IMG/VR virus record: IMGVR_UViG_3300047478_000167
Coordinates: 1-39,038 of that record
Reading direction: 5' to 3' (one strand)
DNA: 39,038 nucleotides
From: a virus
How positions within the stretch are numbered: position 1 is the first letter of the stretch; each line of letters opens with the position of its first letter. Made by a program: the position numbers and the translations under genes. Shown here one piece after another: positions 1 through 39,038 of the stretch. The notes below the pieces were generated by a model. That model saw only the letters and a program-made list of their open reading frames with translations. It was not told the DNA's origin and did not search any database.

Positions 1-127
1 GACGCAATGGCAACCGGTAACGTTTACTTGAATGAAGTTTTACAATTCATAAAATTAAATAATCTCGATACGTTTTATCCCTGTTCAGAACACAGAGTAA
101 GGCGCACAACGATAAACGCAATAGGAG
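1..127. repeat. Left copy of 127-bp terminal direct repeat
   Basis: Bases 1-127 are identical to 38912-39038. The repeat lies inside a gene whose reading frame continues cleanly across the join, so the window is one full turn of a circular (or circularly permuted) genome of 38,911 unique bp. 127 is also a common largest k-mer in assemblers, so this is more likely an assembly overlap than a biological terminal repeat. Confidence 0.97.
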
Positions 128-132
128 ACTAA
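1..132 (+). CDS. Head-tail connector protein, C-terminal end (continues from 38522)
   Basis: This is the last part of the gene that begins at 38522 and leaves the window at 39038. Frame starts at base 1 and ends with TAA at 130-132. The tail of the protein is a charged helix followed by a segment ending in TTINAIGD. Joined across the circle the gene is 522 nt and encodes 173 residues. Its start overlaps the end of the portal gene, which is the usual position of a head completion or adaptor protein. Length and position resemble the DUF6712-type proteins seen beside portals in Bacteroidota phages, but that family assignment is from memory of the pattern, not a search. Confidence 0.85.
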   Translation, partial: DAMATGNVYLNEVLQFIKLNNLDTFYPCSEHRVRRTTINAIGD

Positions 133-135
133 GCA

Positions 136-408
136 ATGGCAAACACAATTAACGATTTACCACAAGTGCAATACCCAGCCGGAAACGGCGTATGCAATGG
201 AACGGATTCGGTAACGCCATCAAATACGGCTGATTTACCAAACCCTGGCTATTTCTCAGTAACTGTAGCAGGAAACGTGAAGTTCGATCCTATTCATGGG
301 GCTGCCGGACAAATCCGCGCATTTGAAGCCGGTGAGGTTTCTAAGTTTCGTGTAAAACGGATTTACGATACACTAACAACGGCAGCAGGAATTTTAATTT
401 ACTACTAA
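136..408 (+). CDS. Small phage structural protein, unknown role
   Basis: The 90-residue protein starts 3 nt after the connector stop and ends 1 nt before the tail-spike gene, so it is locked into the structural operon. It has no signal peptide or membrane segment. The sequence is rich in Gly, Asn, Pro and beta-branched residues (for example PNPGYFSVTVAGNVKF), which suggests a compact beta-rich virion protein. Its position between connector and tail spike would suit a decoration, neck or fibre-attachment protein. I do not recognise the family. Confidence 0.75.
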   Translation: MANTINDLPQVQYPAGNGVCNGTDSVTPSNTADLPNPGYFSVTVAGNVKFDPIHGAAGQIRAFEAGEVSKFRVKRIYDTLTTAAGILIYY

Positions 409-409
409 G

Positions 410-2590
410 ATGAATCTATCACTTGGATTTGGGCTGAATAAGTTTCGCAATGGGGCGTTGTTGAACCAAATACCTTTCAAATCAGATGCACTTTTCTGGC
501 TTGATGGAACTATACTTGATTTTGAAGGAACGAAGTATTTTGTCGATAAATCTGGCAATGACCGCAATTTTACTATTACGAATTATGACATTACGGCAAC
601 TAATGGATTTCCTTATAAATCAAAATCTACAATTTCAGCACCCGTGGCAGATGCAGTTTTAATTGCTGCTGATTTAAATAACTTTTTATATGCCTCAGAT
701 GGAACACCAAATCAGATACCCATTGTATCATTATTTCAGGATGTAGATTACGAACATAAATTATTTTGCAGACACGCAGAACAACAGGTGGATGCTGGAT
801 TAGTCGAAACATATGAAGCAAGGGTTTTGGATATAGTAATGTATTCTACTGTAAAAGCTAATGCAGATTTAACTGAATGTCAATCTTTCTTTTCTGTACC
901 AGTCGAAGTAACTACAAATGTATTATGGGTTTCAAAATTAGGGAATGATACAACCGGAAACGGGAGTAAGGTTAACCCATATTTAACTATCAGAAAAGCA
1001 GCAGTAAATAACCGTACTGTTTATATTAAAAGTGGCGTTTATTCAGAAAACCATAATGCAAGTGCAAGCGGTTATTGTCTGATTAATTCATCTACTACTT
1101 TTGTTGGTATTGGCAGAGTTGAGGTTTCTTCACAGGCTTCAGCAGCGCAGATATTTGGCATACTTGATACTAAAGTTTGTAATTTTAAAGGACTTTATGT
1201 AAATGATGCCGTTCGTAAATTTGGATTTAATTTCTTAGGAACAACGGCAAGGGCAGGAAGTGTAGAAAAATGCTTTGTAAACAATGCAACTAAACCAATT
1301 ATAGGAACAGCTATAAGTTATAAATTGATAAATAGCATACTTGACGGTAACTCATTTTGCGAAACAGGTAAGTTTTCCGAAACAATACAATCATGTAATT
1401 TCAATGTATCTATACTTACAGGCGGTGGTACAGGAAATGTTTTTAAATGCCATAACTCTAAGATTGTAGGTTTTTCAACTGCTTCAGGTAGTTTCTCATT
1501 AATAGAAATGATTGGAAATATAAGCACACTTTCATTGTTTTCAATTAATAGCACTCAAAATGGTGGCTCACTTGTATTTTTTGCAAATAAATTAGTAACA
1601 AGTATTACTCACAATCTCGGAGTACTTGACAGCGTATCTATCACTGATAATATTATTACTTCTACGGGTCTTGATATAGATGTCACTGTAAGCGTAGCGG
1701 AATCAGTTACTATTGAGCGCAATATACTATTGGCTTATACTGATAAATTTGCCAAAATAGCCGTAAATAAAGGAGTAACAGCTACGACTGTATCTATAAA
1801 GCACAATTACATAGAATCAAAAAATTTGGGCGACCCTGCTATCGCAGTTGGAAATGAATCAAATGTCAGTTACAATACCATTACAGGCACAATAGAAGGT
1901 AACAGAGTAAAAATGATAAGGGACTTTGTTCCAACAGCCCTACCAACATCTCACTCAATTGTCGTTTTTAATAATTCTCAGGTTGATATAATTAGCAATT
2001 ATATCTCAGGTGGAGGACTTGGAACGGTGTATAAAACAAAATCACTTGATTCGACTGGTAAAAAAGTTGCTTACAACTTAATTGAGAATTGCTCAAATGG
2101 ACTTGTTAATAAAGGCGTATGCAATTTAATGATTAGCAACAATACTGTTCTGAATTGCTACAAGGAAGGAGCGAATATAATTGACAATGAAACAGACGTA
2201 GCAACCGGAAACATATTCAAAAATAATATTATTGTTGATTTGCTTTCTGCCAGTGCCGCATATAACCATTTGATAAAATCGGCTACTGGCGAAACGACTA
2301 TTAACAATAACAGGTATTATTCTGCCAATAATGCAACTCCATACAATGCCGGTGGCGCAGATATAAACTTTGCGGCATGGCAAGCTCTTGGATTTGATGC
2401 TGATAGTTTAGAATCTAATCCCAATTTAACCAATTTTATACCAACACCCGTTGTCACAGGTGAAAATTTAGGTGAAGATTATAAAACCGGATTAGATATT
2501 ACAACTACATGGGGAAGTGCAACAACATTACCCGTAATTGTAGCAAAACAACAGGCTGCAACATGGCAAAAAGGTGCTTATATTCAGTAA
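410..2590 (+). CDS. Tail spike / receptor-binding protein with right-handed beta-helix
   Basis: 726 residues. The N-terminal about 160 residues begin with a short segment (MNLSLGFGLNKF) and a region resembling a lectin or laminin-like sandwich (DALFWLDG, FVDKSGNDRNFT). From about residue 165 the motif LWVSKLGNDTTGNGSKVNPY followed by TIRKAA is the classic entry into a pectate-lyase-like parallel beta-helix. The following 450 residues are repeated short strands full of Asn, Ser, Ile and Val with N-x-I/N-x-F rungs, as in such helices. The last 80 residues form a cap. It probably binds or cleaves the host surface polysaccharide. No catalytic acids can be assigned by eye. It is the longest protein of this operon and follows the connector genes directly. 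Confidence 0.8.
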   Translation: MNLSLGFGLNKFRNGALLNQIPFKSDALFWLDGTILDFEGTKYFVDKSGNDRNFTITNYDITATNGFPYKSKSTISAPVADAVLIAADLNNFLYASDGTPNQIPIVSLFQDVDYEHKLFCRHAEQQVDAGLVETYEARVLDIVMYSTVKANADLTECQSFFSVPVEVTTNVLWVSKLGNDTTGNGSKVNPYLTIRKAAVNNRTVYIKSGVYSENHNASASGYCLINSSTTFVGIGRVEVSSQASAAQIFGILDTKVCNFKGLYVNDAVRKFGFNFLGTTARAGSVEKCFVNNATKPIIGTAISYKLINSILDGNSFCETGKFSETIQSCNFNVSILTGGGTGNVFKCHNSKIVGFSTASGSFSLIEMIGNISTLSLFSINSTQNGGSLVFFANKLVTSITHNLGVLDSVSITDNIITSTGLDIDVTVSVAESVTIERNILLAYTDKFAKIAVNKGVTATTVSIKHNYIESKNLGDPAIAVGNESNVSYNTITGTIEGNRVKMIRDFVPTALPTSHSIVVFNNSQVDIISNYISGGGLGTVYKTKSLDSTGKKVAYNLIENCSNGLVNKGVCNLMISNNTVLNCYKEGANIIDNETDVATGNIFKNNIIVDLLSASAAYNHLIKSATGETTINNNRYYSANNATPYNAGGADINFAAWQALGFDADSLESNPNLTNFIPTPVVTGENLGEDYKTGLDITTTWGSATTLPVIVAKQQAATWQKGAYIQ

Positions 2591-2633
2591 GTAAAAAGGT
2601 TCACCTTTGGAACTTGTTTAATAAACAAACGCA

Positions 2634-2804
2634 ATGAAATACGAAATAAGATTAAGCAAAAGCGATGAATACTATTTCGTGATTAAAGCCAGAAACGGTG
2701 AAATTATCGCTACGAGTGAAATGTACAAAACAAAGCAATCCTGTAAAAAAGGTATTGCATCTGTAAAAAGGACTTGGTTGGCAAAAGTTGTTGACCTAAC
2801 TTAA
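2634..2804 (+). CDS. DUF1508 (UPF0339/YegP-like) small protein
   Basis: A 56-residue gene, ATG at 2634, TAA at 2802-2804. The sequence matches the single-repeat DUF1508 pattern: YYFVIKARNGEIIATSEMY, then TK, then a GIASVK motif. The family is small, alpha-beta, often found as one or two repeats in bacteria and phages, and its biochemical role is unknown. It lies between the tail-spike gene and the endolysin gene in the same orientation, 43 nt after the first and 11 nt before the second. Confidence 0.85.
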   Translation: MKYEIRLSKSDEYYFVIKARNGEIIATSEMYKTKQSCKKGIASVKRTWLAKVVDLT

Positions 2805-2815
2805 AAACATAAATA

Positions 2816-3238
2816 ATGAATATAACACCCCACATAGACATAAGAGAGTTAGTCCCGCCTGAAACGTGGCAGGAGTACAAAGATGAATCAGCAAAATTTA
2901 TCGATGCTAAGATTCCAATCCTGATTGAGAGTATCCGGGAACTTTGCGGCAACAAACCGATTACAATTAACAACTGGCACCGTGGCGGTTCGTTCCGATA
3001 CAGAGGGTACAGGCCTGCTAACTGCCCGGTAGGTGCGCTAAGATCGATGCACAAAGAAGGCATGGCGGTTGACTTTGATGTGAAAGGAATGACAGCCGAT
3101 GCAGTTCGGCAGGTAATCAGAGAGAACCAAACAGAACTGATTGAACTTGGCCTGACACGCATTGAAACCGGAATCACATGGGTTCATATCGACTGCAAAT
3201 ATACAGGATTACAAACCATTTACGAGTTTAAGCCATGA
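2816..3238 (+). CDS. M15-family peptidase, endolysin
   Basis: 140 residues, the size of a single M15A catalytic domain. The zinc and catalytic pattern is visible: SMHKEGMAVDFD (residues about 79-90, His and Asp ligands) and WVHIDCK (about 129-135, the final His ligand). GGSFRYRGYRP upstream matches the substrate-side region of these D-Ala-D-Ala or L-Ala-D-Glu peptidases. It should cut peptidoglycan stem peptides at the end of infection. There is no signal peptide, so export would depend on the holin encoded downstream. The start is 11 nt after the DUF1508 stop and its stop overlaps the next start by ATGA. Confidence 0.9.
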   Translation: MNITPHIDIRELVPPETWQEYKDESAKFIDAKIPILIESIRELCGNKPITINNWHRGGSFRYRGYRPANCPVGALRSMHKEGMAVDFDVKGMTADAVRQVIRENQTELIELGLTRIETGITWVHIDCKYTGLQTIYEFKP

Positions 3239-3573
3239 GAGCAACACTAATCACACTGCTAATACTACTTAGTACTACACTATTTGGACAGACTAAAGGT
3301 GATATAGTGCAGGTTTTCTTAGTTAAGGATGCCGGATTAACGGATCCGCTTAACTTCAAAATAACTAAAGGCAACACATATCAGGCCTTTTGTTTCGGTG
3401 TGCCGGTCAAAGGTAAGCAACCGGCAGACACTACCGGAGTACTCAGGATAAGCAATCCGAAAGCATTTAAGAAGAAACAAAAATACCTGCTAACAATTAA
3501 GATCAGCAATACCCGTACAGGCGAAACTTATCAAATGATTTCAATGGAAATAGCAACAGCATGGAAGCCTTGA
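3235..3573 (+). CDS. Secreted small protein in lysis region
   Basis: 112 residues with a clear signal peptide: MRATLITLLILLSTTLFGQ, probable cleavage after the FGQ or TLFG region. The mature part is about 90 residues, basic, with alternating hydrophobic strands (GDIVQVFLV, YLLTIKISNT) suggesting a small beta-sandwich. Start overlaps the endolysin stop (ATGA), so translation is coupled. Position in the lysis block suggests an envelope function such as an auxiliary lysis factor, but nothing in the sequence proves it. Family not recognised. Confidence 0.8.
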   Translation: MRATLITLLILLSTTLFGQTKGDIVQVFLVKDAGLTDPLNFKITKGNTYQAFCFGVPVKGKQPADTTGVLRISNPKAFKKKQKYLLTIKISNTRTGETYQMISMEIATAWKP

Positions 3574-3674
3574 TCTGGATTGCCGGAATTGTTTTACTGG
3601 CTATCTTTGTGCTGGAAATTATAGCCTATGCAAACAGCGAACAAGCTATCAAATCAATGAGGGATAAACAATGA
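3561..3674 (+). CDS. 37-residue membrane protein, holin-like candidate
   Basis: Starts with ATG at 3561, inside the last codons of the previous gene, and ends with TGA at 3672-3674, overlapping the next start by ATGA. The protein has one strong membrane helix (LIWIAGIVLLAIFVLEIIAY) and a short charged tail (SMRDKQ). Overlap at both ends is strong evidence that it is translated. Single-helix proteins of this size in a lysis block can be pinholins, holin regulators or antiholins. Confidence 0.7.
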   Translation: MEALIWIAGIVLLAIFVLEIIAYANSEQAIKSMRDKQ

Positions 3675-4450
3675 TTCTGAAAATTATGAACCGGATTCTA
3701 AACTACTTACTACTATCCGGGCTTATTGGTGTTGGGATTTATGCCGCATTTACGGCTGTGAAAGTTGATGAAAAGCCTAAAACAATTCAATTCGTAACCA
3801 GAAGTGCCGTTGATTCAACGCAGGTTAGGCAGTACATTGAACGTTTGCCGCAGCCAGTTTCAGTACCTGAACCGATACCCTGGGCTGAGATTACAACCGC
3901 AATCGTATCGATTACCATTGCCGCCGGTTCGGTTAATCTAAAGCGGTTCAAATCTAAAATATTTGACGAGATCAGGCAACTCAAAGAACAGATGCAGATA
4001 GTTGCAGATCAAAAGAACCGAGACAATGTAGATGCCATGCTGGTTAAGATCGAACAGGACGCTGCCGGATGGGTTGACGATGAGAACCTAAAAGCATTGA
4101 TCGAAGGAATCGGAAGCCGAACTAGGTCGTTTGTCAGGGACGTCATGCAGATGGATTTTAACGATGACTGCCTGGAAAAAGCAGTACTGAAGATGGGAGC
4201 CAGAACGCAGGACGGAAAACACCAGGTTAAGGACTTAGGATTCAGCAACTATTTTGAAGGCCGGATAAATGAGATCCGTTGCGTACAGTTAAAGCAGTTG
4301 AAAATAGACCTTACAAGACTGGTTAATGATAAACTGCACAATTCAAAGTATGAACGGTTCGGTGAAATCATTTGCCGGTTTCAGCGCAATTACATGAAAG
4401 AAGTTGTTAAACTTAGTCACGAAATCGGAGCAGGAAACCAGGCGGTTTGA
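3671..4450 (+). CDS. Membrane-anchored protein with large cytoplasmic or periplasmic domain
   Basis: 259 residues. Two hydrophobic segments are visible: residues about 9-28 (ILNYLLLSGLIGVGIYAAF) and about 71-88 (ITTAIVSITIAAGSV). Between them lies a Pro-rich stretch (LPQPVSVPEPIPW), which looks periplasmic, and after the second segment comes a 170-residue charged alpha-helical domain with coiled-coil character. Within the lysis block this could be an inner-membrane lysis partner or regulator. I do not recognise the family. Start is coupled (ATGA) to the 37-residue membrane gene. Confidence 0.75.
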   Translation: MILKIMNRILNYLLLSGLIGVGIYAAFTAVKVDEKPKTIQFVTRSAVDSTQVRQYIERLPQPVSVPEPIPWAEITTAIVSITIAAGSVNLKRFKSKIFDEIRQLKEQMQIVADQKNRDNVDAMLVKIEQDAAGWVDDENLKALIEGIGSRTRSFVRDVMQMDFNDDCLEKAVLKMGARTQDGKHQVKDLGFSNYFEGRINEIRCVQLKQLKIDLTRLVNDKLHNSKYERFGEIICRFQRNYMKEVVKLSHEIGAGNQAV

Positions 4451-4495
4451 CTGGGGTGTTATCCGCCTGGCTGTTCCGGTGTAAACTGAAGCGAT

Positions 4496-4732
4496 ATGAA
4501 GCGATTGTTCCGGGTAATCAAAGAAATACACAGCGAGAGCGGCAAATGGTCATCGAAGCGGGTCTATGGTGGCTTGATGATCATTGTTGTTTGCGTTTGT
4601 GCTGTTATGGGTAAGGAGCACACAGTTTTAGAGCCAATGATTTATTCAGCGGTCGGCATGATCGGATTCGGAACAGCGGTTAAGATTGCTGAAGCTATAA
4701 AAGGTAAAAAAGATGAAACAACTAATAATTAA
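4496..4732 (+). CDS. Holin, predicted
   Basis: 78 residues with two hydrophobic helices: about 26-39 (GLMIIVVCVCAVMG) and about 46-66 (LEPMIYSAVGMIGFGTAVKIAEA), separated by a short charged loop, with basic N terminus and Lys-rich C terminus. This is the class II holin layout and length. It should oligomerise in the inner membrane to release the endolysin. It is 45 nt downstream of the preceding gene and its 3' end overlaps the next gene by 20 nt. Confidence 0.75.
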   Translation: MKRLFRVIKEIHSESGKWSSKRVYGGLMIIVVCVCAVMGKEHTVLEPMIYSAVGMIGFGTAVKIAEAIKGKKDETTNN

Positions 4733-5282
4733 CATCGTTCTGGTTCTGATAATCCTGTTATTCGCAGGCCTGACATTCAATCAATGTTCAGTTAAGCGTG
4801 GTGCTCAGGCAGAGCTGACAAAAACCAATGCAGACTACATGGCACTAATCCGGGCGAAGGTTCGCATTGATACGGTTTATAAGGCCGGGGAAACTCAGGT
4901 AGTGAATAAGACGCATTTTAAGACGATTACAGACACTTTATATGTTGAAGGTGGCAAAGTCTATACAATGTATTTCGATTCAATCAGGACGCCTGAATTA
5001 ACACTGGACGCCAAAGTAACAGCATCCGACCTGAAAGCAATAGACTACACATATTCTGTAACAGAAAAGATAATCCGGGAACAAACGATATTAACCGATC
5101 ATGATACACTGGTTCAACTTGTCAGGCGCGGTCAGTTAATCGGTTCTATTGACGCCGGGTTACATTCGTATTCAGCTGGTCTGCAATGGCAAAGCCGGAA
5201 GCGGTTAGGGCTGACTGTGCGATATAATTTATACCAGTCTGAAAGGTGGGCTGCGTTTGGGGTGTCGTATCGGATTTATTAG
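4713..5282 (+). CDS. Membrane-anchored envelope protein, spanin candidate
   Basis: 189 residues. The N-terminal helix IINIVLVLIILLFAGLTF is followed by a Cys (NQCSVK) that does not fit a good lipobox, so a plain inner-membrane anchor is likely. The middle is Thr/Val/Asp-rich and predicted beta or extended (TVYKAGETQVVNKTHF). The last 40 residues alternate polar and aromatic residues like outer-membrane strands (GLTVRYNLYQ, AAFGVSYRIY) and the protein ends in Tyr, the typical last residue of outer-membrane barrels. A protein tied to the inner membrane with an outer-membrane-like end fits a one-gene spanin. It is the last gene of the late operon, followed by a terminator. Confidence 0.65.
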   Translation: MKQLIINIVLVLIILLFAGLTFNQCSVKRGAQAELTKTNADYMALIRAKVRIDTVYKAGETQVVNKTHFKTITDTLYVEGGKVYTMYFDSIRTPELTLDAKVTASDLKAIDYTYSVTEKIIREQTILTDHDTLVQLVRRGQLIGSIDAGLHSYSAGLQWQSRKRLGLTVRYNLYQSERWAAFGVSYRIY

Positions 5283-5295
5283 GCCGAAAGGTAAC

Positions 5296-5349
5296 GGGAC
5301 TGCAACCCATTTAAGTCATTGGTGAGTGACTAAATGCAGCAAGATCACC
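5296..5349 (+). ncRNA. Possible structured RNA with pseudoknot before terminator
   Basis: Between the last lysis gene and the terminator the transcript can fold as a segmented stem: CTGC 5300-5303 with GCAG 5336-5339, ATTT 5309-5312 with AAAT 5332-5335, AGTCA 5314-5318 with TGACT 5327-5331. The apical loop GGTGA (5321-5325) can pair with TCACC (5345-5349) just downstream, giving a pseudoknot. A terminator hairpin follows 7 nt later. It could be a small RNA, a 3'-UTR stability element or chance; no known family is recognised. Confidence 0.35.
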
Positions 5350-5356
5350 CAAAATT

Positions 5357-5381
5357 AAGCCGGTTCGCTCCGGCTTTTTTT
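5357..5381 (+). terminator. Rho-independent terminator of the late operon
   Basis: Stem AAGCCGG (5357-5363), loop TTCGCT, stem CCGGCTT (5370-5376), then a T run to 5381. It separates the structural/lysis operon from the early region. Confidence 0.9.
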
Positions 5382-5504
5382 ATGCGATTTGGCGAAATCA
5401 GCCAAAATCTGACTCCCAAAATGGGACAAATCAGTAAATTTCTAAAAATAATTTCAATTTATTTCGTAACACATTAATAATCAAACAAATATAAATTAAA
5501 AATA

Positions 5505-5530
5505 ATTACCTAATTACTTGCATAGGTAAT
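5505..5530. promoter_or_regulatory. Inverted repeat operator candidate over early promoter
   Basis: Perfect arms ATTACCTA (5505-5512) and TAGGTAAT (5523-5530) with a 10-nt spacer cover the predicted -33 element (5518-5520). The left arm ATTACCTA recurs at 5832-5839 and 9992-9999, both in short non-coding gaps before genes. Likely a repressor binding site. Confidence 0.55.
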
Positions 5531-5548
5531 AGTATTATAGTATCTTTA
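5518..5548 (+). promoter_or_regulatory. Early promoter, Bacteroidota type
   Basis: TTG at 5518-5520, 20-nt spacer, TATCTTTA at 5541-5548 (one mismatch to TAnnTTTG). It lies after the late terminator and 30 nt before the first early gene at 5579. Confidence 0.6.
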
Positions 5549-5578
5549 CTGCATAGAAACAACGTAAAACTTGAAGCC

Positions 5579-5773
5579 ATGAAAACAGTAGAGTTAACAA
5601 AAGGAACAAAGGTAAATGTATCTGATACATTTTTTTGTAAAGGTTATGAAGGTATAATCGTTAGCGAAGGTTTGACCACAAGCAAATACGGTGATACTGT
5701 TTATACAGTAAAAAAAACATCAGATAACACTGATTTTAATGTTGCTCCCGAAACAGTATCAGAAGTAAAATAA
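5579..5773 (+). CDS. Small early protein, unknown
   Basis: 64 residues, first gene after the late terminator and the predicted promoter at 5518-5548. Short and beta-rich (TKGTKVNVSDTFF, DTVYTVKKT), with the look of a small SH3- or KOW-like barrel, but no family can be named. Its place as the first early gene would fit a host take-over protein; that is inference from position only. Confidence 0.7.
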   Translation: MKTVELTKGTKVNVSDTFFCKGYEGIIVSEGLTTSKYGDTVYTVKKTSDNTDFNVAPETVSEVK

Positions 5774-5809
5774 CCAAAACATACTGCGCTATCGGCTAAA
5801 CGGGCATTT

Positions 5810-5823
5810 TGAACACACGTTCA
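5810..5823. promoter_or_regulatory. TGAAC-N4-GTTCA palindrome, site 1
   Basis: TGAACACACGTTCA in the non-coding gap between 5773 and 5881. Same 14-bp palindrome as at 16177 and 33934. If the same spacing holds here (9 nt to a -33, 20 nt to a -7), the promoter would be the weak TTA 5833-5835 / TAAAGTTA 5856-5863. A second small dyad TGTAA-AG-TTACA lies at 5854-5865. Confidence 0.6.
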
Positions 5824-5880
5824 CTAAAAGAATTACCTAATTAACTTTTAATTTGTAAAGTTACATAACTAAAACAAGCC

Positions 5881-6075
5881 ATGAAAAAAATTAACCTTCA
5901 CCCATCAAAAATTTGGTTTTTCCTTTATCCGATTTATGCAAATCTGATCGTATTCGGAAATGATTACGAAAGTGTTGCAGAAAGGATTATGAATGACTTT
6001 GACCTTACACCGGAACAATGGGGAGCCGTCCTTGATAACTGGGAGTACATTCATTCAACAGTATTAACCGATTAA
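5881..6075 (+). CDS. Small early protein, unknown
   Basis: 64 residues, no signal peptide. The N-terminal half has aromatic hydrophobic stretches (IWFFLYPIYANLIVF) that could be amphipathic or membrane-associated. The C-terminal half is helical and acidic (YESVAERIMNDFDLTPEQWG). It is preceded by a gap carrying the TGAAC-N4-GTTCA palindrome and an ATTACCTA copy, so it is probably regulated with the XRE gene 13 nt downstream. Function not recognised. Confidence 0.7.
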   Translation: MKKINLHPSKIWFFLYPIYANLIVFGNDYESVAERIMNDFDLTPEQWGAVLDNWEYIHSTVLTD

Positions 6076-6088
6076 ACTTAAAAACAAA

Positions 6089-6307
6089 ATGGTAACACCA
6101 ATCATCTACACAGGATCACAATTCAAGCACCTAAGAGAAAAACAAGGCGTATCGATTTATGCCTTATCGAAACAAACAGGCGTACCTGAGCAGACTATCA
6201 GCCTGTTTGAGCGTGAAGAACGGACGCTGTACGTGTCTACCTTAGCCAAACTATTAACCGGCCTGAACAGCCTTAAAACGCGCGGAAATGGAAAAGATGG
6301 TGAGTAA
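6089..6307 (+). CDS. XRE/Cro-C1-type HTH transcription regulator
   Basis: 72 residues, almost entirely one helix-turn-helix domain: KHLREKQGVSIYALSKQTGV (first helices) then EQTISLFEREER (recognition helix region), ending with a helix. No protease or dimerisation domain follows, so it resembles a small Cro-like repressor or activator. It lies directly downstream of the palindromes at 5505-5530 and 5810-5823, and is the best in-genome candidate to bind TGAAC-N4-GTTCA or ATTACCTA. Its 3' end overlaps the next gene by 20 nt. Confidence 0.85.
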   Translation: MVTPIIYTGSQFKHLREKQGVSIYALSKQTGVPEQTISLFEREERTLYVSTLAKLLTGLNSLKTRGNGKDGE

Positions 6308-6497
6308 CTGCTCGAACTGCCAGATGGCAACATACGCTGGAGGCAAATATCATGCATCGTGGTATTGTAACCTTGATGAATCACTGGAGCGCCGGACGTG
6401 GGTAAATCACGAAGATGAGGAAATTGCACACGAACTGCCAGCACCATACGATTGCCCGCTCAGAAACGAATCGATTGTGATAACTTTGAAACAATAA
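6288..6497 (+). CDS. Small Cys-rich, possibly zinc-binding protein
   Basis: 69 residues starting at ATG 6288, inside the regulator gene; a second in-frame ATG at 6297 is an alternative start. Cysteines are arranged as SNCSNCQ, WYCN and YDCPLR, a pattern fit for one metal site. Rich in acidic and aromatic residues. Such small zinc-binding proteins are frequent in early regions of phages of this phylum; the role is unknown. Confidence 0.7.
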   Translation: MEKMVSNCSNCQMATYAGGKYHASWYCNLDESLERRTWVNHEDEEIAHELPAPYDCPLRNESIVITLKQ

Positions 6498-6522
6498 CAA
6501 CCACTTTAACACCCCGAAACAA

Positions 6523-7014
6523 ATGGAAACGAAACATCACTGGAAAGTCCAGTTTAACTACGACTACATGGGCAGTTACTCCCTGCCGGACGGTAAAGAT
6601 GTAATCTTAACGATCAAAGAAACCCGCAAAGAAAAAGTAACCGGAACAGCCGGTAAAAAAGAGGACTGTTTTGTCTGCTACTTTCAGGAATCAGACAAAC
6701 CGATGATACTAAACCGAACAAACTGTAAAACGATTGAGAAAATCTACAAATCACCGTTCATTGAGGACTGGCCAGGGTTACGCATTCAGTTGGGAATAGA
6801 TACCGTTTCAGCCTTTGGAGAATCGGTAGAGGCGCTGCGAATCAGAAACGTTAAACCGGCCCCGGCAGTTCAGATCGACTACACCGCACAGCACGAAGCA
6901 CTCAAAACCTGCAAGACCTTAACCGAACTGCAAAAGGTTTATACCGGATTCACTGCAGATCAGAAAGCGGCTACAATCAACACGAAAGATTCATTAAAAA
7001 CTCAACTACAATGA
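6523..7014 (+). CDS. Putative ssDNA-binding/recombination partner of YqaJ exonuclease
   Basis: 163 residues. The N-terminal 110 residues read as a beta-rich OB-like domain (VILTIKETRKEKV, DCFVCYFQESDKPMILN) followed by the motif IEDWPGLRIQL and AFGESVEALRIR. The C-terminal 45 residues form a small helical tail. It ends in an ATGA overlap with the YqaJ-type exonuclease gene, so the pair is translationally coupled, as recombinase or SSB partners often are. The assignment to DNA binding is inference from fold impression and neighbour; no family name is claimed. The upstream leader contains the CACCCC motif. Confidence 0.65.
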   Translation: METKHHWKVQFNYDYMGSYSLPDGKDVILTIKETRKEKVTGTAGKKEDCFVCYFQESDKPMILNRTNCKTIEKIYKSPFIEDWPGLRIQLGIDTVSAFGESVEALRIRNVKPAPAVQIDYTAQHEALKTCKTLTELQKVYTGFTADQKAATINTKDSLKTQLQ

Positions 7015-7619
7015 AAATCTTAACAATGCAGCAGCGCAGCCCGGAATGGCACGCAGCCAGGGTAGGCAGTATCGGTGGCACCGGATTCGGACAGGTCATA
7101 TCCGGCAAGAAGAATCGTTTAATTTACAACCTGATCAATGAACGCCTGAACGGTTACGCCACGCAGGATGACTATGTGAGCGAAGATATGCAGTTCGGGA
7201 TTGATAACGAACCGATTGCCCGCGAACTGTACAGCCAGAAAACCGGCATAGAGTTCAGAGAAGTTGGCCTGATCAAATCGGATTACTCCGACATTCACCA
7301 CGCAAGCCCGGACGGAATTAGCCCGGATAATTCGATAGTACTCGAATGCAAGTGTACAGATGATGGTGCAATACAGTTGCAGCGTTTCTTTGAAGGTGTC
7401 GAAACTTCGCACATGCCTCAGATCATTAACTACTTTGCGGTGTCAGATGAGGTTAAAGAGGTGCACTGGATTTCATATTGCCCGTATCGGGAAGAAAGGC
7501 CGCTGGTAATTTATACTTTCAAAGCTGAATTTTACCAGGATGACATCGCAAAAGCCAGAACCAAAATAAAGGCAATCGAAGCGGAAATTGAAAAGAAAAT
7601 ACAGGAGTTCACATTCTAA
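7011..7619 (+). CDS. YqaJ/lambda-Exo-like alkaline exonuclease
   Basis: 202 residues, family-typical length. Motifs in order: QRSPEWHAARVGSIGGTGFG (residues about 7-26, the YqaJ N-terminal signature), GIDNEPIARELY (about 63-74), ASPDGI with the catalytic Asp (about 98-103), LECKC as the E-x-K pair (about 110-114), and MPQIINYFAV (about 137-146) with the conserved Gln. The PD-(D/E)XK fold resects double-stranded DNA ends for single-strand annealing recombination, which can support replication by concatemer formation. Coupled by ATGA to the upstream gene. Confidence 0.92.
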   Translation: MKILTMQQRSPEWHAARVGSIGGTGFGQVISGKKNRLIYNLINERLNGYATQDDYVSEDMQFGIDNEPIARELYSQKTGIEFREVGLIKSDYSDIHHASPDGISPDNSIVLECKCTDDGAIQLQRFFEGVETSHMPQIINYFAVSDEVKEVHWISYCPYREERPLVIYTFKAEFYQDDIAKARTKIKAIEAEIEKKIQEFTF

Positions 7620-7629
7620 ACTAAACACC

Positions 7630-8088
7630 ATGAAAAGAGAAATATTATTCAGGGGAAAACGGATTGATAATAGCCAATGGATTGAAGGTGGTTTCTTTAA
7701 ACACTTAAATAGAACACTTTGCGCTATGGGTGATTGCGAGAAACCAGAAGATATTGACTATTTAATATTGAAATCTGGTTTTAGTGATTGGAATATGCCA
7801 AAACCGCTTGAGGCACATCCTGTTATCCCATCAACCGTAGGCCAATTCACCGGACTAACAGACAAGAACGGAGTTAAGATTTTTGAGGGTGATGTTTTAC
7901 AGCGTATTGATACGAAAAGCACCAAAATTGTACTTTGGAAAAAAGACTGTTTTGTTGCAAGGAATTTATTTGATACATGGTTAAATAAAATTGTTGTTGA
8001 TAGGGAACAGGATTGTAGTCTTTATTTTATGACAACATTTGACATTGAAGTAATCGGCAACATTCACGATAACCATGAAATTATATGA
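7630..8088 (+). CDS. YopX-family protein
   Basis: 152 residues from ATG 7630; the frame is open upstream but this start is preceded by the CTAAACACC leader seen before other genes. The N terminus MKREILFRGKRID and the segments VGQFTGLTDKNGVKIFEGDV and IEVIGNIHDN are hallmark YopX motifs. The family is common in phages and prophages of Firmicutes and Bacteroidota; its molecular function is unknown. It ends with an ATGA overlap into the next gene. Confidence 0.9.
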   Translation: MKREILFRGKRIDNSQWIEGGFFKHLNRTLCAMGDCEKPEDIDYLILKSGFSDWNMPKPLEAHPVIPSTVGQFTGLTDKNGVKIFEGDVLQRIDTKSTKIVLWKKDCFVARNLFDTWLNKIVVDREQDCSLYFMTTFDIEVIGNIHDNHEII

Positions 8089-8345
8089 GCGCACTAACCT
8101 ACGTAATCCTAACACTGATGGCCGTTTCGACCCTATCACTGGTAATCTACTCAGTCTGTATCACACGAATCAGACGGAAACACGCTAAGTCGATGCAGTA
8201 CTTTGACCCTATCAAACTTAATGTTGACGGTGAATGGGAGGAAGGCTACTACATTTATCAGATAGATTCAAATACGCATCGGGTAAATATAAACGGTACT
8301 GTGCATGATGTGAACTTTAAGGATATTGTAAAGGCTTGCAATTAA
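8085..8345 (+). CDS. Small membrane protein, unknown
   Basis: 86 residues with an N-terminal membrane helix (ALTYVILTLMAVSTLSLVIYSV), a basic stop-transfer stretch (RIRRKHAK) and a soluble tail (GEWEEGYYIYQIDS). Orientation would place the tail in the cytoplasm. Coupled to YopX by ATGA. Its TAA stop (8343-8345) lies within the left edge of the first attC-like element, just as cassette genes often end at the boundary of an attC site. Confidence 0.7.
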   Translation: MSALTYVILTLMAVSTLSLVIYSVCITRIRRKHAKSMQYFDPIKLNVDGEWEEGYYIYQIDSNTHRVNINGTVHDVNFKDIVKACN

Positions 8346-8435
8346 CGGCTGGCGGTATGGCTTGTAAGCATTGCGCCACAGTTTCAAGTTCCCGTAATAG
8401 CTTCGGGCTTATAAGCTATACCGCTTGTTATGTGC
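8341..8435. repeat. attC-like stem-loop element A
   Basis: Left arm 8352-8369 (GCGGTATGGCTTGTAAGC) pairs with right arm 8407-8424 (GCTTATAAGCTATACCGC) over 18 positions with two G-T pairs. Outside the arms, TTAAC (8342-8346) faces GTTAT (8427-8431), as R''/R' boxes face each other in integron attC sites. The loop holds GTTTCAAGTT (8381-8390), repeated at 9068-9077 in element C, and a small CCCG/CGGG hairpin. The right box GTTATGTGC (8427-8435) is the exact reverse complement of GCACATAAC at 8728-8736, closing the following gene. Confidence 0.5.
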
Positions 8436-8474
8436 TGGGCGGTTTATCAGCACGAAATTTAATTTGAAAACGAA

Positions 8475-8720
8475 ATGTTGCCAAAAGACAAAGCAAACGA
8501 ATTAGTAAACATAATGCTTGATAAATTATACGACAATGGTAGTTTATCATTCAAGCGTATTTTACACGCAAAAGCCGTTGAATGTGCGAAAGTATTAGCA
8601 GATGAAATATTGCATCAATACACCACATTAAACGCTGAATTGATAAACGGATTATATAGAAGTGAAAAGGTTGTCTTTTGGCAAGCTGTCAGAACGGAAC
8701 TTGATTATGTGCAGTCATAG
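8475..8720 (+). CDS. Small unknown protein in cassette-like unit 1
   Basis: 81 residues, helical: KDKANELVNIMLDKLYDN, then a second helix AKAVECAKVLADEIL and a C-terminal WQAVRTEL helix. It resembles the many short K-A-L-V helical proteins found in phages of this phylum, without known function. It is the only gene between GTTATGTGC (8427) and GCACATAAC (8728), the predicted ends of one cassette. Its leader (8439-8477) is 29/39 identical, without gaps, to the leader of the next gene (8758-8796). Confidence 0.65.
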   Translation: MLPKDKANELVNIMLDKLYDNGSLSFKRILHAKAVECAKVLADEILHQYTTLNAELINGLYRSEKVVFWQAVRTELDYVQS

Positions 8721-8727
8721 TATCCTT

Positions 8728-8761
8728 GCACATAACGTTCCGCAGCTATGCGTAGTTGCGG
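8728..8761. repeat. attC-like element B, short form
   Basis: Starts with GCACATAAC (8728-8736), complementary to the start of the same unit at 8427, followed by hairpin CCGCAGCTA (8740-8748), loop TGCG, TAGTTGCGG (8753-8761) with one G-T pair. It lacks the long arm pair and clear GTT box of elements A and C, so it looks reduced. TTATGTGC at 8705-8712, inside the preceding gene end, can also pair with GCACATAA. Confidence 0.4.
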
Positions 8762-8793
8762 TAAATTAACACGAAACTTAAATTAAAAGACAA

Positions 8794-9030
8794 ATGAATA
8801 CAGACAGAATTAAAGAGATACAAGAGGAAACTGCTTATCCAGAGAGCGTAAGTGTGCAACAAGCCTTACTGAAAGTTTGGAATGAAACCGAACAGAAGCA
8901 ATTACGCATAGCTGCTGTTATAAAATCGTTGCCCGATTCAGACGAAATTAGAATGAATGCACGAGAGCTTGATGAAAAAGACTTTGACCAATGGTGGTGG
9001 GAAACCGTTTATAAGGGCAATGTTTTATAA
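8794..9030 (+). CDS. Small unknown protein in cassette-like unit 2
   Basis: 78 residues. The N-terminal segment RIKEIQEETAYPESVSVQQA and the following LLKVWNETEQ are typical of a short protein seen repeatedly in phages and prophages of this phylum, of unknown function. The C terminus is acidic and Trp-rich (DFDQWWWETVY). The stop codon TAA at 9028-9030 is embedded in the ATAAC box that opens element C. The gene lies between elements B and C and shares its leader with the previous gene. Confidence 0.7.
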   Translation: MNTDRIKEIQEETAYPESVSVQQALLKVWNETEQKQLRIAAVIKSLPDSDEIRMNARELDEKDFDQWWWETVYKGNVL

Positions 9031-9126
9031 CGGTGGTGCAGCTATGAGCAGGTTTGCGTTGCATCACGTTTCAAGTTACTGAAAATCTGTCCGCAAACTT
9101 GCTTATAGGTGCGGTTATGCCCAGTG
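9027..9126. repeat. attC-like stem-loop element C
   Basis: Left arm 9038-9058 (starts GCAGCTATGAGC) pairs with right arm 9092-9112 (ends GCTTATAGGTGC) over 21 positions with one mismatch and two G-T pairs. Outer boxes ATAAC (9027-9031) and GTTAT (9114-9118) are exact complements. The loop contains GTTTCAAGTT (9068-9077), as in element A. The right box GTTATGCCCAGTG (9114-9126) matches the reverse complement of 9502-9514 at 12 of 13 positions, bracketing the next gene. Confidence 0.5.
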
Positions 9127-9159
9127 TTTTATTTTTAATCAATTTAATAACAACATATT

Positions 9160-9501
9160 ATGAAAGTAGCAAAAACAAATGACGAAGAAATTTCAAGGTT
9201 AAACACCTTATTAAATGAAGTTGAATGGCTCTCAAAAGAGTTTCGTTCAGGTAGTGATTTTTCTGATATAGATTGGGAAGATTACGAACAACTATCAAAA
9301 TTACCAAAAGACGATGCAGAAGAATTTTTGAAAGTATTATGCTACACAATTGCTGGTAATCATTTTCAGCGTATTCTTTTCAACTGCTCAACTCTTTTGG
9401 ATAATTGTGCTGACCCAAATTTAGACCACTTAGATTTTAATCCTGATATAAAAGCAGGCTTAGAATTACTCGAAAAGCAACGTGCCGAAGTTGGTTCTTA
9501 A
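9160..9501 (+). CDS. Small acidic protein in cassette-like unit 3
   Basis: 113 residues, strongly acidic, helical: DEEISRLNTLLNEVEWLSKE, an acidic linker (DFSDIDWEDYEQL), and KDDAEEFLKVLCYTIAGNHF. No signal peptide. AT-rich codon use (for example tta, aat, gaa) compared with the terminase region. Flanked by GTTATGCCCAGTG (9114-9126) and CATTGGGCATAAC (9502-9514), which start at the base after its stop. Acidic proteins of this size can be DNA mimics or antitoxins, but there is no specific evidence for either. Confidence 0.65.
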   Translation: MKVAKTNDEEISRLNTLLNEVEWLSKEFRSGSDFSDIDWEDYEQLSKLPKDDAEEFLKVLCYTIAGNHFQRILFNCSTLLDNCADPNLDHLDFNPDIKAGLELLEKQRAEVGS

Positions 9502-9548
9502 CATTGGGCATAACGAGTATATATACGCAATAGGTTGAAATGCCTATT
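9502..9548. repeat. attC-like element D, degenerate
   Basis: CATTGGGCATAAC (9502-9514) complements the start of the same unit at 9114-9126. It is followed by the palindrome GTATATATAC (9517-9526) and hairpin AATAGG (9529-9534), loop TTGAAATG, CCTATT (9543-9548). There is no long arm pair or terminal GTT box, so this looks like the broken end of the array. Confidence 0.35.
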
Positions 9549-9593
9549 AACGCTTCAAAGCAAAATAACCGCTAATCTAAATAAATAGACGCA

Positions 9594-9992
9594 ATGAAAC
9601 CAACACTAATAACAGTCATACTAATGCTGACACTATCCAGCCAAGCTCAATTCATCAACTTGGGTTGGTCGCGGCAATGCGTTAAGGCTCAGAACCGGCA
9701 CCTTGAATTAATATACTCAGCACCGGATTATCTGGAGTATAAAACCGAATCAGGGTACATAGCATACGAGTTCACCGACCGACACTGCACGACCGCATCG
9801 GTCTGCATGGATTCAACCGCCGCTGTTCAGTTCATTGCAGAACGGATCGAGAAGAACTGGCGGCTTGTTTCGCCTGGCACATATAATTACTACCCGGATA
9901 ATGTCGATACAATTCGCGTTGATGTGGATTGGTTCGGTGGGTGTTGTATTCTTAAATACCAACTTATGAACTCTTGTTCGTTTGAAAATTAA
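9594..9992 (+). CDS. Secreted Cys-containing protein, unknown
   Basis: 132 residues with a signal peptide (MKPTLITVILMLTLSSQAQF, cleavage near SQA-Q). The mature part contains Cys in RQCVKAQ, RHCTTASVC, GGCCI and SCSF, so disulphides in the periplasm are possible. Mixed alpha-beta with a YYPDNVDTIRVDVDWFGG strand region. It is the only gene between the cassette-like array and the helicase-methyltransferase. A phage-encoded exported early protein could alter the envelope, for example against superinfection; this is inference from the signal peptide. Its last codons contain the near-palindrome at 9967-9980. Confidence 0.75.
   Translation: MKPTLITVILMLTLSSQAQFINLGWSRQCVKAQNRHLELIYSAPDYLEYKTESGYIAYEFTDRHCTTASVCMDSTAAVQFIAERIEKNWRLVSPGTYNYYPDNVDTIRVDVDWFGGCCILKYQLMNSCSFEN
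9967..9980. promoter_or_regulatory. TGAAC-N4-GTTCG near-palindrome, site 2
   Basis: TGAACTCTTGTTCG differs from the palindrome by one base. It lies inside the last codons of the preceding gene, 9 nt before the position where the -33 of the promoter at 10013 would fall, the same spacing as sites at 16177 and 33934. Confidence 0.45.
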
Positions 9993-10012
9993 TTACCTAT
10001 TAAAGTATTAAC

Positions 10013-10020
10013 TAAATTTG
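10013..10020 (+). promoter_or_regulatory. Promoter -7 element of helicase-methyltransferase operon
   Basis: TAAATTTG is a perfect TAnnTTTG, 24 nt before the ATG at 10045. There is no TTG at the expected -33 (9990-9992 is TAA), so the promoter may need an activator bound at 9967-9980. An ATTACCTA copy sits at 9992-9999. Confidence 0.55.
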
Positions 10021-10044
10021 TTGAACACTAAACACCCCGTAAAT

Positions 10045-12261
10045 ATGGACTATAAAGACTTCTTAGAAACGAAGCAAAAAAACCACATTGAATCTGGATT
10101 CGATATTGAAGAATCTTGTTTAAATAAGTACCTTTTTGATTTTCAGAAATTTATTGTAAAACGTGCTTTAATGGCTGGCAAGTATGCTATTTTCGCTGAT
10201 TGCGGACTTGGTAAAACATTAATGCAGCTTGATTGGGCTGATAAAGTAGTCAAGCAAACTGGTAAGCCTGTATTAATTTTAGCACCATTGGCTGTATCTG
10301 GTCAAACGATTGCTGATGGTTTAAAGTTTGGTATTAAAGTTTCGCGATTCATAAATAATAACCTTATAGTAACTTCAGAAGAACATGCCGGGATTAAGCG
10401 GATATTTATTTCTAATTATGAGCAACTTGATAATATTGATTGCTCTATATTTGGAGGTATTGTTTTAGATGAAAGTTCGATTCTTAAGAATTTTGAAGGT
10501 GCCACAAAAAAACTGATTTTAGATTCATTCAAATTAACGCCTTATAAATTAGCTTGCACCGCTACTCCTTCACCAAATGACCCTATGGAACTTGGCAACC
10601 ATTCTGAGTTTTTAGACGTTATGACGCGCAATGAAATGCTGGCTATGTACTTTATCCATGATGGTGGAGAAACTGCCAAATGGAGAATAAAAGGCCATGC
10701 ACTTAAGTTGTTTTATCAGTTTATTGGCACATGGTCAATAATGCTTAACAAGCCTACTGATATAGGTTTCCAAATGTGCGGGTTTGACTTGCCGCAACTT
10801 AATCTGATTGAACGGCAAATAGTCACCCCGAAACGAAACAACGGCCAACTGTTTAACGATGCTATAATTTCAGCTACTAACTTTAATGCTGAATTGCGAC
10901 TTACTAAAAATAAACGCCTGCATGAAGTTGCTGAAATTGTAAAAAGTAAACCGGATGAGAATTTTATCATTTGGGTTAAGCAAAATGAAGAAGGGCAATT
11001 ATTAAAAAAGTTACTCCCTGATGCTATTGAGGTTTCTGGTTCTGATTCAAACGATTACAAAGAACGGATGCTTTTAGGTTTTGCAAATAATGAATTTAGA
11101 ATCCTGATAACAAAAACCAAAATAGCCAGTTTTGGAATGAATTATCAGAACTGCCATAACCAGATTTTTGCTTCATTGGATTTTAGTTTTGAGGGGCTTT
11201 ACCAGGCTATCAGGCGTTCATATCGTTTCGGGCAAAAAGAACAGGTTAATATTTACCTGATTACGACCGATACAATGAGCAATGTAAGGCAATCGATTGA
11301 CAATAAACAAAGACAATTTGAAATCATGCAAAACGAAATGAGTCTGGCAGTAAATGCTAATCTTAGCGGACAACTTTTAAAAACAAATGACATGGACATC
11401 GAAACAGTAAACAATGAATTTTATACAATAAAACGCGGGGATTGCGTTCAACTAATTAAATCAGTGCCTGATGAATCTATTGGTTTTTCTGTATTCAGCC
11501 CGCCATTTGCTGAATTATACACATACTCAAGCCACTTGGAGGATATGGGTAATTCAAAAGATTATAACGAGTTTTTAATTCAGTTCGGGTACCTGATAAA
11601 AGAACTGTTCAGGGTTATTAAATCAGGCCGCAATGTTGCCGTTCATTGTATGGATATACCTATTCAAAAAGGTAAAGAAGGTTTTATTGGCCTGCGTGAT
11701 TTTACCGGAATGATCAGAACTGCATTTGAAGGCGAAGGGTTTATTTATCATTCACGAATTACAATATGGAAAGATCCAGTTATTGAAATGCAACGTACAA
11801 AAGCGCTCGGATTACTTCATAAACAGATTAAAAAAGATAGCACTATGTCACGCGTTGGATTGCCTGATTATGTGCTTATTTTTCGCAAAGATGGGAACCG
11901 CGAAAATCCTGTAACCAATACAGAAATGCCAGTTGATTTGTGGCAAAAATACGCATCTCCGGTTTGGATGGATATTAACTATTCAAACACTTTGCAGGGA
12001 TGGAGAGATGGCAGGGATGATAACGATGAGAAGCATATTTGCCCGCTGCAACTTGATACGATTGAACGCCTGATTCATTTGTACACAAATAAAGGTGATT
12101 CAGTACTTACACCGTTTATGGGCATCGGTTCTGAAGTTTGGCAGGCTGTAAAAATGGGGAGGTTCGGGATAGGTTTTGAGCTAAAAGAATCATATTACGA
12201 CCTATCAAAAAAGAACCTAAAAGCATTAACAGATACCTTTAATCAGGGGCAATTATTCTAA
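10045..12261 (+). CDS. SF2 helicase - DNA methyltransferase fusion
   Basis: 738 residues from ATG 10045 (the frame is open upstream, but this start has the CACCCC leader and A-rich spacer). Residues about 1-450 are an SNF2/SF2 helicase: FADCGLGKTLMQL (Walker A), IVLDESS (DExx), ACTATPSPND (motif III), and QAIRRSYRFGQKEQV (motif VI). Residues about 455-738 are a beta-class amino-methyltransferase: SPPF (motif IV, about 493) and, at the C terminus, LTPFMGIGSEVW (motif I/X order), IGFEL. SPPF-type enzymes methylate exocyclic amino groups (N4-C or N6-A). No nuclease domain or partner is nearby, so it probably protects or marks phage DNA. Confidence 0.88.
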   Translation: MDYKDFLETKQKNHIESGFDIEESCLNKYLFDFQKFIVKRALMAGKYAIFADCGLGKTLMQLDWADKVVKQTGKPVLILAPLAVSGQTIADGLKFGIKVSRFINNNLIVTSEEHAGIKRIFISNYEQLDNIDCSIFGGIVLDESSILKNFEGATKKLILDSFKLTPYKLACTATPSPNDPMELGNHSEFLDVMTRNEMLAMYFIHDGGETAKWRIKGHALKLFYQFIGTWSIMLNKPTDIGFQMCGFDLPQLNLIERQIVTPKRNNGQLFNDAIISATNFNAELRLTKNKRLHEVAEIVKSKPDENFIIWVKQNEEGQLLKKLLPDAIEVSGSDSNDYKERMLLGFANNEFRILITKTKIASFGMNYQNCHNQIFASLDFSFEGLYQAIRRSYRFGQKEQVNIYLITTDTMSNVRQSIDNKQRQFEIMQNEMSLAVNANLSGQLLKTNDMDIETVNNEFYTIKRGDCVQLIKSVPDESIGFSVFSPPFAELYTYSSHLEDMGNSKDYNEFLIQFGYLIKELFRVIKSGRNVAVHCMDIPIQKGKEGFIGLRDFTGMIRTAFEGEGFIYHSRITIWKDPVIEMQRTKALGLLHKQIKKDSTMSRVGLPDYVLIFRKDGNRENPVTNTEMPVDLWQKYASPVWMDINYSNTLQGWRDGRDDNDEKHICPLQLDTIERLIHLYTNKGDSVLTPFMGIGSEVWQAVKMGRFGIGFELKESYYDLSKKNLKALTDTFNQGQLF

Positions 12262-12270
12262 CCAAACCTA

Positions 12271-12301
12271 TTGCTTTTTTGATTTAGATTGTGTATATTT
12301 G
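12271..12301 (+). promoter_or_regulatory. Promoter of GIY-YIG gene
   Basis: TTG at 12271-12273, 20-nt spacer, TATATTTG at 12294-12301, a perfect TAnnTTTG. Transcription would start near 12306, just before the left arm of the leader hairpin. There is no TGAAC palindrome at the usual place. Confidence 0.7.
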
Positions 12302-12310
12302 CACTTTACA

Positions 12311-12404
12311 AAGGCGACCAAACCATGAAAAAATTTACTAATACCTCTTTAACATTACCCGTTTCTGCTCCGGTTTGGTCGCCTTGCAGAACGGGTTTTG
12401 TTTT
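12311..12404 (+). promoter_or_regulatory. Leader with two competing hairpins
   Basis: Hairpin 1 pairs 12311-12324 (AAGGCGACCAAACC) with 12372-12385, 14 perfect base pairs. Hairpin 2 pairs CCCGTTTCTGC (12358-12368) with GCAGAACGGG (12386-12395) with one bulge and is followed by TTTTGTTTT. The left arm of hairpin 2 is in the loop of hairpin 1 and the right arm of hairpin 1 is in the loop of hairpin 2, so they cannot easily coexist. The layout fits attenuation or start-site control of the downstream nuclease. Confidence 0.55.
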
Positions 12405-13059
12405 GGAGGTAATTTTTATTTCAGATAATATGAATAATGATAACACTTACGGCCAATTATGCCACCTTGAAACAAGAGATGTTATTTTAATAAAAAATGC
12501 TGCAATACTTGTTTTGCAAAATAGGGGCTACAATCCAAATGCTTTAATACCAAGAAGGATAAAGGTTAATAATCATGATTCAGATAATAGTAACCTTCAT
12601 TTGTTTCAGTCAATTTACGATGAGGATTGGAATTATTTATTTAATGGTAAGTATGACTTAGAAAAAAAATATTATGTGTATTATCATACAAACCCATTTA
12701 AAGAAGATTTAATTTTTGGCAATGGAAAAACTGGATTAGTTTTTAAATGCACTCCATTTTATATTGGCAAGGGATGTGGAGACAGATGTTTTACAACAAA
12801 AAGATATTTAAGCCATTCAAGATACCTAAATAGGGTAATTAATATGGGTACTGATATTCAGACAGTATCTAATATTTTATTTGATAACCTTAATGAAAAA
12901 GAGGCGCTTATTTTAGAATCAAAATTAATCACCTTTTTAGGTACAAAAAATGAAATATTTGAAAATGAAAAATGGTTGCATGGCAGACATGGTGGTTATT
13001 TAATAAACACCATTATCCCTGCAAGACCTGAAAAATATAACTCAATGTTTGGATTTTAA
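12325..13059 (+). CDS. GIY-YIG endonuclease, probably homing type
   Basis: 244 residues from ATG 12325; ATG 12430 would remove a 35-residue leader and is an alternative. The catalytic module is at about residues 100-230: KKYYVYYHTNPF (GIY equivalent, YVYYH), PFYIGKGCGDRCF (YIG motif with conserved Gly-Lys-Gly and Arg), SRYLNRVINMG, and EKEALILESKLITFLG with the catalytic Glu. The layout resembles LEM-3-like GIY-YIG proteins and phage homing endonucleases. Base composition is more AT-rich than most neighbours. It has its own promoter and structured leader, all consistent with an independently acquired homing gene inserted between replication genes. Confidence 0.8.
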   Translation: MKKFTNTSLTLPVSAPVWSPCRTGFVLEVIFISDNMNNDNTYGQLCHLETRDVILIKNAAILVLQNRGYNPNALIPRRIKVNNHDSDNSNLHLFQSIYDEDWNYLFNGKYDLEKKYYVYYHTNPFKEDLIFGNGKTGLVFKCTPFYIGKGCGDRCFTTKRYLSHSRYLNRVINMGTDIQTVSNILFDNLNEKEALILESKLITFLGTKNEIFENEKWLHGRHGGYLINTIIPARPEKYNSMFGF

Positions 13060-13064
13060 AAGCC

Positions 13065-13703
13065 ATGAACGGATACATAATAATAGACAAGCGAATTCTT
13101 GACTGGACCTGGTATAAGTCAGTTAACGAAAGGACTGTATTTATTCACCTGCTTATAACTGCAAATTATGAGAATAAGGTTTGGCGCGGTATTAAGGTAA
13201 ATCGGGGCCAAATCATTACCTCTTATAAATCGCTTAGTAATCAAACAGGGTTAAGCCTCACAAGCTGTAGAACAAGCCTGATGAACCTCAAATTAACAGG
13301 CGAAATAACACACCAATCAACAAACAGATATAGCCTTATAACTATCTGTAAATACGATGATTACCAAAATAAATACGGTGTTACTAACAAGCAAACTAGC
13401 AAGCCAGTTAGCAAACGAACTGACAAACCAATCAACAAACCAACTAGCAACAACATAAAGAAAGAAAAAGAAAAGGAAAAAAATGAACCGGCAAAACTTT
13501 TTAAGTTTTTGCCGGTCAAGTGGATTGAATTTGAAAACGCTGTAAAGTATCATTCAAGGAATGAGAATTGTTCTGAACTTGCATTTGAGATAGCGTACAA
13601 ATTTGACGATATGAACTGGACCACATCAACAGGAAAAAAGATTGATAAGAATAATTATGATACCATGGTCCACAACTACATTAAAAAACCTGAACTGCTA
13701 TGA
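13065..13703 (+). CDS. Replication protein with N-terminal winged helix
   Basis: 212 residues. Residues about 1-90 look like the winged-helix domain of phage replisome organisers: DKRILDWTWYKS, RGQIITSYKSLSNQTGLS, SCRTSLMNLKLTGEI. A Lys/Thr/Asn/Pro-rich linker (about 108-140, KQTSKPVSKRTDKP, then KKEKEKEKNE) leads to a C-terminal helical region (SELAFEIAYKFDDMNW, YDTMVHNYIKKPE). The protein likely binds the origin and loads the helicase encoded next. The gene is followed by ATGA coupling to that helicase. The linker holds an A7 run plus hairpin discussed under findings. Confidence 0.75.
   Translation: MNGYIIIDKRILDWTWYKSVNERTVFIHLLITANYENKVWRGIKVNRGQIITSYKSLSNQTGLSLTSCRTSLMNLKLTGEITHQSTNRYSLITICKYDDYQNKYGVTNKQTSKPVSKRTDKPINKPTSNNIKKEKEKEKNEPAKLFKFLPVKWIEFENAVKYHSRNENCSELAFEIAYKFDDMNWTTSTGKKIDKNNYDTMVHNYIKKPELL
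13477..13516 (+). other. A7 run plus hairpin, possible -1 frameshift signal
   Basis: A7 at 13477-13483 in the context A-AAA-AAT is followed after 2-3 nt by hairpin ACCGGCAAAACTT (13487-13499), loop TTT, right arm 13503-13516 (one bulge). A -1 slip would read AAA AAA TGA and stop at once, giving an N-terminal winged-helix product of about 141 residues. Spacer is shorter than usual, so this is a weak prediction. Confidence 0.3.
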
Positions 13704-15490
13704 AAATAATATCACTCAAAACAATGCAGGTTTACGACATACAGGCAACCCGCAAAAATGAGAACCAGATGCCATGCCCTGAATGTAATCAGGAGCGTAA
13801 ACATAAAGGTAAAAAGTCATTCAGTTGGAATAATTCAAAAGAGGCTGGATATTGTTTTAATTGTGAGGCTTCGTTTGTGCTTGATAAACCTAAACAGGAA
13901 AATGCGTATTATGTTCCTGAGATTGTAAATAACACACAATTAACAGATCGTGCAGTTAATTACTTTGAAGGCCGAATGATAAGCAAGGAAACGATTAATA
14001 AGCTAAGGATATATTCATCTAAAGAATTTATGCCGCAAATAGGCAAAGAGGTTGAGGTGATTTGTTTTCCTTATTATCGTAAAAATAGGATAGTAAATGT
14101 TAAATTTAGAGGTCCTGAAAAGTCTTTTAAATTGGTTAAGGATGCAGAACTTACTTTTTTTAACCTACAATCAATAAATGATATTACAGATTATTGCATT
14201 ATAACTGAAGGCGAAATTGATACAGCCTCTTTTGTACATGCAGGATTTAATCAGTGTGTAAGCGTTCCAAATGGGGCTAAAGGTTCAAACCTTGACTACT
14301 TGGACCCGGTTGTCGATATTTTTGAGCGCATTGAAAAAATATACATTGCAGTTGATACAGACGAGAAGGGTATTTTATTAAGAGAAGAATTATGTCGCAG
14401 GATTGGACCTGAAAAGTGCTTTATTGTCGAATATAATGGATTTAAGGACGCCAATGAGTTACTTGTAAATTCAGGCGGTTTATCATTATCAACTGCGATT
14501 AAAAATGCAAGGCCGGCAAAGATTGAGGGGCTTGTAGAAATTACAGAACATTATTCTGATTTGTTGGACCTATTTAATAATGGAATGAAGTCAGGTAAAA
14601 CATTAAATATACCTGAGCTTGATGATATTATTTCATGGGAGCTAGGCAGGCTGGCAGTTGTTACAGGGGTCCCTGGCCATGGAAAATCTGAATTTGTTGA
14701 TTTTGTTGTTTCAAAACTAAACATACTCCATGGATGGAAAGTGGCATATTTCAGTCCTGAGAATTTTCCAATGAAATACCACCTTATGAAACTGATACCA
14801 AAAATATCAGGTAAAAAGTTTACAAAAGATGAATTATCAGAAAATGAGCTGAAAGATACGTTTGATTACATTAATGAAAATTATCAGTTTATTGCACCTG
14901 ATGACGATCAGACTTTTGAACGTATTATCGAACTCGCAATGATTACAGTTAAGCGTAACGGGGTTAAGATACTGGTAATTGACCCATATAATAAAATTGA
15001 ACATAAGCGCGACAAGTCAGAAACCGAAACCGAATACATAAGCAGGTTTTTAGATAAGTTGATTATGTTTGCAAAGATTTATGGAGTATTGGTTTTTCTT
15101 GTTGCTCACCCGCGTAAAATGCCAATGCAGAAAGATACTTTAAAGGTAATTGCACCTACTTTATATGACATAAATGGGTCCGCAAACTTTTATAATAAAT
15201 GCGATTATGGTATTTCGGTTTATAGGGACCGGGAAAAAATGCTTACCAATATTCAAATATTAAAGGTAAAGTTTAGACATTTAGGTGAAGGCGGTGAATG
15301 TGATTTTACCTATAATTATTACAATGGTAGGTATATGAATAAATCATTACCAATTTCAGCATGGCAAAAAGATAATTGGTATTATAAAAAACTTAACGAT
15401 GAACAAAAAGAAGTACTTTCATTAACAAGTGGAATTAAGCCGAATGAAAATTTTGATTATAAGTTAAATAATGTTGAACCTCCTTTTTAA
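13700..15490 (+). CDS. T7 gp4-like primase-helicase
   Basis: 596 residues. Residues 20-60 are a zinc-binding domain (MPCPECNQERKH, GYCFNCEASF, four Cys). Residues about 155-265 are TOPRIM: CIITEGEIDTASFVHAG (E motif), IYIAVDTDEKG (D-x-D type) and FKDANELL. Residues about 285-590 are a RecA-like DnaB helicase: LAVVTGVPGHGKSEF (Walker A), KVAYFSPENFP, VKILVIDPYNKIEHKR (Walker B), VLVFLVAHPRKM (H4 region with His), and an arginine-rich C-terminal part. It primes and unwinds at the phage fork, as in T7 gp4. Coupled by ATGA to the replication protein. Confidence 0.93.
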   Translation: MKIISLKTMQVYDIQATRKNENQMPCPECNQERKHKGKKSFSWNNSKEAGYCFNCEASFVLDKPKQENAYYVPEIVNNTQLTDRAVNYFEGRMISKETINKLRIYSSKEFMPQIGKEVEVICFPYYRKNRIVNVKFRGPEKSFKLVKDAELTFFNLQSINDITDYCIITEGEIDTASFVHAGFNQCVSVPNGAKGSNLDYLDPVVDIFERIEKIYIAVDTDEKGILLREELCRRIGPEKCFIVEYNGFKDANELLVNSGGLSLSTAIKNARPAKIEGLVEITEHYSDLLDLFNNGMKSGKTLNIPELDDIISWELGRLAVVTGVPGHGKSEFVDFVVSKLNILHGWKVAYFSPENFPMKYHLMKLIPKISGKKFTKDELSENELKDTFDYINENYQFIAPDDDQTFERIIELAMITVKRNGVKILVIDPYNKIEHKRDKSETETEYISRFLDKLIMFAKIYGVLVFLVAHPRKMPMQKDTLKVIAPTLYDINGSANFYNKCDYGISVYRDREKMLTNIQILKVKFRHLGEGGECDFTYNYYNGRYMNKSLPISAWQKDNWYYKKLNDEQKEVLSLTSGIKPNENFDYKLNNVEPPF

Positions 15491-15496
15491 CAACAC

Positions 15497-15703
15497 ATGA
15501 TCCACACCACCCCAACCGGCCTACACTATCCAGATTCGCGTTTCCAGGAGCGGGCCGGTAAGCAGTACCTGATAACCGGAACGCACCTGATTATGGACGG
15601 TCAGAAGTGTGTAGATACGATTTACATAGTCAAGAATGAACGCCGTGAATATCGGGAGATGACCGGCAAAGTATTGTTTAACTTTTTTATGCTGAAGGGA
15701 TGA
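15497..15703 (+). CDS. Small unknown protein
   Basis: 68 residues, 6 nt after the helicase stop and coupled by ATGA to the VRR-NUC gene. Beta-rich with alternating polar and hydrophobic residues (KQYLITGTHLIMDGQ, CVDTIYIVKNE). Family not recognised. Its place inside a DNA-metabolism block and tight coupling support its being a real gene. Confidence 0.7.
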   Translation: MIHTTPTGLHYPDSRFQERAGKQYLITGTHLIMDGQKCVDTIYIVKNERREYREMTGKVLFNFFMLKG

Positions 15704-16173
15704 CATCAGAACAACGCCTCTACACGAAACTATCAGAGTTAAGCCGGGCGAAACATACCAGTTACCCGGAGCATCTAACCATGCCAAAACGGACTTATAA
15801 ACTCAATACGGCAAACGGATTAACGCAGGCTGTTATTGCATGGGTTGAGGCGCATGGACAACGGGCAATTAGAGTGAGCAGTGCAGGCAGATACATAGAT
15901 AAATCGTTTGAATTTACAGATACAGTCGGATTCAGGCGAAAGGTTAACACAGGCCAATGGGTGCCAGGGACAACCAAAGTAGGGGCGGCTGACATAAGCT
16001 GTACTATTTACGGTAAGTCGGTTGAGGCTGAAATTAAGATAGGTAAAGACAGACAATCAGAAGCGCAAAAGAAGTACCAGCAGATAGTTGAAAATTCAGG
16101 CGGTGTTTATCTGATCGTAACCTGCTTAGATGACTTCCTAAACTGGTGGGATATGAACGTATCACCCTTTTAA
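15700..16173 (+). CDS. VRR-NUC domain nuclease
   Basis: 157 residues. The C-terminal 100 residues carry the VRR-NUC core: GAADISCTIYGK (catalytic Asp), VEAEIKIGKDRQSEAQKKY (E-x-K followed by the conserved Gln), and SGGVYLIV. The N-terminal 60 residues hold NGLTQAVIAWVEAHGQRAIR, the helix typical of the family. VRR-NUC proteins of phages are PD-(D/E)XK enzymes often described as structure-specific nucleases, possibly resolving branched intermediates before packaging. An internal ATG at 15781 (MPKRTYKL) could be an alternative start. Confidence 0.85.
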   Translation: MTSEQRLYTKLSELSRAKHTSYPEHLTMPKRTYKLNTANGLTQAVIAWVEAHGQRAIRVSSAGRYIDKSFEFTDTVGFRRKVNTGQWVPGTTKVGAADISCTIYGKSVEAEIKIGKDRQSEAQKKYQQIVENSGGVYLIVTCLDDFLNWWDMNVSPF

Positions 16174-16176
16174 TAA

Positions 16177-16190
16177 TGAACACAGGTTCA
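16177..16190. promoter_or_regulatory. TGAAC-N4-GTTCA palindrome, site 3
   Basis: TGAACACAGGTTCA, in the gap after the VRR-NUC gene and exactly 9 nt upstream of the TTG (16200-16202) of the next promoter. Confidence 0.65.
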
Positions 16191-16199
16191 CTTAAATAA

Positions 16200-16229
16200 T
16201 TGACAATAAACGAATTAATATTAACTTTG
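16200..16229 (+). promoter_or_regulatory. Promoter of 16244 operon, Bacteroidota type
   Basis: TTG 16200-16202, 19-nt spacer, TAACTTTG 16222-16229, a perfect -7. The ATG at 16244 is only 14 nt beyond, so the leader would be about 10 nt. Confidence 0.75.
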
Positions 16230-16243
16230 TTAAAAATAATATT

Positions 16244-16765
16244 ATGGAAACAAAATTTAAAGATGTTGCTCACCTATATTTAGGGTGTAAGGTTCAATAT
16301 GTTGGAATTATTAACGGAAAAGAAATTGGTAAATATAAAATGGATTATGGCACTACACATAGTTCAGACGATTTTTTTCAAGTTAAAAATTTCAACCCAC
16401 CTGCTGAAATTACAGGCATGAAAATAGGATATTTGAAGCGGATAAACTGGAATAAACATTCTAGCAATGTTTATGAAATCGGAACTTTCCAGAATGGACT
16501 TAAAAAGTATTTTGCAAATTCATTGCGTGATGTTAAACCAATCCTATACCCACTATCCGCAATGACAGAAGACCAAAAAGATTATTTGCAGTTTGAAATT
16601 TACGGAAGTGTTGGAGAATATTTTTCAACGGCAGTAAAAGAAAATAAAAAATATACTATTGATTGGAGATGTGCTGCTGATATTACAGCCTATTTACTTT
16701 CACAACATTTTGACCTTTTCGGCTTAATCGAATCAGGTCAGGCAATTGATGCAACAACAATTTAA
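16244..16765 (+). CDS. Conserved phage protein, unknown
   Basis: 173 residues. N-terminal half is beta-rich (HLYLGCKVQYVGIINGKEI, KRINWNKHSSNVYEIG). The C-terminal half holds the helical stretch LYPLSAMTEDQKDYLQFEI and the motif LLSQHFDLFGLIESGQAIDA, which I recognise as recurring in unannotated phage proteins of this phylum, without a known function. First gene of an operon with its own promoter and palindrome, so probably expressed at a defined time. Confidence 0.75.
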   Translation: METKFKDVAHLYLGCKVQYVGIINGKEIGKYKMDYGTTHSSDDFFQVKNFNPPAEITGMKIGYLKRINWNKHSSNVYEIGTFQNGLKKYFANSLRDVKPILYPLSAMTEDQKDYLQFEIYGSVGEYFSTAVKENKKYTIDWRCAADITAYLLSQHFDLFGLIESGQAIDATTI

Positions 16766-16781
16766 CACTAAACTAAACAAC

Positions 16782-17063
16782 ATGAGCGAAATTAAACTAT
16801 TGCCGCTTGAATTTGAGAACAAAAACGGCAAATTTAAACAGGTATTATCAAATGACGAATGGTATATTTACCAGCGTGACTTTTCCGAAAAGACATACTT
16901 TGAAGTATTCAAACGTAAAGTAGTGGATTGTTTCGATTTTGATACAAAAACAGCAACAGGAGAACGTAAAGAAACATATCCTAATAATGCAGAGAACTAT
17001 GGCGTGTGGGCTTGGTGTTGCCTTTCGTATAATGATGCGTTAAACCATACCACCGTAAAGTAA
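16782..17063 (+). CDS. Small unknown protein
   Basis: 93 residues from ATG 16782, preceded by the A-rich leader ACACTAAACTAAACAAC; the open frame extends upstream but overlaps the previous gene. Contains aromatic-rich segments (DEWYIYQRDFSEKTYFEVF, YGVWAWCCLSYNDAL). No signal peptide. Family not recognised. Confidence 0.65.
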   Translation: MSEIKLLPLEFENKNGKFKQVLSNDEWYIYQRDFSEKTYFEVFKRKVVDCFDFDTKTATGERKETYPNNAENYGVWAWCCLSYNDALNHTTVK

Positions 17064-17107
17064 ATTAAGGCAATTTTCAAAGATTCAATCAATACTAAAT
17101 CGAAACA

Positions 17108-17401
17108 ATGGAAATCACAGCAAAATTAATCGAGAAACAACCTGTTCAGCAGCTATCGGACAAGTTCAGGAAGTTGGAATTTGTAACAGAGTACAAAGAC
17201 AAACCGGACAGCCAATACACTGAAATGCTTAAATTTCAGTTGGTGAATGATAAATGTAGCCTGCTTGATGACGTTTCAGAGAACTCAGTAATTAAGATTC
17301 AGTTCAACCTGCGCGGGCGTAAATGTGAGAAAGACGGCAAGGTGTCTTATTTTACCACATTAGAAGCGTGGAAGATTGGAGTTGAAGAACCAGGGTTTTA
17401 A
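17108..17401 (+). CDS. DUF3127-like OB-fold ssDNA-binding protein
   Basis: 97 residues, the usual DUF3127 length. Family pattern visible: FRKLEFVTEYKDKPD, YTEMLKFQLVNDKC, LLDDVSENSVIKIQFNLRGR (the NxRGR motif) and YFTTLEAWKIG. DUF3127 proteins have an OB fold and are thought to serve as phage or mobile-element single-stranded DNA-binding proteins in Bacteroidota. It lies between replication and DnaA-domain genes. There is no acidic SSB-type tail. Confidence 0.8.
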   Translation: MEITAKLIEKQPVQQLSDKFRKLEFVTEYKDKPDSQYTEMLKFQLVNDKCSLLDDVSENSVIKIQFNLRGRKCEKDGKVSYFTTLEAWKIGVEEPGF

Positions 17402-17402
17402 C

Positions 17403-17419
17403 GAAAGGAGCGAACAATG
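17403..17419 (+). promoter_or_regulatory. Strong Shine-Dalgarno leader, copy 1 of 3
   Basis: AAAGGAGCGAACAATG before the gene at 17417. Near-identical leaders occur at 17594-17608 (AAAGGAGCGAATATG, in-frame inside the same gene) and 17838-17853. GGAG-type sites are otherwise rare in this genome. Confidence 0.7.
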
Positions 17420-17854
17420 AGTAAAGAATATATCGGGAGTCAGGAACATTTTGAAGATTCTGTAAATGAGTATTATGACAGATTAGATGGAATAAACCGG
17501 CAAATGGAAAAAGATATTAATCTGCAAATTGATCAGCAAATTGAGCAAGAATATGAACAGTATATCGATGAGTATATTAAATTAAAAAAAATGAAAGGAG
17601 CGAATATGATACTAAAAGAAAAGATTAATAAAGCGGCAGAAAAATACTCAAAAGAAACTTGGCCTAATTCTATGTATTTACCTGATTACTGTATAAAAGC
17701 ATTCACAGCCGGTGTTTCATTTGCCGAAACCGAACTACAAACCATTGCGATTGAGTTGCTGCACTATTATCGTCACGCTGCATTTGAGAAAACTTGCGCT
17801 AAATCAGATCAGGAAGTGTTTTATATGTTCATGGCAGAAAGGAGCGAACAATGA
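17417..17854 (+). CDS. Unknown protein with coiled coil and internal start
   Basis: 145 residues. Residues 1-60 are an acidic coiled coil (DGINRQMEKDINLQIDQQIE). At residue 64 an in-frame ATG (17606) has its own Shine-Dalgarno leader, nearly the same as that before 17417 and 17851. The part from there (ILKEKINKAAEKYSKE ... AGVSFAETEL) resembles the next gene product (IPKEKIEQAANKYAIK ... SGVRFAEAEM), so this gene looks like an N-terminal domain joined to a duplicated module. The C terminus (FYMFMAERSEQ) resembles the end of the 18147 product (FAKFMAEKYNL). Function unknown. Confidence 0.65.
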   Translation: MSKEYIGSQEHFEDSVNEYYDRLDGINRQMEKDINLQIDQQIEQEYEQYIDEYIKLKKMKGANMILKEKINKAAEKYSKETWPNSMYLPDYCIKAFTAGVSFAETELQTIAIELLHYYRHAAFEKTCAKSDQEVFYMFMAERSEQ

Positions 17855-18144
17855 TACCGAAAGAAAAGATTGAACAGGCTGCAAATAAATACGCTATTAA
17901 AGTAAATAAAGGCTTTAAAGGGTCTGAGTTAATAGTCAGGAGAGTAGCAAGTGAGAATGACTTTAAATCAGGTGTCCGCTTTGCCGAGGCTGAAATGAAC
18001 AAACCACAAACATTCGAGATTGATTTTTGCGGACACGTAAAGGCTAAGATCGAATTTAAGGACGGCAAACTATCAATCATTGCCGCAATGAACGGATATG
18101 GCGATGCGATTGACCCTGACCAAATAACAATAACACCAATTTAG
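17851..18144 (+). CDS. Small unknown protein, paralogue of upstream module
   Basis: 97 residues, start overlaps the preceding stop (ATGA) and follows the third GAAAGGAGCGAACA leader. The N-terminal half matches the C-terminal module of the 17417 gene: KEKIEQAANKY and FKSGVRFAEAEM. The rest is beta-rich (FEIDFCGHVKAKIEFKDG). No known function. Confidence 0.65.
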   Translation: MIPKEKIEQAANKYAIKVNKGFKGSELIVRRVASENDFKSGVRFAEAEMNKPQTFEIDFCGHVKAKIEFKDGKLSIIAAMNGYGDAIDPDQITITPI

Positions 18145-18146
18145 CA

Positions 18147-18407
18147 ATGAAAACAAAATCCGAAATACTCGAAAGCCACATTCACCCGACAAAGTTCCTG
18201 AGTTCGCTTTCTACTGAAACTGGCAAACTTGCTATTTTTGAGGCAATGGACGAATACGCCCAGCAAATAGCGATGGAGTTTGCTAAGTGGCTGGATAATA
18301 ACGGCTACGGATATACCGATGAACATAAAGTATGGTTAAAATACCCTGAGAGTTTTTCAACATCTGAACTATTCGCCAAATTCATGGCAGAAAAATATAA
18401 TTTATAA
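18147..18407 (+). CDS. Small unknown phage protein
   Basis: 86 residues. The core EAMDEYAQQIAMEFAKWL followed by a Tyr-rich loop (NNGYGYTD) and STSELFAKFMAEKY is a pattern I recognise in many small phage proteins of this phylum, all without assigned function. 2 nt after the previous gene and 9 nt before the DnaA-domain gene, so part of the same operon. Confidence 0.7.
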   Translation: MKTKSEILESHIHPTKFLSSLSTETGKLAIFEAMDEYAQQIAMEFAKWLDNNGYGYTDEHKVWLKYPESFSTSELFAKFMAEKYNL

Positions 18408-18416
18408 AACACCATT

Positions 18417-18884
18417 ATGACAACCGAAGAACAACTAATTAAGATTCACTCAAATTTGGGCGTTTGCATTGCAAAGTTAAGAGAGATTAGGCAAACTGAG
18501 AAAATACTGAATTGCAACGTATCTGATATTTTGGAACACGTTTCTGAAAGATGCGGTATTACGATTTCTGAAATGTTGGATAAGTCACGTAGGAGTGAAA
18601 TTGTGAACGCAAGGCAAATCGCATCAACTCTGATAAAGTTTGGGCTACGAATGTCGCTGAAAGACGTTGGAGAAAATATGGGTGGATTCGACCATTCAAC
18701 CATATTGCACTCAATCAATGAAGTGTCAAATAGTTATAGTGTTTATCCAATGTACAAGCAATCGGTTGATAAAATGATTGACCACTTGTTTACCTCAGAC
18801 GAGATACGGCAGTATATCAAAGACAGAATCATCGACCCGCACCTTGACAGAAAGAACTCATACGCTAAATTTGAACCTGCATGA
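18417..18884 (+). CDS. Stand-alone DnaA domain IV-like DNA-binding protein
   Basis: 155 residues. The middle (about residues 42-110) matches the C-terminal DNA-binding domain of DnaA: ILEHVSERCGITISEMLDKS, RRSEIVNARQIASTLI, LKDVGENMGGFDHSTILHS. In DnaA the GGxDHSTxxHA stretch contacts the DnaA box. The AAA+ ATPase and earlier domains are missing and the N terminus is only a helix of about 40 residues, so it cannot melt an origin itself. It may bind DnaA boxes in the phage or host origin. Ends with ATGA coupling. Confidence 0.88.
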   Translation: MTTEEQLIKIHSNLGVCIAKLREIRQTEKILNCNVSDILEHVSERCGITISEMLDKSRRSEIVNARQIASTLIKFGLRMSLKDVGENMGGFDHSTILHSINEVSNSYSVYPMYKQSVDKMIDHLFTSDEIRQYIKDRIIDPHLDRKNSYAKFEPA

Positions 18885-19084
18885 TACGAATCTTCAAAAT
18901 TAGCCTTATAAACGGCAATAACTGCCCCGTGTTGCGTTATTTCGATACGGATAAGGTAATAGACTACAAAGACATAAAAGTGTATAAGAAACGCTTGAAA
19001 ACGGTCTTTGAAAAACGATACCACAAACAGTTGAATGTTGACCTGAAATATTGCGAATTGGAATCTAAATATGACGAACCATGA
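18881..19084 (+). CDS. Small basic unknown protein
   Basis: 67 residues, coupled by ATGA at both ends to the DnaA-domain gene and to the next gene. Lys- and Tyr-rich (IDYKDIKVYKKRLKTVFEKR). No signal peptide. Function not recognised. Confidence 0.65.
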   Translation: MIRIFKISLINGNNCPVLRYFDTDKVIDYKDIKVYKKRLKTVFEKRYHKQLNVDLKYCELESKYDEP

Positions 19085-19329
19085 TCAACCTAACCGCCAA
19101 CGCCCGCCGGAGATTTAAACAGCGCATAACCGATGCAGACTTATCAGAGATATTTGCAACCGTTCAGACTTTATCTAGTGTGGTCGATAGGTGCGGCGGG
19201 AAGTGTAGAATCAGGATTGATAATGTCGTTCTGGTAATAAACGATTACAAGGTCGTAACTGTTTATACGAATAAGTCCCGGATTAATAAGATTAATACAT
19301 GGATTAAACAATTTAAAACAAGGAGGTAA
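19081..19329 (+). CDS. Small basic unknown protein
   Basis: 82 residues. N terminus LTANARRRFKQRI resembles the start of several small toxin- or DUF4258-like domains, and the rest (KCRIRIDNVVLVINDYKVVT) forms beta strands ending in KSRINKINTW. A RelE-like fold is possible but no catalytic residues can be assigned. Start overlaps the preceding stop (ATGA) and the next gene starts 2 nt after its stop. Confidence 0.6.
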   Translation: MINLTANARRRFKQRITDADLSEIFATVQTLSSVVDRCGGKCRIRIDNVVLVINDYKVVTVYTNKSRINKINTWIKQFKTRR

Positions 19330-19331
19330 AA

Positions 19332-19517
19332 ATGACAGTAGTATCAATTACTAGGCCAGCAAAATGTAAAGATTGCATATTTCTAAAACCGTATAAAGTC
19401 GGTAAATCGAAAAGGAGTATTTGCTCAAACCCAGAATCACTTAGATACAATAAAGTTCCATATCTAAGTTTTATAACTCAAAAATTACCAGTGTGCGATA
19501 AATGGAAATTAATATGA
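19332..19517 (+). CDS. Small four-cysteine protein, zinc-binding candidate
   Basis: 61 residues with Cys in KCKDCIFLK, SICSNPES and PVCDKWKL, a C-x2-C ... C ... C pattern suited to one zinc ion. An AGGAGG sequence lies just before the start (19320-19325). Similar short four-Cys proteins occur in phages of this phylum; function unknown. Confidence 0.7.
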   Translation: MTVVSITRPAKCKDCIFLKPYKVGKSKRSICSNPESLRYNKVPYLSFITQKLPVCDKWKLI

Positions 19518-19556
19518 TCAGAACCTGGGTGAATGGGTTTAAATGTAAGAAATAGT

Positions 19557-19727
19557 ATGAACCGTAGAAAACTAATCAGGCATTTTAATCAACTTTTAAA
19601 ATGGCATATTACTTACTCAATAGATTCAAAAGATGAGGACGCTAAAAAATATCATAAGACAATGGCTGTGGCTTATTCTTATGTACTTGAACAGTTGAAA
19701 AAATTGCCTATTGACAAATCGATTTAA
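19557..19727 (+). CDS. Small helical protein before terminase
   Basis: 56 residues from ATG 19557, or 64 from ATG 19533 in the same frame; the later start has the more A-rich leader. Entirely helical and basic (RRKLIRHFNQLLKWH, KYHKTMAVAYSYVLEQLKKL). Its last codons hold the TTG and half-palindrome of the terminase promoter. Function unknown. Confidence 0.55.
   Translation: MNRRKLIRHFNQLLKWHITYSIDSKDEDAKKYHKTMAVAYSYVLEQLKKLPIDKSI
19688..19692 (+). promoter_or_regulatory. Half-site TGAAC of the palindrome, site 4
   Basis: TGAAC occurs exactly where the left half of the palindrome would be if placed 9 nt upstream of the TTG at 19711. The right half is not conserved (GAAAA). On its own a 5-mer is weak evidence. 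Confidence 0.3.
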
Positions 19728-19741
19728 ATGTTGTACTTTTG
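19711..19741 (+). promoter_or_regulatory. Terminase/tail operon promoter
   Basis: TTG 19711-19713, 20-nt spacer, TACTTTTG 19734-19741, a perfect -7. The terminase ATG is at 19748, so the mRNA would start within 2-3 nt of the start codon and be essentially leaderless. Confidence 0.75.
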
Positions 19742-19747
19742 GGGGCT

Positions 19748-20275
19748 ATGGAACACGTGGAACTAACTGAAAAGCAGCGAATATTTTGCAATGAATACAT
19801 ATTAGACTGGAACGGTTCCAGGGCTGCAAGGGTTGCCGGATATAGCGAAGCAACAGCAAATGTTATCGCATCGGAAAACTTAACAAAACCTTATATTCAG
19901 GCTTATATTAAAGACCTTCAGGCAGATATAGAAAAGATTGCAGGAGTAAGCAGGTTAAGGGTAATTAATGAGCATATCAAATTAGCTTTTTCATCAATCG
20001 CACATTTACATAATACTTGGATTGAACGCAAAGATTTTGAACTACTTGCAGAAGATCAAAAGTCTTGCATATCCGAAATAAGCACACAAACAAGAACCGT
20101 ATTTCAAGGCGAAGAACGCACACCCGTTGAGGTTGAATTTATTAAGATCAAACTTTACGACAAACAGAAAGCGCTGGATTCAATTTCTAAGATGTTGGGT
20201 TACGATGCAGCTACAAAGATGGAAGTTAAAGGTAGCCTGATACTTCAAATTACCTCTGATGAATCAAACCTTTAA
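19748..20275 (+). CDS. Terminase small subunit
   Basis: 175 residues from ATG 19748; TTG 19739 would be part of the promoter. N-terminal helix-turn-helix with the family motif LTEKQRIFCNEYILDWNGSR, AARVAGYSEATANVIAS and LTKPYIQAYI, typical of Terminase_2-type small subunits. The remainder is helical with a central AFSSIAHLHNTW stretch and a C-terminal tail for contact with the large subunit. It recognises the packaging site on phage DNA. It overlaps the large-subunit gene by 17 nt. Confidence 0.9.
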   Translation: MEHVELTEKQRIFCNEYILDWNGSRAARVAGYSEATANVIASENLTKPYIQAYIKDLQADIEKIAGVSRLRVINEHIKLAFSSIAHLHNTWIERKDFELLAEDQKSCISEISTQTRTVFQGEERTPVEVEFIKIKLYDKQKALDSISKMLGYDAATKMEVKGSLILQITSDESNL

Positions 20276-21518
20276 GAACACCCCAGCGCAAGCCGAAGCA
20301 ATCCGGAAAATGATAAACCAGGAAGTATCTAAGGTTTTGTTAGTTGGTGGAAGCCGGAGCGGCAAAACGGCAATCAATCTTAAAGCAATTATTATCCGGG
20401 CAATTAAAGAGCCGAACTCAAGGCACCTTGTTTGCCGGTTTGCTTTTGCTCATGCTAAACAATCCATCTGGCACGATTCATTGCCAGCTATTCACGAAAA
20501 AGCATTTCCTGAACTTAAATGGACTGAAAATAAACAGGATTGGTTTATTGAGTTGCCGAACGGTTCAACAATATGGCTGGGTGGCCTGGATGATAAAGAG
20601 CGAACCGATAAGATTTTAGGAAATGAATACTCAACAATTTACTTTAACGAGTGCAGCCAAATAAGTTATAAGTCAATTGAAACCGCATTAACCAGATTGG
20701 CCCAAAAGAACGGGCTGAAACCGTTGGCATTATTCGATGAAAACCCACCATCGAAGCGGCATTGGTCGTATAAATTATTCATCGAGAAAAAGAACCCGAT
20801 TGATAATTCCGATTTGATGTTTCCGGCTTCGTACGATTACCTGTATATGAATCCAGATGATAACCGGGCAAACCTACCAGAAAACTACATTGAAGAAACG
20901 CTGATGGGGATGTCTAAGAAATCAAAGGAGCGGTTTTTATATGGCAGGTTTCAGGATGCAAATGAAAACGCCTTGTTTACTGATGTTGATATATCAGAGA
21001 ACCGGGTAACTGTTTCAGAAATTCCGATATTTGAAAGGGTAGTGATCGGACTTGACCCAGCAACAACCAGCAATGACGGTTCAGACGAAACCGGGATAAT
21101 TGGAGCTGGCAAAGCAAATGGACATTACTATGTGCTAAAAGACTTATCAGGTAAGTTCACCCCGTCCGGGTGGGGGAATGTCGTTTGTGATGAATACAAA
21201 GCGAACCGGATTAACCGTATTATTGCTGAAACTAACCAGGGAGGCGACATGGTTGTTTCAATCCTGACTAATATAATCCCATCTATACCTGTTACAAAAG
21301 TACATGCTAAAATCGGCAAAGCGTTAAGAGCTGATCCGGTGGCTGCATTGTACGAACGTGGATTAGTTCACCATGTCGGACTGTTTGAGAAACTTGAAGA
21401 TGAGATGACGGAATGGGATGGAACAGGAAACAGCCCGAATAGATTGGATGCTCTTGTGTATGCGCTTCTTGACTTATCGAATGAACCAATTAGGAAACCA
21501 GCTAAATTTAATTTCTAA
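20259..21518 (+). CDS. Terminase large subunit
   Basis: 419 residues. ATPase: LLVGGSRSGKTAINL (Walker A, about 27-41), STIYFNECSQIS (Walker B, about 124-135), and LFDENPPSKRHW (coupling motif region). Nuclease: VVIGLDPATTSNDG (first Asp, about 263), IIAETNQGGDMV (Glu), and NRLDALVYALLDL (last Asp, about 399). The order and spacing match the RNase-H-type nuclease of TerL. It pumps DNA into the prohead and cuts it. Slightly short but all motifs are present. Confidence 0.95.
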   Translation: MNQTFKNTPAQAEAIRKMINQEVSKVLLVGGSRSGKTAINLKAIIIRAIKEPNSRHLVCRFAFAHAKQSIWHDSLPAIHEKAFPELKWTENKQDWFIELPNGSTIWLGGLDDKERTDKILGNEYSTIYFNECSQISYKSIETALTRLAQKNGLKPLALFDENPPSKRHWSYKLFIEKKNPIDNSDLMFPASYDYLYMNPDDNRANLPENYIEETLMGMSKKSKERFLYGRFQDANENALFTDVDISENRVTVSEIPIFERVVIGLDPATTSNDGSDETGIIGAGKANGHYYVLKDLSGKFTPSGWGNVVCDEYKANRINRIIAETNQGGDMVVSILTNIIPSIPVTKVHAKIGKALRADPVAALYERGLVHHVGLFEKLEDEMTEWDGTGNSPNRLDALVYALLDLSNEPIRKPAKFNF

Positions 21519-22054
21519 TGCTACCATTCAGCTTATCAATGACCGTTTCAGAGTTCGTTGAACTATCCATGTTTTACGATACTGAACCGTTTCTAAACGA
21601 ATGCAAGCAGCTTGAATTGCCGAAACAATGGATTCAGAACCTTAACGAAATCACATACGGAAACCGGATAGATTTAACCGAACTTAACAGCGTTAATTTT
21701 ATTGATTTGCCGCTTAAAGTTCTGCATAATATTTCCGACATTAGCAATCTGAATGCAGCCGAAGTATTGCGGTTTTCAATTATGGTGGCAAATGGTATGA
21801 ATGAGTTGAATGCACGGGATGAAAAATACCTGGCATACGAACCGGAGGAAGCCGAACTAAAAGCCGGGATTAAAAAGATGAATCACGGAGTATTTGGGGT
21901 AATCGATACGATTGCGAAACGGTGCCCGCAATACACGCACGAAGATATTTTAAACCTTTCGCAGCAAAAGGTATTTATGATGTTGAAAATTGACATTGAT
22001 AACGCTAACTTTGCGAAGCGGTTAAGAAAGTTAATGAGCGAAAAGAAACACTAA
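21518..22054 (+). CDS. Unknown protein after terminase
   Basis: 178 residues, start shares a base with the TerL stop (TAATG). Helical: MTVSEFVELSMFYDTEPFL, AAEVLRFSIMVANGMNEL, MNHGVFGVIDTIAKR, and basic C terminus. No signal peptide or membrane segment. The position between terminase and the glycosyltransferases gives no strong hint; I do not recognise the family. Confidence 0.75.
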   Translation: MLPFSLSMTVSEFVELSMFYDTEPFLNECKQLELPKQWIQNLNEITYGNRIDLTELNSVNFIDLPLKVLHNISDISNLNAAEVLRFSIMVANGMNELNARDEKYLAYEPEEAELKAGIKKMNHGVFGVIDTIAKRCPQYTHEDILNLSQQKVFMMLKIDIDNANFAKRLRKLMSEKKH

Positions 22055-22067
22055 ACACCCCAAAATT

Positions 22068-22430
22068 ATGAAACATTTACCATTTAAAAGAATTAGGTCT
22101 ATTGCAACGGATCAATTTGAAATAATTGATAAACCGTTTATTACTAATAATATAAAAATTAAGAATGATATAAGAAGGTTGTATGTTGAAAGATACAGGG
22201 ATAACATCTTTGTTGATCATAATGTGATCTTTAAATTTGACTACATTCAAAAATTAACCGAGACATGGAACGAAATGATTTCATTCGGTGAGGCTTATCC
22301 GTTTAGAGATAGGATTCCACCTGAATATATTATAAATCACTTAAACTTTGTTATTTATACCATAAGTGAGGCAATTAGGGCAAAACTAATAATTGACTTC
22401 GTTAATAAATTAAACACCCCAAACGAATGA
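22068..22430 (+). CDS. Unknown helical protein
   Basis: 120 residues, more AT-rich than its neighbours, preceded by the CTAAACACCCC leader. Charged and helical (LYVERYRDNIFVDHN, TWNEMISFGEAYPFRDR). It ends with ATGA coupling to the glycosyltransferase gene. Base composition suggests a separate origin from the terminase and the following genes. Function unknown. Confidence 0.65.
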   Translation: MKHLPFKRIRSIATDQFEIIDKPFITNNIKIKNDIRRLYVERYRDNIFVDHNVIFKFDYIQKLTETWNEMISFGEAYPFRDRIPPEYIINHLNFVIYTISEAIRAKLIIDFVNKLNTPNE

Positions 22431-23536
22431 GTAAACTACCCGCAGGTTATTTCAACAAACAGGTTTCAAACGATGGCTATGGCATAACGTGGCCGCACCG
22501 TTCAGTTGCATTAATCCCGTATCACAAGGGCGACACAAAGTTAATGGAGCTGATTGAACAGAAGATAATCACAGTCAAGCCGATTGGCGAATACTTTACA
22601 GACTTCGACATTAACACATCGAATGCAGGTCGGCTGTTTACTCATATCGGTTCTGGTATTGGTGACATTATCGCACTATCGGCATTGACTAGCTACCTAT
22701 CAGAATATCCGATTCAGGTACATGCACCACGAAACAAGCACGTGATATTTCAATGGTTTAAAAACCCTGTTGAGGTTCGTGATTACTTCGCACCGATTGC
22801 GGTTGACTATTGCGATAAGCACGGATTCAGGAATAGGAAGTACAATAAAATGCACCGTCTTGTAATCGAGAACGCAGCTATTGAGGCGGGCGGCGGTAAC
22901 TGGTTTGAGGCACATTTTAAACGGATTGGACTAGATAAAACGCCTAAAGGATTTGAACGGCCACAACTCAGGACAGACCGGATAAATAACCAGCCATCTT
23001 TATTTACGCCGGTAACGGCAAACGTCTTAATCTGCCACCGCGCTTCCTGCCAAATGCGTTCAAGTTCATTGCAGGACTTTTATATTCCGATTCGCAAAGC
23101 ATTGCCGGACTATGATATTTACGTTCACGAAGTTGATTTAACCGATCAGGATAAACGCTTCATTGAGAAAACTGGCAACATAAAGATTCTACCTGCTTCA
23201 GATTTGCATGACTACCTGGTTAACCTGTACGATGCTGGTATGGTTGTAACAACTGACACAGGAGCACTACATTTCAGAGAGGGCATTGAACGTCCAGCGT
23301 TGGGAGTATTCGGGGCAATGACAACCGGAAGCCGGACGAGTGGCTATAGGTTTACTAAATCATTCAACGTGAAATCAACCTGCGAACATCAACCATGTTT
23401 CATTCACGAGTTAATTAAAGGACAGGTTTGTTTGAATGCCAAAGAAGGTGACAGAACCGCCAAATGTCAAAGCGGAAAGGCATTTCAGAATCAGTTAGAA
23501 AGTGAATTGTTGAACTTCTTAGCAGATTCACAATGA
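22427..23536 (+). CDS. GT9-like (heptosyltransferase-fold) glycosyltransferase
   Basis: 369 residues with a GT-B layout. N-terminal domain begins near THIGSGIGDIIALSAL (about 66-81), the glycine-rich start of GT9 enzymes. C-terminal signature at about 275-310: GMVVTTDTGALHFREGIERP, then LGVFGAMTTGSR, matching the D-x-G-x-x-H...G-x-P...FG pattern of ADP-heptose transferases. A Cys-rich end (STCEHQPCF) follows. It should transfer a sugar from a nucleotide donor. The gene is coupled by ATGA both upstream and downstream to a second glycosyltransferase, inside the structural operon, so virion or envelope glycosylation is plausible. Confidence 0.8.
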   Translation: MSKLPAGYFNKQVSNDGYGITWPHRSVALIPYHKGDTKLMELIEQKIITVKPIGEYFTDFDINTSNAGRLFTHIGSGIGDIIALSALTSYLSEYPIQVHAPRNKHVIFQWFKNPVEVRDYFAPIAVDYCDKHGFRNRKYNKMHRLVIENAAIEAGGGNWFEAHFKRIGLDKTPKGFERPQLRTDRINNQPSLFTPVTANVLICHRASCQMRSSSLQDFYIPIRKALPDYDIYVHEVDLTDQDKRFIEKTGNIKILPASDLHDYLVNLYDAGMVVTTDTGALHFREGIERPALGVFGAMTTGSRTSGYRFTKSFNVKSTCEHQPCFIHELIKGQVCLNAKEGDRTAKCQSGKAFQNQLESELLNFLADSQ

Positions 23537-25521
23537 ATATACTAGTCAAGTTTCCGATCCGTTCAAGACGTGAAAAGTTCTTTAGCACGTTAGCAAAGTA
23601 CAGAGGCAAAGCGCACGACCTTAACCGGATTCATTTCCTGATTTCGATGGATGCCGATGACCCGGAAATGAACAAACCGGACGTAAGAAAGCGGCTCGAT
23701 AAATTAGGCTGTGAATATTATTACGGACAATCGAAAACTAAGATTCAGGCGTGCAATGCTGATATTGACAGGACTAATTATAATTGGGACATTCTTGTAT
23801 TGGCTTCTGATGACATGATTCCAATTGTTCAAAATTGGGATGGAATAATTCGAGATGCAATGGATGACAATTACCCGGACTTATCCGGCGTTTTACATTT
23901 CTATGACGGGCACCAGAAAGACGGGATAAACACTTTATCGATTATTGGCCGTGAATGGTATCACAGATTCGGATATGTTTACAATCCGGCCTATCAAACA
24001 ATGTGGTGCGATACTGAGTTTACCGAAGTCAGCCGGTTGTTGGGTAAAGAAAAGATATTCAGCGATACAATCATCGAACATCATCATCCATATTCAGGGG
24101 CTTGTTCAATGGACGAACTGTACAAACGAAACAACGATGATTCAGAAGACCGGCAACTATTCAACAGGCGCAAGGCTCATAACTTCTACCTGCCAACTAT
24201 TCAGATTATTCAGCCTGGGCGATACGGTGATATTTTAATTTGCTTACCGATTGCGAAGTTTTATTCAGATTTGGGTAACTTGGTTTACTGGAAATGCCCG
24301 AAAGAGTATCATTCAATGTTTGACTATACGCCGTATGTTAAACCAGTTGAACACCAAATGCAAGTTGGTAGGGTTATTGATCTTTCGTTCGGGTTTGGCG
24401 GGTTGCCTGAAAAGTGGTGGCAATTGAATAAACAGAACTTCGATTCATTCGTTACGGCTAAATACTTTCTATCAGGCGTACCCAGTGAGGCAAGGCAACA
24501 TCTAAGATGGGACAGGGATATTGCAAAAGCATTAAACCTTTTTAAATTAGTGGTTGGTGATCGAAAAAATTACACGTTGGCTCAGGAAGATACGCACACA
24601 GGAAAGTTTCTAAATATCCGAAACGAAAATAAGGTATCTGTCCGGCCAATTGAAGGTTACACGATATTTGACTGGTACTATGTTATTCAGAATGCAAAAG
24701 AAATTCACTGCATAGATTCAATTTTAAGCAACTTTATTGAGGGCGTTTCAGAGTTTAAAGTAAAAAACAAAACTATTTATTTGCATTCGCGCGAACAATT
24801 ACCTTACCTTCGTGCAACTTATCGAAACGGCTGGATTATTGACCGTTCGCCAATGCAGGAACACCCCATCGTTGAAATTGAAACCAAAGCAGATACGGTA
24901 ATGGTAATCCCTGTTTACAAGCGGCCTAAAGAATTACACAGAACATTGCAATCTGTCAGGGCTTGTATCAATGAAAATACATACCTGATATTAGCAGATG
25001 ACGGAAGCCGTGACCCTGAAGTAAGCCGGATTTGTAACCAGTTTATTTTCTCAATAAAAGACAGGGGGATTTATTTAAACCAGCCAAATGTGGGCGTGGC
25101 TAAGAATATGCGTAGGGCGTTAGACGTATGCGACCGATTTAAATATATTATTACCCTTGATTCGGACTTTATTGTGAAGCCGGATTTTATCGACCGGCTC
25201 AAATCGCTATTAGTTGATAATTCAATTGTAACCGGATTTAACGCACCGAACCATAGGCCGATTGAAATCAGGCCGGGATTTGCTTACAAAAAAACAATTG
25301 GCGGCGGTAACCTTTGCTTTACGTGGAAAACCTATACCGATGTAATAAGACCCGCTTTAATTAATGACATGTGGGACTTCACTATGTCGCATTCGATGAT
25401 TCAAAGGGGCGGTAAACTTATCTGTTCAACTCCTTCGGTCTGTCAGCACATCGGCATGACTTCAACATTAGGCCATACCAGAGCGGATGTGGCTCTGGAC
25501 TTTCAAATGCAAACAGTATGA
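23533..25521 (+). CDS. Three-domain glycosyltransferase fusion (GT2-like, GT9-like, GT2)
   Basis: 662 residues. Domain 1 (about 1-220): VKFPIRSRREKFFSTLAKYR and ILVLASDDMIP (DxD-like) mark a GT-A fold; IEHHHPY supplies a His-rich end. Domain 2 (about 225-440): QPGRYGDILICLPIAKFY is a GT9-type N-terminal signature, with a weak CIDSILSNFIEG acceptor-side motif. Domain 3 (about 455-662): VMVIPVYKRPKELHRTLQSV, LILADDGSRDPEV and ITLDSDFIVKPDF are GT2 motifs including D-x-D. The fusion suggests an assembly of a short glycan by one protein. Coupled on both sides by ATGA overlaps. Confidence 0.78.
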   Translation: MNILVKFPIRSRREKFFSTLAKYRGKAHDLNRIHFLISMDADDPEMNKPDVRKRLDKLGCEYYYGQSKTKIQACNADIDRTNYNWDILVLASDDMIPIVQNWDGIIRDAMDDNYPDLSGVLHFYDGHQKDGINTLSIIGREWYHRFGYVYNPAYQTMWCDTEFTEVSRLLGKEKIFSDTIIEHHHPYSGACSMDELYKRNNDDSEDRQLFNRRKAHNFYLPTIQIIQPGRYGDILICLPIAKFYSDLGNLVYWKCPKEYHSMFDYTPYVKPVEHQMQVGRVIDLSFGFGGLPEKWWQLNKQNFDSFVTAKYFLSGVPSEARQHLRWDRDIAKALNLFKLVVGDRKNYTLAQEDTHTGKFLNIRNENKVSVRPIEGYTIFDWYYVIQNAKEIHCIDSILSNFIEGVSEFKVKNKTIYLHSREQLPYLRATYRNGWIIDRSPMQEHPIVEIETKADTVMVIPVYKRPKELHRTLQSVRACINENTYLILADDGSRDPEVSRICNQFIFSIKDRGIYLNQPNVGVAKNMRRALDVCDRFKYIITLDSDFIVKPDFIDRLKSLLVDNSIVTGFNAPNHRPIEIRPGFAYKKTIGGGNLCFTWKTYTDVIRPALINDMWDFTMSHSMIQRGGKLICSTPSVCQHIGMTSTLGHTRADVALDFQMQTV

Positions 25522-25955
25522 CATACGAAGAGAAACTTGCAGCCGTGGTATTGACATTAACCGGAAATCCGGTATTGTTCCCGGCTGAAGACATTTACCA
25601 TGCGAACTACCGGATTGAAGACCACACATTACCGGTGGTTATGGTTCTACCGAACGGACTTGGTGGTATTGAGATTAAAACGCATGTAACACGTAACGCA
25701 GGGATTGCGCTATGGTTTGCCGATAAGGTAGATATGGATGTCCCGTATTCTACAAAGCGTGAATGCTGGGAGCGTATGCACTTGTTAGCGGCTGAATTTC
25801 TGGTTAAGGCTGGCAATTCTGTACATTTCTTTCCTGCAACTGAAGTCACATATGAAGAAACGCACGATGAACTAGATGTTAACCTGTGCGGAGTAACTTA
25901 TTTTATGAAACTAAAGGAGCGTAACGGGCTAAACGTTTGCGATTTGAAGATATGA
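25518..25955 (+). CDS. Tail completion / head-tail joining protein, predicted
   Basis: 145 residues. First gene after the glycosyltransferases and coupled by ATGA to them and to the next gene. Segment IALWFADKVDMDVPYSTKRE and WERMHLLAAEFL are recognisable from unannotated neck or tail genes in phages of this phylum. Mixed alpha-beta of the length of tail terminator proteins. Named by position and size only. Confidence 0.65.
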   Translation: MTYEEKLAAVVLTLTGNPVLFPAEDIYHANYRIEDHTLPVVMVLPNGLGGIEIKTHVTRNAGIALWFADKVDMDVPYSTKRECWERMHLLAAEFLVKAGNSVHFFPATEVTYEETHDELDVNLCGVTYFMKLKERNGLNVCDLKI

Positions 25956-26410
25956 GAGCCGAACAGCGTGAAATATTGATTCAGGAATTGAGTGATTTGA
26001 AAAAACGAATCACAAAAAACCATATTTCGGCAGGCCAAAAAGCATCAGGGCGGACAATCGCAAGCCTAACAGTTGAGACCGGGGATACTTTCGGACAATT
26101 AACAGGCCGTAAATTCTTTGCAACGCTTGAAACCGGACGAAAGGCCGGACGTGTTCCCGGTAACTTTCAGTCAATTATACTAAAATGGATGCATGACAAG
26201 GGAATAAATGTACCTAAACCTAAATCATTTGCCTACCTTGTTGCCCGGAAAATTGCCCGTGAAGGAACATTGCTGCATAGAATGGGTGGAAGGTCTGATA
26301 TTTACTCAAAGGAAATTAACATAACATTACCACGGCTGATAAAACGGCTTGGCGATGATAAGGTAACTGAATTAATGCGAATGTTTGACAATGTAAAAGT
26401 AACCGTATAA
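25952..26410 (+). CDS. Head-tail connector / gp10-like protein, predicted
   Basis: 152 residues from ATG 25952 (ATGA overlap decides the start; an upstream TTG frame extension is unlikely). Contains ASGRTIASLTVETGD, GRKFFATLETGRKAGR and PKSFAYLVARKIAREG, a layout similar to HK97 gp10-like joining proteins: a basic helix, beta strands, then a helical end. It should sit between portal/neck and tail tube. Function by similarity of layout, not by a search. Confidence 0.65.
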   Translation: MRAEQREILIQELSDLKKRITKNHISAGQKASGRTIASLTVETGDTFGQLTGRKFFATLETGRKAGRVPGNFQSIILKWMHDKGINVPKPKSFAYLVARKIAREGTLLHRMGGRSDIYSKEINITLPRLIKRLGDDKVTELMRMFDNVKVTV

Positions 26411-27480
26411 TGGCAGTATCAATAACAGCAAATCCGGGGACATGGCTATGGGTTAAAAACCCTGTCACGTTTGAGATTACCGGGGCGACCGGCGAACTTC
26501 AATACGCAAAGATTCAGGTTTACCTGGATTCAGTTTTACAGACTGAGGGTTTCTATGTTGCCAATGCCGATTATATCAAAGCTGATATTTCAGGGTATTT
26601 AAAATCGCTATTCGACTTAATTCCAAACGACCGGACGGGAGTAACATTGTACCGGGATTCTGAAACCTATTTAAATGTAGAGGTGGTGATCCTGATTAAC
26701 ACAGACGAAACCGAACTGTACAGCGAAACACATACACTGATTTACGGCGGTAAGGATGTTCGGGATGCGTTTGTAATTGATGACTTTGTAATGGTTGCAG
26801 GCGGTACAACTTCGCCGGACTTTTTAATTGAATTTGATCGGCTGACAATGTGGGACGGGCAGCCGTTTGATATACGGTTCACTACCGATATTGATGACGC
26901 TTTTACGGTTAATGTAAAATGCTACAATTCAGGCGGCATACTTGATACCATCGCATTAAGTATTCCGGCACAAACGGTTAGGAAGGTTTTAAAAATCGAC
27001 CCAACAGCATTGGCAACAGCCATCCCGGACGGTACTACATGGATTTCAATATCGATAAAATCGGTTGATGCAAAGTTGATTATTGCTGAATACATTACGC
27101 CGGATTGCAATAATGGCGTTTTGCTTCGCTGGCTAAACAGAGTTGGAGGAGTTCACTTATGGTATTTCAGGAAGCGCGACACAAAGCGACCCGTTAAAAC
27201 CAACACCGTTCAATTGCCGGAATCGATTGAATATTCAAATAACTGGAACAAAGGCATAGCAAAAGTAGTTGACAAAGAGTTTCAAACAAACATTACTTTA
27301 GGTGCTGAACACGTGGCAATTGCGGATTATGACATTATTGTATGGATTACCAAGTCTGAAAGAGTAGATATGTACATGGGCTCAGGTCGTTGGATGCAGG
27401 TTATTGTGGCTGATACTGATTTCAACACCGCACACGATAACGACTATCAGGACATAGAGTTTACAATCGTAACAATATGA
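26410..27480 (+). CDS. Tail-associated beta-sandwich protein
   Basis: 356 residues, start shares a base with the preceding stop. Beta-rich throughout, opening with SITANPGTWLWVKNPVTFEI, which resembles an Ig-like or phage tail beta-sandwich, and continuing in similar strands. Lies directly before the large tail protein and the tape measure, so a distal tail or baseplate role is likely. Coupled by ATGA to the next gene. Confidence 0.7.
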   Translation: MAVSITANPGTWLWVKNPVTFEITGATGELQYAKIQVYLDSVLQTEGFYVANADYIKADISGYLKSLFDLIPNDRTGVTLYRDSETYLNVEVVILINTDETELYSETHTLIYGGKDVRDAFVIDDFVMVAGGTTSPDFLIEFDRLTMWDGQPFDIRFTTDIDDAFTVNVKCYNSGGILDTIALSIPAQTVRKVLKIDPTALATAIPDGTTWISISIKSVDAKLIIAEYITPDCNNGVLLRWLNRVGGVHLWYFRKRDTKRPVKTNTVQLPESIEYSNNWNKGIAKVVDKEFQTNITLGAEHVAIADYDIIVWITKSERVDMYMGSGRWMQVIVADTDFNTAHDNDYQDIEFTIVTI

Positions 27481-30143
27481 GGCGGGAACTATACATAAAT
27501 AATCGACTGGCAGACATTGAGGGAGTTTCAATACCGCTGAACTTTGCCTGTTCTGAAATAGCTGATTTATCCGGGGTGTCCGGTAACTATTCGCTAACGG
27601 TCAAACTGCCTTTGACCGGGAATAATATCCTGATTGCTTACTTTGCGAACCTACCCAATACCACCCCCGCTGCATTATGGCCCGGATACCGGACAACCGC
27701 ATCCTATTTTATTGACGGTGTGCCAATATTCCAAAATGCAGATGTCCGATTGTTAAGCACTGAAAAGTCAATCGACATACAGGTAACATTCGGTAATCTG
27801 GCATGGCTTGACGTGTTGGCTAATATTAAGCTCAAAGATATTGTTTCGGAGTTTATTGATCCGTACGTTTTTAATTGGAATTACTGGGTACTGGATAATG
27901 AAACGGCTGATGTTCGTTGGCTTATGTTTGACTGGGGTGGCACTTTTGAATCAGGTGTACATACAGAACGAATGCACCCATCTATAAACGTAGTTGCATT
28001 ATGGGATGCAATTTGGTTAAAGCTGGTAAATTTGGGTGTCGCTATTTCGGCTCCCGGATTTGCTCCAGAACCAGATTTGTGGCTTCCGATAATGTCGCAG
28101 GTTGTTAATCCTGCGTTAAGAACCGGATCTGAATTTAATCTGACAGTTGAAACAAATGCAACAAGTCAGATCAGCGAACAGTATAATTTTGATTTACTGG
28201 ATATTACCGAACCGTTTAACTTCACACCGGGCATAACTTTTTTAAAGGGTACTCAAAGACTATTCATAATTCCGAAAACAGGAAAATACAGAATCCGTTT
28301 TGATATTGACATAAAGTTAAGCGCTGGTAATTCCGTTTCAAATAGTGCTGGGATTTGGTTAAGGATGCAGAAATACGGAGACATTTCGTATTACCCAGAT
28401 TTGATTTTATCGCAAACATGGCTGAATACAACCGGAAACATTATTGTAAATGCCGTTTCAGATACAGAAGTTGAATTTACAAAAGGCGATTTAATTTATA
28501 TTGATTGTACGATCTTTCAAAGCGGGGGATCCGGCTATTTACTAAACGTGGTAATTGATAGCGGATACCCAATTGTTCGGATTGAATACTCTCCGGTGCT
28601 TAATAAAAAAGAACAGTTAGAATTTCTGATGCCCTACGACATTGCTTACAATATGCCGGACATTTCCTGCAAAGACTTTGTAAAGGCTATCATGCAGTTG
28701 TACGGGCTGTTAGTTGAGAATAAATCTAACAACATTGAAAACAGTCCGGTAATGTTCAACCTGGATTCATTAACCGGCACCACATATGAAAATTGGTCTG
28801 ATAAGTTGGTTTCGTTTGACCGGCCTAAAATCGAATGGAACTTAGGATTTAAACAGCGAAATTATCTAAGGTACGCCGAGGATGAAACTGATAATATTTT
28901 TGAGGATTCCTATTTCACGACATACGAAACCGATAATGCTGAAAAGGATTTATTCAAATCCATCTTTGCCGCTACTGATGACGTGTCCTTAATTGGGACA
29001 ACCTTACCAGATTTGGAAGTATGCTCAATACCGCAATGGGTTGTAGATGGTGAAACATATAAATTCGAGGGTAAATGTAAGCAGCGGATTGTACGGGCAT
29101 ATCAAACCGGAACAACTTTTGAGGCTGAAGTGGTGCAGTTATTCGGAGAGGGTTACGATCCTATACTGATAACTGAAACGGCCTATATCAGCTACTTTAA
29201 AACAATACCAGCCGAAATAACCGACACTGGGCAAGGGCTTGACATGGCTTCGATTATGGCAAAGTATTACACCGGGTTTATTCAGGCCGTAAAATCGAAC
29301 CGGCTGTTCACGTTTCAATTCCTGCTAAATCAGATTGACATAAACAAGTTTACCCATATCACTCCGGTTTGGATTGAAAAGTTTAGTAATTTCTTTTTCG
29401 CTAAAAAAATTCTGAACTGGGAGGCTGGAAGGGTGTGCAATGTCGAAATGTTGCAGTTGAGGGATTCGGGGGCGGTGGGGGTTGTTGATACGTTTAATAA
29501 CGGACTTCTTTACAACTACTTTGCGGCAGTTGATGAAAGAAATATCACCAGTGCGGGGGAGTTTGTTGTGCCAAGTGCTGCAATGTGGCAAACGCTAAGA
29601 GAGTATGTCACTGAATTAATTGGTGGGGGAATATTAAAAGAAACGGGGATAATATATTGGGATACTCCAAACACAGGAGCTATTAACGAGGTAGGATTTA
29701 ATGCAAGAGGTAGTGGTGTAAGGGCAATAGAATTGGGATTTGCTGGTATTAAGCAAATAGTATTTTACATTACAACAACCTTAGAAGAAGGCATGCCGGT
29801 CATATTTGAGATGTTTTATAATTCAGAGCAACTTAATATGTCGAATGTATCAAATGATGGTGTTTCAATCCGCCTTGTCCGCCAAGCCACTCCCGCAGAA
29901 CTTTTACTCCCTGATGGAACTGCCTGCGCTAATTACATAGGCAATGATTTGAAACAATATCCTACGGTTAAAATTGGCACACAAGTTTGGCTTGCTGCTA
30001 ATTTGGCTGAGACAATGTTCCGCACAGGCGTATATATCCCTGGCTTTGACGCCGGAGTTTACACCCCTTTCACAAATGCAGCGTGGGCTGCACTCACAAC
30101 CGCCGGATGCTGCGCTTATAACGATGACACTAACAATATTTAA
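27477..30143 (+). CDS. Large tail-tip protein with C-terminal FISUMP-like segment
   Basis: 888 residues. Residues 1-120 open with RRELYINNRLADIEGVSIPL and a beta-rich domain; the middle is beta-rich with conserved aromatic patches. The last 75 residues match the start of the FISUMP domain of Bacteroidota surface proteins: VKIGTQVWLAANLAET, RTGVYIPGF and NAAWAALTTAGCCAYNDD. The gene stops where the family would continue, so the domain is short or truncated. Position immediately before the tape measure suggests a tail-tip or receptor-contact protein. Confidence 0.75.
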   Translation: MRRELYINNRLADIEGVSIPLNFACSEIADLSGVSGNYSLTVKLPLTGNNILIAYFANLPNTTPAALWPGYRTTASYFIDGVPIFQNADVRLLSTEKSIDIQVTFGNLAWLDVLANIKLKDIVSEFIDPYVFNWNYWVLDNETADVRWLMFDWGGTFESGVHTERMHPSINVVALWDAIWLKLVNLGVAISAPGFAPEPDLWLPIMSQVVNPALRTGSEFNLTVETNATSQISEQYNFDLLDITEPFNFTPGITFLKGTQRLFIIPKTGKYRIRFDIDIKLSAGNSVSNSAGIWLRMQKYGDISYYPDLILSQTWLNTTGNIIVNAVSDTEVEFTKGDLIYIDCTIFQSGGSGYLLNVVIDSGYPIVRIEYSPVLNKKEQLEFLMPYDIAYNMPDISCKDFVKAIMQLYGLLVENKSNNIENSPVMFNLDSLTGTTYENWSDKLVSFDRPKIEWNLGFKQRNYLRYAEDETDNIFEDSYFTTYETDNAEKDLFKSIFAATDDVSLIGTTLPDLEVCSIPQWVVDGETYKFEGKCKQRIVRAYQTGTTFEAEVVQLFGEGYDPILITETAYISYFKTIPAEITDTGQGLDMASIMAKYYTGFIQAVKSNRLFTFQFLLNQIDINKFTHITPVWIEKFSNFFFAKKILNWEAGRVCNVEMLQLRDSGAVGVVDTFNNGLLYNYFAAVDERNITSAGEFVVPSAAMWQTLREYVTELIGGGILKETGIIYWDTPNTGAINEVGFNARGSGVRAIELGFAGIKQIVFYITTTLEEGMPVIFEMFYNSEQLNMSNVSNDGVSIRLVRQATPAELLLPDGTACANYIGNDLKQYPTVKIGTQVWLAANLAETMFRTGVYIPGFDAGVYTPFTNAAWAALTTAGCCAYNDDTNNI

Positions 30144-30146
30144 CCT

Positions 30147-33083
30147 ATGGCAACCGAAACAAAAGACATATTACTCCGGCTCAAATTAGAGGGGGATGCC
30201 GATATTAAGAAGCGCAATTCTGAACTGCTTAAATCTATTCAGGAGAATCAGACGGCCATTGCGTTGAACAATCTAAAACTTAAAGAACTGTCAAAGGAAT
30301 ACGATAAGAACTTTGAATCAATATCGAAACTCAAGCAGGAGAATATTGCCTATACACAGCAAAACCGGGCAATGAATACCGAACTCACTAACAATATTAA
30401 AATCATAACAAACGAGGTCGGGGCGTTGAATGAAAAGCGGGCAACGCTGAATAATATGAATGCAGCCTATGCCAAATTATCAGCCGATCAGAAAACCAAT
30501 ACAGCGGAAGGTATCGCACAGGGAACAGCAATCCGAAAACTAACGGACGAACTTAAATCAGAAGAAAAGGCGTTGGGCGACACAAGGCGAAATGTTGGTA
30601 ACTATACAGATTCGATAATCGAGGCCGGTAATCAAATGGGGCCGTTTGGAGGCATGATTTCAAATGCTGCAACTTCATATAAAACTTTCAAAGTTGCCGC
30701 ACTCGAAGCAAGCGGGGGAACATCGGTTTTAAACGGTGCTATGAAACTACTCGCAGCAAATCCGATATTTGCGATTATTGCAATTGCGGCCGGGATATTT
30801 TTGGCATTGAAAGAAGCGATTAGCCGTAACGCTTCAATAGTTGGCGAATTTACGCGAGCACTCGCACCACTTCAACAGATTTTGGGGGTTGTTTTTGGTA
30901 TTATAGGGGACTTAGTTAAGATTCTTATAGGTGGTTTCGCAAAAGCAATGCAGTTTGTAACCTCTCTTTTTGGCGAGGCAGGAGCCGCAGCGAATGAATA
31001 TGTTAAAACTTTGGCCGATGCAGCCGCAGCGGAAAAAGAATTATTCAATTTGAGGATCCGGCAAAAAGAAGAACAGAAAGTAATTAACAATTTAATGGCA
31101 GTTGCTAATAACCGGATGGTAGATGGTAAAGCCAGATATGAAGCAATTACAAAAGCGATTGAAACTGAACTGGAAACGGCCAGACTTCAAGCTACTGAAT
31201 CAGATAAGATTTTTAAAGGTCAGGTCGCCAGGCTTGAAGCTGAATATAATCTGAAAGGTAAATTAATGAATGACGATATGACTTTGACAAAAGAGGCTAA
31301 TAAGAAACTGTCTCAGGAATCAAAGGATGCTTATGTTGAAAAGTTAGACCAGCGTATTGAGTTTGACGAAAAGGAATCTGAACTACGTAAATCATCAGGA
31401 CGAAAATTAGGACAAATTCAGAAAGCAATTGTAGCACAGGAAAAAGAACAGCGCGATCTACAAATTGCCGCAATGTCGGATGGTTTAAGCAAGCAGTTGG
31501 CAACAATAGAAAGCAACTACACAGCACAAAAACAAACCGTCAAAATATCATTTCAGGAACAAAGAAAAGCAATTGAAGCGGCACTAAAACAGCAAATTGA
31601 ACTCTTCAAAAATAATTATGCAGAACAAGCAAAGTTATCCCTGCAATTTTATAACGATATCCAAAAGGTCAACAAACAGGAACAGGAACAACAGGCGTTA
31701 ATAGATGCCGCGCAAGCCAGGGAGAAACTAAACGCACAACGAAACGCGGCCAAGTCAGCAGCGGATAGCCGTATCGGTTTGGAACGGCAAATACAGGATT
31801 CAGTATTAGCAACTTTTCAGGATGGATATGCAAAAGAACGGACGGCCTTACTTGTTTCGTTTCAGCGCAAACGGGAAGACCTGCAACGGGAGTCGGAGTT
31901 TACAGGCAAGAACCGTAAGGAAACAGCCGCACTTGTAGCAACAATTACAGATCAGTATAATGCTGAAGTTTTACGACTTGAAACTGAAAACCAGAAGCGA
32001 ATCAGTGATTTAATTTCCGGTGAAACGATCGCACGTAAAGAAAAGGAAATACAGCTACGTTTAGACACTGTTAAAGAAGGTTCACAGGCTGAATTAGACG
32101 CACGAATTGAATCATTACAGCTACAAAGAGAGGCTGAAACATCGGAACTGGCTAAGGTTAACGGTGATATTTCACTTTTAAATAAGAAATACAGGCAGCA
32201 GGAAGCGGAATTAAGGGAACAATTTGAAGCTGAAGCACGTCAAAAGGTACTAAACGAAACCCTGCAACGCTATCAAAACGATATTGAAGCGGCAAGACAA
32301 TCCGGTGAAGAAACAATTGCACTAAGAATTGAGGCGAAACAACGTGAAATTGATAACATTCAGTCGCTTGAAGGTGAAACAAACGAACAGTTTATAGCAC
32401 GTAGGCTTGAACTTCAGGCGCAATTAACAGATATTGAGCGACAAGGGGCGCAAGAACGGACAGATATTAGGGATGCTGAATTTCAGGCGGCTCAATCAAT
32501 AACGGACGGATTAATTGCGCTGGTGGATGCGTTTGCAGGTGAAAGTTCTAAGCAATCCGGATTCTTAAAGGCATTAGCATTGTTTCAAATTGGACTTGAC
32601 ACAGCGCAGGCCATATCTGCATTGACCGCCAATTCAGAGGCAAACCCAGCCAACGCTGTTACATTCGGGGCGGCTGGTATCGTTCAATTTGCTACCGGAC
32701 TTGCACGAATACTAACCAATATCGCACAGGCTAAGAAGTTGTTAAGTGGTGATACTCCGCAAAAGAAAGCAACAGGGGGACTTATTGTCGGAGCTGGCAC
32801 TGGGACATCGGATTCAATACCGGCCTACCTGTCAAACAACGAATCGGTATTGACAGCGCAAAGTACCGGAATGTTTGCGCCGTTACTATCAGGGCTGAAT
32901 GTTGCCGGGGGTGGTATACCGATCGAATCGGTCAACAGGTCGCAGGAAATAATGGGCGAAGATTTCCTGGCACGTGCATTTGTTAAAGGATTGTCGGCTA
33001 TGCCAGCTCCGGTTCTTGACTTACAGGAATTTCACAGGGCTGATGATCGCTTAACTTCAATCACTGAAAACGCGGTAAAATGA
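30147..33083 (+). CDS. Tail tape measure protein
   Basis: 978 residues, the longest protein. Long coiled-coil regions (ELLKSIQENQTAIALNNLKL and a Gln/Glu/Lys/Arg-rich section at about 400-780) flank hydrophobic segments near residues 200-270 (ANPIFAIIAIAAGIFLAL; ILGVVFGIIGDLVKILI). A glycine-rich C terminus (KKATGGLIVGAGTGTSD) follows. Composition and length are typical of siphovirus tape measures; at about 1.5 A per residue it would specify a tail near 145 nm. It guides tail length and may form a membrane channel at infection. Confidence 0.92.
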   Translation: MATETKDILLRLKLEGDADIKKRNSELLKSIQENQTAIALNNLKLKELSKEYDKNFESISKLKQENIAYTQQNRAMNTELTNNIKIITNEVGALNEKRATLNNMNAAYAKLSADQKTNTAEGIAQGTAIRKLTDELKSEEKALGDTRRNVGNYTDSIIEAGNQMGPFGGMISNAATSYKTFKVAALEASGGTSVLNGAMKLLAANPIFAIIAIAAGIFLALKEAISRNASIVGEFTRALAPLQQILGVVFGIIGDLVKILIGGFAKAMQFVTSLFGEAGAAANEYVKTLADAAAAEKELFNLRIRQKEEQKVINNLMAVANNRMVDGKARYEAITKAIETELETARLQATESDKIFKGQVARLEAEYNLKGKLMNDDMTLTKEANKKLSQESKDAYVEKLDQRIEFDEKESELRKSSGRKLGQIQKAIVAQEKEQRDLQIAAMSDGLSKQLATIESNYTAQKQTVKISFQEQRKAIEAALKQQIELFKNNYAEQAKLSLQFYNDIQKVNKQEQEQQALIDAAQAREKLNAQRNAAKSAADSRIGLERQIQDSVLATFQDGYAKERTALLVSFQRKREDLQRESEFTGKNRKETAALVATITDQYNAEVLRLETENQKRISDLISGETIARKEKEIQLRLDTVKEGSQAELDARIESLQLQREAETSELAKVNGDISLLNKKYRQQEAELREQFEAEARQKVLNETLQRYQNDIEAARQSGEETIALRIEAKQREIDNIQSLEGETNEQFIARRLELQAQLTDIERQGAQERTDIRDAEFQAAQSITDGLIALVDAFAGESSKQSGFLKALALFQIGLDTAQAISALTANSEANPANAVTFGAAGIVQFATGLARILTNIAQAKKLLSGDTPQKKATGGLIVGAGTGTSDSIPAYLSNNESVLTAQSTGMFAPLLSGLNVAGGGIPIESVNRSQEIMGEDFLARAFVKGLSAMPAPVLDLQEFHRADDRLTSITENAVK

Positions 33084-33307
33084 CAATATTTGAGTATATT
33101 TGTGAACATCAACCAATGGTTTCCGGCATGGTAAAAGCCGGAATAATCCCGGTTGACATACACCATAAAATTAAAGTTTACCGATGTTACTTAGAACATC
33201 GTCAATCGTGCAAGCGAATGCAAGCGATTGAAAACGTATCTATTGATATGAAACAATGTACATCAACTATATATAAGATCGTGGAACGTATGGAACAAAC
33301 TGTATGA
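33080..33307 (+). CDS. Small unknown protein after tape measure
   Basis: 75 residues, ATGA-coupled upstream to the tape measure and downstream to a small membrane gene. Helical with a possible helix-turn-helix end (QCTSTIYKIVERMEQT) and an HH-rich middle (IPVDIHHKIKVYRCYLEHRQ). Similar to small phage proteins of this phylum with DNA-binding-like folds; function unknown. Confidence 0.65.
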   Translation: MTIFEYICEHQPMVSGMVKAGIIPVDIHHKIKVYRCYLEHRQSCKRMQAIENVSIDMKQCTSTIYKIVERMEQTV

Positions 33308-33465
33308 CTGGATTAATCGGGCTGGTTCTGATTGTGTTTGGTGTTCGGTCTTTGGTTCGGTATAAATCTAAACAACGATCTTTAAAGCGGTCTAGGGATT
33401 GGGCTGAAGCGGTGATAAATGATATTGAATCGTCTCTTGAAAGTATAAGAAATTATAAGGCATAA
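33304..33465 (+). CDS. 53-residue membrane protein
   Basis: ATG 33304 overlaps the preceding stop (ATGA); TAA at 33463-33465. The N terminus is one membrane helix (GLIGLVLIVFGVRSLV) followed by a basic stretch (RYKSKQRSLKRSR) and an acidic helix (WAEAVINDIESSLESI). Last gene before a terminator. Its basic cytoplasmic flank is typical of small phage membrane proteins of unknown role. Confidence 0.65.
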   Translation: MTGLIGLVLIVFGVRSLVRYKSKQRSLKRSRDWAEAVINDIESSLESIRNYKA

Positions 33466-33467
33466 AG

Positions 33468-33492
33468 AAGGCCGTCAAATCATGACGGCCTT
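33468..33492. terminator. Bidirectional terminator between convergent genes
   Basis: AAGGCCGTCA (33468-33477), loop AATCA, TGACGGCCTT (33483-33492), a perfect 10-bp stem. It closes the tail operon on the plus strand and, read in reverse, follows the minus-strand gene; both sides have only modest T-rich tails. Confidence 0.75.
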
Positions 33493-33529
33493 TAATATTT
33501 AGTCTGCGATATTTTTTTATTTAATCTAT

Positions 33530-33862
33530 CTAAAGTCCGTCTCTAGGTTTTCTGCAATTAAATTGCTTCGACTTAGTTCCGTTATCGCAGGTATAGTAAT
33601 TTAACTGTTTAGATATAGGTAATTCCTGATTAATTACTGCATCTCGCGAAGCCGCATACATTGGATTTATTTGTTCGTAGAACAATCTGGCTTCATTCGT
33701 GCAATTTTCAATAATAAAAACAACTTCACCAGGGGGTGCATTAATATTGTCAATGTTATAACTGCAACTACAGTCATTTTGACTTGGCACCGCCTGAACG
33801 GATGCTACAATGGCTATCATAAACCAGAACATCAGCAAGGCAAATAATCTTTTCATAGGCAT
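33530..33862 (-). CDS. Lone minus-strand secreted Cys-rich protein, moron candidate
   Basis: 110 residues from ATG at 33862 (or 108 from 33856). Signal peptide MKRLFALLMFWFMIAIVASV then QA|VPSQ. The mature 85 residues contain five Cys (NDCSCSYN, ENCTN, YTCDN, FNCRK) and are likely disulphide-linked in the periplasm or on the surface. It is the only gene on the minus strand, with its own promoter (33894-33924) and terminator, between tail and head operons. Such separately expressed genes in phages often change host immunity or entry. Confidence 0.75.
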   Translation of the reverse strand: MPMKRLFALLMFWFMIAIVASVQAVPSQNDCSCSYNIDNINAPPGEVVFIIENCTNEARLFYEQINPMYAASRDAVINQELPISKQLNYYTCDNGTKSKQFNCRKPRDGL

Positions 33863-33893
33863 TATGTATTATTTGTTAGATTTAAATACGGTG

Positions 33894-33924
33894 CTAATGT
33901 ACGATATTAAATAACATTTGTCAA
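33894..33924 (-). promoter_or_regulatory. Promoter of the lone minus-strand gene
   Basis: On the minus strand: TTGAC beginning at 33924, 20-nt spacer, TACATTAG (33901-33894), one mismatch to TAnnTTTG. The palindrome at 33934-33947 lies 9 nt upstream, the same spacing as at 16177. Confidence 0.65.
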
Positions 33925-33933
33925 CTATATAAG

Positions 33934-33947
33934 TGAACATACGTTCA
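33934..33947. promoter_or_regulatory. TGAAC-N4-GTTCA palindrome, site 5
   Basis: TGAACATACGTTCA in the divergent region between the minus-strand gene and the head operon. Nine bases upstream of the minus promoter and 44 nt before the plus -7 at 33992. Confidence 0.65.
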
Positions 33948-33951
33948 AAAC

Positions 33952-33969
33952 TTGTAAAATCCTTTACAA
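33952..33969. promoter_or_regulatory. Second dyad TTGTAAA-ATCC-TTTACAA
   Basis: Perfect 7-bp arms in the divergent region, 4 nt after the palindrome. A similar TGTAA-AG-TTACA dyad follows the palindrome at 5810. Possible second operator. Confidence 0.4.
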
Positions 33970-33991
33970 ATAATCAACTCCTTTCCTGTCT

Positions 33992-33999
33992 TACTTTTG
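33992..33999 (+). promoter_or_regulatory. Head operon promoter -7 element
   Basis: TACTTTTG, a perfect TAnnTTTG, 21 nt before ATG 34021. No TTG at the -33 position, so it may depend on a regulator at 33934-33969. Confidence 0.55.
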
Positions 34000-34020
34000 A
34001 CCTGATAAATCTATCGGGTT

Positions 34021-35160
34021 ATGGCATTGCTGAAAATATATACTGATATTGCGAATGAAAACGATGCACTCGGTTTCTTTGGTGATAGTGTCGACGTCTT
34101 TTCAGCATCCAGATTGACCGATTTTCTTCAAACTTCAACAGATGAAGAAATAGACGGACGCCTACATTGCCGGGGCGGTTCTGTTACAGAAGGCTACACC
34201 TGCCACGATCTATTAACTCACTCTGGAAAAAAAATATCAATGACAGTTGAGGGGCTTTGCGCTTCGATAGCAACCGTTATTCTTATGTCAGCACCTAAAG
34301 AGCGTAGAAAGATTTACCCATACGGACAGGTATTAATCCATAATCCATATATTCCAGAATTTACCCTGGCTGATTCATACGGGGCTGATGACCTCGCAAA
34401 GATGGCAGCAGATTTGAAAATGGAAGAGGATAGATTACTGGATTTCTATGTTGCAAATACCGTGGCTGATCGGGATGAACTAAAAGCTATGATGGACGCC
34501 GAAACAACTTTAAATGCTGAACAGGCGTTAAAGTTCGGTTTTGTCGGTGAAATCCTGCCAGCAATTTCAAATAGTAAAAAAGAATTTACAAATAAATTTA
34601 GAACTCAAATGGAAAACAAAGAAGTTGAAATCTTAAAAGCTGAAATGGCTAAGAAAGACACTATTCTTAACAGGCTGTTAAAAGCCGTTGGACTTGCACA
34701 TGAGGCGGTCAATCTTACCCTAACCGATGCAACCGGCCAAACCCTCACAGTTGAACGGGAAACCGGGGATGCCGCCGTTGGTGACATTGCAAGCCCGGAC
34801 GGGACATTTACGATGGAAGACGGTAAAGTTATCACGGTTTCTGGTGGTGCAATTACTGAGATTGACGAACCGGCACCCGCTGAAGATGCAAAGGATAAAG
34901 AAATTGCAGACCTGAAAGCCGAAATTGAAACGCTCAAAGGCGCAAACACACAGGCCGCAGCCGAATTGGAAACACAACTTGCAGAAGCAAAAACCACAAT
35001 TGCTGAGGCAGTTGCATTAAAGACCGAACTTTCAGGGCTGAAGTCTAAATTTTTCCCCGAAGGCCGTCAACAGTCATTCAATGAACCGCCTGTTTCAAAA
35101 GTTCAGGAAAAAATAAATCAGCGCAAGGCTGAAATCGAAGCAAAGAAAGTTAAGAAATAA
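34021..35160 (+). CDS. ClpP-like prohead protease with C-terminal scaffold
   Basis: 379 residues. Residues 1-190 are a ClpP/S14 protease: GRLHCRGGSV, EGLCASIATVILMS (Ser in the C-A-S-I element) and YGQVLIHNPY with the conserved His. Residues about 200-379 are acidic then a coiled coil (DKEIADLKAEIETLKGANTQ), typical of scaffold. An in-frame ATG at 34609 (MENKEVEILK) with an A-rich leader could make the scaffold separately. The protease would mature the head while the scaffold helps assemble it. First gene of the head operon. Confidence 0.85.
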   Translation: MALLKIYTDIANENDALGFFGDSVDVFSASRLTDFLQTSTDEEIDGRLHCRGGSVTEGYTCHDLLTHSGKKISMTVEGLCASIATVILMSAPKERRKIYPYGQVLIHNPYIPEFTLADSYGADDLAKMAADLKMEEDRLLDFYVANTVADRDELKAMMDAETTLNAEQALKFGFVGEILPAISNSKKEFTNKFRTQMENKEVEILKAEMAKKDTILNRLLKAVGLAHEAVNLTLTDATGQTLTVERETGDAAVGDIASPDGTFTMEDGKVITVSGGAITEIDEPAPAEDAKDKEIADLKAEIETLKGANTQAAAELETQLAEAKTTIAEAVALKTELSGLKSKFFPEGRQQSFNEPPVSKVQEKINQRKAEIEAKKVKK

Positions 35161-35178
35161 CCGTAAAATCGAAAACAA

Positions 35179-36249
35179 ATGGCATCAACAGGAATTAACT
35201 GGGCCAATTTCGTTGTAAACAACGATGGCATAAAAGACTTCCGGGAACTTATTAAACTGGAAACTTTAGAGGGTGGGGACTTTAATCAGTTTCATACTTT
35301 CAACCCGAATACACACACAGGCGACAAGTTGGACGGAATTGGCGCATTTGCTGAAGTTGGTCTGGCCGGTGGCACTTCATGCGCTCCGACATTCAACAGC
35401 TCACAGGCTGCATCGGTAGAAAAAACATGGGCACTTGGCGAATGGGAAGTTCCCGAAAAAATCTGTTACAAAGATTTGGATGCAGCCGCAGCCCGTTACG
35501 GATTAAATCCTGGAACTGAGATTGCAGACCTGACCGGAACTGTTATTGCTGATATTCTTTCACCGCTTATGACCGATGCACTGAAACGCATGTTCTGGCG
35601 TTTGGCTTGGTTCGGGGATACAGCTGCCGCTAACATTGCCGGGGGTGGTATAATCACAGCCGGTAAGAATGCGAACCTGTTTACCGCAACTGATGGATTT
35701 TTCAAGAAGCTGGCCGCTCTGATCGCTGCAACTCCTTTGAGGAATACTGATATTGCCGCAAACGCACAGGCTACATATGCTTTGCAAAATTCCGCCTTTA
35801 CAAATGGGATTGACGTTCTGGATGCAATGATTTACAGCGCACCTTTGAAACTCAGGAACGCAGCAAATAAATTTATCCTTTGCACTCAGTCGGTGGCTGA
35901 TGCTTATGAAAAGCAACTGACAGGAACCGGGACTGTTTACACTCAAATTCAGTGGGAAACAGGAATGAACGGAATGCAGTTTTTCAAACGTAAAGGCGTT
36001 GACATTTACCCAATTCCTTTATGGGATGCTTACATTCAGGAGTTTGAGGATAATGGCACAAAATGGAACAATCCACACCGTGCAGTTTTCACCACAAAAG
36101 AAAACCTGAACTTTGCCGCACCGAACAGCGAACTTGTAACAACACTACAGGTTTGGTTCAGCGCCGATGACCAGGATACCAAAATGTTAGCCCGCGACAA
36201 ATTCGGGGTTTTGATTTTGGACGACACTTTATTCCAGTACGCAATCTGA
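35179..36249 (+). CDS. Major capsid protein, HK97-like
   Basis: 356 residues, directly after the protease-scaffold gene. The layout is HK97-like: an N-terminal region (about 1-90), a helical spine region (AAAARYGLNPGTEIADL), and a C-terminal domain ending with LARDKFGVLILDDTLFQYAI. MQFFKRKGVDIYPIPLWDAY and FTTKENLNFAAPN are typical of capsid proteins from phages of this phylum. There is no clear protease cleavage motif by eye. Followed by an intergenic hairpin at 36256-36275. Confidence 0.85.
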   Translation: MASTGINWANFVVNNDGIKDFRELIKLETLEGGDFNQFHTFNPNTHTGDKLDGIGAFAEVGLAGGTSCAPTFNSSQAASVEKTWALGEWEVPEKICYKDLDAAAARYGLNPGTEIADLTGTVIADILSPLMTDALKRMFWRLAWFGDTAAANIAGGGIITAGKNANLFTATDGFFKKLAALIAATPLRNTDIAANAQATYALQNSAFTNGIDVLDAMIYSAPLKLRNAANKFILCTQSVADAYEKQLTGTGTVYTQIQWETGMNGMQFFKRKGVDIYPIPLWDAYIQEFEDNGTKWNNPHRAVFTTKENLNFAAPNSELVTTLQVWFSADDQDTKMLARDKFGVLILDDTLFQYAI

Positions 36250-36255
36250 TGCAAT

Positions 36256-36278
36256 GCCGGGCGAAATATCCCGGCTTT
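36256..36278 (+). terminator. Intercistronic hairpin after the capsid gene
   Basis: GCCGGG (36256-36261), loop CGAAATAT, CCCGGC (36270-36275), then TTT and mixed bases. A weak terminator or mRNA-protecting hairpin that could keep capsid expression higher than downstream genes. Confidence 0.5.
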
Positions 36279-36309
36279 GTCTTAACCTTAAATATAGGAG
36301 AAACAAAAT

Positions 36310-36888
36310 ATGGCAAATTGCGACAGCGTAATAAGCAGAGATATACAGGCCAATTGTGACAATGCCCTGATCGGGGAATTGGAGAATGTGGCCTACATAA
36401 TGAACCGCGATGATATTGATTTTGATTCCTGCGTTTATGGGACTAATCAATTCACACTTACCGACATTGTTCTAAAGGCTGGGAAAACCGCCTATCTGGT
36501 TCATCAGTTAGGGGATTCGTTCTCAGGTGCCGGAACTGAAATGGAAAAGAAACGTTTCAAAAATACGTGGGCGACTACATTCCCATTTATCATTTTTGAC
36601 AATGATCCTGAAACTAAAGAAAACGTTGAAGGTATCGCAAACGGTCGGTTTGTGGTGATCTGGGAAAACAAGTACAAAAACACCGCCGGGACTTCGACAT
36701 TTGAAATTGTCGGTTTCAAACTTGGTCTGAAGTGCGAAACATTCACATCGTTAAAATACGATGCTGATACATTGGGTGGATGGGTAGGAACTTTAAAAGA
36801 GCTTGCCGGGCCGTCAACTCCGATTACTGTTTTCAAAACAGACGAAGCCGTAACCCGTGCAATGATTGAGGCACTTGTAACCGCCTAA
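36310..36888 (+). CDS. Probable tail tube protein
   Basis: 192 residues, preceded by AGGAG (36297-36301). Beta-rich with SCVYGTNQFTLTDIVL, FEIVGFKLGLKC and KYDADTLGGWVGTLKE. The size and its place after the capsid and before a tail gene fit the major tail tube; the C-terminal VFKTDEAVTRAMIEALV helix is a pattern I associate with tube proteins of phages of this phylum. Function is inferred, since the sequence carries no unique motif. Confidence 0.65.
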   Translation: MANCDSVISRDIQANCDNALIGELENVAYIMNRDDIDFDSCVYGTNQFTLTDIVLKAGKTAYLVHQLGDSFSGAGTEMEKKRFKNTWATTFPFIIFDNDPETKENVEGIANGRFVVIWENKYKNTAGTSTFEIVGFKLGLKCETFTSLKYDADTLGGWVGTLKELAGPSTPITVFKTDEAVTRAMIEALVTA

Positions 36889-36891
36889 TCG

Positions 36892-37347
36892 ATGGGACGC
36901 AAAAAAAACAAAACAATGCAGGCCGTTTCGGATGTGAAAGCTCCGGATCTGCCTGTATTGTCCCGTTTTGCACCTTTGTTTACAGATGACATTGCCAGAC
37001 GTGCAATAAATAAACAGTTAGAACCGGATGAAACTGAGGCTATTGTAAGGCTTTATAGTGCTGTATTTCATTCTCCAATGCCTAAAACCTGTTCTAATTG
37101 CGTTTCAGATGCCTTTTTTGAGTTGTATAATATCTGGAAAAAAGACGAACATCACTTTGAAGACCTCTATAATTGTGAATACAGGCTCCGGGGCGGTGTA
37201 CTTTTGCAGGCATTTGGTGACAAAACCAAACTTGCAACAAACAAAACGCTGACAAACGAACTTGCAGAATATCATTTGCGCACCAATCCGGCTTGTTCAA
37301 AGCTATTTGAACGTATGCCGCCCGATTGGACGGATAGAATAAAATAA
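36892..37347 (+). CDS. Unknown structural-operon protein, adaptor or chaperone candidate
   Basis: 151 residues, 3 nt after the tail tube gene. Helical, with one CSNC pair (PKTCSNCVSDAFFELYN) and the segment YRLRGGVLLQAFGDKTKLAT. No membrane segment. The position between tail tube and portal would suit a tail assembly chaperone or neck adaptor; neither is shown by sequence. A terminator follows. Confidence 0.6.
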   Translation: MGRKKNKTMQAVSDVKAPDLPVLSRFAPLFTDDIARRAINKQLEPDETEAIVRLYSAVFHSPMPKTCSNCVSDAFFELYNIWKKDEHHFEDLYNCEYRLRGGVLLQAFGDKTKLATNKTLTNELAEYHLRTNPACSKLFERMPPDWTDRIK

Positions 37348-37357
37348 ACCTTGCAGG

Positions 37358-37382
37358 GCTGGTCAATCGGCCAGCTTTTTTT
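37358..37382 (+). terminator. Terminator before the portal gene
   Basis: GCTGGTC (37358-37364), loop AATC, GGCCAGC (37369-37375) with one G-T pair, then seven T. It separates the portal from the capsid operon, and the portal's own -7 element begins just after it. Confidence 0.8.
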
Positions 37383-37383
37383 A

Positions 37384-37391
37384 TACCTTTG
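37384..37391 (+). promoter_or_regulatory. Portal promoter -7 element
   Basis: TACCTTTG, a perfect TAnnTTTG, only 4 nt before ATG 37396, so the transcript would start at or next to the start codon. No TTG in the -33 window, which is inside the terminator hairpin. Confidence 0.55.
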
Positions 37392-37395
37392 ATTT

Positions 37396-38565
37396 ATGAA
37401 CCTGACAAACGTAAAACCGGAGAAACCACGCATTGAAGTAATCGACGGTTTGACTTTAGGTATTCAAACTTACGGACTTCGTAATGACTACCCGCAAAGG
37501 ATTAAAACAGTTACCAGTGCATCGGTAACCGCAAAAGGTTGTATATCAACTTACCAAAAGTTCATTCAGGGCGGCGGTTTTATGGATACCACGTTCTACA
37601 AAGCGATTATAAATAGCAAAGGACTAACCTGCGATAAGGCGCTTGACTTAATCGCAAAGGATTTAGCAGATTGGGGCGGTTTTGCCTTTCATGTTAATTA
37701 CAATTTGTTAGGACAAAAAACAGACATAACCCATATTCCTTTCGAGCATTGCAGAATAGCGATTGAAGATGATAACGGATATGTTTCAAAAATTGGTATT
37801 CACCGGGACTGGATTAAGCTGAAAAGAAAAACGGTTGTATCGAAACAAACAATTGATTTTGTTGACATATTTAACGATATACCAGAGGTTATTCAGGCTC
37901 AAATTGTTGCCGCCGGTGGTATTGACAAGTATAAAGGTCAGGTGTTTTACTTTTCGATGGATGGGGAACTGGTCTATCCAAAACCTATATATGACGCTGC
38001 AATTACCGACATTTCCAGCGAGGCCGGAATATCAAACGTAATTTACCGGAATGCCAGAATGAACTTCATGCCGGCTGGGATGCTGATACGGAAAATACCG
38101 GAAACAGGAAGCGCTAAAACAGATGAACACGGGCGGGAAATAGTTGATAGTTTCAGCCAGAACTTCAAACAATTTCAGGGCGATGAAAACGCCTGTAAAA
38201 TAATTGATGTTGAAGCCTCGTTTGATGAAAACGAACCTAAATTTGTACCGTTTACAACTGAGAAATTTTCTGATGAAATGAAAATAAGTTCGGAAATGGT
38301 GCAAGTGAAAATTGGTAAGGTATTTTTACAGCCTCCAATATTGCGGGCTGAAAATGTATCAACCGGATTCACGCTTCAGGCAATGCAGGACGCTTACGAA
38401 TATTACAACTCAATCACAATTTCAGAACGCTTGGAAATTGAAAGGGTATTTACCCGTATCTTTAAGAACTTTGTAAGGCCGGTAAATCCGTCTAATAATT
38501 ACTCAATTATACCGTTAACTTATGGACAATCTAACAACAGCGGCACAAATCAGGATATTGTGTAG
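37396..38565 (+). CDS. Portal protein
   Basis: 389 residues. The sequence has the portal layout: N-terminal ASVTAKGCISTYQKFIQGGG, a central domain with WGGFAFHVNYNLLG and FEHCRIAIEDDNGYVSKIGI, the LNGPARMNF-like helix region (SNVIYRNARMNFMPAGMLI), and a C-terminal stem with IGKVFLQPPILRAENVSTGF and a helical end. It forms the DNA channel at the head vertex. It is 17 kb from the terminase genes in this map, an unusual order. The last 44 bases overlap the connector gene. Confidence 0.85.
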   Translation: MNLTNVKPEKPRIEVIDGLTLGIQTYGLRNDYPQRIKTVTSASVTAKGCISTYQKFIQGGGFMDTTFYKAIINSKGLTCDKALDLIAKDLADWGGFAFHVNYNLLGQKTDITHIPFEHCRIAIEDDNGYVSKIGIHRDWIKLKRKTVVSKQTIDFVDIFNDIPEVIQAQIVAAGGIDKYKGQVFYFSMDGELVYPKPIYDAAITDISSEAGISNVIYRNARMNFMPAGMLIRKIPETGSAKTDEHGREIVDSFSQNFKQFQGDENACKIIDVEASFDENEPKFVPFTTEKFSDEMKISSEMVQVKIGKVFLQPPILRAENVSTGFTLQAMQDAYEYYNSITISERLEIERVFTRIFKNFVRPVNPSNNYSIIPLTYGQSNNSGTNQDIV

Positions 38566-39038
38566 GCCGATAACAGCGAACTTTAAGGACACGGTTATCG
38601 AAACCTATATCCCTGAAGCTGAACAGATCGACATAAAGCCGATTTTGGGTGAACAGATGTACATTGATTTGTCTGAAGCCCAAACGGGCACTACGTTAAC
38701 GGCTGACCAAATCCTTATTTTAGACGGTGGAGTTTATACGGTTGATAGCCGGAAATACGTTTTTGTCGGCTTGAAAAAAGCGATTGCATATTTTGTTTAC
38801 GCTCGCTTAATCCGAAACATTGATAACAACCTAACTTCATTTGGTTTTGTCAACAAGGAGCTTAACGAATCATCTCGGCCTGAATTGAAAGAGAAGCTAA
38901 ACGCCGCTAACGACGCAATGGCAACCGGTAACGTTTACTTGAATGAAGTTTTACAATTCATAAAATTAAATAATCTCGATACGTTTTATCCCTGTTCAGA
39001 ACACAGAGTAAGGCGCACAACGATAAACGCAATAGGAG
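38522..39038 (+). CDS. Head-tail connector protein, N-terminal part (continues at 1)
   Basis: ATG 38522 lies inside the portal gene (44-nt overlap). Translates as MDNLTTAAQIRILCRPITAN, then FKDTVIETYIPEAEQIDIKP, a helical-bundle beginning, with FVGLKKAIAYFVYARLIRNI and a charged helix near the end. The reading frame leaves the window after 172 codons plus one base and finishes at 130-132, 173 residues in all. The size, helical character and position match DUF6712-like connectors. Name is a family-level guess. Confidence 0.8.
   Translation, partial: MDNLTTAAQIRILCRPITANFKDTVIETYIPEAEQIDIKPILGEQMYIDLSEAQTGTTLTADQILILDGGVYTVDSRKYVFVGLKKAIAYFVYARLIRNIDNNLTSFGFVNKELNESSRPELKEKLNAANDAMATGNVYLNEVLQFIKLNNLDTFYPCSEHRVRRTTINAIG
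38912..39038. repeat. Right copy of 127-bp terminal direct repeat
   Basis: Identical to bases 1-127; see the left copy. Confidence 0.97.

Follow-up and report, generated by a model that had tools for sequence, protein, structure and literature searches.

Classical integrons, class 1 and chromosomal ones alike, hold arrays of small genes split by hairpin sites (attC), in which the R' and R'' boxes are complementary within each cassette, and a single attI end, from which the genes face away, lies by the gene for a tyrosine recombinase. The recombinase, IntI, has an additional domain as its defining feature (PMC9668308), the boxes read GTTRRRY and the canonical crossover is G^TT in gene orientation. 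IntegronFinder 2.0 recorded one complete integron in the Bacteroidetes group beyond Chlorobi/Ignavibacteria (PMC9024848). In spirochaete integrons, which have a true IntI, the integrase gene is reversed, an orientation unlike that of class 1 (PMC9668308). Among phages, Qi et al. (2023, PMC9892861) used canonical models, report 17 clusters of attC sites without an integrase (CALINs) in 10,705 phages, interpret the sites of Polaribacter phage P12002L as divergent in direction and describe the recombination of one of them by IntI1 in E. coli.

The DNA examined here is a 39,038-base virus record, the whole of which is called the window; it encodes a phage helicase-methyltransferase, a primase-helicase and a terminase. 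The initial annotation placed an array of integron-cassette-like units at 8341–9550; the array is real and more extensive than first described, and it ends at about 9527, in an attI-like sequence (Table 1). Complementarity between the box that starts a unit and the box that ends it had been claimed for two units. It was borne out for unit 1 (GTTATGTGC/GCACATAAC, 9/9) and unit 3 (GTTATGCCCAGTG/CATTGGGCATAAC, 12/13), and also holds for unit 2, which had been missed (GTTATAAAA at 8917–8925 with TTTTATAAC at 9023–9031, 9/9). Sites A and C have the attC-like anatomy ascribed to them, with AAC on the left and GTT on the right. Genes 1 and 2 are indeed separated by a site (B), and a complete rather than a short one: it belongs to the long-loop class (fold z −2.47), its 138-nt loop holds the start codon of gene 2, and the ORF of cassette 2 passes through its right arm (8898–8915) and R'. 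When folding of single-stranded DNA was compared with shuffles, the + strand gave z −2.49 for site A and −4.31 for site C. The − strand, whose folding the initial annotation had proposed as a check, was no better than shuffles (z −0.80 and −1.00, respectively). An Rfam search returned no attC match, only chance matches.

Table 1. Coordinates of the array and the features adjoining it in the window
Feature	Position	Strand	Basis or remark
Phage gene preceding the array	8085–8345	+	ORF list; TAA stop overlaps the outermost TTAAC box
Site A	8338–8435	+	Box GCAATTAAC at 8338–8346, AAC at 8344–8346; short-loop class
Site A stem	Arms 8352–8369 / 8407–8424; R' GTTATGTGC 8427–8435	+	Sequence
Cassette 1 gene, 81 aa	8475–8720	+	Function unknown; weak phrog_21441 match
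R'' of cassette 1, GCACATAAC	8728–8736	+	Exact complement of own R' at 8427
Site B	8734–8925	+	AAC 8734–8736, arms 8742–8759 / 8898–8915, R' GTTATAAAA 8917–8925
Cassette 2 gene, 78 aa	8794–9030	+	Start in site B loop, stop codon within R''
R'' of cassette 2, TTTTATAAC	9023–9031	+	DNA similarity to cassette 2 copies of other phages ends here
Site C	9029–9126	+	AAC 9029–9031, arms 9038–9058 / 9092–9112, R' GTTATGCCCAGTG 9114–9126
Cassette 3 gene, 113 aa	9160–9501	+	ORF list
R'' of cassette 3, CATTGGGCATAAC	9502–9514	+	12/13 with R' at 9114
attI-like sequence TAACGAGTATATATACG	9511–9527	+	Layout as TAACTAtTATATaTA, which in related phages precedes the recombinase gene by about 55 nt

The attI-like sequence of the window matches 9/11 consensus positions, which is good, not perfect, and the loose motif matches about 0.3% of other YAAC positions. 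The recombinase gene is absent downstream of it, and a scan of the window for the short recombinase described below found no match, in agreement with the lack of an integron integrase recorded initially. Like a phage CALIN, the window thus has a cluster of attC-like sites and no integrase; the sites are of a separate type. We infer that the window lost, or never had, a recombinase on this contig, and that the cassettes depend on a helper for movement or are left immobile; a co-infecting phage, a prophage or the host could supply the enzyme. In close relatives of the window an empty site would join ..CAATTAAC to GAGTATATATACG. A search of viral contigs for relatives of cassette 3 found none, and plasmids yielded nothing similar.

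Scans of viral contigs and genomes, as proposed in the initial annotation, revealed hundreds of sites of this design, both in phages of Bacteroidota (isolated lytic ones among them) and in host chromosomes. The class has the layout NNNNTAAC, about 5 nt, a stem of about 20 bp, a loop, about 1 nt and GTTANNN, and arrays of it occur in LR745206, a phage of 635 kb, in Polaribacter phages Danklef and P12002L and in many IMG/VR contigs. A stringent AAC-stem-GTT scan, with reversed sequence as the control, detected 205 sites in the phage DNA selected by pattern, 964 kb in all (0 in reversed sequence), 185 in 804 kb of phage DNA chosen by the recombinase alone (3 in reversed sequence) and 107 in 546 kb of host DNA (0 in reversed sequence); a chance origin of the sites is excluded. 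The scan sees only ungapped stems, present in 88 of 111 pattern-picked sites, and the remaining 23 are hence invisible to it. Many of the host sequences are metagenome bins; an array plus recombinase is present in a named isolate, Pedobacter glucosidilyticus DSM 23534.

The cassette rule, which played no part in finding the sites, was followed in both settings. The start and end boxes of a cassette agree at at least 6/7 positions in 129/184 neighbouring pairs in phages (random 3.7%) and in 38/50 in hosts (random 2.7%). Over 151 sites the R' box reads GTT, followed by A in 148 and then by T (89), G (58) or C (4), so that the departure from GTTRRRY first noticed in the window extends to the class. 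Loop lengths form two recurring classes, near 80 nt and 110–118 nt. One class of short sites combines a near-perfect stem with the conserved loop TCGTTTTAATG (L083 3280–4200; L243, L259, L271, L277, L413).

Comparison of phages, suggested initially as a search for exact unit swaps, showed that near-identical units are exchanged and end at the AAC box. Stretches of near-identical DNA shared by different contigs had 26 ends within 12 nt of AAC and one near GTT, with the other ends far from any detected site, and the cut at G-TT predicted by the initial annotation was not upheld. Three units (525, 820 and 1017 bp) recur with 100% identity although their surroundings differ, and the boundary ambiguity of exchanged units is about 3 nt. 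The attC upstream of the gene accompanied it in six cases versus one, while the downstream hairpin was at the random level. Cassette 2 of the window is also found in L087, L088, L090–L093 and Danklef, where similarity stops at 9029–9031 and is followed by unrelated DNA, and the hairpin upstream of it recurs behind three different boxes. Because exchange ends at AAC and the upstream hairpin is carried along, the unit is body-GTT-gene-AAC, and the crossover therefore lies at AAC rather than at G-TT. Classical polarity with a crossover at GTT was dropped in view of where units end, how the array joins attI and which attC, the upstream one, moves with the gene. Read in attachment-site polarity, the AAC end is the same junction as G^TT on the other strand. 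Some older similarities between phages stop at GTT, so hairpin bodies have been reshuffled too, and together with the one exchange end at GTT they indicate that there may be a second junction type. The protein of cassette 2 (8794–9030) is a mosaic with its join at the right arm and R' (L089, L095, L090–L093); in some phages the shared part is limited to the site-loop portion, residues 1 to about 37, and in others to residues about 36–78.

Phage arrays run into a conserved sequence, TAAC followed by TAtTATATaTA, and about 55 nt further on begins the gene for a tyrosine recombinase, about 267 aa long; in relatives the attI-like junction, TAAC joined to TATTATATATA, lies before the recombinase. 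The element precedes 64/80 phage recombinases and is rare elsewhere, with 84 motifs overall in 804 kb. In phage loci with at least two sites, the sites are upstream of the recombinase and on its strand, with one exception among the loci listed. In Danklef the gene that follows immediately on the array is a recombinase gene lacking its 5' part (L207 about 1500–1980, Danklef_1; L214, Danklef_5), and a segment of about 60 nt (AACGTGCGATTGTAAGG...) preceding it occurs also earlier in the same array. A search of megaphages for the recombinase found no match.

Host arrays lie on the 3' side of the recombinase, mostly ending 53–170 nt from its 3' end, and their cassette genes point away from attI (51/54; 28/28 beside the recombinase; 9 away and 2 toward in a second, recombinase-chosen set), as in classical integrons. 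Phage cassette genes point toward attI (159/163; versus hosts, Fisher 5e-41), and therefore gene direction in the phage branch is the reverse of that in hosts with respect to the attachment sites. The possibility that hosts are inverted like phages was discarded, as ORF orientation showed the opposite. The host form resembles spirochaete integrons in that recombinase and cassettes are codirectional, but in the phage form the genes are also inverted relative to the sites. One host genome has a phage-type recombinase and attI (TAACTATTATATATC; L508, about 7850–8083 in the + orientation of the recombinase), which is probably a prophage, and in L522 and L523 sites are also found 5' of the recombinase.

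The catalytic residues of the recombinase are all invariant, and the IntI-specific insert, looked for in 28 phage recombinases, was absent from 28/28. In a tree of 84 sequences the phage and host recombinases are sister clades that together form one clade (98/89) beside the separate clade of 21 IntI (100/100), apart from Bacteroidota Xer. TIGR02249 matched the recombinase below its cut-off and in two stretches; an early reading of this match as an integrase near the arrays was abandoned because the alignment and the tree show that the recombinase is not IntI. The best NCBIfam model is the XerA-like NF040815, slightly below cut-off, and the nearest solved folds are XerA (5hxy) and IntI4 (2a3v). 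It shares this likeness with XerA/XerH-type recombinases, but it accompanies cassette arrays and an attI-like site and falls outside the XerC/XerD clade. Host recombinases are frequently open frames of 350–550 aa, with extra N-terminal sequence missing from the phage forms. Strong matches to the recombinase were found in 94/297 sampled species genomes of the phylum. True IntI above the TIGR02249 cut-off was found in 84/297 sampled species genomes of the phylum as defined by GTDB, beyond what published surveys suggest; a plasmid search for further mobile IntI returned IntI1 alone.

The frequency of true IntI in the phylum is compatible with the view that these are ordinary IntI/attC cassettes in a phage, that is CALINs as in Qi et al. 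(2023), moved by a host IntI. They share the cassette rule and the hairpin plan, and P12002L, one of whose sites was recombined by IntI1 (PMC9892861), carries sites of the present kind. That paper likewise describes attC sites and DNA methyltransferase cassettes in lytic phages; a separate integrase clade, attI and inverted polarity are not described in the part of it used here. We consider this explanation very unlikely. Sites were present in 17/20 host regions picked by the short recombinase alone and in none of the other three, versus 0/20 true-IntI regions of the same phylum (Fisher 3e-8), a count that also removes the IntI-bearing genomes as owners of the sites. In Pedobacter G041 arrays occur together with the short recombinase in a genome that lacks IntI. 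Exchange ends at AAC and inverted genes are also unlike ordinary IntI cassettes. A cassette lineage with its own recombinase is therefore favoured, and the initial suggestion that the cassettes are mobilised by an unknown or host recombinase is supported by the cassette rule, the unit exchange, the attI-like end and the adjoining recombinase family.

Arms and leaders are alike among cassettes, and some similarities end inside the arms or at GTT, as would be expected if units were exchanged by homologous recombination between similar hairpin arms and not site-specifically. This is very improbable, as the exchanged units end at AAC beside unrelated flanks, and homologous recombination would create neither the complementarity of a cassette's own boxes nor the junction of the last box with an attI next to a recombinase gene.

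The sites also contribute to the genes. In long-loop sites of phages and hosts, the frame of the gene continues without a stop across the right arm and R' in 85/139 (the other frames in 20 and 26), and the first ATG is within the loop in 64/139, the listed examples being from phages; short-loop sites have no such excess of open frames. The start in the loop and the open frame mean that the recombination site encodes an N-terminal tail of these proteins. Phage methyltransferase genes start in the hairpin loop (L103 5396–6270, L104, L106, L125 and others), and their first residues come from the loop and right arm (e.g. MIDRITEQPFCQTRVMC). The 5' leader of the cassette 1 gene, GTTATGTGCTGGGCGGTTTATCAGCAC..AAATG (window 8427–8475), also precedes several unrelated genes of other phages (L083 3001, L084 3001, L145, L171, L194, L250, L256, L280). 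Where R' is changed to GTTACCTGC, the pairing segment of the leader is changed from AGCAC to AGTAGG, suggesting a second hairpin within the leader. Ten sampled cargo genes included two N6/N4 methyltransferases and one Mom protein, the others being of unknown function; the methyltransferase and Mom cargo probably serves escape from restriction.

Strand asymmetry in these mostly ungapped stems comes from G.T and C.A mispairs at fixed positions, which may set them apart from classical attC sites, where extrahelical bases give the strand choice; bulged stems would be missed by the scan. The G.T pairs are one-way (GT:TG 582:43 in phages, 224:7 in hosts; stem positions 11 and 14), and their polarity is tied to the attachment site in hosts and phages alike, despite the reversed transcription. 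The strand of that polarity folds better in 93% of 408 sites. Because the polarity is constant while transcription is reversed, a folded DNA strand is favoured over RNA, and the comparison points to a single-stranded DNA hairpin as the selected structure. An origin without recombination, as RNA hairpins (terminators, processing, translation control) or as the dispersed Bacteroidota repeat offered as an alternative in the initial annotation, would accommodate the G.T pairs as G.U, the start codons of the long-loop class and the possible second hairpin in the leader after R', but is extremely improbable, since the G.T orientation tracks attachment-site polarity and not transcription, start and end boxes match within the same unit, and whole units are swapped with sharp ends.

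We therefore put at roughly 85% the probability that the three cassettes form an array belonging to an integron lineage of Bacteroidota and their phages. Judged from sequence comparison, the system is integron-like in its working, yet not a canonical IntI integron: the recombinase lacks the IntI-specific insert and falls in a separate clade, the boxes are GTTANNN in place of GTTRRRY, and phage genes are inverted, often with a start codon inside the site. Each cassette would consist of attC body, R', gene and R'', and the AAC box at its end would be the complement of the GTT box at its start. The coding strand would fold into a hairpin, and the short tyrosine recombinase, the sister of IntI, would cut at or near AA^C. 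Circular cassettes would then recombine with other sites or be taken up at the attI-like end beside the recombinase gene. In phages, where the genes face attI, a leader comes with each cassette, and the hairpin often contains the start codon as well.

The lineage is apparently undescribed; in the open-access literature we found no account of recombinases of this line, of their attI or of phage cassettes with inverted genes. With less assurance than for the window itself, we think it probable that this is a second integron lineage, common in Bacteroidota, with a recombinase that is sister to IntI and without the IntI domain, and with a phage branch that has inverted genes and sites often giving the start codon and N-terminal tail, and that swaps counter-defence genes. 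The prevailing view has been that Bacteroidota have almost no integrons; here integron-type gene capture would be common in the phylum and its phages, lytic ones included. The system would offer a natural comparison for the evolution of the hairpin-recognition domain of IntI and of extrahelical bases, new recombinases and sites for genetic tools, and a route by which phages may move anti-restriction genes.
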